Under the pieces are notes generated by a model. The model had not been told where the DNA came from. It saw only the letters and a list, made by a program, of their open reading frames with translations, and ran no database searches. Positions 1 to 64,000 of a DNA stretch of 64,000 nucleotides are shown here, piece after piece; the stretch's first letter is position 1; every line of letters begins with the position of its first letter. Location of the stretch: contig JAOACP010000001.1 in the NCBI GenBank assembly GCA_026417795.1, positions 1 through 64,000 on the forward strand. Direction: 5' to 3'. Source of the stretch: Thermanaerothrix sp. GTDB lineage: Bacteria > Synergistota > Synergistia > Synergistales > Synergistaceae. Made by a program: the position numbers and the translations under genes.

Positions 1-3
1 CGC

Positions 4-36
4 TCGTCGGCAGCGTCAGATGTGTATAAGAGACAG
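4..36 (+). other. Nextera read-1 transposase adapter (artefact)
   Basis: These 33 bases match the Illumina Nextera read-1 adapter exactly, and positions 18-36 are the 19-bp Tn5 mosaic end. Genuine sequence resumes at about 37 inside argS. This is untrimmed library sequence at a contig end, not a natural transposon: no transposase or second mosaic end is present. Confidence 0.97.
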
Positions 37-38
37 GC

Positions 39-347
39 CTTGAGAAGCCCACCCTCAAGGATCTGGATCCCGGGGCGTTCACCCTTCCGGAGGAGGTCAG
101 GCTTGCCACTGTGATCGCCAAGTTCCCGGAGGAGATTCGCAAGGCCGCCCGGGATCTGGCGCCTCACAGGATGGCTTACTACGCCCAGGAGCTGTCCGAG
201 GCCTTTCATTCCTTCTACAACGTGGCCCGCATAATAGGCGAGGAGGAGCGTTTGAGGAAGAACCGCATGCTCCTTATGGAGGCCGCCAGGATAACCCTTA
301 GGAACGTGTTGGGAATACTGGGGGTCAGGGCCCCGGAGAGGATGTAG
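39..347 (+). CDS. argS: Arginyl-tRNA synthetase, C-terminal fragment
   Basis: The frame is open from the adapter junction to the TAG at 345-347 and encodes the last ~102 residues of arginyl-tRNA synthetase. The DALR anticodon-binding domain is recognisable from LAPHRMAYYAQELSEAFHSF and the closing ARITLRNVLGILGVRAPERM, both typical of ArgS C-termini. The enzyme charges tRNA-Arg in the cytoplasm. The 5' part is missing because the contig ends here, not because the gene is broken. The downstream ftsB-like ATG follows the stop codon directly. Confidence 0.93.
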   Translation, partial: LEKPTLKDLDPGAFTLPEEVRLATVIAKFPEEIRKAARDLAPHRMAYYAQELSEAFHSFYNVARIIGEEERLRKNRMLLMEAARITLRNVLGILGVRAPERM

Positions 348-647
348 ATGCCAAAGCTCCGTTGGGTGCTCTTTTGGTCTGCGTCGTCGTTGGTGGTGGC
401 CATATTGGCCACCGCCTTTGTCATGGAGACCCGCAAGGTGGACCGCCTTGCCGCTCTGGTTGACAAGCGGATGGATGAGCTGGTGGCCCTAAACCGTAAA
501 AACCAGGAGATGGAGCGCAAGATCCGTTACTATGCCACAGACGAGGGATTGGCCCGACTTGCCAGGGAGGAGTTCAACCTGTTCTTTCCCAACGAGGTGG
601 TCTATCGCATAGAGGTGGTTCCGGAGAAACCCTTGCGGAGAAAATAG
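348..647 (+). CDS. FtsB/DivIC-like septum formation initiator
   Basis: This 99-residue protein has a short cytoplasmic N-terminus, one membrane helix at about residues 7-25 and a coiled-coil stretch at about 29-65. A compact tail contains LARLAREEFNLFFPNEVVY, which resembles the conserved region after the coiled coil in FtsB/DivIC. Proteins of this family link FtsL and FtsQ in the divisome. The ATG abuts the argS stop, so the two genes are probably cotranscribed. FtsB and DivIC cannot be told apart by eye. Confidence 0.72.
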   Translation: MPKLRWVLFWSASSLVVAILATAFVMETRKVDRLAALVDKRMDELVALNRKNQEMERKIRYYATDEGLARLAREEFNLFFPNEVVYRIEVVPEKPLRRK

Positions 648-661
648 AAAGGCCATATAAT
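633..661 (+). promoter_or_regulatory. Candidate sigma-70 promoter for rpsF operon
   Basis: TTGCGG (633-638) lies 17 bp from a perfect TATAAT (656-661). It overlaps the end of the ftsB-like gene. The predicted start near 668 would place the whole S6:S18-like leader in the transcript. Confidence 0.6.
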
Positions 662-674
662 CCCTTGATGTATG

Positions 675-715
675 TCCCTGCCTTCCGTTTGGCGGAAGGC
701 CTAAGTCCGTAGGGA
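675..715 (+). promoter_or_regulatory. S6:S18-binding mRNA leader
   Basis: The outer helix pairs 675-679 (TCCCT) with 711-715 (AGGGA). An inner 8-bp helix pairs 680-687 with 693-700 around loop TTTGG. The 3' bulge at 701-710 contains CCG at 707-709. This two-helix layout with CCG in the bulge is that of the known ribosomal S6:S18 leader upstream of rpsF, which mimics the 16S rRNA site. The outer helix overlaps the Shine-Dalgarno at 712-720, so binding by S6:S18 would block rpsF translation. Confidence 0.8.
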
Positions 716-728
716 GGAGGTGAAAGTC

Positions 729-1013
729 GTGAGGCCATACGAGTTGGTTGTCATTCTCACGGCGGATTTGGAGGATCCCAAGTCCGCGGCGGAGGAGCTG
801 GCGGAGGTTCTCAAGTCCCAGGGTGCGGATGTGGAGAAGGTGGACCTTTGGGGCAAGAGGCGTCTTGCCTATCCCATAGCCAAGAAGTCCGAGGGTGTTT
901 ACGCCCTTTATACCTTCAAGCAGAAGCCCTCCATGATAAAGGAGATGGAGCGGGTTCTTCGTCTTAAGCCCCAGGTGATGCGTCACCTGGTGATAAGCCG
1001 CGACGAGAAGTAG
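729..1013 (+). CDS. rpsF: 30S ribosomal protein S6
   Basis: The 94-residue product starts RPYELVVILTADLE and contains the S6 core segment DLWGKRRLAYPIAKKSEGVY. GTG at 729 is chosen over the in-frame GTG at 720 because the latter overlaps the Shine-Dalgarno GGGAGGAGG (712-720), which is well spaced for 729. S6 binds S18 on the 30S platform, and both are encoded in this operon (rpsF-ssb-rpsR). Translation is probably autoregulated by the leader at 675-715. Confidence 0.95.
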   Translation: MRPYELVVILTADLEDPKSAAEELAEVLKSQGADVEKVDLWGKRRLAYPIAKKSEGVYALYTFKQKPSMIKEMERVLRLKPQVMRHLVISRDEK

Positions 1014-1034
1014 TCATCTGGGGGGTGTTCTTGG

Positions 1035-1532
1035 ATGTCCCGTGGCTTTAACAAGGTGATACTCATGGGCAACCTGGCCAGGGATCCGGATGTCAGGTAC
1101 ACGCCGAGCAAGCAGAAGGTGGCCCGGATAACCGTGGCGGTGGGACGTCAGTGGAAGTCCGCCAACGGGGAGGTTCAGAACCAAACGGACTTCGTCCCCG
1201 TTGTCTTGTGGGGATCTCTTGCGGACATATGCGAGAGGTACCTGAGGAAGGGCCGTCCCGTGTTGATTGAGGGACGCATATCCGTTCGGGATTTTGACGA
1301 CCCAAAGAGCGGGCAGCGCCGTTGGATAACCGAGGTGGTGGCCAGCGGGCTTACCTTGCTGTCCGGTGGCAGGAGGGATGAAGAGGCTTCGCCTTTCCAG
1401 CCCGGATCTTCCAGGGGATCCTATGGGGACTTTGGCAGCCTCAGGGACGACAAGGACTTTGGCGATGAATTCCCGATGGACATATCCACCCTGTCGGAGG
1501 GTGACGAGGAACAGCCGGACATACCCTTTTAG
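1035..1532 (+). CDS. ssb: Single-stranded DNA-binding protein
   Basis: This 165-residue protein has an N-terminal OB fold (about 1-110) with the SSB signatures FNKVILMGNLARDPDVRYTP and ERYLRKGRPVLIEG. A low-complexity acidic linker follows, and the C-terminal tip is DIPF, the conserved docking peptide for replication and repair partners. It coats ssDNA during replication. Its position between rpsF and rpsR is the widespread bacterial arrangement. Confidence 0.97.
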   Translation: MSRGFNKVILMGNLARDPDVRYTPSKQKVARITVAVGRQWKSANGEVQNQTDFVPVVLWGSLADICERYLRKGRPVLIEGRISVRDFDDPKSGQRRWITEVVASGLTLLSGGRRDEEASPFQPGSSRGSYGDFGSLRDDKDFGDEFPMDISTLSEGDEEQPDIPF

Positions 1533-1629
1533 TCGCGGCTTGTCATGGCGGATTTCTTGGCGGGGTTTGGACCCTGCCGTTCGATTGCGTTGAGCGATGC
1601 TGCTCTTCCGTGGAAGGGAGGGAATAGGT

Positions 1630-1890
1630 GTGAACGATCGTTACAGCAACAGCAACGGGAATAACAACCGCAAGCGCAGGAAGCGGCGTCCCAAGGTGTG
1701 TCATTTCTGCGTGGACAAGGTTGAGAAGGTTGATTACAAGGAGTTCGACAAGCTTCGCAAGTACGTTACCGAGAGGGGCAAGATAGTTCCCCGCAGGGTG
1801 ACCGGTACCTGTGCCAAGCATCAGCGGCAGCTAACCAGGGCCATAAAGAGGGCTAGGATCCTGGCTCTGCTCCCCTTCACGGCGGACTAG
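1630..1890 (+). CDS. rpsR: 30S ribosomal protein S18
   Basis: The product is about 86 residues and has the S18 core [19 protein letters not shown] followed by [21 protein letters not shown] longer frame begins at 1597, but GTG at 1630 sits about 8 nt after the Shine-Dalgarno GGAAGGGAGGG, so the shorter form is preferred. CHFC near residue 20 suggests the zinc-associated cysteines of some S18 proteins. It is the third gene of rpsF-ssb-rpsR. Confidence 0.95.
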
Positions 1891-1919
1891 TTCTTTTGGA
1901 TCCTTAGGTTGTGACAGGT

Positions 1920-1962
1920 GGGGGGCGAAAGCTCCCCATCGGTCTTTTTGGGGCTTTGCCCC
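1920..1962 (+). terminator. Possible attenuator or weak terminator after rpsR
   Basis: A hairpin with a GAAA tetraloop (7 bp, one G-U; 1920-1926 with 1931-1937) is followed at a distance by TTTTT (1945-1949). A second GC hairpin lies at 1950-1962. The gap between stem and T-run makes strong termination doubtful. It may separate ribosomal from downstream expression. Confidence 0.35.
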
Positions 1963-1993
1963 GGAGCACGCTTTTGCTTTTGGGAGGACAGAT

Positions 1994-2953
1994 ATGACGC
2001 CCATAAGGTCTTTGGTGGAGTCGGCCCTTCTTTCGGCCCTCGGGGCGGCCCTTTTCTTGGCCAGCAACTTCATCCCCGTGGCGGGAGCCTTCCTTACCCT
2101 TTTGTGTCCTGCCCCCCTGGTCATACTTGGGCTCAGGCACAGTCTTAAGAACGCGGTGCTTGGAATGTCCGTGGCATCGCTGGTCTCGGTGCTTTTCCTT
2201 GGCATTCAGGGGGGGCTTTTCTTCTTCCTGGGGTTCGGGGTTCTTGGGGTAGGGTTGGGAGCTTTAGCTAGGAGCAGGGAGAGAGGAGTTGAGATCCTGT
2301 TTTACGGGGTCTTGATATCCCTGGTCAGCAAGTTGGCCCTCGTGGCGGTGATGGTTAAGCTCACCGGCGTGAACCCCTTTTCCTTTGGGGATCCTGCTCA
2401 GATGGAGGCGGTGGTGGATCGGGTGTTCCGGTTCTACGCCAGCCACGGAATGGATCCGAAGTCCCTTGAACAGGTGAAGGCACAGTTGATGCAGACCTTC
2501 CGCATGTTGCCGGACATGTTCCCAGCCCTTATAACCATGGCCTCTGCGTTGGATACTTACCTTTCCTACACGGTGACCCGTGCGCTGTCCCTAAGGGTTT
2601 CCATGGGGTCGTTGCCTGCCTTGCCCAAGTTCTCCCGATGGCGGTTCCCCAAGAGCGTCCTTTGGGCCTTTCTCTTTTCGGTGGTGTTGTCCGTGGCGGC
2701 TGGGCCCGAGGGTCGTGGGGTACTGGCCCAGGGAGCTTTAAACCTTCGGATCGTACTTCAGATGCTGTTCTTCCTTCAGGGGGCGGCGGTTATGTGGTAT
2801 TTTTTAGAGCGGCGCGGGGTGTCCAGGGGTTTCAGGTTTTTGTTGGCCGCGTTGTTGGTGTTGGTGCCCTTTTTGTCCGGCGGTGCCATAATGGTTGGGC
2901 TTCTGGACATATGGTGGGATTTTAGGACCCGTTTTGGAGGTGATGTGGCTTGA
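1994..2953 (+). CDS. DUF2232 (YybS-like) polytopic membrane protein
   Basis: This 319-residue protein is strongly hydrophobic, with about eight predicted membrane segments and a soluble stretch at about residues 115-165. It matches the DUF2232/YybS pattern: several N-terminal helices starting SALLSALGAALFLASNF and a C-terminal trio of helices. Its function is unknown. In Bacillus yybS lies near gdpP, rplI and dnaC; here it abuts rplI and gdpP is missing. GGGAGGACA precedes the ATG at good spacing. The stop overlaps the rplI start. Confidence 0.75.
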   Translation: MTPIRSLVESALLSALGAALFLASNFIPVAGAFLTLLCPAPLVILGLRHSLKNAVLGMSVASLVSVLFLGIQGGLFFFLGFGVLGVGLGALARSRERGVEILFYGVLISLVSKLALVAVMVKLTGVNPFSFGDPAQMEAVVDRVFRFYASHGMDPKSLEQVKAQLMQTFRMLPDMFPALITMASALDTYLSYTVTRALSLRVSMGSLPALPKFSRWRFPKSVLWAFLFSVVLSVAAGPEGRGVLAQGALNLRIVLQMLFFLQGAAVMWYFLERRGVSRGFRFLLAALLVLVPFLSGGAIMVGLLDIWWDFRTRFGGDVA

Positions 2954-3390
2954 AGGTGGTTCTCAAGGAGGACGTGAGCAAGCTGGGACGGAAGGGCGAT
3001 TTGGTGGAGGTGTCCGACGGGTACTTCCGCAACTTTCTTTTGCCCCGTGGGTTGGCGGAGGAGGCCACTCCCGGCAAGCTCAAGGAGATAGAGGAGAAGC
3101 GCAGGAGCAACGCCGCCCGGGAGGCGAAGCTCATGGCTCAGGCCAAGGAGAACGCCGCGGTTTTGGGAGGAAAGCGGGTGGTGGTTAAGGCCTCCGCTGG
3201 TGAGTCCGGCAAGCTCTTTGGCGCGGTGACCGCTCAGCAGGTGGCGGATGCCATAGAGGCCCAGCACGGGGTGAAGGTGGACAAGAGAGACGTCAAGATG
3301 GATCAGGTCAAGCAGATCGGGGAGTACCGCTTCAAGGTGAGGCTTTACCAAGGGGTAGAAGCGGAGATGTTCCTTTCGGTGGAGGCCTAG
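2950..3390 (+). CDS. rplI: 50S ribosomal protein L9
   Basis: The 146-residue product has the L9 N-terminal 23S-binding domain (MKVVLKEDVSKLGRKGDLVE, then VSDGYFRNFLLPRGLA), a long connecting helix (about 45-75) and a C-terminal domain with GKLFGAVT. Length and architecture are normal. The TTG start at 2950 overlaps the upstream DUF2232 stop by 4 nt (TTGA), implying translational coupling. Confidence 0.96.
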   Translation: MKVVLKEDVSKLGRKGDLVEVSDGYFRNFLLPRGLAEEATPGKLKEIEEKRRSNAAREAKLMAQAKENAAVLGGKRVVVKASAGESGKLFGAVTAQQVADAIEAQHGVKVDKRDVKMDQVKQIGEYRFKVRLYQGVEAEMFLSVEA

Positions 3391-3394
3391 GGCT

Positions 3395-4738
3395 TTGGCG
3401 GAGCCCTCTTTCGATAGGATTCCGCCCCACAACCTGGAGGCAGAGCGGGCCGCTTTGGGGGCCTGTCTTTTGGACCGGGAGGCCATGTTGGCGGTTACGG
3501 AGACTTTAAACCCCCAGGATTTTTACGACCATCGGCATAGGCTCATATTTGAGCTCATCCAGGACATGGCCCGGAAGGACAAGCCGGTGGACGCCCTTAC
3601 CTTTTTGGACGAAGCTCAAGGCAAGGGGCTTTTGGAGAGGATGGGAGGGCGGGCGTTCGTGGCTGCCCTGGCTGACTCGGTGACCACCACCGCCAACGCG
3701 GAGTACCACGCCCGCATGGTGAAGGATAAGGCGGTGCACCGTCGCCTTATTCAGGTGGGGAGTGAGATAACCCGGCTGGGTTATCAGGAGGACCGGGAAA
3801 AGGAAGAGATCCTGGATGAGGCGGAGCGCCTGGTCTTTGAGATAGGCACCGGTGCCTCGGGGGTATCCTTTAAACCCTTAAGGTCCGTGCTGGGAGAGAC
3901 CTTCCGTCAGATAGAGGAGCGATTTAACTCCGGCAGTCTGGTCACCGGGGTTCCCACCGGTTTTGATGACTTTGACCGCCTTACCGGTGGCCTCCAGCCG
4001 GGTAGTTTGAACATCCTGGCCGCCAGGCCATCCATGGGGAAGACCGCCTTTGCGCTGAACATAGCTCAGAACGCGGCGATTCGGGCAGGAATGCCGGTGG
4101 TCGTATTCAGCCTGGAGATGGGGGCGGAGCAGTTGGTCCAGCGGTTGCTGGGTGCCGAGGCGGGGGTGAACATCCACGACTTGAGGACCGGTCGTTTCCC
4201 CGAGAGTTCCTGGGAGAAGCTGGCCAGGGCGGCGGGGATGTTGAGCGAGGCCCCCTTGTTCATAGACGACAGTTCCATGTTGTCCACCTTGGAGATGCGG
4301 GCCCGCTGCAGGCGTTTCAAGGCCCGTTATGGGGACTTGGGGCTGGTGGTGGTAGACTATCTTCAGCTTATGAGCCTGCCGGGCCGGGCGGACAACAAGC
4401 AGCAGGAAGTGGCGGAGATATCCAGGGCTTTGAAGGGGATAGCCCGGGAGTTCAACGTGCCGGTTTTGGCCCTTTCGCAGCTCTCCCGGGCGGTGGAGCT
4501 GCGTAACGACAAGCGGCCCCAGCTGTCGGATCTAAGGGACAGCGGCGCCATAGAGCAGGATGCGGATCTGGTGATATTGCTGTACCGCCCGGGTTATTAC
4601 GACCGGGATCAGGCGGATACCAACATACAGGCGGAGGCCATCGTGGCCAAGCACAGGAACGGCCCCACCGGGAAGGTGGATTTGGTGTTCCTGAAGGAGT
4701 TTGCCAAGTTTGAGAGCCTAGAGAGGCGGTACAGTTAA
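3395..4738 (+). CDS. dnaB: Replicative DNA helicase DnaB
   Basis: This 447-residue helicase has the N-terminal DnaB domain (PPHNLEAERAALGACLLD), a linker and a RecA-like motor domain. The Walker A is ARPSMGKTAF (about residues 209-218), the Walker B region is LVVVDYLQLM, and the end contains LSDLRDSGAIEQDADLVILL. It unwinds DNA at the fork as a hexamer. No intein interrupts the P-loop. The TTG start lies 4 nt after rplI, and rplI-dnaB is a common order. Confidence 0.97.
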   Translation: MAEPSFDRIPPHNLEAERAALGACLLDREAMLAVTETLNPQDFYDHRHRLIFELIQDMARKDKPVDALTFLDEAQGKGLLERMGGRAFVAALADSVTTTANAEYHARMVKDKAVHRRLIQVGSEITRLGYQEDREKEEILDEAERLVFEIGTGASGVSFKPLRSVLGETFRQIEERFNSGSLVTGVPTGFDDFDRLTGGLQPGSLNILAARPSMGKTAFALNIAQNAAIRAGMPVVVFSLEMGAEQLVQRLLGAEAGVNIHDLRTGRFPESSWEKLARAAGMLSEAPLFIDDSSMLSTLEMRARCRRFKARYGDLGLVVVDYLQLMSLPGRADNKQQEVAEISRALKGIAREFNVPVLALSQLSRAVELRNDKRPQLSDLRDSGAIEQDADLVILLYRPGYYDRDQADTNIQAEAIVAKHRNGPTGKVDLVFLKEFAKFESLERRYS

Positions 4739-4758
4739 GGGCGGCGGTTCCCGCCCTT
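4737..4758 (+). terminator. Hairpin after dnaB
   Basis: An 8-bp perfect stem (AAGGGCGG with CCGCCCTT) and loop CGGTTC start in the dnaB stop codon. No proper T-run follows, so it may be an RNA-stabilising hairpin or weak terminator. Confidence 0.3.
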
Positions 4759-4806
4759 GGCTTTATAAGCTAGGCGCCCCAGGAGGCGTAAAAGGAGGGT
4801 CTTCCC

Positions 4807-5952
4807 TTGGCGGTGGACAAGATGTGGGATGTTCTGCGATTTCTTAGGACCCCCCAGAAGGAGGAGGAGCCCCAAAGGGCCGAGGAATCCTCGCTGCCCC
4901 CGGAGGAGGCTAAGCATCGTATAGATTCCAAGCTGGAGGAGGCCCTTAAAGCGGCGGAAGAGATGGTGGACCTTTACTCCGCGGCCTCCGGTGGAGGCGC
5001 TGCGGGGCAGGGGGGGGCTGGTGTGGCCAGGCCTTTACCGGATGCCCCTGTCAGCCCTGCGGAGGAGGGGGTATTGCTGCCCCCTCCCGATGAGGCCCAG
5101 TCTTTCCCATTGCCCCCGGTGGGGGTGCCCTCCGAGGGGCTTGAGATGATACCCGTTGACCGGGTAAGGCCGAATCCATATCAGCCCCGGCTGTTGCTGG
5201 ACGAGGAGGAGATAAGGGAGCTTGCGGACTCCATCCGGCAGGTGGGGGTTCTTCAGCCCCTGCTGGTCCGTCCCGTGGCGGATGGTTACGAGCTGGTGGC
5301 GGGTGAGCGTAGGCTTCGGGCCGCCAGGGAGGCGGGGCTGGAGAGGGTCCCGGCGTTGATAGTGGAGGTGGACCCCCACTCTCAGCAGCTGCTGGCCTTG
5401 GTGGAGAACCTCCAGCGGAAGAACCTGTCCGCGGTGGAGGAGGCCCGGTGTCTTCAGGACCTTTTGGAGAAGACCGGCTGGAGCCAGGGGGAGCTTGCCC
5501 GTCGTCTTGGCAGGTCCCAGGCGGCGGTGGCCAACAAGATAAGGCTTCTCAAGCTGGATCCGGAGGTGCAGGAGCTGGTGGTGTCCGGCCGTTTGAGCGA
5601 GCGTCACGCCAGGTCTTTGCTTGCGGTGCCCCTGGAGGAGCAGAGGGAGCTGGCCTACCGGGTGATAGAAGAGGAGCTGAACGTTCGAGATCTTGAGCGG
5701 GTAGTGGCCCTTAAGACCGGTGGGGAGCAGCGGTCTCAGAAGAAGCGCTCTGCCCAGCGGGATGAGCAGGAGTCCCAGGCTGCGGCGGGGCCTGCCGGCG
5801 AGCTGCTGAGGGAGGTGGCGGCGCTGGTGAGCAAGCATAGAAACCGAGGTCTTCCCGCCCAGTGGCAGGTCAAGGAGCTTGCCCAGAGCGTAATGGTGGT
5901 GGAGATAGTTGTGGACATGAAGGAGGCAATGCTTGATGACTCCAAGGGGTAG
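4807..5952 (+). CDS. ParB/Noc-like DNA-binding CTPase
   Basis: This 381-residue protein has a ParB N-terminal domain at about 115-210, with NPYQPR and the CTP-binding box ELVAGERRLRAAREAGL. A helix-turn-helix domain (WSQGELARRLGRSQAAVANK) and a dimerisation tail follow. The ~115-residue N-terminal extension begins with a short amphipathic segment (MWDVLRFLR, residues 6-14), then an acidic, Pro/Gly/Ala-rich linker. A leading amphipathic helix is typical of the membrane-binding nucleoid-occlusion protein Noc. No parA lies beside it. TTG at 4807 is 6 nt after AAGGAGGGT. ParB and Noc cannot be separated here with certainty. Confidence 0.85.
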   Translation: MAVDKMWDVLRFLRTPQKEEEPQRAEESSLPPEEAKHRIDSKLEEALKAAEEMVDLYSAASGGGAAGQGGAGVARPLPDAPVSPAEEGVLLPPPDEAQSFPLPPVGVPSEGLEMIPVDRVRPNPYQPRLLLDEEEIRELADSIRQVGVLQPLLVRPVADGYELVAGERRLRAAREAGLERVPALIVEVDPHSQQLLALVENLQRKNLSAVEEARCLQDLLEKTGWSQGELARRLGRSQAAVANKIRLLKLDPEVQELVVSGRLSERHARSLLAVPLEEQRELAYRVIEEELNVRDLERVVALKTGGEQRSQKKRSAQRDEQESQAAAGPAGELLREVAALVSKHRNRGLPAQWQVKELAQSVMVVEIVVDMKEAMLDDSKG

Positions 5953-7750
5953 CGTCCCTGGTGGGGCTAAGGGTGTAGGCGATGGGGGGGGTAAACTGCC
6001 TGGGGATGCCGGCGGTATCGTGCCCCGTAAACTCTTTTTGCTGATGGGAGGAATAACCCTAGGCCTTCCCAACCTGGTCTTTTCGGGGTTCCTTTTCTAC
6101 GACCCCCTTCACCTGCTTAAGTGGATGGTGACCATGGTGCCGGTGGCTGTGCTCTCTGTGGCGGCGGGTTGGACCGTTTTAAGGCGGGGGCCTGAGAAAT
6201 CCCGCTTCATGGTGGACACGTTGGGTTGCATGTGGCTTTTGATCATCCTTTGGGCGTCGGTTCAGCCGTTGTTTGGGGACCTCAAGTCGCTGCCCACCTT
6301 CATCCGGGAGTGGTTTGCCCTGGGGGGCCTTGTGGCGTTCTACTTCGTGGCCTACAACGCCTTCGGCGGCGAAGAGGACCTTAGGGTTTTCCTGTGGCTT
6401 GCCATGGTGAACTGCGCTTTGAACGTAGCGTTCGCCGAGGTCCAGACCCGTTTGGACAAGATCCCGTTTCCGTTCATCCTGAACGCTCCGGGCAACTACG
6501 TGGGAAACACCGCTCAGCAGGAGATGTTTGGCCTTTGGGCCGCCATGGCGTGTTTTTGCGGCGTTTACCTTCACTTGTCGTATTCCGAAAGGCCCCCACG
6601 GGGCAGGTGGATGGAGCCTTTGAACCTGGCGCTTCTTGCGGTTAATGGGTGGGGCTTTTGGAACTCCACCGCCAGGGGGGGGATAGTGTCCTTTGTGGTG
6701 GGTCTTGTGGTGCTTGCTTTGCTGGTGGCAAGGAACTTCCCTTCCAAGCGGGTGGTCCTTTCTCGAAGGATGGCCGCGGGGGTTTTGGTGATGGGGCTCA
6801 TGCTGGCCGCCACCATTGGGGCGGGGCATCTAGGGTTGAGCCGTTCCGCGGCGCTTTTGAGCAAGGCGGCGGACGTGGTGGAGAACCCCACCACCGTGGG
6901 GGGGCGCATAGGGATATGGCGGAGCAGCTGGGAGGTATTCAAGTTCCATCCCATTAAGGGTGTGGGGTTGGGGCAGTTTAAACTGCACTACCTGGCGGGG
7001 CAGAGGCTTATGTTCGATCGTCATCCCGACGGGCTTTGGCAGTACACCCTTTGGGCCCACAACGAATATCTTCAGTGGCTGGCGGAGTTTGGGGTCATAG
7101 GAGCGGTCCTCCTGGGGTTGGCCATGGTTTGGTGGCTTAAGGGGTTCCTTTTGGCGGTCTTAAGGGGCGTTGAGGTGCCCTTGTATTGCGCCTGGGCCTG
7201 CGGGATGGCCTTCATCGTGGCCGCCGACGCGGTGTTCAGCCGTCCCTTCCACCGGGTTGAGAACGTGGTTTGGCTTGCCTTTGCCCTGGCGGTTTCCGCC
7301 AGGTCGTTGTTGCCCAGGGAATCTTGGTTTAACGGCATAAGGAACCAGTGGGTTACTAGGGCCTTTGGGGGGGCTTGGATGGCGGTGGCGCTGCTGGGGC
7401 TCATGTACCTGGCGGACGGCTACGTGGGGGATAGGATGCTCTTGACCGCCAGCAGGGTGCAGGATCCCGACGCCAAGCTTATATACGTCAACAAGGCGGC
7501 AAGCCACATCATGACCCGCGAGGAGGCGGAGGAGCAGAGGGGCTACTACTTTTTGGCCTTAGGGCGCTATCTCAAGGACCCGGTGGTGTTTCGCAAGGGG
7601 GCGGACATACTGTACCAGGCGTTCGGCCATAAACCGGACACCAAGAAGCTGTTCGAGCTTATAAACGCCTACGGCATGCTTAGGGACAAGGAGAAGGTGC
7701 TGGAGTTGGTTTATTACCTAAAGCCCGGCACCTACCGGCTGCACTTCTAG
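5936..7750 (+). CDS. O-antigen ligase/polymerase-like (Wzy_C) membrane protein
   Basis: This ~604-residue protein has about eleven to twelve membrane helices. A large loop precedes the Wzy_C signature (GGRIGIWRSSWEVFKFHPIK, GVGLGQFKLHY, HNEYLQWLAEFGVIG). The soluble C-terminal ~130 residues are helical and may be TPR-like. Family members ligate or polymerise surface glycans at the periplasmic face of the inner membrane. ATG 5936, 9 nt after AAGGAGG, is preferred over TTG 5933. It overlaps the end of the ParB-like gene by 17 nt. The glycan substrate is unknown. Confidence 0.82.
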   Translation: MTPRGSVPGGAKGVGDGGGKLPGDAGGIVPRKLFLLMGGITLGLPNLVFSGFLFYDPLHLLKWMVTMVPVAVLSVAAGWTVLRRGPEKSRFMVDTLGCMWLLIILWASVQPLFGDLKSLPTFIREWFALGGLVAFYFVAYNAFGGEEDLRVFLWLAMVNCALNVAFAEVQTRLDKIPFPFILNAPGNYVGNTAQQEMFGLWAAMACFCGVYLHLSYSERPPRGRWMEPLNLALLAVNGWGFWNSTARGGIVSFVVGLVVLALLVARNFPSKRVVLSRRMAAGVLVMGLMLAATIGAGHLGLSRSAALLSKAADVVENPTTVGGRIGIWRSSWEVFKFHPIKGVGLGQFKLHYLAGQRLMFDRHPDGLWQYTLWAHNEYLQWLAEFGVIGAVLLGLAMVWWLKGFLLAVLRGVEVPLYCAWACGMAFIVAADAVFSRPFHRVENVVWLAFALAVSARSLLPRESWFNGIRNQWVTRAFGGAWMAVALLGLMYLADGYVGDRMLLTASRVQDPDAKLIYVNKAASHIMTREEAEEQRGYYFLALGRYLKDPVVFRKGADILYQAFGHKPDTKKLFELINAYGMLRDKEKVLELVYYLKPGTYRLHF

Positions 7751-7780
7751 GTGCATAGGAAGCCGCAAATCCTTTTTGAT

Positions 7781-7817
7781 GAAGGGGTCTCTGATTTGAG
7801 GCCCCTTCGGTTTTTTT
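7781..7817 (+). terminator. Rho-independent terminator
   Basis: An 11-bp stem (one G-U; 7781-7791 with 7798-7808) with loop TGATTT is followed two bases later by seven T's (7811-7817). It closes the transcription unit ending with the O-antigen-ligase-like gene. Confidence 0.92.
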
Positions 7818-7881
7818 ATGTCCCGTTTTGTGGTAATTTGGGTGCCGTAAGAGATCGCGGCCTTTCGTTGGGGGTATAGAT

Positions 7882-9075
7882 GTGTCCTTTTGGCAGGATA
7901 TAGGTGAGCTGAACTGGCAGCTTATATTGGCTTTGGTGCTCATAAGCGCCGTTGTGGCCTACGTGGGGGACGTGCTTGGCATGCGGGTGGGGAAGAGGAG
8001 GGTGTCCCTGTTCGGGTTAAGGCCCAGGCACACGTCGTCGGTTATAACCACCGTGACCGGCGTGCTGATAACCTTAAGCACCTTGGTGGTTCTTGGCTTT
8101 GCGTCATCCACGGTTCGAAGCGCCCTTTTGGGGATGAAGATAATAAACCGTCAGATGCAGGAACTTAACGTCAAGCTTGAGGATAGCCGCCGGGAGCTTT
8201 CCGAGTCCCAGGGCAGGCTTTTTGAGAGCCACGAGGCGATGGAGTTGATGGAGGCCCGTCTTAAGGAGATGGAGGCCCGCCTTGGCGCCGCTTCGGGGGA
8301 GCTTGAGGCGGTAAGGCGAAAGTACCAGGGGCTTCTTGCAAAGACATCTGAGCTGGAGGGTAAGAGATCCCAGCTGGAGGAGCAGCTTAAGGAGCTCAGC
8401 TCCCAGCGGGACCGGTTGGCGGCGGAGGTGGCGGATCTCAAGGCAAAGAGGGATGCTTTGGAGAAGGAACTGCAGCAGATGAGGTCCGGCCGCATAATGG
8501 TGTTTGCCGGGGAGTTGTTGCACCAGGTCTCTTGGAATGGGACCGGCGATCCCATGGAGGCGGTTTTGGCCCTTTTGAACCGGGCGCGGGCCAGTCTTGC
8601 CCTTAGGTTTGGCCTTAGGCCAGAGGCCGTGGCATTAAGGCTGGATCCGCAGGAGGAAGCCAAGGCCCTTGCGGCCCTGAAGGAGGGGGCGGGGAGGAAG
8701 GTTTTAAGGCTTTTCGCCTCCTCCAACGCCACCATGGGGGAGACGCTGGACTGTTCCATTAAGGTCTACAGGAGCGTTTTGGTGGTTAGAGACGGTGAGG
8801 TCCTGGCGGCCGAGCGGTTCAAGGGGGCCTTGAATCCCTCTGATGCGGAGCGGGTGTTGTACGGCATCCTTAAAGAGGTAAACCAGAGGGTGGTAAGCCG
8901 CGGCTTGCTCAAGGATCCTTTGAGCGGTAACGTCGGAGGGGTTACGGCGGCGGAGTTCTTCGACGCGGTGGAGCGGATGTCCAGCGGGGACGGGCCTTTT
9001 GAGGTGAAGGTGGTGGCCAAGGGGGACGCCTATACGGAGGGGCCCCTTGAGGTGACCATAAGGGTGGAAAGGTGA
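7882..9075 (+). CDS. DUF3084 membrane-anchored coiled-coil protein
   Basis: This 397-residue protein begins with two membrane helices (about 12-32 and 52-75) joined by the DUF3084-like motif GDVLGMRVGKRRVSLFGLRP. A long heptad-rich coiled coil (about 85-205) and a mixed alpha/beta C-terminal domain follow. Its function is unknown. The fold suggests a membrane-tethered scaffold with a cytoplasmic coiled coil. It starts the next unit after the terminator at 7781-7817. Confidence 0.8.
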   Translation: MSFWQDIGELNWQLILALVLISAVVAYVGDVLGMRVGKRRVSLFGLRPRHTSSVITTVTGVLITLSTLVVLGFASSTVRSALLGMKIINRQMQELNVKLEDSRRELSESQGRLFESHEAMELMEARLKEMEARLGAASGELEAVRRKYQGLLAKTSELEGKRSQLEEQLKELSSQRDRLAAEVADLKAKRDALEKELQQMRSGRIMVFAGELLHQVSWNGTGDPMEAVLALLNRARASLALRFGLRPEAVALRLDPQEEAKALAALKEGAGRKVLRLFASSNATMGETLDCSIKVYRSVLVVRDGEVLAAERFKGALNPSDAERVLYGILKEVNQRVVSRGLLKDPLSGNVGGVTAAEFFDAVERMSSGDGPFEVKVVAKGDAYTEGPLEVTIRVER

Positions 9076-9093
9076 CTTTTGGGGGTGTTCCAA

Positions 9094-9300
9094 GTGCTCA
9101 TAGTTGAGTGTCAGAACTGCGGACAGGTCAGGGTTTTGGCGGGTTCTTCGGATCCCTCCGGGATGGTCAAGGTGGCCTTTACCTGTGGTTCCTGCGGGGC
9201 TGGGCAGGTGCTTCAGCTCAACGTGTCGTCCAGCGCGGAGGGAAGGGATCTTAGGGGTATGGTGCTTGGCATGGCCATTGCGGGTCCTAGGACCGCGTGA
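9094..9300 (+). CDS. Small zinc-ribbon-like protein
   Basis: The 68-residue product has two CxxC pairs (CQNC near residue 7 and CGSC near 33) about 26 residues apart, as expected for a zinc ribbon. A short Gly-rich tail follows. A frame from TTG 9079 is also open, but GTG 9094 is better spaced from GGGGGTG (9081-9087). No family is recognised. It lies between DUF3084 and a GNAT gene in the same direction. Confidence 0.6.
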   Translation: MLIVECQNCGQVRVLAGSSDPSGMVKVAFTCGSCGAGQVLQLNVSSSAEGRDLRGMVLGMAIAGPRTA

Positions 9301-9320
9301 TCTAGCGGGAGGGTTGATTT

Positions 9321-9746
9321 TTGACCGTCCTTGGGGACTATGTGACCTACGACAGCAAGGAGTCGGTGAGGCCCGAGGAGCTTCAGGAGCTTTACCGGTT
9401 CACCCACTGGGGGAAGAGCAGGACCTTGGAGCAGATAGACCGGATGCTCCAGGGTACCAGCATGTGTTTCTCCATGAGGTACAAGGGCAGGTTGGTGGCC
9501 TTTTGCCGCTTCATAACCGACTTCGTGTTCAGGGGTACCATATGGGATATACTGGTTCACCCGGATCACCAGGGCAAGGGGGTTGGGAGCGCCCTGTTGG
9601 ACTACGTTTTGGAGCATCCGGTGGTGAGCCCCATCCCGCTCATCATAACGTACAGCAGCGATTTGTCGTCCTTTCTTACCAGGAAGGGTTTTGAGCGCCG
9701 GGACGGGGCGGTGGTTTTGATAAAGAGGCCAATAGAGTATACTTGA
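9321..9746 (+). CDS. GNAT-family N-acetyltransferase
   Basis: This 141-residue protein shows GNAT motif A, IWDILVHPDHQGKGVGSALL, in which QGKGVG forms the acetyl-CoA pyrophosphate loop. A closing strand and helix with FLTRKGFERRDGAVVL follow. The substrate is unknown. The TTG start is 7 nt after GGGAGGG (9307-9313). It resembles small stand-alone YhbS/ElaA-type acetyltransferases in layout. Confidence 0.87.
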   Translation: MTVLGDYVTYDSKESVRPEELQELYRFTHWGKSRTLEQIDRMLQGTSMCFSMRYKGRLVAFCRFITDFVFRGTIWDILVHPDHQGKGVGSALLDYVLEHPVVSPIPLIITYSSDLSSFLTRKGFERRDGAVVLIKRPIEYT

Positions 9747-9761
9747 TTTTAGTATTGGGCC

Positions 9762-9790
9762 TTGGTGGCCAGGGAGTTTTGTGGTATAAC
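9762..9790 (+). promoter_or_regulatory. Candidate sigma-70 promoter for metK
   Basis: TTGGTG (9762-9767), a 17-bp spacer and TATAAC (9785-9790). The resulting leader of about 45 nt is too short for a SAM riboswitch, and none is visible. Confidence 0.55.
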
Positions 9791-9841
9791 CCCATCGTCC
9801 CCTTTAATTGGAGGGGGTAATAAATCTTGGAGGTGTGTTTG

Positions 9842-11047
9842 TTGAGCAAAGAGAGGTTCCTTTTCACGTCCGAGTCGGTGACGGAGGGGCACCCCGACAA
9901 ACTCGCGGACCAGATCTCCGACGGCATATTGGATGCCATACTGGAGAAGGATCCGATGGGTCGGGTTGCCTGTGAGACCTTGGTGACCACCGGGCTTGTG
10001 GTTGTGGCGGGAGAGATAAGCACCAACTGTTACGTGGACATCCCCAGGCTTGCCCGGGACATAGTCAAGGAGATAGGTTATACCAGGGCCAAGTATGGTT
10101 TTGACGGGGACACCTGTGCGGTGGTTACTTCCATAGATGATCAGTCTCCGGACATAGCCCAGGGGGTTGACAGGGCGCTGGAGATAAGGGAGTCCCATAT
10201 GACCGACAGCCAGATAGACGCCATAGGTGCGGGGGATCAGGGGATGATGTTCGGTTATGCCTGTGACGAGACCGAGGAGCTAATGCCGGCTCCGATCTCC
10301 CTGGCCCACAAGCTGGCAAGGCGGCTTGCCATGGTCAGGAAACAGCGTATACTTCCGTACCTTAGGCCCGATGGGAAGACCCAGGTGACGTTGGAGTACG
10401 TGGATGGGAAGCCCGTACGGGTGGATACCATAGTGGTGAGCACCCAGCATCATCCGGCGGTCGACGCCTCCCAGATAGAGGCGGATGTGGTGGAGCACGT
10501 CATTTATCCGGTGATACCGCCGCATCTCATGGAGCGGAAGCCCAGGATACTGGTTAACCCCACCGGGCGTTTCGTTTTAGGGGGTCCCTTGGCGGACACG
10601 GGGCTTACGGGGCGCAAGATAATAGTTGACACCTACGGTGGCATGGTGCCCCATGGGGGCGGCGCCTTTTCCGGGAAGGACCCCACCAAGGTGGACCGGT
10701 CGGCGGCTTACATGGCCCGTTACGCCGCCAAGAACGTGGTGGCCGCGGGGCTTGCCAAGGCCTGTCAGATCCAGGTGGCCTACGCCATAGGTGTGGCGCA
10801 CCCGGTCTCCATAATGGTGGACACCTTCGGAAGCGGCGTGATATCCGATGAGGCCATGACGCAGCTCATCCGGGAGCACTTCGATTTCAGGCCCGGTGCG
10901 ATAATAAGGGACCTTGACCTCAGGAAGCCTCAGTACCGGAGGCTTGCGGCTTACGGCCACATGGGACGGACTGATCTGGATCCCCTGCCCGCCTGGGAGC
11001 GGACCGATCGGGCGGAAGCCCTTCGGAAGGCGGCTGAAAGGGTCTGA
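9842..11047 (+). CDS. metK: S-adenosylmethionine synthetase
   Basis: This 401-residue enzyme makes SAM from methionine and ATP. All three family segments are visible: [17 protein letters not shown] near the N-terminus, [12 protein letters not shown] in the middle, and [19 protein letters not shown], the glycine-rich phosphate loop. TTG 9842 is preferred over TTG 9827 because the Shine-Dalgarno GGAGGTG (9829-9835) lies between them. The comF ATG overlaps its stop, indicating coexpression. Confidence 0.97.
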
Positions 11048-11727
11048 TGCTGAGAAGGGGGGCCTTGGTCCCCCTTTTTTCTTTTCTGAAGGGGCTGGTC
11101 CACCTCTTCTTCCCCGCCTCTTGCCCTGTCTGCGGGGCCCTGGGGGAGGTGCTCTGTGCTGCATGCGGGGACGAGTTGTTGTCTTCCTCCGGGACGTCCA
11201 GCATTGCCCTTTGCGGTGGGGCGGTGGAGGTTCTGTACGGTGGGGTCCACGAGGGGGTTTTAAGGGACGTGGTCCACCTCTTTAAATATCGGGGATGGAG
11301 GTCCTTGGCCTTTCATGCCGGGGTGGCGATGGGTAGGCGGTTCTCCCCTTTGGGGGCTTGTCTTGTGCCGGTTCCTCTTCACCGGGACAGCCGAAGGGGG
11401 TACAACCAGGCTTTGTCTTTGGCGGAGGGGCTGTCCAGCGTCTGGGGATTTCCGGTGGAGGATCGCCTTATCTGGCGGGCCAGGGTGGTCTCCCAGGTGA
11501 AGTCCAAGGATCGCCTGGTGCCCAAGGGTGCCATGGGTTGGTCTGGTCATGGCGGGCGGAAGGGGGTTGTACTAGTGGATGACGTTTTGACCACCGGGGG
11601 TACCCTTAGAGCCGCCGCGGAGGCTTTAAGAGGGGCGGGTTGTTCTGTGGCTGGGGTTGTGGTTTTAAGCCTTTCCAGCGCCTTCGAAGGCGGCAGGACA
11701 GGGGGGAGCTTGAGCTCTTCCGTTTAA
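11047..11727 (+). CDS. comF: ComF-family phosphoribosyltransferase-like protein
   Basis: This 226-residue protein has an N-terminal zinc-finger-like region (CPVCGAL, CAACGDE) and a phosphoribosyltransferase domain with VVLVDDVLTTGGTL, the PRPP-binding loop. ComF/ComFC/GntX proteins are needed for DNA uptake in some bacteria. In Bacillus comFC precedes yvyF-flgM, exactly the order seen here. The start overlaps the metK stop by 1 nt (TGATG). Confidence 0.9.
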   Translation: MLRRGALVPLFSFLKGLVHLFFPASCPVCGALGEVLCAACGDELLSSSGTSSIALCGGAVEVLYGGVHEGVLRDVVHLFKYRGWRSLAFHAGVAMGRRFSPLGACLVPVPLHRDSRRGYNQALSLAEGLSSVWGFPVEDRLIWRARVVSQVKSKDRLVPKGAMGWSGHGGRKGVVLVDDVLTTGGTLRAAAEALRGAGCSVAGVVVLSLSSAFEGGRTGGSLSSSV

Positions 11728-11730
11728 GGG

Positions 11731-12087
11731 GTGGTGAAGTTGGGGGAGTTGGACCTTATATCCTGCGTCATGTGCGGTAAGGCCTTTGTGGCCCCGAGGG
11801 GGGGCGCCCCCTTTTGTCCCGCTTGCAAGGATGAGGCAGTGAGGCTGTACATGGTGATAAGGGCCATGTTGCGGGGCTTCCCTTCCCTTCGGCTGTCGGT
11901 GAGGGATGCGGCGGACGTCCTTGGAGTTCCGGAGGAGGTGGTTAAGGCCCTTTTTGCCTGGGATTACTCCCCCGTGTTTGGGGCGGAGGACTCATGCCCC
12001 ATGTGCGGGGAGAAGTCCCCCATGGGGGGGCTTTGCGACCGTTGCCGGGCTTACGTCAAGCACAGGATGATGATTTCGGATCATTAA
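11731..12087 (+). CDS. yvyF: YvyF-like flagellar operon protein
   Basis: This 118-residue protein has an N-terminal CxxC pair pattern (CVMCGKAF, CPACKDE), a helical winged-helix-like centre (LSVRDAADVLGVPEEVVKAL) and a second pair (CPMCGEK, CDRCRAY). This zinc finger, helical domain, zinc finger layout matches Bacillus YvyF, a flagellar-operon protein of unclear function. The position between comF and flgM supports the call. The start may instead be TTG 11740, which is better spaced from AAGGGGTGG. Confidence 0.8.
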   Translation: MVKLGELDLISCVMCGKAFVAPRGGAPFCPACKDEAVRLYMVIRAMLRGFPSLRLSVRDAADVLGVPEEVVKALFAWDYSPVFGAEDSCPMCGEKSPMGGLCDRCRAYVKHRMMISDH

Positions 12088-12103
12088 AATTGGGTTGGGC
12101 TAC

Positions 12104-12131
12104 TAAAGATTTTCCCGTTGGGTTCCGATAA
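12104..12131 (+). promoter_or_regulatory. Sigma-28 (FliA/SigD) promoter for flgM operon
   Basis: TAAAGATT (12104-12111), a 12-nt spacer and TCCGATAA (12124-12131). Each box matches the flagellar sigma-28 consensus (TAAAGTTT, GCCGATAA) at seven of eight positions. The same -10 context GGGTTCCGATAA occurs in front of flagellin (22014-22041). It should drive flgM-flgN-flgK-flgL-fliW-csrA-maf. Confidence 0.85.
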
Positions 12132-12175
12132 GTTCGGTGAGGACCTGGGGATCCTGGAAAAGGGGAGATCGTGAG

Positions 12176-12457
12176 ATGATAGATCGCATAGACAGGATAT
12201 ATGGCGGCCATCCGGTGGACCGCAAGTCGCGCAGGGCTTATGGGGGCGCCGTGGATGGGGCTGGGAAGGACCACGTTGAGGTGAGCTCCTTTGGCAAGGA
12301 GCTTGCGTCGGCGGTGAAGGAGATGCAAAAGTTGCCCGACGTAAGGGCCGATAAGATAGAGGAGCTTCGTTCCAGGATTGAGGCGGGTTCTTACCGGCCG
12401 GATCTTGGGGTGTTGGCGGAGCGGCTGCTTAAGGCGGGAATAACGAGGGGTGTGTAG
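12176..12457 (+). CDS. flgM: Anti-sigma-28 factor FlgM
   Basis: The 93-residue product has an N-terminal disordered part and a C-terminal helical pair typical of FlgM (about 47-90; VRADKIEELRSRIEAGSYRP then LAERLLKAGI). FlgM holds the flagellar sigma factor inactive until the hook is finished and FlgM is exported. ATG 12176 follows AAAAGGGGAG and is preferred over the upstream in-frame start at 12137. The sigma-28 promoter at 12104-12131 gives the usual feedback loop. Confidence 0.88.
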   Translation: MIDRIDRIYGGHPVDRKSRRAYGGAVDGAGKDHVEVSSFGKELASAVKEMQKLPDVRADKIEELRSRIEAGSYRPDLGVLAERLLKAGITRGV

Positions 12458-12460
12458 CCG

Positions 12461-12907
12461 TTGAGCTTCCCTGAGCTTGTGAAGACCCTTGAGATGCAGG
12501 ATGAGGTTTTAGGGCAGTTGGGGGATCTTCTTATAAGGCAGAGGGAGGCGCTCAGGGATGGGCGCCTTCAAGTTTTGCAGGACCTCTTCCGGGAGATGCA
12601 GTTTCTTTCCGTGAAGGCCCAGGCGTTGGAGGGGAAGCGCGTGAGGCTCTGTGCCGCTTTGGCGTCGGGGTTGGGCTGTGAACCCGTGGTGTCCGAGATG
12701 TGCGAGCGGCTGAGCCCTGAGGAGGGGGAGCTTCTCAAGGCGAGGGGCAGGGCTTTGGCCAATCGGGTGGGCTTGCTGAGGTCTGAGATGAAGCTGTTGG
12801 AGATGCTCATGGACGAGGCCAGGATGCTCAATGAGATGATGATAAGCGAGTGGCGCAGGATGAGGGCCCCTTTCGATGAAGCCGGGGGATTCAACGCCAG
12901 GATATAG
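12461..12907 (+). CDS. flgN: FlgN-like export chaperone
   Basis: This 148-residue, almost wholly helical protein has strong heptad character from about residue 5 to 130, matching the FlgN/YvyG layout. FlgN chaperones FlgK and FlgL in the cytoplasm, and both clients are the next two genes. Sequence identity to the family is too low to call by motif, so gene order carries much of the weight. TTG start, 3 nt after flgM. Confidence 0.78.
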   Translation: MSFPELVKTLEMQDEVLGQLGDLLIRQREALRDGRLQVLQDLFREMQFLSVKAQALEGKRVRLCAALASGLGCEPVVSEMCERLSPEEGELLKARGRALANRVGLLRSEMKLLEMLMDEARMLNEMMISEWRRMRAPFDEAGGFNARI

Positions 12908-12919
12908 GGGGGTAGGGCT

Positions 12920-15502
12920 TTGCTCAACAGCTTCTTTGGTTTTGAGATGGGCCGAAGGGCCATGGACTACTTCAGGCGGGGCATGGAGGTGGCGGGGCAT
13001 AACATGTCCAACGCCCAGGTGGAGGGTTACTCCCGCCAGAGGGTTGAGGCCTCTGCCAGCGATCCCTTCACGGATCCCGGTCTTGCCCGGCCGGCGGTGC
13101 CGGGTCAGATAGGGACTGGGGTTCAGACCGATGCCATAAGGCGCCTTAGGGATCTCTTCCTGGACGCCCAATACCGGGAGGAGGTCTGCGTCAAGGGTTA
13201 CTGGGACACGGTGCTCGGGGCCATAAACCAGACGGAGACCTATGTGAACGAACCGGGGGGAAAGGGCTTCCAGGCCTCCATGAACGAATTCTGGGCGGCC
13301 CTGCAGGAGGTGTCCAAGAGGCCGGATAACAGCGCCACCAGGGAGAATTTGGTGCAGAACGCCAAGAACGTGGTGGTTTTCCTGCAGCAGCTCAAGACCA
13401 ACTACGACCAGTACAGGACGGCGTTGAACAAGGAGGTTCGCCTCAAGGTTGATGAGGCCAACTCCCTTATAGACCAGATCGCCCAGCTCAACGGGGTAAT
13501 AGAGGAGATAAAAGGGGTGGGGGGTAATCCCAACGACCTATTGGATCGTAGGGATCTTTTGGTTGAGAAGCTCTCCAAGATGATCGACTGCACCGTGGGA
13601 AGCCCCTGCATGGACGAGGCCGACGGGGATTTCAAGGTTGACCTTGGGGGCAAGCTCTTGGTGCAGGGCACTAAGACGAGGCACCTGGTGCTTGTGCCGG
13701 TGGCGGGCAATCAAGGCTTCTTTGACGTTCAGGTGGAGGACAACGAGTTCCAGCACGTTTCGGATCCCACCGTGGCGTTGGCTATAATAGAACAGCGGAT
13801 GCCCGAATCGGTGGTCTCCCTTGAGGTTCAGCGTTTGGCCAACGAGAAGCGTTGGGAGCTGGGCCGGGGGGACGCGATGCTTTCTGTGACCGACAAGGAC
13901 GCGGCCATTGGCTTAAGGGGCAGCTTTGCCCTTCAGGTTTCCTCGTCGGGGGTGGTTAAGAGCACCTCGTCGTTCCCCGCCTCCGGGGGCAACCCCGCTG
14001 GGACGGTTTTAATACCCCCCTCTGGAGGCTCAGCCTCGTACAGGTTCAGGTTGGCGGCGGGGTCCTTTGAGTCCCTGGTGTCGGCGGTGTGGAACAGCGG
14101 CACCTCCCAGTGGGACATATCGGACAACCTTGGCAACAGCGCGTCCACCGCTGGAGGGCTTTTGAACCTTTCGGACCTCAACGGCTTCTTCACCGCCAAC
14201 TACGGTTCCGCCTTCAACTCATCGGTGTCCTCCGGTGGTGACCAGCTCACCCTTTCGAGCGTGGACCGGCACTTGATATCCATATCGGATGTACAGGGTG
14301 ATCTGGCGTACCGCATGGGGCTTACGGGGAGCTCTCCGGCGGTCACCATAGAGATTACCGAAGGGGACTCCCTCACCACCATAGCCAACAAGATAAACTC
14401 CGCTTACTCCAGCGATCTTGCGAGGAAGATCCCGCCGGAGATGACCACCAATCCTCCGGGGACTCCTCCGGCAAGGCCGGAGGAGTGGCTTCGGTGCCTA
14501 ATCGAGCAGGACGGCACCACCGGCAACTATTATCTAAAACTCCAGAGCGATCTTGTGGGTGAGGGTTACAGGATAAACGTCCTTGGGGGCAGCGACTGCG
14601 GGACCGGTCAGGGGGGCAGCCTCTACATGGCCCGTAAGCTGGGGTTTGTTAACGCCGATGACTCAACCAGCGTGGTAGCTTACTCCGAGGACGCCTACTT
14701 CAAGTTCGAGGGACGGGAGTACCTCTCCAGCACCAATTCGTTCAAGGACGCCCGGTCCCTGTCGGCTTCGGACCTTTGGTCCGCCTCTTCCGCCACGGAG
14801 GTCTACAAGGGGCTTCGCCTGGAACTCAAGGGGGTAGGCCTTACCCAGATTCAGTGCCGCCACCACGTCAAGGGAGGCGAGATACGGGGGTTGCTTGAGT
14901 CCAGGGACGATTTTCTCCTGGCTCAGACTGACTGGTTCGACGAGATAGTCTACGGGTTGGTCACGGAGTTCAACTCCCTTCACTATTCCGGGCACGGGGC
15001 GGGGGACTACATAAACACCACCGGCATAGAGTTCTTTTCACCCGTAACCGGCAAGTACGGGGCCTCGGGGAGCTTTTCTCTTAACCCATTGCTGGAGGTG
15101 CACTCGTCGTTGATCGCCTCCTACAGCGGGGACGGCAAGGGCAAGGCCCAAGGGGCGGCGGGCAACTCGTCGGGGGACGGTTCGGTGGCCCTTAAGCTGG
15201 CCCAGCTCAAGCAGGCCAAGGTCTTAGACGGCCGCTCCGCGGACTTTAACTCCTACTACGAGAGCTTCATCGCCGAGCTGGGCGCCGCGGGGCAGCGGGC
15301 CACCACCATGTCCAAGAACCAGAAGGCCCTGGTGGACCAGATAGAGACCCAGAGGCAGTCGGTGATGGGGGTCAACCTGGATGAGGAGATGATGGACATA
15401 ATAAAGTTTCAGCAGGCCTTTAACGGCATGGCCCGTTACATAACCACCATAGACGAGATGTTGGACAAGATAATAAACGGCATGGGCCGGGTGGGCCTGT
15501 AG
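12920..15502 (+). CDS. flgK: Flagellar hook-associated protein 1 (FlgK), large
   Basis: The N-terminal D0/D1 region shows FlgK features (MEVAGHNMSNAQVEGYSRQR) and the C-terminus ends MDIIKFQQAFNGMARYITTI then DEMLDKIINGMGRVG, the terminal coiled coil. At 860 residues it is well above the usual ~450-650. The extra length is a beta-rich Ser/Gly/Asp-rich central insert (about residues 330-640). It includes a Flagellin_IN-like stretch (VTIEITEGDSLTTIANKINS). FlgK forms the hook-filament junction. Confidence 0.95.
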   Translation: MLNSFFGFEMGRRAMDYFRRGMEVAGHNMSNAQVEGYSRQRVEASASDPFTDPGLARPAVPGQIGTGVQTDAIRRLRDLFLDAQYREEVCVKGYWDTVLGAINQTETYVNEPGGKGFQASMNEFWAALQEVSKRPDNSATRENLVQNAKNVVVFLQQLKTNYDQYRTALNKEVRLKVDEANSLIDQIAQLNGVIEEIKGVGGNPNDLLDRRDLLVEKLSKMIDCTVGSPCMDEADGDFKVDLGGKLLVQGTKTRHLVLVPVAGNQGFFDVQVEDNEFQHVSDPTVALAIIEQRMPESVVSLEVQRLANEKRWELGRGDAMLSVTDKDAAIGLRGSFALQVSSSGVVKSTSSFPASGGNPAGTVLIPPSGGSASYRFRLAAGSFESLVSAVWNSGTSQWDISDNLGNSASTAGGLLNLSDLNGFFTANYGSAFNSSVSSGGDQLTLSSVDRHLISISDVQGDLAYRMGLTGSSPAVTIEITEGDSLTTIANKINSAYSSDLARKIPPEMTTNPPGTPPARPEEWLRCLIEQDGTTGNYYLKLQSDLVGEGYRINVLGGSDCGTGQGGSLYMARKLGFVNADDSTSVVAYSEDAYFKFEGREYLSSTNSFKDARSLSASDLWSASSATEVYKGLRLELKGVGLTQIQCRHHVKGGEIRGLLESRDDFLLAQTDWFDEIVYGLVTEFNSLHYSGHGAGDYINTTGIEFFSPVTGKYGASGSFSLNPLLEVHSSLIASYSGDGKGKAQGAAGNSSGDGSVALKLAQLKQAKVLDGRSADFNSYYESFIAELGAAGQRATTMSKNQKALVDQIETQRQSVMGVNLDEEMMDIIKFQQAFNGMARYITTIDEMLDKIINGMGRVGL

Positions 15503-15515
15503 GGGGGTGTGAGGG

Positions 15516-18500
15516 GTGCTTCAGCGGGTAACCAACAGCATGATGCACAACATGTTGCTTACGGATATGCAGAATAACCTGGCCAAGATGCTGGAGATAC
15601 AGAAGCAGCTGGCCACCCAGAAGAAGTTCTCAAGGCCTTCCGACAACCCAATAGACGTAACCAGGTCCTTGGCGATGGACACCACCATAACGGAGAACGT
15701 GCAGTACCAGAGGAACCTGGACGACGCCCTTACGTGGCTTAAGAACACCGAGACCGCCTTCGACCAGATAACCAGCGTTTATCAGCAGGTGAGGCAGCTG
15801 GCGGTTTACGCCGGCGACGGGGGGTTGGTGGACGTGGATATGGGGGCCATAGCGGAGCAGCTTTACCAGCTTCAGGAGGAGATGAGGAACGCCGCCAACT
15901 ACGAGGTGGAGGGGCGTTTCCTGCTTTCAGGCCTTTCCACCGGCGTGAGGCCCTTTGTTCGGGACGAGCGGGGGCGGGTTGTATACCAGGGCAGCACCAT
16001 GCCCGTCTACTTTGAGATGGAGCGGCAGCAGCTGGGTCGGGTCTCCTTCACCGGCCGGGACCTGTTTCAGCTGGACGACAAAAAGTACACCATAACCGGT
16101 TTTGACGTTCCGCTGGACTTTTCTTGGAAGGGGCGGGACGAGATAATCCAGCTTCAGGTGGGGGATCAGGTGGTCAAGGCAAGGCTTCCTGAGAAGTGGA
16201 AGGATGAGAAGCTGGACAACGTGGCGGACAGCACCGACTACGACCGTTTCAGGGAGGCCCAGGAACTTGAGGGTTACAGCCTGGACGACATAGCGAAGGC
16301 CCTTAATGAGAGCATAGAGATGGGGGATCTCAAGCGTCTGGTATCTGTGTCGGTGGAGAAGGACGTCTCCAAGGGAGTTCAACGGCTGGTGGTCCGAAGC
16401 CACAACGGCCTTCCGGTTAGGCTTACAACCTGGCCGGAGACGGACATCCCGAACCTATCACAGGGGATCAAGGGTGCCGGTGTTCCCCTTGGGTTCACCG
16501 CCGATGCGGCTTCTACCATGTCGGTGGATTTCGGCGGCGGCGTGGTCTACCAGGTGCAGGTGGCGGGGAAGACCGTTGCCCAGATAGCCGATGAGCTCAT
16601 GAAGGTGCCGGGCATATGGGCGGCCCGGAAGACCGACGGGGTTAACGAGTGGCTGGACGTGGTTAGCCGCGATCCATCAAAACCCTTCAGCCTTAAGATG
16701 GAGGGCACGGTGCAGAACCTCTTCGGAGGGGTTGACACGGTAAGCTCTTTGGAGGTCAGGAAGAACGTGGATCACAGCCACGTGGACCTTGGAAGGCTTC
16801 TTGGGATGGAGACGTCCCTTAAGTCTACGGAGGTAAGCACCGTTTGGAGTCAGGATACCACCGCCAGCCCACTGCACTGGAAGTTCGTCTCCGGCGCCAA
16901 CAGGGCTGAGCTTTTCATAAACAGCGACCCGGATCTTACCATGGAGGAGCTTGCTCAAAGGATAACCGCCGTGGCCGGTGATTGGTTGGAGGCGGCGGTG
17001 GAGGCCGACGAGCCGGACGGCACCTATCCAAGCCCCGATCCGCTGGGCAACAGCGGGTCCAACGCGGAGGCAGCCACGAAGCGCCTCATATTGAGGACCC
17101 GTGACGGTTCTCCCCTGGTGCTTTACGACGGAGAGAAGGCGGGGGCCAACTACGCCGTCCAGTTGGGGGTTGACACGGCGCTTAGGGGAAGCGGGCCCGT
17201 TGTTTACCCCTCCGACGGATCAGGGGCCTTTGATGAGAACATGCCCGCCATGGTGGAGGTCACGGTGGGGGACAACACTTACACGGTGAAGCTTTGCCGC
17301 CTTAAGCACGACACGGGGGAGAAGATAGCGGAGGCCATAGTATCCCAGGTTAACCAGCAGGCGGGGGAGACCATCCTTGGGGTGGATAAGCTTGCCTCCA
17401 TCTCCGACGACTTTGCCATACTGTCCCTTACGGGGCAGCCGGTTAGGATATCGGACCGGGGTTACGGGGACCCCGCTTACAGCGCTTACACCGGCGGATT
17501 GGCCATACAGCTTGGCGTATCCTCCGGTATATCGGGTGGCGGCGTGGCTGGCAACCTGGCGGCGGGATCCGATGGCATGTTGCGCATATCCTCCCTTGGC
17601 AGGTCCGTGGACGTGCCGGTGTTGGCGGGGGACAATGTTAAGAGCCTTTTGGACCGGGTTCGGGAGCTGGCGGGTGAGTGGCTTAACGTGTCCTACTATG
17701 ACCCGGCGGTGGCGAATCCGCCAGGGGCGGGGCAGGTGAGGTTCTCTATATCGTCCAAGGACGGTTCGCCGGTTTCCATATTTGACGTCACCGGGACAGC
17801 GGCCTCCACATTTAACATGGGCACCGCCATTGAGGGTTCGTCGCTGGCCGCGTGGTCCCCCGTGGCGGGGGATGTGCTCACCTTGCAGGTGAATGGACTT
17901 AGCCACAGCATAGACCTTTACGATGAGAGCTCGGGACAGCCCATAGTTTCCAGCCTTGATGAGCTGGCGGACCTTATAAACGCCCGGTTTCAGGGGCAGG
18001 ATTTGTTGGCCCGGGCGGTGGACCAGGGCGGTGGCAACAAGAAGCTTGTGTTGACCTCCCCCAGGGGGTACGTGGTGACGGTTGACGAGAGCGCCATGAG
18101 CGCCGCCACCAGGCTTGGGCTCACCAGCGGCCCCACCTGGACGGCTTCGTCCCCCAACAGGGGAGGCAGCGGGCCCTTCAACCAGGTGCAGCAGGTGAGG
18201 ACGTTGGGAAACCAGTCGAAGCAGGATTTCTTCGGCGTCATGGACGACCTTATAAACGCGGTAAGAAACCAGGATCGACGGGGTATATCGGACTATCTCT
18301 TGGGCAAGGTTACCAGTTGGGGGGACAACCTGCTGAGGTGCCGCACCGAGTGCGGCGCCCTGGTGAACCGTTACGAGAACACCCAGGGAAGGCTTAAGCA
18401 GAACAACGTGAACCTCACGGACCTTCAGAGCAAGATATCCGACGTGGACCTTGCGGAGGCGGCCACCCAGTTCCAGATGTCCCAGGCGGTTTATCAGGCC

Positions 18501-18557
18501 AGCCTTGCGGTTATAGCCAGGATAGTTCAACCCACTCTTGTGGACTTTTTGAGGTGA
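15516..18557 (+). CDS. flgL: Giant flagellar hook-associated protein 3 (FlgL)
   Basis: The FlgL ends are clear: VTNSMMHNMLLTDMQNNLAK and KKFSRPSDNPIDVTRSLAMD at the start, and the ISDVDLAEAATQFQMSQAVY helix near the C-terminus. The protein is 1013 residues against a usual ~300-500. Residues ~205-900 form about six divergent beta-rich modules of ~100-120 residues. Each has a strand pair, an LxDxIxxxINx-like helix and a closing DGSPV-like strand, recalling Flagellin_IN repeats. FlgL is the second junction protein and should be exported by FlgN. Confidence 0.93.
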   Translation: MLQRVTNSMMHNMLLTDMQNNLAKMLEIQKQLATQKKFSRPSDNPIDVTRSLAMDTTITENVQYQRNLDDALTWLKNTETAFDQITSVYQQVRQLAVYAGDGGLVDVDMGAIAEQLYQLQEEMRNAANYEVEGRFLLSGLSTGVRPFVRDERGRVVYQGSTMPVYFEMERQQLGRVSFTGRDLFQLDDKKYTITGFDVPLDFSWKGRDEIIQLQVGDQVVKARLPEKWKDEKLDNVADSTDYDRFREAQELEGYSLDDIAKALNESIEMGDLKRLVSVSVEKDVSKGVQRLVVRSHNGLPVRLTTWPETDIPNLSQGIKGAGVPLGFTADAASTMSVDFGGGVVYQVQVAGKTVAQIADELMKVPGIWAARKTDGVNEWLDVVSRDPSKPFSLKMEGTVQNLFGGVDTVSSLEVRKNVDHSHVDLGRLLGMETSLKSTEVSTVWSQDTTASPLHWKFVSGANRAELFINSDPDLTMEELAQRITAVAGDWLEAAVEADEPDGTYPSPDPLGNSGSNAEAATKRLILRTRDGSPLVLYDGEKAGANYAVQLGVDTALRGSGPVVYPSDGSGAFDENMPAMVEVTVGDNTYTVKLCRLKHDTGEKIAEAIVSQVNQQAGETILGVDKLASISDDFAILSLTGQPVRISDRGYGDPAYSAYTGGLAIQLGVSSGISGGGVAGNLAAGSDGMLRISSLGRSVDVPVLAGDNVKSLLDRVRELAGEWLNVSYYDPAVANPPGAGQVRFSISSKDGSPVSIFDVTGTAASTFNMGTAIEGSSLAAWSPVAGDVLTLQVNGLSHSIDLYDESSGQPIVSSLDELADLINARFQGQDLLARAVDQGGGNKKLVLTSPRGYVVTVDESAMSAATRLGLTSGPTWTASSPNRGGSGPFNQVQQVRTLGNQSKQDFFGVMDDLINAVRNQDRRGISDYLLGKVTSWGDNLLRCRTECGALVNRYENTQGRLKQNNVNLTDLQSKISDVDLAEAATQFQMSQAVYQASLAVIARIVQPTLVDFLR

Positions 18558-18564
18558 TGAAGGT

Positions 18565-19047
18565 TTGAGCGAGATAAGGCGTTTTGAGACCTCCCGGTTC
18601 GGTTTGCTTGAGGTGGGGGAAGAGGCGGTGATCCGCTTCCCCTTGGGGATCCCCGCCTTTGAGGATCACAAGGAGTGGGCCTTTGTGGGGGATGACCAGG
18701 TGCCCATCAAATGGCTTCAAAGCCTGTCTGACGGGGACGTGGCCTTGCCGGTGTGCCCCCCGGAGCTTGTGTTCCCCGGTTACAGGGCTGAGGTGGCCCA
18801 AGAGGACCTTGAGGTGATAGAGGCCTCTTCGGAGGAGGAGTTGGGCATAATGGTGGTTCTCACCATACCGGGGGACGTTAAGAAGATGACCGCCAACCTG
18901 AGGGCGCCTTTGATATTTAATCATGTAAAGAGACTGGGATGTCAGGTGATACTGAAGAACGAGGACTACTCCATAAGGCACCGGGTTTTTGGGGAAGGCC
19001 CGGAGGAGGAGATAGTTGAGCCAAGCCCCTTGAGGGAGGGGTCGTAG
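18565..19047 (+). CDS. fliW: Flagellar assembly factor FliW
   Basis: This 160-residue protein has FliW features: EAVIRFPLGIPAFEDHKEWA near the N-terminus, VCPPELVFPGYRAEV in the middle and NLRAPLIFNHVKRLGCQVIL near the end. FliW binds both flagellin and CsrA, releasing CsrA repression when flagellin is low. The stop overlaps the csrA GTG by one base, so the antagonist pair is tightly coexpressed. Confidence 0.95.
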   Translation: MSEIRRFETSRFGLLEVGEEAVIRFPLGIPAFEDHKEWAFVGDDQVPIKWLQSLSDGDVALPVCPPELVFPGYRAEVAQEDLEVIEASSEEELGIMVVLTIPGDVKKMTANLRAPLIFNHVKRLGCQVILKNEDYSIRHRVFGEGPEEEIVEPSPLREGS

Positions 19048-19304
19048 TGCTGGTTTTATCCAGAAAGCCTGGGGAGTCCATAGTGATAGGGGACAACATA
19101 GAGATCCGCTGCGTGGAGATAAGGGGCGACGTGGTGCGCCTTGGGATCGTGGCCCCTAAGGACGTCAAGGTTTGGAGGAAGGAGCTGCTGGAGGAGGTAG
19201 GTATGGCCAACGCCTCCGCTGTGGCGTCTTCCCCTTTGAGTTTGTCGGAGATACCGCTGATTGGGGTCAGGGTTGAAGGGGAAGTCCGGAAGGAGAGGGA
19301 TTAG
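19047..19304 (+). CDS. csrA: Carbon storage regulator CsrA
   Basis: The 85-residue product begins MLVLSRKPGESIVIGDNIEI and continues RLGIVAPKDVKVWRKEL, the CsrA beta-strand core with the conserved RNA-binding Arg near residue 46. The C-terminus is extended compared with ~61-residue E. coli CsrA, as is common in fliW-linked forms. It binds GGA motifs in mRNA. A likely target is the flagellin leader at 22112-22153. Confidence 0.96.
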   Translation: MLVLSRKPGESIVIGDNIEIRCVEIRGDVVRLGIVAPKDVKVWRKELLEEVGMANASAVASSPLSLSEIPLIGVRVEGEVRKERD

Positions 19305-19309
19305 GGTTT

Positions 19310-21991
19310 ATGAACGACCTTTTATCTAAAAACCTTGGGGAGCTCCGGGAGAGGCAGCCCCTTTTAGCCCGTAGGATCGAGGAGGATCTTAAGGGTCGCC
19401 CCCCCGTGGGTGAGCCGGCGGTGGAGGCAGTGCCTTCGGGCCGTTGGATAAGGGGACTGGGGGAGACTTTTTTTGATGAGGAGCCCAAGATCCAGGACAT
19501 GGGGGGTTATTGCCACCTGGTCCTTGGGGTTGGGTATCCGCCATATCTTTTCAAGATATTGAGGGCCCTTCCAAAGGACGCCCTTTCGGTGGTGGTGTTG
19601 GAGCCCAGCGTTGAGAGGCTCATAGCCACGCTGTCCGCCACCTCCGTTTACATGGCCCTCCCAAGGGGCTGCAGGCTTTCCTTCGTGGTTTGGGATGATA
19701 CAGCGCTCTTGGAGGAGGCCCTTTTCCACAACGTGGTTCCCTTGGGGATATACCTCTTCACCGAGGCCCGCCGCCACGTGCACCGGGGCATATGGGAGGC
19801 CCAGGAGCGGGAGATGGGCCGTCTGGAGGCCAAGTTCTGGGAAGCGGTAAGACACCGTATAGAGATGCTGGGCAACTCCCCGGAGGACACCCTTTTGGGC
19901 ATAAGGCATGGGGCCTTGAACCTCTTGAGGATCCTAAGGGGGGTTGACGGCAGACGGCTCATAGATCGTTGGGGTGGACGCCCTGCGGTTTGCGTGAGCT
20001 CCGGCCCGTCACTCAAGAGGAACGTGGAGCTGCTGAAGGGTGAGGAGGATAGGTTCCTCATCATAGCCTGCGATACCTCTTTGGTGACGCTGTTGCGGCG
20101 GGGGATCGTCCCCCACGCGGTGGTCACCATAGAGCGCAACTCCATGTACGAGGTTTGGATGCCCAAGGTGTTGGAGGAGTTCCCGGAGGAGTGCAAGAGG
20201 ATACTGTTGGTGTCCCAGTCGGTGAGCGAGCCCTTGACCGCCGGCCGGTGGCCCGGGCCGGTTTTCGTGGTGGGCAAGATGGACAGCCCCGCCGATACCT
20301 GGCTGGTTAAGGAAGTGCTCAACATGAACACCATGACCTCCGGGATGAGCGTGGCCCACATGGCCATGTGTTTTGCCGTGGGGCTTGGGTGTCCCAAGGT
20401 GGCGTTGATAGGCCAGGACCTATCTTTTGACGATGACGGCCTTACAACCCACGCGGAGGGGGCCGCTTCGCTTACCCCGGACGGTATCGCCAAAGAGCTT
20501 TCGTACCCGAGGCTGGAGGTGGAGGCCATAGGGGGCGGCAGGGTGAAGACCCACTACATGTGGTACTACTTCCTGCAGATCTTTGAGAGGCTCCTCAGCG
20601 GCTTTAGAGATGAAATGGTCTTCCAGTGCTCTGAACGGGGGGCCGCCATAAAGGGGGCTGCCGCCATTCCGCTTAAGGATTTCATGCTCCGGTTTGGCGG
20701 GGACCGGGCAGTGTCGCATCTTGACGGTGAGGACGCCAAGCCTCGGGATATAACCGAGGAGGGCACCAAGGATCTCATGGCCAGGATCTCAAGGGCCAAG
20801 CACGACATAGACTTTTGCCTTGGCGTGCTGGACCAGATGGATCAGGAGATAGACCGGGCAGCGTCGGCGGGGCTTTCGCCCTCCAGGAGGAGGCAGCACG
20901 CCCTTAAGGTGGCGGATCTTTTGGACCGGCTGCACAACGCCCACAGAGCCCTGGCCTTCATAGGCCAGAGCTACACCCACCTTTCCGGCGTCGCCATAGC
21001 CAGGACCAGGTTCCTTGAGACGGTGGAGCAGGTTAAGGAGTGGGAGAGGGTCCACCGGGAGATGGTGGCAAGCCACAGGGTTAATTTAAAATTCATGAAT
21101 CAGTGGCTTGATTACATGGAGGCGCTGTTGTCCCCAAGTTCTTTGGAGGTTTTGAAGGACACGCTGGACTTGAAGGATGGGGATCTTATCGAGCCTTTGG
21201 GGCGTGCCCTTGAGGAGCTTATGGGGCAGGAAGAGCCGGATCTTCTCTCCCCCTTGGGGCTTTTGATATCGGACATGCTCTGTCGGGTGGACCTGGTTAG
21301 GGGGGAAGGGGTGTCGCCGGAGCTTCTTTGGATGGCCGCCAAGTTCCTCTTCGCCCAGGGCAGGGCCTTTGAGGCCCGGCACTGCATGGGAAGAACCTAC
21401 GGCATGTTGGAGGGCAGGGAGGCGGAAGCGGAGAAGGTGGCGTCCTTCTTCATCGATTGGGCGTTGATAGAGGGGGCCAACGACCTCATAAGGGCCCCGC
21501 AGTATGAGTTGGCGGTAACGCTTCTGGACAGCGCCAAGTCGGTCATGCCCGAGTGGTCCTGTAGGATAGACGAGGTAAAGCGCGATATTTTAAGGTCCCA
21601 GCGGGAGTATGCGGACGCGGCCTCCGAGGTGGCGGAGTACGACCTTGCGGCAAGGCTGATGGGCTTTAGGAACGCCGCCCAAAGGGCCCTCATGGAAAAG
21701 GATCTGTCCAGGGCTTTTGACGAGGTCATGAAGATGGAGGCGGGGCTTGAGCGGTACCCTGGAGACGTGGTGCCACACTTCGCTTGGCTTGCCAAGACCG
21801 CCTTTGACGTGCTGGGGTGCGACGATAGTTCCATTGACCAGGCTGCCAGGAGGGCCCTTGACTTTATGTTTGGCCGGAGGGAGGTCCTCTCAAGGGCGGG
21901 GTTTCAGTGGGAGCCCCGGTGGGTGGACTACCTTAGATCCTGTGGGATGGACGTTAGCTTGGTTCCAGCAGCGTCCCAGGATAACAGCTAG
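19310..21991 (+). CDS. maf: Maf-type motility accessory glycosyltransferase (DUF115)
   Basis: This 893-residue protein has an N-terminal domain (about 1-190), a central DUF115/MAF_flag10 domain (about 205-430; AVCVSSGPSLKRNVELLKGE, VALIGQDLSFDDDGLTTHAE) and a long helical C-terminal region (about 470-893). Maf proteins transfer nonulosonic acids onto flagellin Ser/Thr in Campylobacter, Clostridium and others. It lies between csrA and the flagellin gene, with the sugar island just downstream. Acceptor and donor are inferred from position. Confidence 0.88.
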   Translation: MNDLLSKNLGELRERQPLLARRIEEDLKGRPPVGEPAVEAVPSGRWIRGLGETFFDEEPKIQDMGGYCHLVLGVGYPPYLFKILRALPKDALSVVVLEPSVERLIATLSATSVYMALPRGCRLSFVVWDDTALLEEALFHNVVPLGIYLFTEARRHVHRGIWEAQEREMGRLEAKFWEAVRHRIEMLGNSPEDTLLGIRHGALNLLRILRGVDGRRLIDRWGGRPAVCVSSGPSLKRNVELLKGEEDRFLIIACDTSLVTLLRRGIVPHAVVTIERNSMYEVWMPKVLEEFPEECKRILLVSQSVSEPLTAGRWPGPVFVVGKMDSPADTWLVKEVLNMNTMTSGMSVAHMAMCFAVGLGCPKVALIGQDLSFDDDGLTTHAEGAASLTPDGIAKELSYPRLEVEAIGGGRVKTHYMWYYFLQIFERLLSGFRDEMVFQCSERGAAIKGAAAIPLKDFMLRFGGDRAVSHLDGEDAKPRDITEEGTKDLMARISRAKHDIDFCLGVLDQMDQEIDRAASAGLSPSRRRQHALKVADLLDRLHNAHRALAFIGQSYTHLSGVAIARTRFLETVEQVKEWERVHREMVASHRVNLKFMNQWLDYMEALLSPSSLEVLKDTLDLKDGDLIEPLGRALEELMGQEEPDLLSPLGLLISDMLCRVDLVRGEGVSPELLWMAAKFLFAQGRAFEARHCMGRTYGMLEGREAEAEKVASFFIDWALIEGANDLIRAPQYELAVTLLDSAKSVMPEWSCRIDEVKRDILRSQREYADAASEVAEYDLAARLMGFRNAAQRALMEKDLSRAFDEVMKMEAGLERYPGDVVPHFAWLAKTAFDVLGCDDSSIDQAARRALDFMFGRREVLSRAGFQWEPRWVDYLRSCGMDVSLVPAASQDNS

Positions 21992-22013
21992 CGGATCGTT
22001 CTTTAGGAGGCCC

Positions 22014-22041
22014 TAAAGTTAAGCGGTATGGGTTCCGATAA
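22014..22041 (+). promoter_or_regulatory. Sigma-28 promoter for flagellin
   Basis: TAAAGTTA (22014-22021), 12-nt spacer, TCCGATAA (22034-22041). Both boxes match consensus at seven of eight. Spacer length and the GGGTTCCGATAA block are the same as at 12104-12131. Transcription should start near 22048, giving an ~115-nt leader. Confidence 0.88.
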
Positions 22042-22111
22042 GGGGAGCAGGAGGTGGTGCCGCGTCGTTTGGATGGGTTAATGTGTTTAAGGTCAAGTGG
22101 TTATCATAAGG

Positions 22112-22153
22112 CAGGGGCGCCACGGAGGACGCCCTGGAACATCACAAGGAGGT
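22112..22153 (+). promoter_or_regulatory. Probable two-site CsrA target in flagellin leader
   Basis: A hairpin (22112-22119 with 22130-22136, one bulged G) presents CACGGAGGA in its loop (GGA at 22124-22126). The second site ACAAGGAGGT (22144-22153) contains the Shine-Dalgarno and closely matches the CsrA consensus ACAxGGAxGT. A loop GGA plus an SD-overlapping GGA is the known layout of the Bacillus hag leader. csrA and fliW lie 3 kb upstream. Confidence 0.65.
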
Positions 22154-22161
22154 AGATTAAC

Positions 22162-24507
22162 ATGAGAGTTTACCACAACATACCGGCGCTTTTCGCGTAC
22201 AACTCCCTCAGCGCCACCAACAACAGCCTTCAGAAGTCTATAAACAAGCTCTCCACCGGTCTTAGGATCAACTCCGCGGCGGACGACGCGGCGGGGCTTG
22301 CCATAAGCGAGAAGATGAGGGCTCAGATCCGCGGCCTTGATCAGGCGGTGCGCAACAGCCAGGACGGCATATCCATGATCCAGACCGCCGAGGGCGCCCT
22401 CAACGAGACCCACTCCATCCTGCAGAGGATGAGGGAGCTGTCCGTCCAGGCGGCCAACGACACCCTGACTCAGCAGGACCGCAGCTACATCCAGGACGAG
22501 ATCGAGCAGCTGAAGGACGAGATAAACCGTATATCCAGCACCACCCAGTTCAACAAGAAGAAGCTGCTGGACGGCTCCGCCGCGGTGCTCTGGTCCTCCG
22601 ACAAGCTGACCACCAAGGCCTTCGTCCGGGGCGGCCTTAGGACCGTGGACCAGTTCGGCCAGAAGAACAGCGCCGAGGGCAACTACAAGATAAGCATCAT
22701 AGCCAACCCCGGTGACGCCCAGATCCAGAAGACCGACATCTTCAAGATCAAGCACGAGAACGTGATCATGAACGTCACCAAGAACACCAACAAGGGCGTG
22801 GAGAAGGTCCGGGTGGACTCCCTGCCCGCCGGCAAGTTCACCATCCTTGCGGTGTCGGCTGATAACTTCTCCGTGGATGGTGGTCCAATTAATAACCAGC
22901 AGGTCTTCGGTGCTGCTACCGGCGTGTCCATAATCAGCGCCCTTTCCGGCTCCGTTAGCGCCGCGGGCGGCGGCGGCTCCATATACCTCGAAGTGGTTGC
23001 GGTGGACACCGCCAACAGCTCTGTCACGTTCCGGGGCGTGGCGAACACCCTGTCCCTGAGCGGTGATTCCTACACCTTCACCAACGAGAACATAATCCTG
23101 CAGACTACGGCTCTCTCCGCTACCTCTATGACCGCTTTTGGAACCACCGCTATGGGTGAGGGTATCATAGCCATAAGCGCTGTCACCAACTATACGGTTG
23201 GCGACAAGATCGTTGTGAACTTTGCGGCCGGTAGCGCCACTGCGGACCTGCAGGTCACCATCTCCGCCACCAACAACACCAGCTGGTTTGGCAACTGGGA
23301 CACCGGCGCCTACACCCTGACCGCCGCTTTCAACGTTGTGGCTGCCAACGTGGCGGGCAAGGACGTGCACTTCAGGAACTTCTACCTCAACACCGCCAAC
23401 GGCACCCTCTACGAATCCGACATAGTCCTTACCTTGAGCACCAGCTTTGTGGCCACCGGCGCTACCCTTGCGGCCTTCGACGCCGCCTACGTGGGGCAGA
23501 TCGCCGAGGCGGACGTGCAGCTTAAGGACCTTGACAAGTTCTGGGACGCCAATGGCCGGTTCCTCCTGGACGATCCCAAGGACATCACCATAGTCCAGGG
23601 CGACGGCACCAAGGCCTCCATCACCCTCTACTCCACCGACACCCTGCGGGACGTGCAGACCAAGCTCAACAACGCCATCGCCTTCGACCTTGGTCAGGCC
23701 AAGTACCTTACCTCTGACACCGACAAGTTCGTAACCTTCGTTGGTAAGAACGACGTAATTTCCGGAACCTCCCAGTCGGTGCAGGGCACCTTCGTCATAA
23801 GGTCCGCCATAGCCGGCAAGGCTGGAGAGCTCAACTTCTCCGGCGACGAGGACCTCATCAAGGCCCTGAGCCTCAACGTGATCAAGAAGTCCACCGAGAA
23901 CCAGTTCCGGGTCTCCGTGCAGGACGCCCACAGTGGCGCTACGGTGGTGAGCAACGCCAAGGTGACGGGCAACGTGCTCTACGGCGTGGTGCACCCCAAC
24001 GTGGACGTTGAGTTCGACGCCATGGCCAACGTAAAGGTGAGCTTCCTCAACAACGAGTTCGTCCTCTCTCAGGACACGGGCAAGATCTACGAGACCAAGC
24101 TGCACCTTGCGGACAACACCACGGTCTTCCAGATCGGCGCCAACGAGAAGGAGGACATGGGGGTCAACATCGGCGACATGAGCGCCAGGGCCCTTGGGGT
24201 TCACAACATACTGGTCACCGACCGCGACTCCGCCGCCCGGTCCATAACCGTGATCGACAACGCCATCGACCGGGTGTCCAAGCAGCGGGCCGCCATAGGT
24301 GCCTACCAGAACCGCTTGGAGCACACCATCAACAACCTCACCGTGGCGGGCCAGAACCTCACCGCTGCGGAGAGCCGCATAAGGGATCTGGACATGGCCA
24401 AGGAGATGATGAACTTCACCAGGCTCAACATCCTCATGCAGGCTGGCAACTCCATGCTTGCCCAGGCCAACCAGCTTCCCCAGAACGTGCTGCAGCTCCT
24501 CCGGTAA
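22162..24507 (+). CDS. Flagellin, large
   Basis: The N-terminal D0/D1 (about 1-145) carries classic flagellin sequence ([40 protein letters not shown]). The C-terminus (about 690-781) has [20 protein letters not shown] and ends [10 protein letters not shown]. The length is 781 residues against ~270-500 usually, because of a ~530-residue Thr/Ala/Asn-rich beta centre that offers many O-glycosylation sites. Strong SD AAGGAGG. A sigma-28 promoter and a probable CsrA-bound leader precede it. Codons here lean to C-ending forms compared with neighbours, consistent with high expression. Confidence 0.97.
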
Positions 24508-24525
24508 CGCCGGAGGCCGCTTGAG

Positions 24526-24556
24526 GGAGGGGGGCCTTCGGCCCCTCTCCTTTTTT
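24526..24556 (+). terminator. Rho-independent terminator after flagellin
   Basis: An 11-bp GC-rich stem with one G-U pair (24526-24536 with 24540-24550), loop TTC, then TTTTTT (24551-24556). Confidence 0.95.
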
Positions 24557-24589
24557 AAAGCCCCATGGGAACCGTTCTAAGGTGGTGAT

Positions 24590-24964
24590 GTGTCGATGAC
24601 GTTCCACGATGATGTGAGGGCGTCGTGGGGCTCCCCTTCCGCCCTGGAGGGATTTGATGTTTTGATGAGCCGCCGGGGATTGACAAGTCCCAATGCGGTG
24701 GGTCCCGTTGAAGCCCCCCAACGATCCAAGGGCGAGTTGACCGAGGATGTCCTCCTGGACGCCCTTCGGAAGGCGGAGCAGACAAGCCGCGTCTTCGGAA
24801 GGGACCTTAAGTTCCGGTACCGCAAGGAGGCGGACGTTTACCAGGTGGAGGTCATAGACCGGGCGGATGATAAAGTAATAAGGAAGATCCCCCCCGATGA
24901 GGTGGTAAAACTCATTGAGAACATCAACAAGATGCTGGGCATCCTCTTTGACGACAGGTTTTAG
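24590..24964 (+). CDS. flaG: FlaG family protein
   Basis: This 124-residue protein has a variable N-terminus (about 1-55) and a FlaG domain with LKFRYRKEADVYQVEVIDRA and VIRKIPPDEVVKLIENINKM, closely matching the FlaG pattern (YVKVIDxxTxEVIRxIPPE). FlaG influences filament length in several bacteria. It lies after the flagellin terminator with its own SD (AAGGTGG). A promoter of its own was not identified with confidence. Confidence 0.92.
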   Translation: MSMTFHDDVRASWGSPSALEGFDVLMSRRGLTSPNAVGPVEAPQRSKGELTEDVLLDALRKAEQTSRVFGRDLKFRYRKEADVYQVEVIDRADDKVIRKIPPDEVVKLIENINKMLGILFDDRF

Positions 24965-24977
24965 CCTTTTAACCGGT

Positions 24978-25023
24978 TAAGCCCCCTGGGTTTCTCACCC
25001 CGGGGGCTTAACCTTTTGCTTTT
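24978..25023 (+). terminator. Rho-independent terminator after flaG
   Basis: A 9-bp stem (24978-24986 with 25002-25010) with an additional inner GGGT/ACCC pairing is followed by ACCTTTTGCTTTT. It separates the flagellar block from the sugar island. Confidence 0.85.
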
Positions 25024-25077
25024 CGTAGTTCCCGCGTAGAATTGAAATACCCAAACACAGGAAAGGGGTGTTTGCCC

Positions 25078-25956
25078 GTGAGCAAAGACCCGGTGGAGCG
25101 TCTTGCCCTGGGCGGTGCTCAGCTTGGGCTGGCCTACGGCATCCGTGGTTCCGCAAAGCCCGATTATGGAAGGGCGTTGGAGATACTAAGCACCGCCCTT
25201 GAGGAAGGGTTCTGCATGGTGGACACCGCCTGCCTCTACGGCAGCTCCCATGAGTTCATAGGAATGGCGCTGGGTGAGCTGGGGGCCTCCATGAAGGTGG
25301 TCACGAAGCTGCCCACGATGAGGGCCGGTGATTTGGAGGAAGCGCTGGCCAAGGCCCTCCAGGACCTAAGGACCCCCAAGGTCTACGGTCTTATGGCGCA
25401 CCATGGCAAAGACTTTAACGGACCCTTGGGAGAGGAGATGGCGAGTTTCCTTTCCCGCCAGCGGGATTTAGGGTTGGCGTACAAGATCGGGTTCTCGTGC
25501 TACTCTCCAGAGGAGGCCCTTGCGGCTTCCGGAGTGCTTGCCCCCCAGGTGGTGCAGCTTCCCCTTAACGCACTGGACCAGCGGTTCCTGGCCTCCGGCG
25601 CCCTTAAAAGGTTTAAGGCAATGGGGGCGGAGATACACGTTCGTTCCTGTTTCCTGCAGGGGTTGCTCTTAATGGATCCAGCCGAGGGAGCCGAAAAGGT
25701 TAAGGGAGCGGGGCGCTTCCTTGAGCGCTTTGCGGAGAGGGCGTCGGATTTTGGGTTGTCTTCGATGGAGCTTGCCCTGGGCTTTTGCCTGTCCATTGAG
25801 GAGGTGGACCGGGTGGTGGTGGGGGTTGATTCTCCCTCGCAGGTTTCGGAGATAGTTTTAGCCGCCCGTTCCGCCGCGGGTAGAGTGAGACCTGAGGATT
25901 TGGAGGACCTTATGTGTTTTGATGAAGCGGTGATAGACCCCAGGACTTGGGGATGA
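25078..25956 (+). CDS. Aldo/keto reductase family protein
   Basis: This 292-residue protein has an AKR TIM-barrel pattern: LALGGAQLGLAYG at the N-terminus, MVDTACLYGSSHEFIG with the catalytic Asp/Tyr region, VVTKLP carrying the catalytic-type Lys, and GLMAHHG near strand 4. It should reduce or oxidise a sugar with NAD(P)H. AKRs of this kind occur in nonulosonate and capsule clusters, and it heads the island here. GTG 25078 follows AAAGGGGTG. The substrate is unknown. Confidence 0.82.
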   Translation: MSKDPVERLALGGAQLGLAYGIRGSAKPDYGRALEILSTALEEGFCMVDTACLYGSSHEFIGMALGELGASMKVVTKLPTMRAGDLEEALAKALQDLRTPKVYGLMAHHGKDFNGPLGEEMASFLSRQRDLGLAYKIGFSCYSPEEALAASGVLAPQVVQLPLNALDQRFLASGALKRFKAMGAEIHVRSCFLQGLLLMDPAEGAEKVKGAGRFLERFAERASDFGLSSMELALGFCLSIEEVDRVVVGVDSPSQVSEIVLAARSAAGRVRPEDLEDLMCFDEAVIDPRTWG

Positions 25957-25964
25957 GGGGGGAT

Positions 25965-27143
25965 ATGAGGTTGGACGAGTTTCAGAGGTGTAGCCGGTGT
26001 GTGCTGCCCATAACCTGGGAGACCGTATACTTTGACGAAGACGGGGTTTGCAACATATGCAGGAACTGGGACGTGAAGCAAAGGGAGATAGACTGGCAGG
26101 CCCGGGATCGGGAGCTTAGGCGGATCTTCGACGAGGCCAAGGCCCGTGGGGCTCAATATGACTGTATAGTGCCCTTCAGCGGCGGGAAGGACTCCACCTT
26201 CACCCTTTGGGCCATAGTGAGGGAGTATGGTTTGAAGCCCTTGGTGGTATCCTTTGACCACTGGTTCTACCGGCCCAACATGGTGGAGAACCGTAAGAGG
26301 ACCTTTCGGCGTCTTGGGGTGGACGTCATTACCTTCACTCCCAACTGGCAGGTGGTGCGCCGTCTCATGCTGGAGGCCCTTATAAGGAAGGGTGACTTCT
26401 GCTGGCACTGCCACGCGGGGGTTTTTGCCTATCCAATGCAGATAGCGGTCAAGTTCAAGATTCCCCTGCTCATATGGGGAGAGGGGGGCGGTGAGTACGA
26501 GGCCTATTTCAAGTTCGCCGATCTGGAGGAGACCGATGAGTGGAAGTTCAACCGTAGGATAGTGCTTGGCATGAGGGCTGAGGACATGGCGGGCTTTATA
26601 GGGGTGGAGCCCAGGGATCTCGCTCCTTACGTGTACCCATCGAGGAAGGAGCTTGAGGAGGCTGGAGTGAAGAGCCTTCCCTTGGGCAAGTACCGTCCTT
26701 GGGACGTGAGGAGGCACGTGGAGATAATAAAGCGGGAGCTTGGCTGGCAGGAGGACGAGATAGAGAGCGGCTTCCCCGGCCCCACCTACGAGAAGATAGA
26801 GTGCATGTTCACCGGCGTAAGGGATTACATAAAGTACCTCAAGAGGGGTTTTTCCAGGATAACCCACCTTACCACCCTTGACATAAGGCATGGCCGCATG
26901 TCAAGGGAGGAGGCGCTGGAGCACATAAAGCGTTACGAGGACAGGAAGCCCCAGAGCCTGGAGGTATTCCTTGAGTACATCGGCATAACAGAGGATGAGT
27001 TTAACGAGATAGTGGCAAGGCACCTTATAAAGCCCGCACTTCCGAGGGACCCCAGGGATATCCCTGAGGGGGAGAGGTTGAAGGATCAGGATATGTGGTT
27101 CAGGGACCAGGCGGACAGGGAATACAGGGGAAAGGTGTGGTGA
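25965..27143 (+). CDS. N-acetyl sugar amidotransferase (WbpG/PseA-like)
   Basis: This ~392-residue PP-loop ATPase has an N-terminal cysteine cluster (CSRC near residue 9, CNIC near 31), the PP-loop PFSGGKDSTFTLW and a C-terminal domain with FTGVRDYIKYLKRGFSR. WbpG/PseA-type enzymes work with HisH2/HisF2 partners to convert an acetamido group on a sugar to acetamidino. Both partners follow directly. ATG 25965 has the better SD (GAGGGGGG); ATG 25953 would couple to the upstream stop (ATGA). Confidence 0.88.
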   Translation: MRLDEFQRCSRCVLPITWETVYFDEDGVCNICRNWDVKQREIDWQARDRELRRIFDEAKARGAQYDCIVPFSGGKDSTFTLWAIVREYGLKPLVVSFDHWFYRPNMVENRKRTFRRLGVDVITFTPNWQVVRRLMLEALIRKGDFCWHCHAGVFAYPMQIAVKFKIPLLIWGEGGGEYEAYFKFADLEETDEWKFNRRIVLGMRAEDMAGFIGVEPRDLAPYVYPSRKELEEAGVKSLPLGKYRPWDVRRHVEIIKRELGWQEDEIESGFPGPTYEKIECMFTGVRDYIKYLKRGFSRITHLTTLDIRHGRMSREEALEHIKRYEDRKPQSLEVFLEYIGITEDEFNEIVARHLIKPALPRDPRDIPEGERLKDQDMWFRDQADREYRGKVW

Positions 27144-27772
27144 GCCCCGTGGCTTTGAGGATAGGCGTGGTTTCCAACGGTCTTGGCAACGTGGGGTCCG
27201 TGATGAGCGCCCTGTCGTTTTACGGTTATGAGACGGAGCTGTTGTCGGAGCCCTCTTGCGCGGACAGGTTCTCCCTTTTGGTTTTGGCTGGAGTTGGAAC
27301 TTACGGCGCGGCGGTGAAATCCCTTAAGGGAATGGGGATGTGGGACCTTTTGCGCTCTTGGAATGAGAAAGGGCGTCCGGTTATCGGCATATGTCTTGGC
27401 ATGCAGCTCTTTGCCTCCGTTGGTGAGGAGGAGGGCGAGAACCGGGGTTTCGATTGGATACCCGGCAGGGTGCGCCCCATGGAGGGGGTAAGGGTGCCCC
27501 ACATGGGGTGGGAAATGGTGGCCCCTTCAGAAGGAGAGCTGGCGGTGGAGATATTCAAGGGGGTTCGTTACGGGGCCTTCTACTTCATGCACACCTACCA
27601 TTTTGATGTCTTATCGGAGGAGCACGTGCTTGCCCGGTTTGATTACGGTGGCAAGAGCTTTGTCGCGGCGGTGGCGAGGGAGAACGTGATGGGGTTCCAG
27701 TTCCATCCAGAGAAGAGCCAGGGAGATGGGCTCAGGGTTTTAAGGTCCGCGGTGGAGGTGTTGTGTCGATGA
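27140..27772 (+). CDS. HisH-like glutamine amidotransferase of sugar pathway
   Basis: This 210-residue class I glutamine amidotransferase has the nucleophile motif GICLGMQLF and catalytic His-Glu in FQFHPEKSQ. It makes ammonia from glutamine for its HisF-like partner. It is a paralogue of the histidine enzyme: no other his genes are present, and it is sandwiched between the WbpG-like and HisF-like genes. GTG 27140 overlaps the upstream stop (GTGA), and the stop overlaps the next ATG (ATGA). Confidence 0.88.
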   Translation: MSPVALRIGVVSNGLGNVGSVMSALSFYGYETELLSEPSCADRFSLLVLAGVGTYGAAVKSLKGMGMWDLLRSWNEKGRPVIGICLGMQLFASVGEEEGENRGFDWIPGRVRPMEGVRVPHMGWEMVAPSEGELAVEIFKGVRYGAFYFMHTYHFDVLSEEHVLARFDYGGKSFVAAVARENVMGFQFHPEKSQGDGLRVLRSAVEVLCR

Positions 27773-28530
27773 CGGCCAAGCGCATCATCCCTCAGTTTCT
27801 CCTTAAAGGCGCGAGGCTTGTGAAGGGGACCCGTTTTGTGGACCACGTGGATGTTGGAGACCCCATATCCCAGGCGATGATCCAGGATGCCCAGGGGGCC
27901 GATGAGATAGCCCTGGTGGACATAACCGCCTCCAAGGAGGGGCGTACGGTGGATCCCGGCCTTGTGATGAAGCTTGCGGAGCGGTGCCGGCTGCCCATAG
28001 CGGTGGGAGGCGGGGTGAGGTCCGTGGAAGACGCGGCCAGGCTCTTCCTCTCCGGGGCGGACAAGGTGATAGTCAACACCGCCTGCGTGTTAAACCCCGG
28101 CCTCATAAGGAGCCTTGCGGAGCGGTTCGGCTCCCAGTCGGTGGTGGCCTCGGTGGACGTTAAGGGGAACGCCTCGGAAGGTTGGAAGCCGGTGGTCCTC
28201 TCTGGCTCCAAGGAGGTGGAGGTTGACCTTGTGAAGCTCCTGGAGGCCCTTGTGGAGAACGGCGCCGGCGAGGTGTTGCTGACGTCCGTGGACCGGGAGG
28301 GCACCCTGTCTGGTTTTGACCTGGACCTTATGAAGCTGGCCCGGCAGGTGGTTTCAGTTAACCTCATAGCCTCCGGAGGGGCCGGCAGTTACCTGGATCT
28401 TGTGGAACTCTTCCGCTCCGTGGACGCGGAAGGGGTTGGCATAGGCAAGATGCTGTCCTTGAGGGATTATGACGTGGTGAGGATAAAGGCGTTTCTTAAG
28501 GGACGGGACATACCGGTCAGGGAGGCTTGA
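27769..28530 (+). CDS. HisF-like cyclase subunit of sugar pathway
   Basis: This 253-residue TIM barrel has HisF hallmarks: GDPISQAMIQDAQGADEIAL, LVDITASKEGR, and PIAVGGGVRSVEDAARLFLS, with Asp at both catalytic-type positions. With the HisH-like subunit it would pass ammonia to the WbpG-like amidotransferase, as in Pseudomonas WbpG/HisH2/HisF2. ATG 27769 overlaps the HisH stop, so the subunits are translated in coupled fashion. Confidence 0.88.
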   Translation: MTAKRIIPQFLLKGARLVKGTRFVDHVDVGDPISQAMIQDAQGADEIALVDITASKEGRTVDPGLVMKLAERCRLPIAVGGGVRSVEDAARLFLSGADKVIVNTACVLNPGLIRSLAERFGSQSVVASVDVKGNASEGWKPVVLSGSKEVEVDLVKLLEALVENGAGEVLLTSVDREGTLSGFDLDLMKLARQVVSVNLIASGGAGSYLDLVELFRSVDAEGVGIGKMLSLRDYDVVRIKAFLKGRDIPVREA

Positions 28531-28533
28531 GGC

Positions 28534-29037
28534 ATGGAGCTGCGTTTTAAGCTTCTCTCCCCCGATGACGTGGGGGAGAACTACGTTAAGTGGATGAACG
28601 ATCCGGAGGTCACCCGCTACCTTGAGAGCCGCTTTAGATCCTACACGAGGCAAGACCTTGTGGAGTTCGTGAAGGCCGCATCCTCCAGCGGTCGGGATTT
28701 CCTGTTTGGGATATTTGACGGGGAGCATCACATCGGGAACATAAAGATAGGATCCGTGGATTGGAGGCACCGTTACGGAGATCTTGGGTTGGTGGTGGGT
28801 CTTAAGGAGTACTGGGGACGGGGCATAGCCACCCAGGCCATAATGTTCTGCTGCTCCTATGCCCACCGGGAGCTGGGTTTAAGGAAGCTGTTCGCCGGGA
28901 TATACGATGGTAACACCGGGTCCCTTAAGGCGTTCCTGAAGGCCGGTTTCCGGAGGGTGGGCGTTTTTGCGGAGCACCGTTTGCTGGATGGCAGGTACGT
29001 GGACGAGGTGTTGGTGGAGAAGCTTCTGTCCAGTTGA
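28534..29037 (+). CDS. RimJ/RimL-type GNAT acetyltransferase (possible PseH role)
   Basis: This 167-residue GNAT has NDPEVTRYLESR near the start, a central DLGLVVGLKEYWGRGIATQA with the acetyl-CoA loop, and NTGSLKAFLKAGFRRVGVFA near the end. RimJ/RimL-like enzymes in such clusters N-acetylate 4-amino sugars, the step done by PseH in pseudaminate synthesis. That role is inferred from the nearby PseB and PseC genes. It starts 3 nt after the HisF-like gene. Confidence 0.82.
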   Translation: MELRFKLLSPDDVGENYVKWMNDPEVTRYLESRFRSYTRQDLVEFVKAASSSGRDFLFGIFDGEHHIGNIKIGSVDWRHRYGDLGLVVGLKEYWGRGIATQAIMFCCSYAHRELGLRKLFAGIYDGNTGSLKAFLKAGFRRVGVFAEHRLLDGRYVDEVLVEKLLSS

Positions 29038-29061
29038 TGGCTTAACAGGGGTGGTGATCCT

Positions 29062-29850
29062 ATGATCTTGGCGGTTCTTCAGGCTAGGGTGAGCTCCTCC
29101 AGGTTTCCCCGCAAGGTGCTTGCGGAGATAATGGGTCTTCCCATGGTCCTAAGGCAGATAGAGAGGGTTCGAAGAGCCCATCGGATAGACCATTTAGTGC
29201 TTGCCACCAGTTCCGATGAGTCCGATGATCCCCTGGTGGAGTTGTGTCGGGCGGAGGGGGTTGATGTCTACAGGGGCTCCCTTGAAGATGTGCTGGGGCG
29301 TTTCTACGGGGCCTGCGTCGCCCATGGGCCGGATCACGTGGTGAGACTCACCGGAGATTGCCCGCTGGCGGACCCTGACGTGATAGATAGGGTGATAGAG
29401 ATGCACCTTGAGGAGGGCAACGATTACACCAGCAACACGCTGGAGCCCACGTTTCCCGATGGCCTTGACGTGGAGGTGGTGCGGTTCTCCGCCCTGGAAG
29501 AGGCCCACAGGGAAGCGGTGCTGCCCTCCGAGAGGGAGCATGTGACGCCTTTCATCTACAAGAGGCCCGAGAGGTACCGATTGGGTTGCCTTAAGCTGAA
29601 TGGCCGAAACCTTTCCCACCTCCGCTGGACTGTGGACGAGGCGGAGGATTTCAAGGTGATTTGCGCCGTATATGAGGCTTTGTACCCAAAGAACCCCGCC
29701 TTCGGCATGGATGACGTCCTTGGGCTTCTTGAGGAGAGGCCCGATCTTATGGATCTTAACAGCGGCTTCGTAAGGAACGAGGGATACCTTAAGTCCCTTG
29801 CGGAGGACCAAGAGTTCTTGAAAGGAGGACGACGGAGTGCCTCAAATTGA
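29062..29850 (+). CDS. spsF: SpsF-like cytidylyltransferase
   Basis: This 262-residue protein begins MILAVLQARVSSSRFPRKVL, the nucleotide-binding start of SpsF/CMP-sugar synthetases, and contains VRLTGDCPLADPDVIDRVI with the metal-binding Asp. SpsF activates a sugar acid with CTP in Bacillus spore-coat glycan and pseudaminate-like pathways. It would make the CMP-sugar donor for Maf. The end overlaps the next gene by 14 nt. Exact substrate unknown. Confidence 0.86.
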   Translation: MILAVLQARVSSSRFPRKVLAEIMGLPMVLRQIERVRRAHRIDHLVLATSSDESDDPLVELCRAEGVDVYRGSLEDVLGRFYGACVAHGPDHVVRLTGDCPLADPDVIDRVIEMHLEEGNDYTSNTLEPTFPDGLDVEVVRFSALEEAHREAVLPSEREHVTPFIYKRPERYRLGCLKLNGRNLSHLRWTVDEAEDFKVICAVYEALYPKNPAFGMDDVLGLLEERPDLMDLNSGFVRNEGYLKSLAEDQEFLKGGRRSASN

Positions 29851-31156
29851 TAGATCCCTTAAGATGCAGCAACTGGGCAAGTCCCGCATACCAGGCATGA
29901 CCCAGCTTCTGTCCAAGCGGCCGGACATGTTCAGCTTAGGTGTTTGGCCCGGCTACTACTCCAAGGCCGCCGGCGCCTTCGTTTGGGACTTGGACGGCAA
30001 CAGGTATTTGGACATGAGCATATCCGCCATAGGGGCCAGCGTGTTGGGGTACGCGGATCCCGACGTGGACGGGGCGGTTGTGGAGGCCATAAGGGGAGGT
30101 GTTGCGTCGTCCCTTAACTGTCCTGAGGAGGTTGAGCTTGCGGAGCTCCTGTGCGAGATACATCCCTGGGCTGATATGGCCCGGTTCACCCGGTCCGGCG
30201 GGGAGGCCATGGCTGTGGCGGGGCGGATAGCCCGTGCCCACACGGGCAGGGACAAGGTGGCCTTTTGTGGATACCACGGATGGCACGACTGGTATCTGGC
30301 GGCCAACGTGGGCACCGAGAACGCCCTGGGAGAGCACCTTATATCCGGCTTGGATCCAAGGGGTGTCCCGAAGGGGCTTGCGGGAACCGCCTTGCCCTTC
30401 CGCTTCAACAGGATCGAGGAACTCAAGGCCATAGTGGATTCCTGTAGGGACCACCTGGCGGCGGTGATACTGGAGCCCATAAGGAACGATGAACCCGAAA
30501 GGGAGTTTGTGGAGGCCGTGAGGGACCTGGCGTCCTATGCGGGGGCGGTCTTGGTGGTGGACGAGATATCCTCCGGCTTCAGGCTTAACAGCGGAGGGGC
30601 GCACCTGCTTTACGGGTATGAGCCCGACATGGCGGTGTTCTCCAAGGCCATGGGCAACGGCTATCCCATAGGTGCGGTGATAGGCAAGGCGAAGGTCATG
30701 GAGTCCGCCCAGAGGACCTTCATAAGCAGCACCTGTTGGACCGAGAGGACGGGCTTTGCGGCGGCTTTGGCCACCATAAGGAAGCATCGGAGGGTGGACG
30801 CGGCGAAGCACCTCTGTGCCATGGGGCGGATGGTTCAGGAGGGGTGGAAGAACCTGATTGATAAACATTCCATGGATGCCCATGTAAGCGGGATATACCC
30901 CATGAGCCACGTGGACTTCCAGGGTCCGTTGAGCCGCCACATGAAGGCCTTTTACGTGCAGGAGATGCTGGAGCGGGGAATACTGGCTTCAAACCTCTTC
31001 TACGCCATGCTGGCCCATGAGGAATCCCACGTGAAGACCTATCTTGAGGCGGCGGATCAGGTTTTTGCCCGAATGATGAATCTCATCAAGTTGGGGCGCT
31101 TGGAGGAGAGCCTTAAGGGACAGCCCTCACAGGTTGGTTTCAAGAGGCTTAATTGA
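29837..31156 (+). CDS. Class III (GSA-type) PLP aminotransferase
   Basis: This 439-residue protein has the fold-type I class III features: FVWDLDGNRYLDMSISAIGA, TRSGGEAMAVAGRIARAHTG, LVVDEISSGFRL and the PLP-Lys motif VFSKAMGNGYPIGA. It resembles glutamate-1-semialdehyde aminomutase, but no haem genes are nearby and it lies in the sugar island. A sugar or sugar-acid transamination is more likely. GTG start about 8 nt after AAAGGAGG. Confidence 0.85.
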   Translation: MPQIDRSLKMQQLGKSRIPGMTQLLSKRPDMFSLGVWPGYYSKAAGAFVWDLDGNRYLDMSISAIGASVLGYADPDVDGAVVEAIRGGVASSLNCPEEVELAELLCEIHPWADMARFTRSGGEAMAVAGRIARAHTGRDKVAFCGYHGWHDWYLAANVGTENALGEHLISGLDPRGVPKGLAGTALPFRFNRIEELKAIVDSCRDHLAAVILEPIRNDEPEREFVEAVRDLASYAGAVLVVDEISSGFRLNSGGAHLLYGYEPDMAVFSKAMGNGYPIGAVIGKAKVMESAQRTFISSTCWTERTGFAAALATIRKHRRVDAAKHLCAMGRMVQEGWKNLIDKHSMDAHVSGIYPMSHVDFQGPLSRHMKAFYVQEMLERGILASNLFYAMLAHEESHVKTYLEAADQVFARMMNLIKLGRLEESLKGQPSQVGFKRLN

Positions 31157-31207
31157 CATGGAGGTCAGCAAGGAAGAAAAGGAAGAATTCGTCTCTTGGA
31201 GGTGTAG

Positions 31208-32203
<996 letters not shown>

Positions 32204-32250
32204 CTTAGGCCTTTTACAGCCGTTGAAGCCGTAGATGGGGAGTGGTTCGT

Positions 32251-33393
32251 TTGTCCTTCATCCCTTATGGAAGACAGTTCATAGATGACTCAGATGTGCG
32301 GGCGGTGGTGGAGGTCCTCAAGGGGGACTGGCTCACCCAGGGGCCTGCGGTGGCGGCCTTTGAGGAGGCCTTTGCGGAGAAGGTGGGGGCAAAACACGCG
32401 GTGGCGTTTTGCAACGGAACCGCCGCGCTCCATGGAGCCTATTACGCCGCCGGCGTATGTCCTGGGGATCGAGTGATAACCTCCCCCTTGACGTTTGCCG
32501 CCACCGCCAACGCCGCTTTGTACCTTGGAGCCCATGTGGGATTTGTGGACGTGGACCCTTCAACCCTTTGCCTGGACCCCTCCAAGCTGGATTTCAATTG
32601 GGATCACGGGGAGGGAAGGGTGAAGGTGATAGCGCCGGTGAGCTATGGGGGTTACCCGGCGCCGTTGGAGCGCATCATTCCCGTTGCCCGGTCTTTGAAC
32701 GCCGTGGTGGTGGAGGACGCATGCCATGCCCTTGGGGCTGAGCGGAACGGCAGGATGGTGGGATCTGAGGCCGATATGACGGTGTTCAGCTTCCACCCGG
32801 TCAAGCACATAACCACCGCCGAGGGTGGAATGGTGGCCACCAACGACGATGAGTTCGCAAGGCGCCTTAGGCTCTTCCGGTCCCACGGTATAGAAAGGGA
32901 ACCATCAAGGATGAGCCGTTGCGACGGCCCCTGGTACTACGAGATGGTGGATCTAGGTTACAACTACCGCCTGTCGGATGTTCATTGCGCCCTTGGATTA
33001 TCGCAGCTTTCCAAGCTGGAGAGGTTTGTTGAGGCCCGGCGTAGGATAGCCGAAAGGTATGACCGGCTGCTTTCCAATATGCCGCAGGTGGAGTTGCCCC
33101 CCCGCCATCCTGGGCACTCGTATCACCTGTACCCAATTCAGGTCCCAGAGGAGCTGCGGCTCGGCCTTTTTAACCATCTTAGGGATGCCGGGGTAGGGGG
33201 CCAGGTGCACTACCTGCCCGTGCACATGCACCCCTATTACAGGAACCGTTACGGATTTTCCCCAGAGGACTTCCCGAGGGCCCTTGATTTCTACCGGCGA
33301 ACCATATCGCTTCCCATGTTCCCAGCCCTTGAGGAAGCCCAGCAGGACCGTGTGGTGGAGGTCATAGGGGAGTTTTTGGCATCTGTGTTGTAG
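32251..33393 (+). CDS. pseC: UDP-4-keto-6-deoxy-sugar aminotransferase, PseC-like
   Basis: This ~380-residue DegT/DnrJ/EryC1 aminotransferase shows PYGRQFIDDSDVRAVVEVLK at the start, FCNGTAALHGAYYAAGV, and the PLP-Lys segment FSFHPVKHITTAEGGM. PseC aminates the PseB product at C4. TTG 32251 has good spacing to GGGGAG (32237-32242), while GTG 32242 overlaps it. It ends the island. A PseG nucleotidase and a PseI/NeuB synthase are not seen in the window. Confidence 0.92.
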   Translation: MSFIPYGRQFIDDSDVRAVVEVLKGDWLTQGPAVAAFEEAFAEKVGAKHAVAFCNGTAALHGAYYAAGVCPGDRVITSPLTFAATANAALYLGAHVGFVDVDPSTLCLDPSKLDFNWDHGEGRVKVIAPVSYGGYPAPLERIIPVARSLNAVVVEDACHALGAERNGRMVGSEADMTVFSFHPVKHITTAEGGMVATNDDEFARRLRLFRSHGIEREPSRMSRCDGPWYYEMVDLGYNYRLSDVHCALGLSQLSKLERFVEARRRIAERYDRLLSNMPQVELPPRHPGHSYHLYPIQVPEELRLGLFNHLRDAGVGGQVHYLPVHMHPYYRNRYGFSPEDFPRALDFYRRTISLPMFPALEEAQQDRVVEVIGEFLASVL

Positions 33394-33419
33394 GCGTTGC
33401 CGTTGGCAGCACGGGGTTT

Positions 33420-33635
33420 TTATACCCTGTTGTATCCGGACACGTCTATCCTGTGTTCCTCAGCCAGGCGCATCACCCGGTCATGTTCATCGCATGGGTA
33501 TCGGCATGCCAGCCCGCAGCTGGATGAGAGGGATCTTGGCACGGGGACTATCTTGACATTAAGCCCCTGGGACCTCATGGTCCTTTCGAAGAGAAGGGCC
33601 ATATGGGTGGTGTCGAAGGTGGCGATGCACTCCAA
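33420..33635 (-). CDS. DUF3343 protein (putative Se/S carrier-like)
   Basis: This 71-residue protein matches the DUF3343 pattern: ECIATFDTTHMALLFERTM, then KIVPVPRSLSSSCGLACRYP with two cysteines. Annotation pipelines call such proteins putative selenium/sulfur carriers, but a function is not established. The TTG start lies 8 nt after AAGGAGG on the minus strand. It converges on pseC and has no partner gene adjacent. Confidence 0.85.
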   Translation of the reverse strand: MECIATFDTTHMALLFERTMRSQGLNVKIVPVPRSLSSSCGLACRYPCDEHDRVMRLAEEHRIDVSGYNRV

Positions 33636-33671
33636 AGCGGGATCCTCCTTTTTTGTGTGCGGTTCTAGGTA

Positions 33672-33708
33672 ATTATACTTGTGGACGTGGATGCATGAAG
33701 GGTATAAA
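33672..33708. promoter_or_regulatory. Overlapping divergent promoters (DUF3343 / ompH)
   Basis: Plus strand: TTGTGG (33679-33684), 18 bp, TATAAA (33703-33708) for the ompH-like gene. Minus strand: a perfect TATAAT -10 (33672-33677 on the plus strand) for DUF3343, with a poor -35. The two promoters overlap. Confidence 0.5.
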
Positions 33709-33758
33709 ATCTAGCCCAGTTTGCGGGTTTCAACAAATTGAAGGAGGTAGGTTTTTTC

Positions 33759-34199
33759 ATGAGGTTCAACGTGCGTTTCGTTGGTATGATCCTTGCGGCA
33801 GTCATGCTGATAGGTGTGCTTGGGGGGGCGGCCTTCGCGGATGAGAAGGTGGGGGTCATGGATCCCCAGAAGGTGCTCTACCTGCACCCCAAGTTCCAGC
33901 AGACCCAGAATCAGATAAAGGCCATGATGAGCAAGAAGCAGGCGGAGATGAAGGCCGCCATAGACAAGGAGAAGGACAACAACAAGAAGGCCCAGATATT
34001 CGAGGCCAAGCGGAGCGAGGCTGCCCAGGAAGAGAAGAAGCTCATGGATCCCATCTTTAAGGACATAGACACCGCCATAAGGACGGTCTGTAAGAACAAG
34101 GGCATAACCGTGGTGGTGGATAAGAACTCCGTGTTCTTCGGCGGCATAGACATCACCGACGAGGTCATCCAGGAGCTTAAGAAGAAGTCCGCGAACTAA
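33759..34199 (+). CDS. OmpH/Skp-family periplasmic chaperone
   Basis: The 146-residue precursor has a signal peptide (MRFNVRFVGMILAAVMLIGV, cleavage near AFA-DEKV). A Skp/OmpH domain follows with VGVMDPQKVLYLHPKFQQ, a long charged helical hairpin (about 45-105) and a closing VVVDKNSVFFGGIDITDEV. Skp binds unfolded outer-membrane proteins, so an outer membrane is implied. ATG 33759 gives the signal peptide directly. No bamA or lpx gene adjoins it here. Confidence 0.88.
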   Translation: MRFNVRFVGMILAAVMLIGVLGGAAFADEKVGVMDPQKVLYLHPKFQQTQNQIKAMMSKKQAEMKAAIDKEKDNNKKAQIFEAKRSEAAQEEKKLMDPIFKDIDTAIRTVCKNKGITVVVDKNSVFFGGIDITDEVIQELKKKSAN

Positions 34200-34238
34200 G
34201 AAAATAAGATCCTTTAGGTTTTTGGCCATTAAGCTATT

Positions 34239-34285
34239 AACAAGAGAGGGAGGGGGTTGCCGCCCCCTCCCTCTCTTGTTGGGTT
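34239..34285 (+). terminator. Terminator between ompH and livF
   Basis: A perfect 18-bp stem (34239-34256 with 34263-34280) with loop TTGCCG is followed by GGGTTTTT. The genes converge here. The reverse direction lacks a T-run, so it mainly serves the plus strand. Confidence 0.85.
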
Positions 34286-34303
34286 TTTGCCTTATGGCAG
34301 AGC

Positions 34304-35038
34304 CTAGCGCTTTTTGCCTCCCAGATATGCCTCTTCCACGTGGGGGTCGTGGAGGAGGTCCTTGGAAGGCCCTTCCATTATCATGTGTCCGGTCTGGAGC
34401 ACATAGGCCCTGTGGGAGAGCATGAGGGCCTGCCTTGCGTTCTGCTCCACTATCAGGATGGTGAGCCCCATCTCCTCGTTTATGCGCTTAAGCTCCTTGA
34501 AGATCTCCTTGATTATTATGGGCGCAAGCCCCAGAGAAGGCTCGTCCAGCAGCAGCACCCTGGGTCTTGCCATGAGGGCCCTTCCTATGGCAAGCATCTG
34601 CTGCTCTCCGCCGGAGAGGGTGCCCGCGTACTGGTTCATCCTCTCCTCTAGGCGTGGGAAGAGGTCGAATATCTTCCGCATGTCTGCCTGGATCTGGGAG
34701 TCTGACTTCTGAGGGAAGGCTCCCATAAGGAGGTTCTCCTTTACGGTAAGGGGCGCGAAGACCTTCCTGCCCTCGGGGGATATGGCCACCCCTCTGGTAA
34801 CCACCTGGTAGCTCTTGGATGGGAGTTCCTGGCCGTCAAGGAAGATCTTGCCGCCCTGTCTTGGCACGCTTCCCATTATGGCGTTCATGAGGGTGGACTT
34901 CCCTGCCCCGTTGGCGCCGATGACCGCCACTATCTCCCCTGCATATACGTCCAGATCCACTCCCTGCAGGGCCTTTATGGCCCCGTAGTTTACCACCAGC
35001 CCGCGGACCGACAGCAGCGGGGACTTATCCTGGCTCAT
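34304..35038 (-). CDS. livF: Branched-chain amino acid ABC transporter ATPase LivF
   Basis: This 244-residue ABC ATPase has Walker A GANGAGKST, signature LSGGEQQ, Walker B VLLLDEPSLGL and the LivF-typical GLTILIVEQNARQAL. ATG 35038 is preferred to TTG 35047, which touches the SD. It is the last gene of livHMGF. It couples ATP hydrolysis to import of branched-chain or related amino acids. Confidence 0.94.
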   Translation of the reverse strand: MSQDKSPLLSVRGLVVNYGAIKALQGVDLDVYAGEIVAVIGANGAGKSTLMNAIMGSVPRQGGKIFLDGQELPSKSYQVVTRGVAISPEGRKVFAPLTVKENLLMGAFPQKSDSQIQADMRKIFDLFPRLEERMNQYAGTLSGGEQQMLAIGRALMARPRVLLLDEPSLGLAPIIIKEIFKELKRINEEMGLTILIVEQNARQALMLSHRAYVLQTGHMIMEGPSKDLLHDPHVEEAYLGGKKR

Positions 35039-35043
35039 AGAGA

Positions 35044-35811
35044 TCAATCCTCCTCTCCCAGGTAGGCCTTGAGGACCTCTGGATGGTTTTGTATGTCCTC
35101 AGGTCCTCCCTCTGCTATCTTGGCCCCGAAGTTCATGCATATTATGTGGGGGCATATGGTCATAACGAGCTCCATGTGATGTTCTATCACCAGGATCGTG
35201 AGGTCGAAATCCCTGTGGATGCCCACGATGAGCTCGTTTAGCTGCTCCACCTCCTCGGGGTTCATCCCCGCGGCGGGTTCGTCAAGCAGGAGCAGCTCAG
35301 GCTTGAGGGAGAGGGCCCTTGCTATCTCAAGCCTTCTTTGAAGCCCGTAGGGGAGGGTTCCCGCTGGCTGATTAGCCCGGTCCGCAAGCCCTACCCGCTC
35401 AAGCAGCTCCATGCTGAAATTGCGGTTCTCCCGCTCCATGGAGCCCCAGCGCCCCAGGTGGGAGAATGCCTCGAAGAAGCTGTACCTGTAGTGTTGCTGA
35501 CAGGCGGTCATGACGTTCTCAAGCACCGAAGAGGACGCAAAGAGCCGCAGGTTTTGGAAGGTCCTTGCTATGCCCCGGCCTATGACCTCATAGGTCTTAA
35601 GGGGGGTTATGTCCTCCCCCTTGAAGGTTATCTTCCCCTCGGACACGTCGTATACGCCGGTTATGAGGTTGAAGATGGTGGTCTTGCCCGCCCCGTTGGG
35701 GCCGATCAACGCCGCCAGCTCGCCCTTTTCCAGGGAGAAGGTCATGTTCTGAACCGCCTTGACGCCGCCGAAGTTCTTGCTGACCCCAGCCAGCTCCAGC
35801 ACCGAGGACAC
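35044..35811 (-). CDS. livG: Branched-chain amino acid ABC transporter ATPase LivG
   Basis: This 255-residue ABC ATPase has Walker A GPNGAGKTT, GIARTFQNLRLF, signature region LPYGLQRRLEIARAL, Walker B LLLLDEPAAGMNP and LVIEHHMELVM, all typical of LivG. It pairs with LivF below the LivHM channel. The GTG start lies about 8 nt after AGGAGG, two bases beyond the livM stop. Confidence 0.95.
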   Translation of the reverse strand: MSSVLELAGVSKNFGGVKAVQNMTFSLEKGELAALIGPNGAGKTTIFNLITGVYDVSEGKITFKGEDITPLKTYEVIGRGIARTFQNLRLFASSSVLENVMTACQQHYRYSFFEAFSHLGRWGSMERENRNFSMELLERVGLADRANQPAGTLPYGLQRRLEIARALSLKPELLLLDEPAAGMNPEEVEQLNELIVGIHRDFDLTILVIEHHMELVMTICPHIICMNFGAKIAEGGPEDIQNHPEVLKAYLGEED

Positions 35812-35813
35812 CG

Positions 35814-36695
35814 TTACGCCACCTCCTTAGGCCCGCCGGCCTTCTTGCCCAGTAGACCCATGAGGACGCCCTTAAGTTCCCGCTGCCCCATTATCCCTTC
35901 GGGCCTTAAGACCATTATGAGCACCAGAACCAACCCGTATATGAGCATTCTGTACTGGGAGATGGGGCGGAACAGCTCGGTAACAAGGGTTATGACGGTG
36001 GTGCCCAGTATGGATCCGCTCATGGAGCCAAGCCCCCCGAAGACCACCACGGCGGTGAGCTCCGTGGACTTGTTTATGTCGAACATTACGGGCTGTATGA
36101 AGGACATGAACCCCGCAAGCAGCCCCCCCGCGATGCCGCAATAGAAGCCCGATATGGTGAGGGATAGGACCCTGTAGCGGGCGGTGTTGAAGCCAAGTAG
36201 CGACGCTGCCAGGTAGTCGTCCCTGCAGGCCTTGAAGGCCCGGCCGAAGTTGCTGTTCACCAAGAAGAACATGAAGGCTCCCAGGGCGATGGCAAAGCCT
36301 AACGCCACCGGCATGGTGGTGAAGGCGTCGATGCCTGGGTAGCCCCTGGCCCCCCTGGTGACCGACTGCCAGTTCTCGATTATGAGCCTTATGGCCTCCC
36401 CCAGACCTATGGACGCTATGGCGTAGTAGTCCCCCATGAGTTTTAGGGTGGGAACCCCTATCACGAAGGCCAGAAGCGCCGCCAGAAGGCCCGCGATGAT
36501 AAGAGCGGCGAACCATGGGATTGAGTGCTCCACCGTGAGTATGGCCACCGCGTAAGCTCCTATGGCCATGTAGCCCGCGTGGCCTAGGCTGAATATGCCG
36601 GTGAAGCCGGTGAGCAGGCTTACTCCCATGGCGGCTATGCAGTTTATGCACAGAAGAATTATTATTCCCTGTCCGTATCCTTCCATACCTGCCAC
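35814..36695 (-). CDS. livM: Branched-chain amino acid ABC transporter permease LivM
   Basis: This ~293-residue permease has about eight membrane segments and the LivM signatures TGFTGIFSLGHAGYMAIGAY, GDYYAIASIGLGEAIRLIIE and VVVFGGLGSMSGSILGT. The open frame runs back to 37121 inside livH, but that part is shadow. GTG 36695 (after GGGGAG) or ATG 36686 is the start. Confidence 0.93.
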   Translation of the reverse strand: MAGMEGYGQGIIILLCINCIAAMGVSLLTGFTGIFSLGHAGYMAIGAYAVAILTVEHSIPWFAALIIAGLLAALLAFVIGVPTLKLMGDYYAIASIGLGEAIRLIIENWQSVTRGARGYPGIDAFTTMPVALGFAIALGAFMFFLVNSNFGRAFKACRDDYLAASLLGFNTARYRVLSLTISGFYCGIAGGLLAGFMSFIQPVMFDINKSTELTAVVVFGGLGSMSGSILGTTVITLVTELFRPISQYRMLIYGLVLVLIMVLRPEGIMGQRELKGVLMGLLGKKAGGPKEVA

Positions 36696-36697
36696 AC

Positions 36698-37582
36698 CTA
36701 CACTTTCTCCCCTACGGACTTTCCGAAAAGTCCGGTGGGTCTTATGAGAAGGGTAAAGATGAGAAGCGCAAAGACCACCAGGTCCCTGAACTGGCTGGAG
36801 ATGAGCCCCGCGGTGAGCATCTCCGCAAGACCTAAGATTAGGCTGCCCGCCACGGCTCCTGGCAGGCTGCCAAGGCCGCCGATAACCGCCGCCACGAAGG
36901 CCTTGATGGTGATCGCCCCAAGCTGTGGGTAGAGGGTGTAGCGGACCGACAGGAAGATGCCTCCCACCGAGGCGAGAAGCCCTGCTACGAAGAAGACTAT
37001 AGATATGAGGAGGCTGACGTTTACCCCCATGAGGCCCGCGGTCTTGAGGTTGTAGGATGCGGCCCTTATGGCGAGTCCCCATTTGGTCTTGCTTAAGAAC
37101 AGCTGCAGCCCCGTGAGGCACACCACCGCGGTTATAAGGGATATTATGTCGAAGGCGCTTGTGGTGGCTATGCCCAGGAAGTTCACCGGATCCGTGGGTA
37201 TCACCGGGGGAAGCGCCCTGAAACGTCCTCCCACGGTCACCACGAACAGGTTTTCGATCACGATGCTCATGCCCATTGACGCTATGAGCAGATACAGGGT
37301 AACGGAGGTGCGCTCCCTTATGGGTTTGTAGGCCACCTTTTCGGTGAGCACCGCAGACAGCCCCCCCGCCAGAAGGGATATGGCCCCCGCCGCCCAGATG
37401 TTCATCCCAAGGCCCCTTAGGGCGTAATAGCAGGTGTAGCCCCCTATGACCAGAAATCCGCCGTGGGCGAAGTTTGAGAATAGGAGGATCGAGTAGACCA
37501 ACGAGTACCCTACCGCTATCAGCGCGTAAACGGAACCTAGGGACAGGCCGTTTATGACCTGCTGAACTACAGAGCCCCCCAT
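36698..37582 (-). CDS. livH: Branched-chain amino acid ABC transporter permease LivH
   Basis: This 294-residue permease shows LivH features: VVQQVINGLSLGSVYALIAV, FSNFAHGGFLVIGGYTCYY and FVAAVIGGLGSLPGAVAG. ATG 37582 is six bases after AGAGGTG; the frame upstream of it is not coding. It heads the minus-strand operon livHMGF. No binding protein (LivJ) is adjacent, so one must come from elsewhere, possibly 39879-41102. Confidence 0.94.
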   Translation of the reverse strand: MGGSVVQQVINGLSLGSVYALIAVGYSLVYSILLFSNFAHGGFLVIGGYTCYYALRGLGMNIWAAGAISLLAGGLSAVLTEKVAYKPIRERTSVTLYLLIASMGMSIVIENLFVVTVGGRFRALPPVIPTDPVNFLGIATTSAFDIISLITAVVCLTGLQLFLSKTKWGLAIRAASYNLKTAGLMGVNVSLLISIVFFVAGLLASVGGIFLSVRYTLYPQLGAITIKAFVAAVIGGLGSLPGAVAGSLILGLAEMLTAGLISSQFRDLVVFALLIFTLLIRPTGLFGKSVGEKV

Positions 37583-37931
37583 CTTGAACACCTCTCTCTT
37601 GATGGTATACAAAGACCCCTTAACAAAAAGACCACCTCCCGCCTTTGTGTGGTGCGGATACCGCACATATGAATTGTATCAGAAAATTAGTTCACTTAGC
37701 CCTTGTTGAAAGGGCATGAAGCTGTAGGGGGCGCTAGGCCGCAATGGGCTATTCGCTTTTTATTTATAACTGCTTCGGGTTATTTAGAATAATAAGATAG
37801 GATTATATGAAATATTGCTTTCTGTATTTACGAGGCCCCCCGTCGGGCATCTTTTTTCGCAATTATGTGGATTTTGGCCTCTTCGCCCGGGAAGGGGTGG
37901 GGTGATAATATGCTGTCCAGGGGGTGATGTC
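37583..37931. other. Intergenic region liv operon / adenosine kinase gene
   Basis: About 350 bp with no convincing gene. It is AT-rich between 37740 and 37830. A perfect inverted repeat GTGCGG-ATA-CCGCAC (37652-37666) lies about 70 bp before livH and could be an operator in its leader. A small hairpin (GCCCTT/AAGGGC) lies at 37699-37715. GATAAT at 37904-37909 may be the -10 for the plus-strand gene, without a good -35. No riboswitch was recognised. Confidence 0.5.
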
Positions 37932-38426
37932 ATGTCAGCAGTCAACCTTTCAGTGGTGCCGGTGAAGATACCGGAGGGGTGTAACGTTATCCTTGGACAG
38001 AGTCACTTCATAAAGACCGTGGAGGACCTTTACGAGGCCCTGGCCACCTCTTCCCCTTCCCTGGAGTTCGGCATAGCCTTTTGTGAGGCCTCCGGGGACT
38101 GCCTGGTCAGAAGGGACGGCAACCGGGAGGATCTTGTGGAGGCTGCGGTATCAAACGCCCTTGCCATAGGGGCGGGACACCTGTTCGTCATCGTATTGAG
38201 GAATGGTTATCCCATCAACGTGCTGGATCGCATAAAGTCCATTCAAGAGGTCTGCTCCATCTACGCCGCCACCGCCAACCCCCTTCAGGTGGTTGTGGCG
38301 GCCACCGAGCAGGGGAGGGGCATCCTGGGTGTGGTGGACGGTTTCTCCCCCAAGGGGGTTGAGACGGAGGAACACGTGAGGGCCAGGAAGTCCCTGCTCA
38401 GGGACATAATAGGCTATAAGCGCTGA
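37932..38426 (+). CDS. Adenosine-specific kinase family protein
   Basis: This 164-residue protein closely follows the PF04008 pattern: [58 protein letters not shown] and [20 protein letters not shown]. The archaeal prototype binds adenosine and was proposed to be a kinase; activity is poorly tested. ATG 37932 follows AGGGGGTG. It overlaps the convergent SSS gene by 13 nt at the 3' ends. Confidence 0.9.
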
Positions 38427-39811
38427 CCTTCTGACAGCTTTAACCCCGCCATAAAGATCGCCATGGACAGGGCGAGTCCCACGTAAAGGGGCTCGCCCCC
38501 GTATCCTAGAGCTTCCCATCCCATGGTGCCCACAAGCCCCGCCACGGAGGCCCCAAGAGCCCACCTGGGACCGATCCTTCCGGGGAAGAGGACCGCCCCT
38601 ATCATTGGGAAGAAGGTCCCAGACCCCCTAAGCCCCATGCTCATGTATCCCCAGTTGAGGATGGTGCCGTCTTTGCCGTTGAGGGCCACCAAGAGGGCCG
38701 ACAGGACCACCGCCGCCACCGATGTCCTCAACACCAACATCTCTGTACCCCTGGCGTTTATGCCCTTGGAGGCCATGAAGCCTTCGATGGCGGGGGATAC
38801 GAAATCCCTTGCCAGGTTTGTGGCCATACCCAACGAAAGCCCCGCCGCACAGCCCACGGTGGTTATAAACAGCGATGCCCATAGCATCCCTCCCACCATG
38901 GGGTTGAAGTGATGCACCACGAACCACGGAAGCGCATGGGAGGGCTCTATGTCCACCCCGGCGCTCCGAAGGGACAACCCGACCCATATCCCCATAAGTC
39001 CCAACGGCGGCATCAGTAGCGCCGAGAGGAAGGCTCCCTTCTTGGCGGTGGCCTCATCCTTGGCGGCGAATATGGATTGCAGGTATATCTGGGTTGAGAA
39101 GACCCCCACGATGAGCGCCGCGCATGCCCCCAGGTCCTTAAGGAACCCCCTGCCAAAGGGGTTGAGGTAGGGCTGGAACGGGAGGGTAGAGGCGATCTTC
39201 AGCGGCGTCTCCCCGATGCTCATGGCCTTGAAGGCGCAAAGGCCCATCAATATGTAGAGCATGAGGAGCTTTGCCTTTCCCAAGACTCCGTAGCTTTTAA
39301 GCCCCCCCGAGGCTATGAAGGCGAAAACCATGACCGCCATCAACCCAAGCGCCACGGGGGTCTTCACCTTTGCCACCGTTTCTATGAGGGCCGCGCCGGA
39401 CAAAAACTGGGCCACCACTGACAGGAACGTCCCCGCCAGGGAAGATATGAGCACCGTGGCCGCCACCTTAGGCCCGAAGGCCTCCCGTATTATCTGGATT
39501 ATGGTCTCCTTCCTGCCCCGCCTCAAGGGACCTGCCATGGTAAGGGCCAGCAAAAGACATCCTATCCCAGCCCCCAGGGTGAACCAGATGGCCGATAGCC
39601 CCCACATGTAGGCCATCTGGGCGGTTCCTATGGTGGAGGCCCCTCCGACCAAGGCCCCAAGCAGAACCCCAACCACCGACAAGGGGGATGACTTGCGGCC
39701 CGCCACGGTGAAATCCTCCGCCCCTTTGACGCCTCCCTTGGGCATGATCCCAAGCAGGGCGAACGAAAGCAGCACCAGCGCGACTCCGAAAAAGAAAAGC
39801 ATAGTCACCAT
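38414..39811 (-). CDS. Sodium:solute symporter (SSS/SLC5 family)
   Basis: This 465-residue protein has about 12-13 membrane helices and SSS features: [40 protein letters not shown] and a central [20 protein letters not shown]. It should import a solute with Na+. The RBS lies in the ten bases between the start and a 21-bp palindrome (39821-39841). It is divergent from a periplasmic binding protein gene. The substrate is unknown. Confidence 0.88.
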
Positions 39812-39820
39812 ACCTCACCT

Positions 39821-39841
39821 CATGGGGTATCATACCCCATG
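39821..39841. promoter_or_regulatory. Perfect 21-bp palindrome, candidate operator
   Basis: CATGGGGTAT-C-ATACCCCATG is perfectly symmetric and lies between divergent starts (39811 minus, 39879 plus). The minus-strand centre reads TATGAT, so it may overlap a -10 box for the symporter gene. The symmetry and position suggest a dimeric repressor site. Confidence 0.65.
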
Positions 39842-39878
39842 AACACCATATCGAAGCAAGGAATGGGGAGATATTGCC

Positions 39879-41102
39879 ATGTTGCGGAACCTTTTGTCAT
39901 TTAAAAGATTTTTAGCTTCCCTTGCTTTGATCCTCTTGGGGTTGGCAGCATCGACCTCCTCGTGCCTAGGCGAGGACAGGGCGTCCCAGGGGGAAGAACT
40001 GTCATCCCTTAAGGAGGGCTGGGGGTGGCCCGTGGTGGTTATCCCCCCCGAAGGAGGGTGGGGGTCCCCGGAGGGGCAGTCGGTTAAATGGGCCTTAAGG
40101 ACTGCGGAGATGGAGATCTCCAAGGTCCATGATGGAGTTCACGGCAGGGACGTGGTCTTCCTGTACCCGGACATATCTGGCCCGGAGGATGCGTTAAGAC
40201 GCCTTAAGACCTGGCGGGCAATGAAGGCGGGGGTCATAGTATGCTTCGATCGAGGACCTGTCATGGAGGCTTTGGTCAAGGCATGCAGGGATGCAGGCCC
40301 TTCGGTTGTCCTGTCGGACGGCGAGGACCTCTCCCTCCGGGGGCCTTCCGGCAAGCCAAGTCCCTATCTTTTCGCCCTGGGGCTCTTCCGTAACTACAGG
40401 GCCAACGTGTTGTCCCAGCTGATGGCCAGGCGTTCCTTAAGGGGGGCTGTGATATCGGATAGGTACGACCCCGCCATGGCTCAGGGAGCCCAGGTCACCC
40501 TTGCGCTGTTGTCGAAACGTCAGCCCGATGTAAGGCTCTTCTGGCTCATGGGATCTGGGGACGCGGGATACAGGTACCGCCTGGCGGAGGCCTCCGCTGA
40601 GGGGGCAAAGGTGGTGGTAAGCTGGCTTGGCTCCATGGGCTCCCTTTCCCTTTGGAAGACCGCATATACATACCGCATGCCCTTGGAGATCTGGCACGGC
40701 GCATATCCAGACCAGAAGCTCCTCAAAGAAGCTCAAGGGCTATTGTACGTGGACGCGGATCATCTGCTGAATCTTAGGGAAAAGGAGCTGCAGGGGATAC
40801 GGTGGAACATAATAAGGACCGTAAAAAGGGACGTGTCCAATCTGGTCAGCGCCGCCAAGGCCTACGCCCTGGGGGTTTGGGTCATAAAGGCCTACGATGC
40901 CGCGGGTTCCGCTGATCCCGCCAAGCTGGCGGCCTTTCTAAGATCCGCCAGGGATATCCCCCTTGCGGGGGAGATGCTTAACATAAGCCCCATTACCCAC
41001 AGGCCTATGAAGAGGTCCGTGGGGGTCATACGAGTTAAGGATAAGTCCCCCGTTTTGGAGGAGGTGGTTCAGGTAAGCTCTGGCTCCGTTTTGGAGAAGT
41101 GA
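39879..41102 (+). CDS. Periplasmic type-1 binding protein, LivJ-like
   Basis: This 407-residue protein has an N-terminal hydrophobic signal (about 12-30) ending near STSSCLGED, possibly lipidated. A Peripla_BP-like two-lobe fold follows (VKWALRTAEMEISK, VVFLYPDISGPEDALRRL, GAVISDRYDPAMAQG). It is divergent in sequence, so the subfamily is uncertain. It may serve the neighbouring livHMGF operon or act as a sensor. ATG follows GGGGAG. Confidence 0.68.
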   Translation: MLRNLLSFKRFLASLALILLGLAASTSSCLGEDRASQGEELSSLKEGWGWPVVVIPPEGGWGSPEGQSVKWALRTAEMEISKVHDGVHGRDVVFLYPDISGPEDALRRLKTWRAMKAGVIVCFDRGPVMEALVKACRDAGPSVVLSDGEDLSLRGPSGKPSPYLFALGLFRNYRANVLSQLMARRSLRGAVISDRYDPAMAQGAQVTLALLSKRQPDVRLFWLMGSGDAGYRYRLAEASAEGAKVVVSWLGSMGSLSLWKTAYTYRMPLEIWHGAYPDQKLLKEAQGLLYVDADHLLNLREKELQGIRWNIIRTVKRDVSNLVSAAKAYALGVWVIKAYDAAGSADPAKLAAFLRSARDIPLAGEMLNISPITHRPMKRSVGVIRVKDKSPVLEEVVQVSSGSVLEK

Positions 41103-41192
41103 TGCGCTTGTGTATCCTCGGATCTTTTGTTAATCTTTTCTCAAGTGTTTTTTGCTAACCGGGGATCACTACTGGGAGGGAGTTGTTAGACG

Positions 41193-41555
41193 ATGAATCT
41201 TAGGGAGATAGTGGAAGCCATCGACGGTAGGGTGCTCTGCTGTGAGGATAAACTGGACGATGAGGTTCGCTCCGCCTACGCTTCGGATCTCATGAGCGAC
41301 GTCCTTGCGTTCTGCACCCCTGGATCCATGCTGATAACCGGGTTGACCAACATCCAGATAGTAAGGACCGCCCAGATGCTGGATCTGTCGTCCATCCTTT
41401 TCGTAAGGGGAAAGGCCCCCCAGGAGGACACGGTTAAGTTGGCTCAGGGGAGCGGGATACCCATAATACTTTGCGGGCACAGCATGTACAAGGTGTGTGG
41501 AGAGCTGTACAAGATGGGGGTCCCCGCCTGCCATCTTCCCAGCGAGGGGGAATGA
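41193..41555 (+). CDS. DRTGG-domain protein (first copy)
   Basis: This 120-residue protein resembles stand-alone DRTGG domains: NLREIVEAIDGRVLCCEDKL near the start, SAYASDLMSDVLAFC, ITGLTNIQIVRTAQMLDL and IPIILCGHSMYKVCGELYK. DRTGG domains are thought to bind ligands and occur with CBS and HPr-kinase-like proteins. Stand-alone copies cluster with [FeFe]-hydrogenase genes in anaerobes. It heads a five-gene unit with the next four genes. Function unknown. Confidence 0.82.
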   Translation: MNLREIVEAIDGRVLCCEDKLDDEVRSAYASDLMSDVLAFCTPGSMLITGLTNIQIVRTAQMLDLSSILFVRGKAPQEDTVKLAQGSGIPIILCGHSMYKVCGELYKMGVPACHLPSEGE

Positions 41556-41561
41556 TGAGCG

Positions 41562-41990
41562 GTGGATGTGCCGGTCAGCTTGGAGTACAGGGTTGAGGGA
41601 GACGATTTCCTAGCCGCCGGGGAGGCGTCCAACAACATAAAGGAGACGTTGAAGATGCTTGGCGTTCCTTCTGCCATATGCAGGAGGGCCGCTGTGGTAA
41701 CCTATGAGATGGAGATGAACCTGGTAATACACGCCGGCGGCGGAACCCTTAAGGCCATGATATACCCGGACAAGCTGGAGATCCTGGCGGTTGATCAGGG
41801 GCCTGGCATACCGGATGTGGAGAAGGCCCTTCAAGAGGGCTGGTCCACTGCCCCGGATCATATAAGGGAGATGGGGTTCGGTGCCGGCATGGGGTTGCCT
41901 AACATCCGAAAGAACTCCGATGAGTTCAGCATAGAAACCGAGGTTGGAAGGGGTACTTCGGTGAGGTCGGTGATAATATTCCCCTCCTAG
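41562..41990 (+). CDS. RsbW-like anti-sigma/serine kinase ATPase
   Basis: This 142-residue GHKL ATPase has the N box VTYEMEMNLVIHAGGGTL, the G1 box VDQGPGIPD, and a G2-like GAGMGLPNIRKNSDEF. This is the HATPase_c_2 form found in RsbW/SpoIIAB. No anti-anti-sigma or alternative sigma partner is adjacent. In hydrogenase-linked clusters such genes occur between DRTGG and Fe-S proteins. GTG start with a weak SD. Confidence 0.83.
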   Translation: MDVPVSLEYRVEGDDFLAAGEASNNIKETLKMLGVPSAICRRAAVVTYEMEMNLVIHAGGGTLKAMIYPDKLEILAVDQGPGIPDVEKALQEGWSTAPDHIREMGFGAGMGLPNIRKNSDEFSIETEVGRGTSVRSVIIFPS

Positions 41991-42037
41991 GGTGCAGGGG
42001 CTGCGGTCTACTATAGAAAGGCCAAGGGGTGGTCCTT

Positions 42038-43342
42038 TTGTCTCACAGCGTAAGGATATTCGAATCCGCATGCAAGGGGTGCGTAAATTGCCTTAAATCC
42101 TGTCCCACCGAGGCCATCAGGGTGGTGGACGGTTCCATAAGGATTCTGTCCGATCTCTGCATAGACTGCGGGGAGTGCCTTAGGACCTGCGGCAAAAAGG
42201 CCCTTGGCCTTGAGGAGGATGACTGGGACCTCATAAGATCCCACACCCCAGGGGTTTTGGCGGTGGACCCAACGTTCTTCGCGCAGTTTGGGGCCTATTG
42301 GCACCCTTCCATGGTGATAGAGTGCCTTAGGGAGTGGGGCCTTGAGATGATAACCTCCCAGGCGCCGAAGGCCTTCGACCTGGCGGCCTATGCGGTGGCC
42401 TCCGCGGTGGACACCGCATCGAGGGAGCAGCTTCCACTCATATCAACATACTGCCCTTCGGTGGTAAGGCTCATCCAAGTTCGCTTTCCCGAGCTTTTGG
42501 GTAGACTGGTGCCGGTTCAAAACCCACTTGACATAATGGGGGACCTTTGGCGCCATGAGACCGGCAGGGACGACCCAATAACTCTGCTTTCCCCGTGTCC
42601 CTCGAAGATCACCCTGGTGAGGAATCCGGTGTCCCGTTCCTCCAGCCCCTTTCAGCACGTGGTTTCCGTGAGAAAGGTTACAAGGCAGCTCCTGGCGGCG
42701 GGTCCCCAGGTGGCGGACAACCTGCCGGATCCCGTTAACAAACGTTGGCTTAAATGGGCCCTGAGGGGAGGCGAGGCAAGGCACGTGAGGGCCTTTGCCT
42801 CCAAACCCATTGTCACGTTGGCGGTATCGGGGCTTAGAAATACCCTTGACCTCCTTCAGGACCTTGAACTGGGACGCCTTGCGGGGGTGGACTTCGTGGA
42901 GTGCCGCATATGCGACCTGGGCTGCATAGGCGGCATCGCCAACGCAGAGTCCCGCTTCCTGGCGAGCCTCCGGCTGCAGCCCCTGCCGGCTCCATGGGAG
43001 ATAGAAGCCGACGAAAGGGAAGAGCTGGCGGCGATGTACGAAAGTGGCATATGGGCATTGGAGAAGCCCGTGCCCCCCCGCCCACGGATCCCACTTTCTG
43101 AAAACCTGACGGAGGCCATGGCCAAGCTGAAGGAGATGAAGGCCATATACGCCGAACTTCCCCACATAGACTGCGGATCCTGCGGCAGGCCCTCGTGCAA
43201 TGCCATGGCGGAGGATATAGTAAGGGGCGAGGGGGAGATTACGGACTGCATATTTAAGCTAAGAGACGAGATATCCGACCTTGCAAATCGAATAGTCCTT
43301 CTCTCCAAGAGCGTGCCTCATACGATGAAAGGAAGGAGCTGA
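42038..43342 (+). CDS. [FeFe]-hydrogenase-like Fe-S protein
   Basis: This ~434-residue protein has an N-terminal 2[4Fe-4S] ferredoxin domain (CKGCVNCLKSCP, CIDCGECLRTC) and a hydrogenase large-subunit-like domain (about 75-310). H-cluster-like cysteines occur in STYCPS, SPCPSKITL and ECRICDLGCIGG. A C-terminal Fe-S domain has CGSCGRPSCNAMAEDI and a last Cys in DCIFKL. Canonical neighbours are altered: TSC reads TYC, the E after PCxxK is missing and no Met precedes the last cysteines. It is probably a redox or H2 sensor rather than a working hydrogenase. TTG 42038 has the better SD spacing. Confidence 0.82.
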   Translation: MSHSVRIFESACKGCVNCLKSCPTEAIRVVDGSIRILSDLCIDCGECLRTCGKKALGLEEDDWDLIRSHTPGVLAVDPTFFAQFGAYWHPSMVIECLREWGLEMITSQAPKAFDLAAYAVASAVDTASREQLPLISTYCPSVVRLIQVRFPELLGRLVPVQNPLDIMGDLWRHETGRDDPITLLSPCPSKITLVRNPVSRSSSPFQHVVSVRKVTRQLLAAGPQVADNLPDPVNKRWLKWALRGGEARHVRAFASKPIVTLAVSGLRNTLDLLQDLELGRLAGVDFVECRICDLGCIGGIANAESRFLASLRLQPLPAPWEIEADEREELAAMYESGIWALEKPVPPRPRIPLSENLTEAMAKLKEMKAIYAELPHIDCGSCGRPSCNAMAEDIVRGEGEITDCIFKLRDEISDLANRIVLLSKSVPHTMKGRS

Positions 43343-43349
43343 TCCCCCC

Positions 43350-43685
43350 TTGAAGGTCAAGGATTTGGCAGCTGCCCTAGGGGGTACCGTATACTCTGAG
43401 GGGAATCAAGATGCGCAGGTGCTCCATGGGATAGTTGGAGACCTCCTGAGCCACGTCATGGGCACTGCCCCTGAATCCGCTGCTTGGGTAACAATCCAGA
43501 CCCACGTCAACGTGGCGGCGGTGGCGGTGCTGAAGGATATGCCCATGGTGATACTGGCTTGCGGGAGAGAGCCTTCGCCGGACCTGGCGGACCGCTGCGC
43601 CAAGGAGGGCATATGCCTGGTTTCAACTCCGATGTCTGCCTTTGCGGTATGTTCCCTGCTGGGGTCCATGGGGCTTAAGGGTTGA
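43350..43685 (+). CDS. DRTGG-domain protein (second copy)
   Basis: This 111-residue protein is similar in layout to the copy at 41193-41555: KVKDLAAALGGTVYSEG, HGIVGDLLSHVMGTAPESAA, WVTIQTHVNVAAVAVLKDMP and GICLVSTPMSAFAVCSLLGS. The two probably share ancestry and may form a hetero-pair. TTG start after the Fe-S gene; the stop overlaps the PHP ATG (TTGATG). Confidence 0.82.
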   Translation: MKVKDLAAALGGTVYSEGNQDAQVLHGIVGDLLSHVMGTAPESAAWVTIQTHVNVAAVAVLKDMPMVILACGREPSPDLADRCAKEGICLVSTPMSAFAVCSLLGSMGLKG

Positions 43686-44473
43686 TGAGGGTTTTCAACC
43701 TGGATCTTCACCTGCACTCAGTTCTGTCCCCCTGTGGCGACCTTGAGATGGGGTTAGGGGACATAGCCCGCAGGGCCATGGAGATTGGGCTTGACGGTCT
43801 GGCCCTTACGGATCACAACAGCTGTGCCAACGTAAGGGGCCTTCTGGACGCCGCGGATGCCCTTAATACGCCTCTTTGGGTCATCCCTGGCTGTGAGGTG
43901 CAGACCGAGGAGGATATACACGTGGTGGCCCTGTTTGAGGGAGTTGATGCCGCCATGGACTTTCAGGATTGGCTTTTTGAGCGTCTTGGTCCGGTGATGA
44001 ACGATCCCGACGTGTTCGGTTACCAGTTGGTGGTGGACAAGGATGGGAACATACTCGATCAGGTTGATAAACTCCTTGTGCAGGGAGTTTCCGCCGATGT
44101 TGATAGGGTGCTCCAAGAGATTCGAGCTCGTGACGGAATCTCAATCCTGTCGCACGTGGACAGGCCGTCCTTTTCATACACCGCCGTTTTGGGGCCCGTG
44201 CCGGAGGACCTGGACGTGGACGGCATAGAGATATCCTCAAGGGCATCGGAAGAGCAGGTTCGACAGTTGATGGCCTCCCTGCCCGCCGGCAGGTTCCCCT
44301 TCATAAGGTCATCCGACGCCCATAACCTTTCCCAGATGTCAATTGAAAGGTGTACCAAGTTCCTTTTGGAGAAGCCATCCTTTGATGAACTAAGACTGGC
44401 GTTTCGCGGCGAGGGCGGCAGAGGGATCGCCGAGCCATGGCCCTTTCCTCTAAGTTTGCTTGCTGGAGAGTGA
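43685..44473 (+). CDS. PHP-domain metal-dependent phosphoesterase
   Basis: This 262-residue protein begins FNLDLHLHSVLSPCGDLEMG with the HxH metal pair and continues LDGLALTDHNSCANV. It has CEVQTEEDIHVVALF, a late SHVDRPSF and SSDAHNLSQM, completing the PHP histidines/aspartates. PHP enzymes hydrolyse phosphoesters. It closes the DRTGG-Fe-S cluster; the target might be a nucleotide or phosphoprotein made in the same system. ATG 43685 overlaps the preceding stop. Confidence 0.88.
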   Translation: MRVFNLDLHLHSVLSPCGDLEMGLGDIARRAMEIGLDGLALTDHNSCANVRGLLDAADALNTPLWVIPGCEVQTEEDIHVVALFEGVDAAMDFQDWLFERLGPVMNDPDVFGYQLVVDKDGNILDQVDKLLVQGVSADVDRVLQEIRARDGISILSHVDRPSFSYTAVLGPVPEDLDVDGIEISSRASEEQVRQLMASLPAGRFPFIRSSDAHNLSQMSIERCTKFLLEKPSFDELRLAFRGEGGRGIAEPWPFPLSLLAGE

Positions 44474-44483
44474 TAGTTCAATA

Positions 44484-45851
44484 ATGCCTTCCAATCAATC
44501 TAAGCCCCATGGCTCGAAGATATCATCCCGCTATCGGTGCTCTTCCTGTGATTTCGTAAGCCTCACCATGGTTGGGCGATGCCCGTCCTGTGGCGCCTGG
44601 GGCACCATGGAGAAGGAGGACGTCCTGCCGATATCATCCGCGGCGGCGGAAGGGCCCCCTCCCGAGGCGGTGACGTTGGATCAGGTGATTCCTGAAAAGA
44701 GGATATTAAGCGGCCTGGAGGATCTGGACCTGGTCCTTGGCGGCGGGTGGCTTCCCGGCGGGGTGGTGCTGCTGGGCGGCGAACCGGGGGTTGGCAAATC
44801 CACGCTGCTTCTTCAATCCTGCGCTTCCGTAGCTTCCTCCGGCAGGCGGGTTTTGTACGTCTCCGGCGAGGAGACCGCCTCCCAGATAGCCATGAGGGCA
44901 AGGCGCCTCGGGCTTAAGGGGTCCGAAAACCTCAAGATTCTGGTATGTCAGGATGTCCTAAGGGCGGTAGCGGCGGCGGAGGATTTTGGATGCCAGTTCT
45001 TCGTACTGGACAGCGTACAGGCCCTAAGGCACCCGGAGGCTACCGGTTGGCCCGGTTCCCCAAACCAGGTGAGGGCGGTTGCGGAGAACGTGATCGGATT
45101 TGCCAAGCACTCGATGGCATCGGCGGTGATGATAGGCCACATAACCAAACAGGGTGCCATAGCGGGCCCCAAGGCGCTGGAGCACCTGGTGGATGTGGTG
45201 CTCCTGTTCTTCGGGGAGAGGTCGTCTAGAAACAGGCTGCTTAGGGCGGAGAAAAATCGTTTTGGCAGCACCGACGAGCTAGGCATATTTGAGATGGGAG
45301 AAGGGGGCTTGCGGGCGGTGTTGGATCCCAGCGCCCTCTTCTGGGGCGACGAGGACGGGGTTTCGGGGGTTGCCATGGGGGTTCCCATGGAGGGCTCAAG
45401 GCCCATACTATCGGAGATTCAGGCCCTGGTCTCCCAGTCCCCCTTTCCCTACCCCAAGCGGGCCTCAAAGGGGGTTGAGCTCAACAGGCTTCAGCTCATG
45501 CTGGCGGTTATGGAGAGGCGTTGCGGCATCTCCTTAAGGTCCAGCGACGTTTACCTTAACGTGGCGGGGGGGCTTACCCTGCAGGATCCCGCCGTTGACC
45601 TGGCGGTTTTCATGTCCTTGGTAAGCGCCGCAAAGGACGCGCCCCTTGACCTTAGGACCTGTTTTATAGGCGAGGTTGGCCTTGCCGGTGAGGTAAGGCC
45701 TGTGCCGAGGCTGGCGAACAGGATCAGGGAGGCGGAGCGTTTCGGGTGCAGCCGATTTTTCGTAAGTTACAAGGGAGCTCAGGAATTCAGGGTAGATGGT
45801 ATCATACCCGTAAGGAACGTAAGGGAAGCGGTGGATCTGGTGTTTCGGTGA
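44484..45851 (+). CDS. radA: DNA repair protein RadA
   Basis: This 455-residue protein has an N-terminal zinc finger (CSSCDF, CPSCGAWG) and a RecA-like core with Walker A GEPGVGKSTLL. The RadA-specific KNRFGSTDELG and a Lon-like C-terminal domain (YLNVAGGLTLQDPAVDLAVF, FIGEVGLAGEVRPVPRL) complete it. RadA helps branch migration in recombination. The start is ATG 44484 although the SD is distant; an in-frame TTG 44460 is possible. Confidence 0.96.
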   Translation: MPSNQSKPHGSKISSRYRCSSCDFVSLTMVGRCPSCGAWGTMEKEDVLPISSAAAEGPPPEAVTLDQVIPEKRILSGLEDLDLVLGGGWLPGGVVLLGGEPGVGKSTLLLQSCASVASSGRRVLYVSGEETASQIAMRARRLGLKGSENLKILVCQDVLRAVAAAEDFGCQFFVLDSVQALRHPEATGWPGSPNQVRAVAENVIGFAKHSMASAVMIGHITKQGAIAGPKALEHLVDVVLLFFGERSSRNRLLRAEKNRFGSTDELGIFEMGEGGLRAVLDPSALFWGDEDGVSGVAMGVPMEGSRPILSEIQALVSQSPFPYPKRASKGVELNRLQLMLAVMERRCGISLRSSDVYLNVAGGLTLQDPAVDLAVFMSLVSAAKDAPLDLRTCFIGEVGLAGEVRPVPRLANRIREAERFGCSRFFVSYKGAQEFRVDGIIPVRNVREAVDLVFR

Positions 45852-45897
45852 GGCGATATCAAATATCATTTTTTCGCTGATAGGGGGAGTGCGGTTC

Positions 45898-46224
45898 TTG
45901 GAGGCATTGCCTATGGGCTACCCTTGGTGGATGTGGCTTATCTTGGTTGGGGCGGTGGTTTTGGTGGCCATCCTTTCCGTAAGGGCCCTCCGTCAGAAGC
46001 CTTCCTTCGGCCTTGAGGGCATGGAGGGGGCTCAGGCGGTGGCCCTGACGGACCTTTCTCCCGGGGGCACCGTGTTCTGCCACGGGGAGATTTGGAAGGC
46101 CCGGTCCCTGGCGGGAAGGTTACCAAAGGGGGCTTCAGTGGTGGTTGAGAGGGTCGATGGCCTGGTGCTTTTGGTGCGCCCCATTGAAGAAGAGGGGGCG
46201 GAGGAGGAGAGGAGGGGGATTTAA
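45898..46224 (+). CDS. NfeD-like membrane protein
   Basis: This ~108-residue protein has one or two N-terminal membrane helices (about 10-32) and a small beta-barrel OB-like domain (AVALTDLSPGGTVFCHGEIW, then GASVVVERVDGLVLLVRP). This is the short NfeD form that pairs with slipin/stomatin, the next gene, which starts directly after the stop. The start could be GTG 45889, TTG 45898 or ATG 45913; spacing favours 45898. Confidence 0.83.
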   Translation: MEALPMGYPWWMWLILVGAVVLVAILSVRALRQKPSFGLEGMEGAQAVALTDLSPGGTVFCHGEIWKARSLAGRLPKGASVVVERVDGLVLLVRPIEEEGAEEERRGI

Positions 46225-47001
46225 ATGTTTGATTTGTTGTGGTTTATCCTGGACATGGGTGGGAGCATCTTTGGGCTGCTCTTCATCATTTTGGTTCTCA
46301 CCTCCTCGATAAAGGTGGTGCCGGAGTATCAGCGGGCGGTGGTGTTCCGTCTTGGTCGGCTCATAAAGGCAAAGGGGCCGGGGCTGATCGTGGTCATCCC
46401 CTTCATAGACCGGGTGATGAAGGTGGACCTTAGGGTGGTAACCTTGGACGTCCCGGTTCAGGAGGTCATAACCAAGGATAACGTCCCCATAAAGGTTAAC
46501 GCGGTGGTCTACTTCCGGGTCATGGACCCCTCCCGCTCGGTGGTTGAGGTGGAGAACCACATAATGGCCACCAGCCAGCTCTCTCAGACGACCTTGCGGT
46601 CCGTGATAGGTAGGTCCGAGCTGGATGAGGTGCTTTCCGCCAGGGACAAGATCAACATGGAGCTGCAGCAGATAATAGACGAGAGGACCGATCCGTGGGG
46701 AATAAAAGTGAGTGCCGTTGAGGTTAAGGAACTGGAGCTCCCAGAGGGCATGAAGAGGGCCATGGCGCGCCAGGCGGAGGCGGAGAGGGAGCGCCGCGCC
46801 AAGGTGATAGCCGCGGAAGGTGAGCTCCAGGCCGCCAGGGCGCTCTCTGAGGCCGCAGGGGTCATGGAGAGCTCCCCCATAACGCTCCAGCTCAGGTACC
46901 TTCAGACCCTGAGGGAGGTGGCCAGCGAGAAGAACTCCACCACCCTGTTCCCCCTCCCCATCGACCTTATAAGGCCTTTCCTGGAGAAGAAGGGGTCCTG
47001 A
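46225..47001 (+). CDS. Slipin (stomatin/prohibitin family)
   Basis: The 258-residue protein has an N-terminal membrane helix (about 10-30) and an SPFH domain with [34 protein letters not shown] and [16 protein letters not shown] helical tail ([20 protein letters not shown]) follows. With NfeD it is expected to form membrane microdomain scaffolds. Directly adjacent to the NfeD gene, as is common. Confidence 0.93.
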
Positions 47002-47041
47002 AGCCGAGAAGCAGCTTAAGAATCGCAGGTTTAGCCTGTCC

Positions 47042-47067
47042 CGGAGGGGCCTTAGCCCCTCCGTTTT
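47042..47067 (+). terminator. Rho-independent terminator after slipin gene
   Basis: A 9-bp stem (47042-47050 with 47055-47063), loop CTTA, then TTTT. The last T's overlap the -35 box of the leuS promoter. Confidence 0.88.
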
Positions 47068-47094
47068 GCTATAGCCCCGTTGGGTGGTTATAAT
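47066..47094 (+). promoter_or_regulatory. Sigma-70 promoter for leuS-holA
   Basis: TTGCTA (47066-47071), 17-bp spacer, TATAAT (47089-47094). The leader is ~40 nt with no T-box. It excludes the in-frame starts at 47084 and 47093, which lie inside or beside the promoter. Confidence 0.82.
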
Positions 47095-47143
47095 GTGGCC
47101 CATTACGGATGAAGCAAAGTCTACGGTCATGGAGGCGAGGGGT

Positions 47144-49633
47144 ATGGCTTACGATTTTGGCACCATAGAGCCCAAGTGGCAGAAGGCGTGGGAGGAGAGC
47201 GGTGCTTTTCACGTTGAGACCGGAGGGGATAAGCCGAAGTTCTACTGTCTTGAGATGTTCCCCTATCCAAGCGGGGCCCTTCACATGGGACACCTTAGGA
47301 ACTACTCCATAGGGGACCTGATGGCCCGGTTCCTCAGGATGAGAGGCTATAACGTGCTGTATCCCATAGGATTCGACGCCTTCGGCCTCCCGGCGGAGAA
47401 CGCGGCCCTTAAGTTCGGAGTTCAGCCTGCGGATTGGACCTGGAAGAACATAGAGCATATGACCAGCCAGCTGAAGCGGATGGGATGCAGCTATGACTGG
47501 CGCAGGCGGGTGGAGACCTGCAACTCTGACTATTACCGTTGGACCCAGTGGCTTTTCCTTCAGTTCTTCAAGAAGGGGCTTGCCTACCGAAAGGAGGCCC
47601 CGGTGAACTGGTGCGAGTCATGCAAGACCGTTCTGGCCAACGAGCAGGTGGTGGACGGAGGGCACTGTTGGCGGTGCGGAACTACGGTCACCAAGAGAAA
47701 CCTGAAGCAGTGGTTCTTGAGGATAACCGACTATGCCCAGGAGCTGCTGGATTGTCTTGACTCCCTTACCGGTTGGCCGGAGAGGGTTCGGATGATGCAG
47801 CGAAATTGGATAGGCAGGTCCGAAGGGGTTCGTCTGAGCTTCAAGGTTGATGGCACGGACCTTGAGATAGAGGCCTTTACCACCCGGATAGATACCATCT
47901 ATGGGGTCACCTTTGTGGCTTTGGCGGCGGAAAACCCGCTGGTAAGACGCCTTGCGGAGCTGTCCCCCAAGGGGCAGGAGATACTGGACTTTGCGGCTAA
48001 GGTAATGCGCCAGAGCGAGATAGAGAGGAGCTCCGTGGGGGCCGAGAAGGAAGGTTTCGACACCGGGTTCTTCGCCGTGAGCCCCGTTGACGGCCGCAGG
48101 ATACCCATATGGATAGCCAACTACATCCTCATGGACTACGGGACCGGGGCGATCATGGGGGTTCCCGCCCATGACCAGAGGGATTTTGAGTTCGCCAGGA
48201 AGTACGGGATTAAGGTCATAACGGTTATAAGGCCGGTGGACGGTCAGATCCCCGACGGAAACTCCATGGAGTCCGCCTTCGAGGACGATGGCATCCAGTG
48301 CAACTCCGGTGAGTTCGACGGTCTTCCTACCAGGGAGGCCATTCCAAGGATGGCCCAGTGGTTTGAGGATAAGGGATGGGGACGCAGGGAGGTCAACTAC
48401 CGTTTGAGGGATTGGCTCATATCCCGCCAGCGTTACTGGGGAGCCCCCATACCGGTGGTCTATTGTGAGCATTGTGGAATAGTCCCCGTGCCGGAGGAGG
48501 AGTTGCCAGTCACCCTTCCCATGGACGTAACGGTTCTGGAGGGAGGTGGTTCCCCGTTGCCAGAGGCCGCCCATTGGGTCAACACCAAGTGCCCCTCCTG
48601 CGGAGGACCTGCCAGACGCGAGACCGATACCATGGACACGTTCATATGCTCATCCTGGTACTTCCTCCGCTACACTTCCCCCTGGAGCGACGATGCCCCC
48701 TTTAGGATGGAGGACGTTTCCTACTGGATGCCGGTTGATCAATATATAGGTGGCATAGAGCACGCGTGCTTGCACCTCATATATGCAAGGTTCTTCACCA
48801 AGGTCTGCTCGGACCTCGGACTCTTGCCGCCCAGGGTGAGGGAGCCCTTTACCAACCTTCTGACCCAGGGAATGGTCATAAAGGACGGATCCAAGATGTC
48901 CAAGTCGAAGGGCAACGTGGTGGATCCCGACGAGATAATAAGGCGTTACGGGGCGGATACTGCAAGGCTCTTCATCCTCTTTGCCGCTCCTCCGGAGAAG
49001 GACCTCGACTGGTCCGACAAGGGAGTGGAAGGAGCTCACCGTTTCCTCGGCAGGGTCTTCCGCCTTGTGGAGGACAACCTGGAGGAGCTGAAGGCCGCGC
49101 CTAAACCTATGGAAGTGGGCTCCATAGAGGATAAGGCCGTGAGGGATCTTAAGCGCCTGATCCACAGGACGGTGGAGAAGGTTACAAGGGACATAGAGAC
49201 CGAGAAACAGTTTAACACTGCGGTGGCAAGCCTTATGGAGCTGAGCAACGCGTTAGGATCTCTTAAGTCCCGTACACCGGAGGCCAGGAGCGTTTTCAGG
49301 GAAGGGGTTGAGTCCCTCTTGCTCTGCCTTGCCCCGTTTACACCCCACATATGCGAGGAGCTTTGGGGGATGATGGGCAATGGGGGGATGATATCCTTAG
49401 CCCCATGGCCCGAGGTTGACGAGGAATGTTTGAAACTTGAGGACGTCACCGTGGTGTTCCAGGTTAACGGAAAGGTTAGGGAGGGGATCATAGTTCCAGC
49501 TGGCCTTTCCAGGGAGGAGCTCCAGCGGGTCGTTATGGACGACCCGAGGGTGGTCAAGCGGCTGGAGGGCAAGGAGGTAGTGAAGGTAATAGCGGTGCCG
49601 GATAAGCTGGTCAATGTGGTGGTGAAGCCCTAG
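47144..49633 (+). CDS. leuS: Leucyl-tRNA synthetase
   Basis: This 829-residue class I synthetase has MFPYPSGALHMGHLRNYSIG with the HIGH-like motif HMGH and an editing domain. The KMSKS motif is in DGSKMSKSKGNVVDPDEII, and the C-terminal region is FQVNGKVREGIIVPAGLS. It charges tRNA-Leu and edits mischarged products. ATG 47144 follows GGAGGCGAGG and is placed after the promoter at 47066-47094. Confidence 0.97.
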   Translation: MAYDFGTIEPKWQKAWEESGAFHVETGGDKPKFYCLEMFPYPSGALHMGHLRNYSIGDLMARFLRMRGYNVLYPIGFDAFGLPAENAALKFGVQPADWTWKNIEHMTSQLKRMGCSYDWRRRVETCNSDYYRWTQWLFLQFFKKGLAYRKEAPVNWCESCKTVLANEQVVDGGHCWRCGTTVTKRNLKQWFLRITDYAQELLDCLDSLTGWPERVRMMQRNWIGRSEGVRLSFKVDGTDLEIEAFTTRIDTIYGVTFVALAAENPLVRRLAELSPKGQEILDFAAKVMRQSEIERSSVGAEKEGFDTGFFAVSPVDGRRIPIWIANYILMDYGTGAIMGVPAHDQRDFEFARKYGIKVITVIRPVDGQIPDGNSMESAFEDDGIQCNSGEFDGLPTREAIPRMAQWFEDKGWGRREVNYRLRDWLISRQRYWGAPIPVVYCEHCGIVPVPEEELPVTLPMDVTVLEGGGSPLPEAAHWVNTKCPSCGGPARRETDTMDTFICSSWYFLRYTSPWSDDAPFRMEDVSYWMPVDQYIGGIEHACLHLIYARFFTKVCSDLGLLPPRVREPFTNLLTQGMVIKDGSKMSKSKGNVVDPDEIIRRYGADTARLFILFAAPPEKDLDWSDKGVEGAHRFLGRVFRLVEDNLEELKAAPKPMEVGSIEDKAVRDLKRLIHRTVEKVTRDIETEKQFNTAVASLMELSNALGSLKSRTPEARSVFREGVESLLLCLAPFTPHICEELWGMMGNGGMISLAPWPEVDEECLKLEDVTVVFQVNGKVREGIIVPAGLSREELQRVVMDDPRVVKRLEGKEVVKVIAVPDKLVNVVVKP

Positions 49634-50550
49634 TGCCCCACCTGGTCATATTGGCGGGGGAGCCCTCCTCTTGGCGGGGGCTCCTCAGCACCGCTGCCCA
49701 AAAAATGGGCTTTTCAACCTCCGATGTGATACGAAGAAGCTGTGAGAGCTGGGCTGAGGTGTTGGCGGATAGCGCATCCGGAGGGCTATTCTCTGAGAGG
49801 TCCTTCTCCCTTGTGGAGGCGGGAAGGGATCTCGGCCCCTTCCCGGAGCCGTTGTTGCCCCTACTGGAGGGGCCGGACGCTTTGGGGGTGGTCCTTGTAA
49901 CCGCGGAGCAGGTCCCCAAGGGGCTGGAAGAGCTGGTGTCCCGCGGTTCTAAGAAGGTGTCCTTATACTTGGATCAGCCCATCCCCAGGTTCGGTGCGGA
50001 GAGGCTCCGATGGATCTACGACAGGGCCAAGATGGAAGGGCTTGTGATGACCAGGGATGCCTTGGCGTTCATATCCGAGTCATTCGAGGACCGGGAGGAG
50101 ATATGCGGGGAGCTGAGAAAGCTATCGCTGCTTGGGCGGGAGGTTTCCCTTGAGGACGTGGCGGCCCTCTGCGTGGGGGATGGACAGAGGCGGCTGGTGT
50201 CCTTCCTGGACGACCTGTGTCTTGGAAGGCGTTTGCAGGCCATAGGGGGGCTTGAATTTCTCAAGCGCCGAGATGACCTGTTGCCGGTGATAACCGCCCT
50301 TCATAACAGGTTTCGACTGGCCTTTTACGTCGCCCGTTTTGGTGAAAGGTGGGTCCAGGGGGCTTTGTCCCCCAGACCCTACGCGCTCAAGATGGCGGTT
50401 AAGGCCTCCCAGATCTATGTCAAAGGGGCCTTGGCCCGTTTCCTGAGAGATGTCATAGAGGTCAATTTGATGGAGAAGATGGGTCTGGGCTCCGGATGGG
50501 CCCGGCTTGATCTTGCGGTGTTTCTTCTTTTGGAGGGCACGAAACGCTGA
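49633..50550 (+). CDS. holA: DNA polymerase III delta subunit
   Basis: This 305-residue protein follows the HolA pattern in outline: an N-terminal nucleotide-binding-like domain without a functional Walker A, a middle helical domain (EEICGELRKLSLLGREVSLE) and a C-terminal collar domain (ALHNRFRLAFYVARFGERWV). It loads the beta clamp. GTG overlaps the leuS stop by one base. holA next to rpsT is a common order. Confidence 0.85.
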   Translation: MPHLVILAGEPSSWRGLLSTAAQKMGFSTSDVIRRSCESWAEVLADSASGGLFSERSFSLVEAGRDLGPFPEPLLPLLEGPDALGVVLVTAEQVPKGLEELVSRGSKKVSLYLDQPIPRFGAERLRWIYDRAKMEGLVMTRDALAFISESFEDREEICGELRKLSLLGREVSLEDVAALCVGDGQRRLVSFLDDLCLGRRLQAIGGLEFLKRRDDLLPVITALHNRFRLAFYVARFGERWVQGALSPRPYALKMAVKASQIYVKGALARFLRDVIEVNLMEKMGLGSGWARLDLAVFLLLEGTKR

Positions 50551-50585
50551 AGGGTATGTTACATGCATTAGCGTCGTGGTAGGAT

Positions 50586-50635
50586 GCAAAAAAGGTCCCC
50601 AGGCTTCCGGCGGAGGCTCTAAGGGGACCTTGTTT
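50586..50635. terminator. Bidirectional terminator between holA and rpsT
   Basis: A 9-bp stem AAGGTCCCC (50592-50600) with GGGGACCTT (50623-50631) has partial internal pairing. GTTTT follows on the plus strand; on the minus strand TTTTTTT follows, giving strong termination of rpsT. Confidence 0.88.
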
Positions 50636-50670
50636 TGGCGGTATTGAGAGGTGCCCGGTTTTACGCGTCG

Positions 50671-50949
50671 CTAGGCCTGGGCGCCCTTGAGCAGGGCGTG
50701 TACCTTGGCGGCGACGCCCGACTTCCGCCGGGCCGCGGTGTTCCGGTGGATGACCCCCTTCACCACCGCCTTGTCCAAGACGCACTGAGCCTCGTTCAGG
50801 CGCTTCTGGGCCATCTCCACGTCCTTCTCGTTAACCGCCTCAAGGACCTTCTTGATGGCGTTCTTGCAGCGAGTCTTCCAGAAACGGTTGTAGAGCCTGT
50901 TCCTCTCGGCCACCAGAACCCTCTTGGCTGCGGACTTCTTGTTCGGCAC
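50671..50949 (-). CDS. rpsT: 30S ribosomal protein S20
   Basis: The 92-residue basic helical protein begins PNKKSAAKRVLVAERNRLYN and continues KGVIHRNTAARRKSG, the S20 signature. GTG 50949 is preceded by AAAAGGAGGTG; the longer frame from 50979 overlaps the SD. S20 binds 16S rRNA early in assembly. Divergent from rpmH. Confidence 0.95.
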   Translation of the reverse strand: MPNKKSAAKRVLVAERNRLYNRFWKTRCKNAIKKVLEAVNEKDVEMAQKRLNEAQCVLDKAVVKGVIHRNTAARRKSGVAAKVHALLKGAQA

Positions 50950-50981
50950 TGCCGTCACCTCCTTTTTTTCAAACGACAAGC

Positions 50982-51011
50982 ATCATATCACAATAATCCT
51001 ACCAAGGGCAA
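50982..51011 (-). promoter_or_regulatory. Candidate promoter for rpsT
   Basis: On the minus strand, TTGCCC (51011-51006), 18-bp spacer and TATGAT (50987-50982). Confidence 0.6.
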
Positions 51012-51026
51012 CCTTAGAGGCCATTA

Positions 51027-51055
51027 TTGCCCCCACGGCGCGGCTGTGTTATAGT
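51027..51055 (+). promoter_or_regulatory. Candidate promoter for rpmH-rnpA-yidD-yidC-jag
   Basis: TTGCCC (51027-51032), 17-bp spacer, TATAGT (51050-51055). The leader of ~55 nt ends with CGGGGGGGTG as SD before rpmH. Confidence 0.65.
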
Positions 51056-51116
51056 ACCGAAGCATGCCTTGAAGAGGCTTTAGGGCCCACCAAGACCAAA
51101 CGGGGGGGTGTAGACA

Positions 51117-51251
51117 TTGAAGCGCACTTATCAGCCGCATAACACGCCCAGGAAGCGCAGCATGGGTTTCTTGGTGCGCTCCGCTTCCGCCAGCGGTCGC
51201 CGCGTTCTTCGCAACAGGCGCCGCAAGGGTCGCAAGCGTCTGGCCGTCTAA
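51117..51251 (+). CDS. rpmH: 50S ribosomal protein L34
   Basis: The 44-residue highly basic product starts [20 protein letters not shown] and ends [13 protein letters not shown], the full L34 pattern. The TTG start is preceded by GGGGGGGTG. It is followed six bases later by rnpA, the conserved arrangement. Confidence 0.97.
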
Positions 51252-51256
51252 GGGCC

Positions 51257-51685
51257 GTGTCGGGTAGGGGTTTATGTCCCGGCAGGCCGAGGGGGCTGTT
51301 CTCCTTTCCGAGGGAGCTTCGCCTTAAGAGCGGATGGGAGTTCGACTTCGTGTTCCGCACCGGCCGCCGGTCATGCGGCGAGCTGGTGCGGCTGTTCTTC
51401 GTGGATTCGCCGGATGGAACCTTGAAGGTGGGGGTCACGGTAGGGAAGCGGGTGGCCAAGGCTGCCAAACGGGTTCGAGGGCGCCGCTGCGCCAGGGAAG
51501 CCTTAAGACGCCTACTTCCGTGGACGAAGAAAGGGGTTTGGCTTGCGGTATCTCTCAGGGAGAAGGCCCTCGGCGTCACAGCCAGGGACATCTATCGGGA
51601 ACTGGCCTTGCTCATGGAGAGGAACGGCCTCATGTCGGATCAGTGGCCTGGTGGGGATTGGGAGGTGGACCGGGGGGATCTATAA
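51257..51685 (+). CDS. rnpA: Ribonuclease P protein component
   Basis: The 142-residue product has the RnpA core: [40 protein letters not shown] and the RNR-like motif [18 protein letters not shown]. It helps the RNase P RNA process tRNA 5' ends. GTG 51257 gives a ~17-residue N-terminal extension, so the true start may lie further in. The end overlaps the probable yidD start. Confidence 0.93.
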
Positions 51686-51920
51686 CCCGCTGGTCCTCCT
51701 CTGCTTGTTGTTCATAAGGATATACCAGGCATTCATATCGCCTTTGTTGGGTAAAAACTGCCGCTTTTATCCTACTTGCTCCCAGTATGCGTATGAGGCG
51801 TTGCTGCGGTTTGGACTCATGAGGGGGATGTGGCTTGCGGTAATACGTATCCTCCGCTGCGGTCCCTGGCATCCTGGGGGGTACGATCCGGTCCCGTCAA
51901 AGAAGTGGCGGACTTTTTAG
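51651..51920 (+). CDS. yidD: YidD membrane protein insertion efficiency factor
   Basis: The frame encodes the YidD pattern [56 protein letters not shown]. YidD is a small membrane-associated helper of YidC. The start is uncertain: GTG 51651 is the nearest canonical codon. The GGGGGGATC at 51672-51680 suggests a non-canonical start such as CTG 51690. It lies in the conserved rnpA-yidD-yidC order. Confidence 0.9.
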
Positions 51921-52011
51921 GCTGTAGCCCTTGGCCCCATTGGGCGCCATTTGGTTTTGGTATAAGGATATGGAGACTTAAAATAAAGACACCTTAAGGA
52001 GGCTGAGACGA

Positions 52012-52815
52012 GTGGGTTCCCTCTGGAATGCCGCGGGTGATTTGATGTTGGCCACCCTGAACTTCTTCTACTCCATAACACGTTCCTACGGGCTGTCCAT
52101 AATACTTCTCACCGTTGTGGTGAGGATACTTTTGCACCCCCTCTCCCATAAGCAGATGGTGAGCATGCAGAGGATGCAGAAGATACAGCCTAGGCTTAAG
52201 GTGATACAGGAGAAGTATGCCAACGATAAGGAAAAGATGAATCAGGAGATGATGCGGCTCTATAAGGAGCATGGGGTTAACCCTGCCGCAGGATGCCTCC
52301 CGCTTCTGGTTCAGTTGCCTATCTTCATCTTGCTTTATCGGGTTCTCATGAACTACGACTTCTCCAACACCTCTTTCCTGGGGGTGCCATTGAGCACATC
52401 CACGCTTGGGGCTTTGGGGGCTGCCCTTGGTATGGGAACTTCTAAACCTACGTTTACCGCGGTCTTAGGGTCTGTGATATCTAATCCCGCCGGCCTTGCC
52501 AGGGTTGACCTTTATGGAGCGTCTGTGCTCCTCATAGCGGTGGTGGGTTTCCTTACCTGGTACCAGCAGAAGATGAGCTCCGGCAACAATCCGCAGATGG
52601 CCTTCATGAACTGGTTCATGCCGCTCTTCATGTCCTTTATATGCTTGAGCCTTCCCGGGGGAGTCATGATCTACTGGGGCGCTTCTTCCCTTATAAGCGT
52701 GGCTCAGCAAAAATGGGTTCTCATGAGAACAGAGGAGGAGATGAAGGTAAAGCCGGTGCTTCACAAGAACAAGCCGGACCATAGGGAGGATCATGGGGTG
52801 GAAGGGCAGGATTAG
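52012..52815 (+). CDS. yidC: Membrane protein insertase YidC
   Basis: The 267-residue protein is the short form without the large periplasmic domain. It has an early helix, SYGLSIILLTVVVRILLHPL with the conserved hydrophilic-groove Arg, a cytoplasmic helical hairpin (KMNQEMMRLYKEHGVNP), AAGCLPLLVQLPIFILLYRV and three further helices. YidC inserts membrane proteins and helps SecYEG. GTG follows AAGGAGG. Confidence 0.96.
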   Translation: MGSLWNAAGDLMLATLNFFYSITRSYGLSIILLTVVVRILLHPLSHKQMVSMQRMQKIQPRLKVIQEKYANDKEKMNQEMMRLYKEHGVNPAAGCLPLLVQLPIFILLYRVLMNYDFSNTSFLGVPLSTSTLGALGAALGMGTSKPTFTAVLGSVISNPAGLARVDLYGASVLLIAVVGFLTWYQQKMSSGNNPQMAFMNWFMPLFMSFICLSLPGGVMIYWGASSLISVAQQKWVLMRTEEEMKVKPVLHKNKPDHREDHGVEGQD

Positions 52816-52891
52816 AGCTATGTCTTTTCAAGGGCTGGGCCTTTGTTAGGCGGCTTGTTGGTGGCTCTTTTGAATGGTGAGGTGATCTCTT

Positions 52892-53563
52892 GTGAGCCTG
52901 GATTTGGAGGGTTCCTTGCTGGTGGAGGCCTCGTCGACCGAGGAGGCCAGGATGCAGGGGGCAGTGAGGTTGGGGCTGGACCCGTCGGATCTGGATGTGG
53001 AAGTGGTTGGAGAGGAGAAGCGTCTTTTCGGACTTTTGGGCAGGAAGCTTAAGATAAAGGTGGCGCCCAGGGGACCGTTGGAGCTCCTTAAGGTTAGGCG
53101 CTGCGCTTTGGACATGTTGGCTCGCATGAACCTGGATATAAAGGCCTCGATATCGGAAGAAGGGCTCGTGAACTTAGAGGGACCCGATTCGGGGATAATC
53201 ATAGGCCGCTACGGAGAGACCCTTAGGGCTTTGGAGCATCTTTGCAACCTAATGGTGAACAACCAACCGGGCTCGCCTAGGGTGAGGTTCGATTGTGGCG
53301 GATATCGGGAGAAGAGGGAGGCCAACCTGGTCCGGCTTGCCAAATCCGCTGCCGTCAGTGCCATGAGACGGGGCAGGCCGGTGAGCCTTGAGCCCATGTC
53401 CAGCTGGGAACGGCGGGTTATTCACGTGGCACTGAAGGATAACGACCAGGTGGAAACCAAGTCGGTAGGTGAGGAACCGTTTCGGAAGGTTGTGGTGTGG
53501 CCCAGGCGTTCGCAGAGAAGTGGCGCCTTTGGCGCGGGAAGGCCCCGCAGGGACGGCAACTAG
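52892..53563 (+). CDS. jag: Jag/KhpB RNA-binding protein
   Basis: The 223-residue protein has an N-terminal Jag domain (VEASSTEEARMQGAVRLGLD, then LFGLLGRKLKIK), a KH domain (SGIIIGRYGETLRALEHLCN) and an R3H domain (ANLVRLAKSAAVSAMRRGRP, ending in the PMSSWERRVIH region). KhpB binds many mRNAs and small RNAs. It follows yidC, as usual. trmE does not follow, unlike many genomes. Confidence 0.93.
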   Translation: MSLDLEGSLLVEASSTEEARMQGAVRLGLDPSDLDVEVVGEEKRLFGLLGRKLKIKVAPRGPLELLKVRRCALDMLARMNLDIKASISEEGLVNLEGPDSGIIIGRYGETLRALEHLCNLMVNNQPGSPRVRFDCGGYREKREANLVRLAKSAAVSAMRRGRPVSLEPMSSWERRVIHVALKDNDQVETKSVGEEPFRKVVVWPRRSQRSGAFGAGRPRRDGN

Positions 53564-53587
53564 AATACCTTTTTTATGGCTGAGTGT

Positions 53588-53628
53588 GACTAAGGCCCGG
53601 GGGTTTCCCAGGCCTTAGTCGTGTTTTT
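53588..53628 (+). terminator. Rho-independent terminator after jag
   Basis: A 10-bp stem (53588-53597 with 53611-53620), inner GGG/CCC pairing, then GTGTTTTT. It ends the rpmH operon against the convergent pxp operon. Confidence 0.9.
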
Positions 53629-53653
53629 AGAGTTTTTAGGTTTGCTTGGGCGA

Positions 53654-54472
53654 TTAGCAAACAGCGAGGTCCGAGTTCTTAACATCGCATATGAACATGT
53701 GGCCCGGGGAGTGGGAGATCATAAAGGGTATTCCGCTGGCCATGGCCACCGCTTGGGGCGTTACCCCGCAGGGCCAAAAGACAGGTACCTCGCCGTCCCT
53801 TATGGTAACTGGGTCTCCAAAATCAGGCCTTGCCAGATCCTTTATCCCGATGGCGGAGGGATCCCCTATGTGTATAGGCGCTCCGTGAACCGATGGGAAT
53901 CGCCCTGTGCATAGGACCGCCCTTGGTACCATATGGTGCGGTATTGGTCTCATGCTGACCACCATGGGGCCCTTAAAGGGGCCGGCGGGTTTGCACTGGA
54001 TGTTGGTGATGTACATGCTTACGTTTACACCCTCTTCGATGTGCCTTACTGGTATGCCCTGCTCCATGAGGGCCCATTCGAAGGAGAACGAGCAGCCAAG
54101 GAGAAACGCCGTGAGATCTTCCCTCCAAAAAGGTGATGCGTCGCTTGTCTCCGTGGCCATGCGCCCCTTTTCATACACCCTGTACCGGGGGATGTCGGTG
54201 CTGACGTCTGCCCCGGGCGCTACCATTAAAGGTTCCAGCTTGCCCGGTTCCGTTACGTCTAATACGGGGCATGCCTTGGGATTTCGCTGGCAGAAGATCA
54301 TGAAGTCAAGGGCGTAGTCCCTGGGTAGTGCCACCAGGTTCGCCTGAGCGTAGCCCTCGCACAGCCCCGCGGTGGGACCGTCCCATTTGCCGGTCCGGAT
54401 TATTCCCCTCACCTCTTTGGGGGAGAGCCTTCTTAGCTCCTCAAAGTTTTTGCCTTTCGTCATATCCGTCAT
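53654..54472 (-). CDS. ycsI: YcsI/DUF1445 protein (D-glutamate cyclase-like)
   Basis: This 272-residue protein has DUF1445 features: TAGLCEGYAQANLVALPRDY, AFLLGCSFSFEWALMEQGIP, YITNIQCKPAGPFKGPMVVS, MRPIPHHMVPRAVLCTGRFP and PVFWPCGVTPQAVAMASGIP. The domain is shared with mammalian D-glutamate cyclase, which interconverts D-glutamate and 5-oxo-D-proline. This fits a 5-oxoproline operon. ATG 54472 overlaps the pxpA stop. Confidence 0.87.
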   Translation of the reverse strand: MTDMTKGKNFEELRRLSPKEVRGIIRTGKWDGPTAGLCEGYAQANLVALPRDYALDFMIFCQRNPKACPVLDVTEPGKLEPLMVAPGADVSTDIPRYRVYEKGRMATETSDASPFWREDLTAFLLGCSFSFEWALMEQGIPVRHIEEGVNVSMYITNIQCKPAGPFKGPMVVSMRPIPHHMVPRAVLCTGRFPSVHGAPIHIGDPSAIGIKDLARPDFGDPVTIRDGEVPVFWPCGVTPQAVAMASGIPFMISHSPGHMFICDVKNSDLAVC

Positions 54473-55254
54473 AGTCCAAGCACCTTCCTTATGGGCCTTA
54501 TTTCTACCCCCGCGGCATCAAGGCTTTCCCGGATCTTAATCGCCATCTCCACCGCTCCCTTGGTATCCCCGTGAACGCATATGGATTGGGCCTTTATCGC
54601 CACCGTGGACCCGTCATCTGCGGTGACCCTTCCGTGAAGGACCATTTCAACCGCCCGTTGGGATGCCAAAACCGGATCGTGTATAACCGCCCCTTGCTGA
54701 GAGCGGGGTACCAGGGTTCCATCCGGTTGGTATGCCCGGTCGGCAAAGGCCTCCCCGGCGAAGGGTACCGATAGTTCCTTCGCTGCCTCCTGGAGCTTGG
54801 AATTGGCAAGTCCTAACATTATAAGCTCCCTTTCCCCTTTGCCCGCGTCCTTGATCGCTGCGGCGATGGCCTTTGCCAGGTTGATATCCTTTGCCGCCTG
54901 GTTATAGAGGGCCCCGTGGGGTTTGACATGCTCCAGAGTAGTTCCAGCGGCTTTGCAGAACCCAATTAGGGCCCCAATCTGGTATATGCATATCTCGTAG
55001 ACCTCATCAGGAGTCATGGAGAGGTTTCTACGCCCGAAACCTTGAAGATCCGGGTAGGAAGGATGGGCTCCCAGGGCCACCTTCATGTTGGAACACAGAC
55101 CTACGGTACGCCTCATAACCGATGGATCTCCTCCATGAAACCCACACGCCACGTTGGCGGAGCTTACCACCCTAAGAAGCGCTTCGTCGTCACCCATCTT
55201 GTAAGCCCCGAAGGATTCCCCGAGGTCGCTGTTAAGGTCCATTTGCAAAGTCAA
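54469..55254 (-). CDS. pxpA: 5-oxoprolinase subunit PxpA
   Basis: This ~261-residue LamB/YcsF protein has MDLNSDLGESFGAYKMGDDE, NVACGFHGGDPSVMRRTVGL and ALGAHPSYPDLQGFGRR. PxpA acts with PxpB and PxpC to open 5-oxoproline to glutamate using ATP. TTG 55254 is 9 nt from GGGAGG and preferred to 55263. It follows pxpC in the minus-strand operon. Confidence 0.94.
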   Translation of the reverse strand: MTLQMDLNSDLGESFGAYKMGDDEALLRVVSSANVACGFHGGDPSVMRRTVGLCSNMKVALGAHPSYPDLQGFGRRNLSMTPDEVYEICIYQIGALIGFCKAAGTTLEHVKPHGALYNQAAKDINLAKAIAAAIKDAGKGERELIMLGLANSKLQEAAKELSVPFAGEAFADRAYQPDGTLVPRSQQGAVIHDPVLASQRAVEMVLHGRVTADDGSTVAIKAQSICVHGDTKGAVEMAIKIRESLDAAGVEIRPIRKVLGL

Positions 55255-55294
55255 CGGAACCAACCTCCCTTTTTTTAAATTTAAAATTCCATAA

Positions 55295-56383
55295 CTACAC
55301 TTCTCTTCTGTGGATATCCTCTACACTCACCATAAAAGATCTGCCACCCACCCGGATGTTGAATGAAACAGGTCCTATGGTGTGATGTGAAAACCCGAGG
55401 CAGGCATCTCCAGAGCTGCTGCGATGCCGGGCCCGAAGGTGGTTGGCTTGTTTTAGTGTTTCATTAAATTGAATCAGGCGGTGCAGGGCTTCGTCCACAG
55501 TAACCGGGCGGAAACGGAAAGACTCCCCGGGTACTGCCTGGGATAACCTTGCGCAAGACCAGGCGCTCAGGACGCCTATCTTTGTATAGCCCCCGGTGGT
55601 CTGCCGGTCCGCCATCATTACTATGGGGGTGCCGCTGCCTGGAACTTGAATAGCCCCCAGGGCTATGGGATCTGATATGATGTCCGCCCCGCCTACATGC
55701 TCAATTGCAGGTCCTTCCATCCGATAGCCCATCCGATCCGCTTCGTCTGACACCCTATATTCGGAGGAGTAGAAGGTCTTAATCCCATCGGGGGTGAACA
55801 TGTGTTCTTGAGGGCCTGGGATGACGTCCAAGACCTGTTCGTTTAGCATTTGATCCAAATGGGTGGGCCCATCGAAGGCCAGCCCTTCCCCGGATTTCCA
55901 CAGCGGATCCGCTTCCCCCGATTGGATCATGTCCCCCGCCCTTAGGGGACGGCCGTCCAATCCGCCAAGCTTAGATCTTAGGTGGGTTGAACGGCTGCCC
56001 ATGATGGCAGGGACCTGGATGCCTCCGCTGACGCATATGTACCCCCTGCAGCCTGGACCCACGGGGCCTCTGAAGGAGATCATGTCCCCATTCCTGGGTA
56101 TGATGACCCCCCATGGGGGCACCATTGTGCCGTTTAGCGTCATCCCAAGGTCCGGTCCGGCGAAGAGCATGGCGCCTCCTTCTTCCATGACCTCCAAGGA
56201 GGGCCCTAAGATGGTCACTTCCAATGCCGACGCTTCTTGGGGGTTGCCCAATATTACGTTGCCCAACCTAAGGGAGAAGGGGTCCATGGCCCCCCCTACG
56301 GAGACGCCCTTGTCCTGATGGCCCCATCTTCCAAGATCCTGCACGGTTGTGAGCAGCCCAGGGGTTTTAACCAGCAGCTTCAA
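55295..56383 (-). CDS. pxpC: 5-oxoprolinase subunit PxpC (KipA family)
   Basis: This ~362-residue protein has the PxpC/KipA pattern: TPGLLTTVQDLGRWGHQDKG, VSVGGAMDPFSLRLGN, PGCRGYICVSGGIQVPAIMG, MGYRMEGPAIEHVGGADIIS and MMADRQTTGGYTKIGVLS. TTG 56383 is the likely start after AAGGGAGGTG. It overlaps pxpB by 17 nt, showing coupling of the two subunits. Confidence 0.94.
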   Translation of the reverse strand: MKLLVKTPGLLTTVQDLGRWGHQDKGVSVGGAMDPFSLRLGNVILGNPQEASALEVTILGPSLEVMEEGGAMLFAGPDLGMTLNGTMVPPWGVIIPRNGDMISFRGPVGPGCRGYICVSGGIQVPAIMGSRSTHLRSKLGGLDGRPLRAGDMIQSGEADPLWKSGEGLAFDGPTHLDQMLNEQVLDVIPGPQEHMFTPDGIKTFYSSEYRVSDEADRMGYRMEGPAIEHVGGADIISDPIALGAIQVPGSGTPIVMMADRQTTGGYTKIGVLSAWSCARLSQAVPGESFRFRPVTVDEALHRLIQFNETLKQANHLRARHRSSSGDACLGFSHHTIGPVSFNIRVGGRSFMVSVEDIHRREV

Positions 56384-57119
56384 CCCCGTCACCTCCCTTT
56401 ATCCTAACTGGCCCGTAGGTCCCCTTGCGCCATCGTTCAGCTATGTGCTGGAACTCGTCTTCACCTATGGGCACGAATCGCACCAGATCCCCAGGCTTTA
56501 TTAAGGTCGGCTCTTTCTCGTTGGAGGGGTCGAATAGGGGAAGGGGGGTTCTCCCTATCAGCTGCCAACCTCCAGGGCTTTCTATGGGATATACGCCGGT
56601 CTGGCTTCCCGCTATCCCGACGCTGCCGGCGGGGATTGACTTCCTTGGGGTGGATAGCCTTGGAGTGGCAATCGATTCGTCCATCCCTCCAAGGTAGGGG
56701 AAGCCGGGAGTGAAGCCCAGCATGTAGCAATGATAGTCCCTGGAGGAATGGCGTCTTATGACCTCTTCCTTGGAAATACCCGCGTGGGATGCCACGGTTT
56801 CAAGGTCCGGTCCCATGGAGCCTCCGTATGCCACTGGTATAAGCACCAGGTCCTGTGACTTCCCTTCCTCATCTTGATCGCTTGTCAATAACCCCTCTAG
56901 CTTAAGGATGACCTTCCGATGGCTCACCGCCATGGGGTCGAAGTACACCGCCATGGAGGAATAGGCCACAACGCAGTCTTTAATTCCGGTCATGGCTTCA
57001 AGCAGCAAAGCCTTTCTTAGCCGGTGCAGTCTTAGGTTGACGTTCCGGTCTATTCTATCCGACAGTTCCAGCAGAACCGCCCCTTCCCCGAGAGCGGAGA
57101 TCTTGGGCGTCAAGTCCAA
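56367..57119 (-). CDS. pxpB: 5-oxoprolinase subunit PxpB (KipI family)
   Basis: This ~250-residue protein has the KipI/PxpB signatures: ALGEGAVLLELSDRIDRNVN, YHCYMLGFTPGFPYLGGMDE, PAGSVGIAGSQTGVYPIESP and GGWQLIGRTPLPLFDP. TTG 57119 is 7 nt after AAGGGGGG, so the upstream frame to 57203 is not used. In Bacillus KipI also inhibits the sporulation kinase KinA; that role is not expected here. Confidence 0.94.
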   Translation of the reverse strand: MDLTPKISALGEGAVLLELSDRIDRNVNLRLHRLRKALLLEAMTGIKDCVVAYSSMAVYFDPMAVSHRKVILKLEGLLTSDQDEEGKSQDLVLIPVAYGGSMGPDLETVASHAGISKEEVIRRHSSRDYHCYMLGFTPGFPYLGGMDESIATPRLSTPRKSIPAGSVGIAGSQTGVYPIESPGGWQLIGRTPLPLFDPSNEKEPTLIKPGDLVRFVPIGEDEFQHIAERWRKGTYGPVRIKGGDGVEAAG

Positions 57120-57237
57120 TTCGCGTCCCCCCTTATGTTTCCCTTCATTCCCTTCCAGGATCTTGGAAACTGGAGAAGGGATATCTGGAGGCCCCCATGA
57201 CATGCATGGGGGCGCTTTTAGTTTGCAGTATACCGTA

Positions 57238-58452
57238 TCACCTAAAAAGGTCAGCGATTTTGCTTAGGGAAGTGATCCCCATCCACCCCGTGAAGGCCAC
57301 CATCACGTATCCGGAAAGGGTTAGCAGGGCGGGGTGTCTGTATTCTCCAATAACGTCCTTCCTGTGTGCTGCAAGGAGCATGGAGAGGAGGGATAGCGGC
57401 AGAATAAGGCCGTTCACCGCCCCTGCCAGTATAAGAAGCTTCACCGGTTTTCCTACGGTGGCGAATATCGCCGCCGATGCGGTGATGAAGCCTATTATCC
57501 AGTAGCGCTGGTTGGACTCAACGGACTTGAAAAGGGTCTTAAGGAAAGATATGGACGTGTAGGAGGCCCCCACCACGGATGTAACCGCCGCAGACCATAG
57601 TACCACCCCAAAAAAGCGGTAGCCCAAATTGCCTGCCCCAAGCAGGAATGCGGATGCCGGGGGATTGTTGGGGTCCAACTGTTTGCCCGCAGCCACCACG
57701 CCGAGTATCGCAAGGAATAGGAGGTATCTCATAATGGCGGTTATGCCGATGGCTTTTACCGATCCCACGCTTATCTCTTTTATGTGTTCTTGACCGGTGA
57801 TCCCGGCGTCTATTATCCTATGTGCTCCAGCGAAGGTTATGTATCCTCCCACGGTGCCGCCCACGAGGGTCAGGACGGTCATCCAATCTATGGATGAAGG
57901 GAGGATCGTCTCCTTCAGGGCAAGCCCTACGGGAGGCTGTGTCTTTATTGCCACGAACAGCACCAAGGCGATCATTAGGACGCCCAGGGCCTTTGTGAAG
58001 TTGTCCATAGCTCGGCCCATTTCCTTGCTGAGGAACAGGGCTATGGCTATGGCGGCGGAGATTATGGCTCCCGGTACCATTGGTACTCCGCAGATCACGT
58101 TAAGTCCCATGGCTGCCCCCGCCACATTTCCTATGTTGAAGACAAGCCCCCCCATTGCCACGGCAAAGGCCAGGAAATAGCCTAGCCCGGGGAGCACCCG
58201 GTTTGCCACGTCTTGCCCCCTCAGACCGGATACCCCCAATATCCTCCATATGTTGAGCTGAACCACCACATCGATGAGCACCGATGCCAGGATAGCAAAG
58301 CCAAAGGCCGCCTTAAGCTTGTCGGTGAATACCGCGGTTTGAGTTAAAAAGCCAGGTCCTATGGCGGATGTTGCCATGAGGAACGCGGCCCCCAGCAGCA
58401 CGCTGCCACTCACACCAAGGGATCTTCCGTTGCTGGTCCTATCTTTGTCCAA
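57238..58452 (-). CDS. NRAMP-family transporter (YcsG-like)
   Basis: The 404-residue protein has about eleven membrane helices and NRAMP layout (ATSAIGPGFLTQTAVFTDKL, NIGNVAGAAMGLNVICGVPM). The metal-binding DPGN motif of helix 1 is replaced by IGPGF. Bacillus ycsG occupies the same kind of operon. Import of 5-oxoproline or a related acid is more likely than metal transport. TTG 58452 sits 8 nt after GGGAGG and 30 nt after the predicted -24/-12 start. Confidence 0.87.
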   Translation of the reverse strand: MDKDRTSNGRSLGVSGSVLLGAAFLMATSAIGPGFLTQTAVFTDKLKAAFGFAILASVLIDVVVQLNIWRILGVSGLRGQDVANRVLPGLGYFLAFAVAMGGLVFNIGNVAGAAMGLNVICGVPMVPGAIISAAIAIALFLSKEMGRAMDNFTKALGVLMIALVLFVAIKTQPPVGLALKETILPSSIDWMTVLTLVGGTVGGYITFAGAHRIIDAGITGQEHIKEISVGSVKAIGITAIMRYLLFLAILGVVAAGKQLDPNNPPASAFLLGAGNLGYRFFGVVLWSAAVTSVVGASYTSISFLKTLFKSVESNQRYWIIGFITASAAIFATVGKPVKLLILAGAVNGLILPLSLLSMLLAAHRKDVIGEYRHPALLTLSGYVMVAFTGWMGITSLSKIADLFR

Positions 58453-58490
58453 TTTCCCCACCTCCCACGTGATATCTTCAACACCAATAC

Positions 58491-58509
58491 ATGCAAAAAA
58501 ATTGCCAAA
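58491..58509 (-). promoter_or_regulatory. Sigma-54 (-24/-12) promoter for oxoproline operon
   Basis: On the minus strand TTTGGCAATTTTTTTGCAT has GG (58506-58505) exactly 10 bases from GC (58494-58493), the invariant sigma-54 spacing, and matches the TTGGCA...TTTGCAT consensus. Transcription should start near 58482, 30 nt upstream of the NRAMP TTG. The nearest upstream genes on the same strand encode a sigma-54 and its activator. Confidence 0.87.
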
Positions 58510-58540
58510 GACCCATCCTTCGGAAGCTTTGAAAACATCG

Positions 58541-58616
58541 AAAAATAAAACGCAACCCCCTTTCGGGAGTGTGCGTGGTCCGCACGGCACTGTGCGGACC
58601 ATAGGGTGGTTGCGTT
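58541..58616 (-). terminator. Nested terminator of rpoN operon with palindromic core
   Basis: On the minus strand an outer 9-bp stem (58616-58608 with 58557-58549) is followed by TTATTTTT. Inside lies a perfect 9-bp inverted repeat GGTCCGCAC (58577-58585) and GTGCGGACC (58592-58600). An overlapping GTGCG (58571-58575) pairs with CGCAC (58581-58585). The inner repeat is centred about 105 bp upstream of the sigma-54 start, so it could also be an activator-binding site. Confidence 0.7.
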
Positions 58617-58665
58617 AGCCTTGCTGCCTTAGTAGGCGCAATATCTGGTGTGTTTATGAAGTAAT

Positions 58666-59817
58666 TTATCGGGTAGGGCGGCGGTTCCTGTGATAGGTCA
58701 AGGTTCGTCGGGGTATGCCAAGATTCCTTGATATCTCAAGATCTGATAACCCCATAGACTTTCCCCTTGATATTTCAATGCTTAAGCGATGTATGGACAG
58801 ATTGGGGTTTGCCCTAAGTGGTTTGGAGAGAAGACTGCTTAATCTTACTGTACCGGCTTTGGTTACAGCATAAGTTCCCCTAACGCATCTGGAGATGGTG
58901 GATGGGGATAAGCGGGTTATCTTAGCCAGGTCTGTTTCCGTTAGTGGTTCCAGATGTTGGGACTTGCCGGACAGGAAGTTTCGCTGGGTCATGGTTACAG
59001 CAAGACCGATTGCAGCTAAGGTTCGATACCGTGCCGAGAGCCTGATCAGGATGGAGCGAAGTTTTCCCCTATTGGTTAATGGGCCAGTTAAGGATATGGA
59101 GGGAATGTTTTCCCTTAATAGTTTGAACGAAACCCCTTCTTCACAGGGAGTCATGGATATCTCCGGCCTAACCGGTGTAGAGGCGGTCCCAAGGGGGAAC
59201 GGATCAAGCTTCCGAAGGCTCATCATGGCACTCTTTATCCTATCAAGATCCCACCCGGTGGCTTTGGATATGAGATCCAGCCTTGATGATTCAAGTTCTC
59301 GATGAAAATCCTTGAGCAACCTGGCTCCATCGGAGCCATCCAGAGAAAGACGTCTTAGCTGTATTAAAAGGTAGTCCCTTAGATCCTGTGCAAATATCCC
59401 AGGAGGGTCTAGTTGATCCTGGATCTCCTTGAGGGCTTCTAAGAAACGGTCCAGAGGGATGCCGAGGCTGGAAGCGCATTCCAGGGGGGAACCGTTCAAG
59501 TACCCCTTGGGGCCCAGCAGGCATACCCAGTCCAAAGGGGTTGTGCCCTTCGGGAGGTCCTTTATGAGGCTCAGCTGGAACTCTATCTCTCTTATCTCAT
59601 CCAACGGTTCTTCCCAGATGTTTTCCTCCATCGGCAGCTCCAACCGCCCATGGGGACGCTTAACTATTACCGATGGAAGATCCTCACAAGCTTTATGCAG
59701 CTCTTCCACCAGCTCGTCAGGGGAGAGGAAAAGCCAGTTCCCGCCTCTTAGCAGATATGGTTTAGCTCCTATCCCCACGTTGGGGTTGTTGGAGAGCCTT
59801 ATCTCAAGAAAGGCCAT
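58666..59817 (-). CDS. rpoN: Sigma-54 factor RpoN, short and divergent
   Basis: This 383-residue protein keeps the sigma-54 order: an N-terminal region with LSPDELVEELHKACEDLP, a core-binding domain (DPPGIFAQDLRDYLLIQLRR), an HTH domain (LTETDLAKITRLSPSTISRC, VRGTY) and a C-terminal RpoN box variant PRRTLTYHRN (usual ARRTVAKYRE). It is shorter than the usual ~430-490, and the Gln-rich region I is reduced. Sigma-54 directs polymerase to -24/-12 promoters and needs an ATPase activator, encoded just upstream (14-nt overlap). Confidence 0.88.
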   Translation of the reverse strand: MAFLEIRLSNNPNVGIGAKPYLLRGGNWLFLSPDELVEELHKACEDLPSVIVKRPHGRLELPMEENIWEEPLDEIREIEFQLSLIKDLPKGTTPLDWVCLLGPKGYLNGSPLECASSLGIPLDRFLEALKEIQDQLDPPGIFAQDLRDYLLIQLRRLSLDGSDGARLLKDFHRELESSRLDLISKATGWDLDRIKSAMMSLRKLDPFPLGTASTPVRPEISMTPCEEGVSFKLLRENIPSISLTGPLTNRGKLRSILIRLSARYRTLAAIGLAVTMTQRNFLSGKSQHLEPLTETDLAKITRLSPSTISRCVRGTYAVTKAGTVRLSSLLSKPLRANPNLSIHRLSIEISRGKSMGLSDLEISRNLGIPRRTLTYHRNRRPTR

Positions 59818-61147
59818 GGCGCTGAAGCCGCCTTAATAAGGAGAACCTTGATATGCCTAGCTCTTTTGCCGCTTGGGTCTTGTTGTTTCCACATCTTTCC
59901 AGGGCCTCAATGATCAATTCAAGTTCCCTGTTGGCCAGCTTTGCGTCCAGGGAGTTGGTAACGGACACTTCTTCCTCCTGGGGGAGGGTTAACATTTCCT
60001 CCGGCAAGTCCTTCAATGATATTACGTGGGATTCTGGGTCAGAGAGTATGACCAACCTCTCGATCAAGTTCTTAAGTTCCCTTACGTTGCCGGGCCAAGG
60101 GTAGTTTAGGAAGAGATCCTCCACCTCAGGGGAAAGGTCCTTAGGCGGCCGTCCTCTCTTTATGGAGAAGGTCCTTAGGAAGAACTCTGCCAGTTCTATC
60201 ACATCGGATCCCCGCTCCCTTAATGGCGGGATCTTGATTGGTATCGTGGATATCCTGTACAAGAGGTCTTTCCTGAAGAGACCCTGGGTGGACATTCCCT
60301 TAAGGTCCTTGTGGGTGGCGCATACCAAGTTCAGGGATACTTCCCTTTCCACTGTATCACCGAGCCGCCTAAAACGCCTGCTGTCAAGAAAGCGGAGCAG
60401 TTTAGACTGAAGGGGCAGAGGAAGATCTCCTATCTCATCCAGCATGACGGTACCGCCATGGCCTATCTCCAGCAGTCCATTTTTGTCATCCGTAGCGCCA
60501 GTGTAAGCTCCTCTTTTATAGCCGAATAGTTCCGCCTCAAGCAGGCTTTCGGGTATGGCTCCACAGTTTATCGCCACGAAGCTGCCTCCGGGCGAGGTTG
60601 CCTCGTGAATCATCCTGGCGATGACCTCCTTGCCGGTGCCGCTCTCACCGGTAAGCAGTATGTTGATATCCCTTTGTCCCTTAAGCCGGTTTACAGTGTC
60701 TCTAAGCCTCGCCATGGGGACAGAAGAGCCTATAAGCTGGGTGCTTCCCATGGCGGCACCGCGGGCGGCCATATCTACGGAGTAACGGCGTATGGCTCGT
60801 TGGACCATTTTTCTTAATATCTCCAGGGAGAATGGTTTGTCGATGTAGTCAAAAGCCCCGTTCCTTATGGCCTTGACTATAAGGGGGCTTTCCCCGTACG
60901 CAGTCATGAGTATTATCCTCACGTGGGGCAGGGCGGATGATATGTTGGGTATTGCGTCTGCTCCAAGGCCATCCGGAAGCTTGTGGTCAAGGATTATGAG
61001 CTGCGGAGGTTGATGCGGTGACCTCGCGGATTGCAGGAGGGATTTCAACGTGCCGAAGGTGAGGACCCGATGACCGTCCTTCTCAAAAGCCCTTCTGAGC
61101 CCCTCCGCAAGGGCCCTCTCATCCTCCGCTATCCATATGTCCGCCAT
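59804..61147 (-). CDS. NtrC-type sigma-54 response regulator
   Basis: This 447-residue protein has a receiver (about 1-120; LIILDHKLPDG with the phospho-Asp) and an AAA+ domain (about 140-370) with Walker A GESGTGKE, sigma-54 loop GAYTGA, Walker B GTVMLDEIGD and the WPGNVREL motif. A Fis-type HTH (NNKTQAAKELGISRFSLLRR) closes it. It should activate the -24/-12 promoter at 58491-58509. It overlaps the kinase gene by 19 nt. Confidence 0.95.
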   Translation of the reverse strand: MADIWIAEDERALAEGLRRAFEKDGHRVLTFGTLKSLLQSARSPHQPPQLIILDHKLPDGLGADAIPNISSALPHVRIILMTAYGESPLIVKAIRNGAFDYIDKPFSLEILRKMVQRAIRRYSVDMAARGAAMGSTQLIGSSVPMARLRDTVNRLKGQRDINILLTGESGTGKEVIARMIHEATSPGGSFVAINCGAIPESLLEAELFGYKRGAYTGATDDKNGLLEIGHGGTVMLDEIGDLPLPLQSKLLRFLDSRRFRRLGDTVEREVSLNLVCATHKDLKGMSTQGLFRKDLLYRISTIPIKIPPLRERGSDVIELAEFFLRTFSIKRGRPPKDLSPEVEDLFLNYPWPGNVRELKNLIERLVILSDPESHVISLKDLPEEMLTLPQEEEVSVTNSLDAKLANRELELIIEALERCGNNKTQAAKELGISRFSLLRRLQRHGLS

Positions 61148-62424
61148 GATAACTGGGCCTCCTCTTGGTTTGAAGATGTTCCTTGGTTTGGTGTGTTTAG
61201 TGATATTTTAAAGCTGGTAACCCCATTACATACTGAAAATGATATATGTCCTCCCATTTCTTCCACCAGCTTTTTTGCTATGGCCAGCCCTAATCCGGTG
61301 CCGTTGGGTTTTGTGGTTACGAAGGGTTCGAATATACGGTCTGCCATGTGGCATGGTATCGGCTCTCCCGTGTCATCCACGCCTATTATCAGTCTCTCCC
61401 CTTCCATTTGAGTCCAGATTACCAGCCTGCCTCCGTCAGGCATGGCCTCAACCCCGTTTGAGATGAGGTTTAAAAGCACCTGCCGCAGTTTGCCCGGATC
61501 TGCCTCCACCAACTGGTTTGGGTTTTCAATCCGAGTTTCAAGATGAATTGTCCCAGAAGTGGCTATGGACCTCATCATGTGAGTGGCCCAGGATATCACT
61601 TGACCGATAGGAAGGTGCTCCATCTTACCCCTGTGGGTTCTTGCGAAAATCAGGAATCGCTCCACAGTGTCAGAAATCCTGTTAAGTTCCCCTGCTAAGA
61701 ATTCGAGGTTTTCCACGGCCTCCTTCGGCAAGCGATCCTGCATCTCCATGAGCAGCTCCACGTGTATTTTCATTGCGGCCAAGGGATTTCGCACCTCATG
61801 GGCTACTCCTGATACCATCTCTCCCATCGATACCAGTCTATCCATGCGGCTTATTTGGGATTGAAGCCTTTGCCACTCTTGCAACTGAAGGGCCATCCTG
61901 TTGAATGACCTTATAAGGGTTTCCAGCTCGTATATGAAAGTCCCTTTTATCGGGGCTTCGGTCTGGTGGTCTCCTCGGGCGATGGCCTCCATAGCCCAGG
62001 AGAGTCGCCTTATGGGGTATGTAATCATGTAAGCTAAGACTATTGCCAGCTCCAGGGAAACTAACAGGGCTATTATGCCCCAAACCAAGATGATCCTGTT
62101 TTCTTCCACCACCTTGCCCATTATTTCAGATCGGTTCAGGCGGAGCCTTATCGCTCCACCATCCCTGGACCTTAGCACGATATCCCCTTGGGAGGATGGG
62201 ATTAAAGTTGGGGCAAGTCGCTGAATCACCCTTTCAGTTTCGTTAAAATATAGGTTCCGGGTTATTTCGCCGGCGAGGCGAGCGTCGTCAAGGGCTCTTT
62301 TTATCTCCATCTCCAGGCTGGTTTTAATTTGCAGGGCAAGCAAGGTTCCTGCTACGCCCACCACTGCTATGGTAACGATGGCCTTTAAGACGGTCTCCAG
62401 GGAGGGTTTGTTGGCTGTTTTCAT
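61129..62424 (-). CDS. Membrane sensor histidine kinase
   Basis: The 431-residue kinase has TM1 (about 12-32), a small extracytoplasmic part (about 33-112) and TM2 (about 113-138). A HAMP-like segment, the H box SGVAHEVRNPLAAMKIHVEL, N box LRQVLLNLISNGVEAM and G boxes DDTGEPIP and NGTGLGLAIAKKL follow. ATG 62424 overlaps the symporter stop (ATGA). It is probably the partner of the NtrC-like regulator. Confidence 0.93.
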   Translation of the reverse strand: MKTANKPSLETVLKAIVTIAVVGVAGTLLALQIKTSLEMEIKRALDDARLAGEITRNLYFNETERVIQRLAPTLIPSSQGDIVLRSRDGGAIRLRLNRSEIMGKVVEENRIILVWGIIALLVSLELAIVLAYMITYPIRRLSWAMEAIARGDHQTEAPIKGTFIYELETLIRSFNRMALQLQEWQRLQSQISRMDRLVSMGEMVSGVAHEVRNPLAAMKIHVELLMEMQDRLPKEAVENLEFLAGELNRISDTVERFLIFARTHRGKMEHLPIGQVISWATHMMRSIATSGTIHLETRIENPNQLVEADPGKLRQVLLNLISNGVEAMPDGGRLVIWTQMEGERLIIGVDDTGEPIPCHMADRIFEPFVTTKPNGTGLGLAIAKKLVEEMGGHISFSVCNGVTSFKISLNTPNQGTSSNQEEAQLSWRTYG

Positions 62425-63827
62425 CTTATCCGCATCTCTTTCCATGGAATTATTGCGATTCCTTGGAATCCCAGGGTCAGGAGCATGCTTACTTCCGGCG
62501 GTATCCTTAACCCGCAAAGGGCTGTGTGAATGAGCAAAGACCAGCCAAGGATGGCGAAGGACATCCTATGCCGTAGCCTCCTTGGAAGGTATATGGGGGT
62601 TAGGAAGAAAACAGCCACGAAGGTCCAGCTTAGGCGGCCCACGAACATTATGTCGTAGTTAGGGATATGGCTTATAAGAAGCGCCACTGTGGCGATGAGA
62701 AGTATAGCCCCGCGATTTAATAGCATCCAGTGGTCGTGTCGGGTTTCTTTGGTGTGGGTTAAGCGTACGTTGTCTTTCCCAAGCCCTCCAATGTCGTAAC
62801 ATACGGCGGATGCCGCGAGCAGTAGCTGAGAGTTGGCGGTGCTGACCGCTGCCGCCATCACCGATACGAAGAAAAGGCCTGCAGCCCAGCTGGGACATTG
62901 GGAACTCAACAGCCGAAGTAGCCCCTCTGGATGGGCGCCATGAAATACGTTGGAAGGAATTGATGAAAAGATGAGGGCCATGGAGGACAACAGCAGGTAT
63001 ACCAAGCCTATCAGCACAGGGGATATGGAAAGCATTGCGAACGCATCCCTCTCTTTCCTGCAAGCCATGATCCTTATCCCGTATTGGGGGTTTGCTGCGA
63101 CCCCAAGACCCCAGGCTAGTGCGGAGCTGATTACCTGAAGGGATTCAGTGGGAGATTCCCATACGTTGAGTTTGCTCGGTGAGGAAGCAGAGATTTCCCT
63201 TATGGCATGCCAAAACGGTTTTAGGTTTACGTTTAACTCAATTGCAGCCACCAAAACTCCCACGATGATTACCAGCAGGTTCAATGCGTCACTCTTGACA
63301 ACCGATTGGTATCCTCCGAAGGTGGTGTAAAGTACGAATAGGTACACCAGGGCGGTGGAGCTGAACCCGTATGGTATCCCCAGCATGTGGGAGGCCACCA
63401 GCCCAAATGCCTTGAACTGTATTGCTATGTATGGCACGTATGATGCGAGCAACACCGCGCCGCCAAGCTTTACTAGCCTGTTGTCTTCGTAAAACTTGCC
63501 CACGAATTCCGGCACGCTTACGCTTCTTGACGCCCTTAGCCTTAGGACCGCAAAGGGCATTGGTATTAACCCCAACAGCCAGCCGTTTACGGATCCTGCG
63601 AAAGCCACCATCCCGTCGTGTATCATCCAGGTGGTGAAGCCAATGATGGATGCGGCGCTTAGCCAGGTGGCGCAAAAGGTCATGGTGCTGAATAGGACAC
63701 CCGTGTCCCTCCCGCCAAGGTAGAACCTTCTAATGCTGTCCCGCCATGGGAAGGTTTGTCCTGTTAGGAGTATTATGGCCAGGGTGTACCCGCTGAAGGC
63801 AATTAGGTTTACGGCTAACGATGGCAT
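62421..63827 (-). CDS. SLC5/SSS-family sodium symporter (PutP-like)
   Basis: The 468-residue protein has about 13 membrane helices and SSS features: RRFYLGGRDTGVLFSTMTFC, ATWLSAASIIGFTTWM, YTTFGGYQSVVKSDALNLLV and AAVSTANSQLLLAAS with sodium-site-like residues. It overlaps the kinase start by ATGA. In CbrA-type kinases an SLC5 domain is fused to the kinase; here the two parts are separate but translationally coupled. The substrate may be 5-oxoproline or glutamate (inference). Confidence 0.9.
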   Translation of the reverse strand: MPSLAVNLIAFSGYTLAIILLTGQTFPWRDSIRRFYLGGRDTGVLFSTMTFCATWLSAASIIGFTTWMIHDGMVAFAGSVNGWLLGLIPMPFAVLRLRASRSVSVPEFVGKFYEDNRLVKLGGAVLLASYVPYIAIQFKAFGLVASHMLGIPYGFSSTALVYLFVLYTTFGGYQSVVKSDALNLLVIIVGVLVAAIELNVNLKPFWHAIREISASSPSKLNVWESPTESLQVISSALAWGLGVAANPQYGIRIMACRKERDAFAMLSISPVLIGLVYLLLSSMALIFSSIPSNVFHGAHPEGLLRLLSSQCPSWAAGLFFVSVMAAAVSTANSQLLLAASAVCYDIGGLGKDNVRLTHTKETRHDHWMLLNRGAILLIATVALLISHIPNYDIMFVGRLSWTFVAVFFLTPIYLPRRLRHRMSFAILGWSLLIHTALCGLRIPPEVSMLLTLGFQGIAIIPWKEMRIR

Positions 63828-63916
63828 CTTGTCTTTTGCCTGTACCTTATTAGAATGGCGCTCAAACTGAACGGGAGCACCAGAAGGATGGAGAACACTA
63901 AAAGGTTTGCCCGCAT
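63815..63916 (-). CDS. 33-residue membrane peptide coupled to symporter
   Basis: A 33-codon frame (ATG 63916, TAG 63815-63817) encodes MRANLLVFSILLVLPFSLSA then a basic tail. This is a single membrane helix followed by RYRQKTRCHR. It has an SD GGAAGGGGG, and its end overlaps the symporter start by 13 nt. Small one-helix accessory subunits are known beside some sodium symporters. Recognised by hand only. Confidence 0.55.
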   Translation of the reverse strand: MRANLLVFSILLVLPFSLSAILIRYRQKTRCHR

Positions 63917-63964
63917 TTTTTTTTACGCCCCCTTCCGTTGAGATCCCACGCAGATAAGATTTTA

Positions 63965-63994
63965 GGTATAATTGACGATGTCAGTAATTGTCAA
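63965..63994 (-). promoter_or_regulatory. Sigma-70 promoter for symporter-kinase-regulator-rpoN operon
   Basis: On the minus strand a perfect TTGACA (63994-63989), 18-bp spacer and TATACC (63970-63965). The plus strand overlaps TGAC-GAT-GTCA (63974-63984) and GTCA-AA-TGAC (63990-63999), possible operator half-sites. Confidence 0.7.
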
Positions 63995-64000
63995 ATGACG

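Follow-up and report, generated by a model that had tools for sequence, protein, structure and literature searches.

A candidate self-contained sigma-54 cassette next to the 5-oxoprolinase operon of Thermanaerothrix and other Synergistota

Gene content of the locus

The window analyzed here, a 64,000-nucleotide stretch of Thermanaerothrix sp. contig JAOACP010000001.1, contains two adjoining groups of genes on the minus strand, namely a predicted operon for the use of 5-oxoproline (pyroglutamate) and, upstream of it, a set of regulatory genes. The operon begins with a gene for an NRAMP-family transporter (YcsG/PxpT-like; 57238-58452; Pfam PF01566) that has a TTG start; a longer frame of 454 aa, with its start at 58602, was discarded for this 404-aa frame because the relatives align from the latter's start only. 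It continues with the genes for the 5-oxoprolinase subunits, pxpB (56367-57203; TIGR00370 above cut-off), pxpC (55295-56392; PF02626 and TIGR00724 above cut-off), and pxpA (54469-55263; PF03746 and NF003814 above cut-off), and closes with a gene of the DUF1445/D-glutamate cyclase family (53654-54472; PF07286), which conserved gene order marks as the last conserved gene of the operon. PxpC exceeds the domain-level cut-off only and scores below the PxpC equivalog cut-off; the joint presence of pxpA, pxpB, and pxpC identifies a PxpABC 5-oxoprolinase operon.

With respect to the transporter, 5-oxoproline uptake is the probable function by analogy with PxpT of Corynebacterium glutamicum, an NRAMP-family relative whose function is in line with such uptake (PMC13274462). 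This substrate assignment stays tentative because YcsG of Bacillus subtilis has been described instead as a manganese importer (PMC10448178). In two genomes from our comparison, G072 and G185, the operator and promoter described below are followed by a TRAP transporter rather than by NRAMP (L168, 9326-12346; L172, 8915-11942). The best solved relatives of the TRAP binding protein are 2pfy and 2pfz, which we take to be pyroglutamate-binding DctP proteins of Bordetella, and this replacement therefore supports 5-oxoproline uptake as the regulated function.

The regulatory genes comprise, in the direction of transcription, a sodium:solute symporter family gene (62421-63827; PF00474), a gene for a membrane histidine kinase with matches to the HAMP, HisKA, and HATPase domains (61129-62517; true start probably near 62421), a gene for an NtrC-type activator (59804-61147), and a divergent rpoN (58666-59817). 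The symporter is a possible transporter-sensor partner of the kinase. The start of the symporter gene is overlapped by a frame for a 33-aa one-helix miniprotein (63815-63916, minus strand). Most of the 28 loci examined have a similar short hydrophobic frame with basic C-terminal residues in this place, and the product may be a small symporter subunit. The activator consists of a receiver, an AAA+ domain with a GAYTGA loop, and a Fis-type HTH, and its retention of the receiver Asp, Walker A, Walker B, and the GAYTGA loop places it among the Group I enhancer-binding proteins.

The sigma factor itself (sigma-54, 383 aa) matches PF04963 (79 bits, cut-off 22.9) and PF04552 (46 bits, cut-off 22.8), and its predicted fold matches sigma-54 structures only, at E<=0.001, in a model of moderate confidence whose residues 1-25 have pLDDT below 50. 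Its score against the NCBIfam TIGR02395 equivalog is 111 bits, below the 277-bit cut-off, and we therefore class it as a diverged homologue of sigma-54, not as a standard RpoN. The RpoN box reads RRTLTYHR as compared with ARRTVAKYR, with RT invariant and KY replaced. Moreover, the activator-interacting domain (region I, PF00309) was undetectable in all six divergent RpoN proteins tested and present in both canonical ones in the same alignment; visual alignment does show a diverged, poorly modelled remnant of this region. The genome encodes this one RpoN and a single activator with a score over 40 bits; all further PF00158 matches are weak, near E 1e-7.

Promoter and operator upstream of NRAMP

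The 213-nt gap between rpoN and NRAMP contains the element TTGGCAATTTTTTTGCATGTAT (58487-58508, minus strand), which combines TGGCA and TTGC elements in the arrangement of a sigma-54 promoter, with the GG of the -24 region at 58506-58505 and the GC of the -12 region at 58494-58493. The exact GG-N10-GC spacing had been noticed in a first-pass annotation made from the letters of the window, and it is confirmed here; the distance of 30 nt to NRAMP given there is roughly right, the predicted start near 58481 lying about 29 nt from the TTG start at 58452 and the end of the element about 38 nt before it. The probability of encountering TTGGCA-N6-TTGCA by chance within the gap is about 1e-4. Furthermore, the same element, [AG]GCAACTTTTTTGC[AT]T, is near-identical in 31 loci from six families, with the N10 spacing kept throughout and with the second G, the C, the A, the TT before -12, and the -12 GC invariant. 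The first G is replaced by A in 6 of these loci (it is G in the Thermanaerothrix window), and the -24 region deviates from the textbook form in having CAAC (CAAT in the window) instead of CACG. As a sequence element, the predicted -24/-12 promoter of the NRAMP-pxp operon is real.

No other match to the promoter 22-mer with up to three mismatches exists in the whole 1.92-Mb genome, and a relaxed TTGGCA-N4-TTTTGCA pattern retrieves the NRAMP promoter along with two one-mismatch matches. Sites of the classic form TGGCACG-N5-TGCA show no genome-wide excess over a reversed-pattern control (22 vs 37). These scans are pattern searches in a 97% complete draft, in which a second target promoter could be missed. 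A weak terminator-like hairpin, CCGAAGG...TCTTTGG, at 58505-58523 (minus strand), the T run of which is the promoter spacer, is probably a chance occurrence.

Farther upstream, the 9-bp inverted repeat of the first-pass annotation turns out to be slightly larger, with perfect 10-bp arms, TGGTCCGCAC-N6-GTGCGGACCA (58576-58601; chance probability in the gap about 7e-4), and its center lies about 107 bp upstream of the predicted start, close to the 105 bp originally estimated. The proposal that this palindrome is the activator site did not survive comparison with relatives: the conserved unit is an offset candidate operator, GTGCG-N5-CGCAC, represented here by GTGCGGACCACGCAC (58571-58585, minus strand), which overlaps one arm of the palindrome. 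A second, distal operator, CCCTATGGTCCGCAC (58592-58606, minus strand), is degenerate, with the CGCAC half-site alone surviving in a 21-bp register to the proximal copy. The palindrome is, by this alignment, a composite of two inner half-sites, the surviving half of the distal operator and the first half of the proximal one, because the distal copy has lost one half and the copy aligned with it in the same-genus genome G051, GAGCGGATATCGCAC, still has 9 of the 10 fixed bases. The nearest module-bearing relative (G052) retains CGCAC-N6-GTGCG alone, and the extra arm bases are not conserved.

The exact GTGCG-N5-CGCAC sequence is present in 14 of the 15 module-bearing loci tested; 2000 shuffles gave 0.0045 on average and never more than 1. 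The single exception (G004) has the same half-sites with an N4 spacer. Intact tandem operators 20-21 bp apart occur in G160, G161, and G163. In families f2 and f5 and parts of f4 and f10, the promoter and the activator are kept and the exact operator is absent, so that operator specificity has drifted there or the operator goes unrecognized. The half-sites are those of the published DctD site of Rhizobium meliloti, TGTGCGgaaatCCGCACA, which is likewise tandem, with TGTGCG...CGCACA half-sites (PMC11077940); the tandem register agrees as well in several loci, but the spacer is N5 here and N6 in DctD, and one of the two sites is degenerate in the window.

Given that the families lacking the exact operator keep the activator, the promoter might be used by sigma-54 and the operator serve another regulator, either a repressor or a global nitrogen or carbon factor. 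We regard this as very unlikely: sigma-54 promoters require an activator of the NtrC type, of which the genome encodes one clear member only; the position, the 20-21 bp tandem register, and the DctD-like half-sites are typical of activator sites; and in G051 the site has decayed where the activator, too, was lost.

The genome scan for the repeat near other GG-N10-GC sites, suggested in the first-pass annotation, returned no second such site, and the palindrome itself has nothing beyond one 3-mismatch match elsewhere in the genome. One other exact GTGCG-N5-CGCAC site lies inside dnaJ and was rejected as an operator, as were the exact sites read in other genomes, which appear to fall in coding sequence. 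A further exact site, GTGCGGTATCCGCAC (37652-37666), lies immediately after an extended -10 promoter ahead of livH and is conserved in G052; because G051 has a different inverted repeat, TCGCGCCTGGGGCGCGA, there, a 5'-leader hairpin is a likelier identity for it than an activator site. The longest perfect inverted repeat in the window is found at 34239-34280, with 18-bp arms and a 6-nt loop. Auto-regulation of the activator was also rejected, since neither the operator nor a -24/-12 element was detected upstream of the symporter gene in the 15 loci compared. A distinct palindromic motif, TTGAC...TGACATCGTCAATT, lies upstream of the symporter gene, beyond 63916, and is conserved in G000, G052, G051, and G001; it is perhaps the operator of a neighboring gene.

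The inverted repeat had also been placed within the rpoN terminator, as one element serving both purposes. We find no support for this dual role: the T tract belongs to a separate terminator-like hairpin, ACTCCCGAAAGGGGGT before TGCGTTTTATTTTT (58555-58570, minus strand), a possible rpoN terminator, and no T run longer than two lies within 20 nt of the operator in the window, so that the palindrome does not have the form of an intrinsic terminator. The stronger version, in which the repeat mainly ends transcription of rpoN, or of any other gene situated just before NRAMP, with the activator-like half-sites being incidental, could draw on the location of the repeat about 64 nt after the rpoN stop, on the strong folding of the region (z-score -4.0), and on the terminator-like hairpin with its T tract that follows the repeat. 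In G071, moreover, the operator is followed directly by TTTTTT, and in G160 it begins 28 nt after the stop of an inserted gene, a position that, taken alone, may be compatible with a terminator role for that preceding gene. We nonetheless consider this version very unlikely. No T tract directly follows the repeat itself; among 22 loci, a T run directly follows the operator in G071 only (in G013 one lies within 20 nt); the GTGCG-N5-CGCAC core is conserved and the hairpin and T tract are not; and in G051 the proximal copy decayed along with the activator. Furthermore, in loci with 3-5 kb of intervening genes between rpoN and NRAMP, the operators and the promoter remain beside NRAMP rather than rpoN, which disfavors a shared role in rpoN termination. 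An Rfam search of 58200-59000 gave no RNA element match even at E 5. The genes that intervene in G160 (family f7; L173, 9096-14074) include a large hybrid sensor kinase and an HD-GYP-like-looking response regulator, and similar gaps are seen in G164, G166, and G163.

Linkage and loss across Synergistota

Across Synergistota, the same gene order recurs: SSS symporter, histidine kinase, NtrC-type activator, and divergent RpoN, followed by NRAMP (or TRAP), pxpBCA, and DUF1445. It was found in 15 module-bearing genomes of the same family (G013 being partial, on a short contig) and in 19 loci of other families, some with insertions, among which G165 is cut by the contig end and G076 is incomplete. 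Of the divergent-RpoN loci read, all have the module ahead of NRAMP/TRAP-pxp apart from G013 and G165, both cut by contig ends, and G076, which has neither NRAMP nor a recognizable promoter. Promoter and operator are both present in all 15 same-family module loci, counting the N4-spaced operator of G004, and in G071. Conversely, an intact copy of either is lacking in seven NRAMP-pxp loci (G051, G023, G020, G044, MS502, AS24, and DJKA70), and in all seven the module is broken, absent, or not visible. No RpoN was found anywhere in the genomes of G023, G020, and G044; the contigs of AS24 and DJKA70 are too short for certainty on module absence. The loci share ancestry, and these counts of conservation and co-loss are accordingly not phylogenetically independent.

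The clearest separate loss event is that of G051, a complete genome of the same genus. Here only the last ~67 residues of the activator remain, the kinase is absent, just part of the symporter is left, rpoN carries a frameshift and internal stops, and the proximal operator has decayed. At the site of the -24/-12 element, G051 has TTGACCGCTACGGCATTTCTGCATATAGT, which contains TTGACC-N17-TATAGT, a sigma-70 type promoter matching at 10 of 12 positions with 17-nt spacing. G051, which lost the cassette, offers a worked case of the replacement of a sigma-54 promoter by a sigma-70 one, and this co-loss lends indirect support to RpoN-dependent transcription from the promoter in the window.

The divergence of RpoN, with its undetectable activator-interacting domain and its 111 bits against the 277-bit NCBI cut-off, could be taken to mean that the protein no longer works and that the promoter is a relic, pxp being expressed by read-through or from an unrecognized sigma-70 promoter; in line with this, no strong terminator is conserved between rpoN and NRAMP, and three RpoN matches in family f10 each contain one in-frame stop. 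We hold this reading to be very improbable. The matched RpoN frame is open in 31 genomes from five families, Walker A, Walker B, and a GAFTGA-type loop are all retained in the activator, the promoter bases are near-invariant across families, unlike those expected of a relic, and G051, in which the genes were indeed lost, provides an example of such a relic. Conservation, linkage, and co-loss lend strong support to the central claim of the first-pass annotation, namely a sigma-54 promoter with an upstream activator site for the pxp operon.

Proposed mechanism and comparison with known systems

We propose that the locus is, very probably, a private, single-target sigma-54 cassette that controls the NRAMP-pxp operon for the use of 5-oxoproline. 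Under this proposal, the partner kinase, perhaps informed by the sodium:solute symporter, would phosphorylate the NtrC-type activator (59804-61147), which would then bind the GTGCG-N5-CGCAC operators centered near -97, the distal copy being degenerate in the window. The bound activator would contact RNA polymerase equipped with the cluster's own divergent RpoN and open the promoter at 58487-58508 by ATP hydrolysis, leading to transcription of NRAMP-pxpBCA-DUF1445. Sensor, activator, and sigma factor would in this manner serve one target, the uptake of 5-oxoproline and its hydrolysis to glutamate. The promoter, the operator, the phylum-wide linkage, and the co-loss with the regulators are read directly from the sequences; which protein binds which site we infer from them, and the signal is presumably 5-oxoproline or a related amino acid. 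Neither a second recognizable promoter of the NRAMP type nor a second clear activator was found in the genome, and use of the cassette for a single target in the cell appears probable. What counts against the proposal is an RpoN lacking a detectable form of the domain needed for activator-dependent opening, the inexact operator in f2, f5, and parts of f4 and f10, and the absence of NRAMP and of a recognizable promoter from G076.

A broader hypothesis, whose chances we consider evenly balanced, is that this Synergistota sigma-54 subfamily forms a self-contained single-target cassette in which the factor, the activator, the operator, the variant promoter [AG]GCAACTTTTTTGC, and the strongly altered activator-contact region co-evolved and became insulated from canonical sigma-54, with cassette loss leading to replacement by a sigma-70 type promoter. 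Typically, sigma-54 is portrayed as a factor common to many activators and targets. With one sigma-54 of diverged activator-contact region seemingly dedicated to one operon, nature provides a test of the minimum of region I that is required and of the co-evolution of sigma factor and promoter.

Several known systems resemble parts of this arrangement. In CbrA-CbrB of Pseudomonas, a sodium:solute symporter module is joined to the kinase that acts on an NtrC-type activator. The same combination of symporter module, kinase, and activator is seen here, but with the symporter and kinase encoded by separate overlapping genes, a dedicated RpoN, and a different target. Similarly, DctB-DctD/dctA of Rhizobium, which governs dicarboxylate uptake, couples a two-component NtrC-type activator to a transporter gene; in contrast to that system, the sigma factor here is divergent and encoded in the cluster, the sensor is linked to a symporter, and the target is 5-oxoproline uptake and hydrolysis.

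A single RpoN with very few activators or one is known from the mannose-PTS system of Lactobacillus plantarum, from Borrelia, and from Chlamydia (PMC3162934), with few targets in L. plantarum. The present system differs from these in that sigma factor, activator, sensor, and target belong to one conserved cluster; the PTS systems, moreover, use LevR/CelR-like activators and an unrelated pathway.

As for the pathway, PxpABC together with an NRAMP-family transporter is also found in C. glutamicum and B. subtilis, whereas the control described there, by the GntR-family regulator PxpR in C. glutamicum and by TnrA, KipR, AhrC, MntR, and CcpA in B. subtilis, does not involve sigma-54 (PMC13274462; PMC10448178). 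No report of sigma-54 control of pxp or 5-oxoproline was found in the literature searched, an absence that is not proof, and searches combining Synergistetes with RpoN or Thermanaerovibrio with sigma-54 gave few matches, by their titles apparently on other topics. A 2026 paper states that, to its authors' knowledge, the regulation of bacterial pyroglutamate use had not been studied before (PMC13274462); the cassette described here provides a candidate regulator for it.

Finally, RpoN paralogues with small differences in their promoters are known from Rhodobacter sphaeroides and Bradyrhizobium (PMC3162934). Two of the Synergistota genomes, G005 and G014, likewise encode two RpoN proteins, a canonical and a divergent one; compared with those paralogues, the second RpoN here is far more diverged and is tied to one operon.
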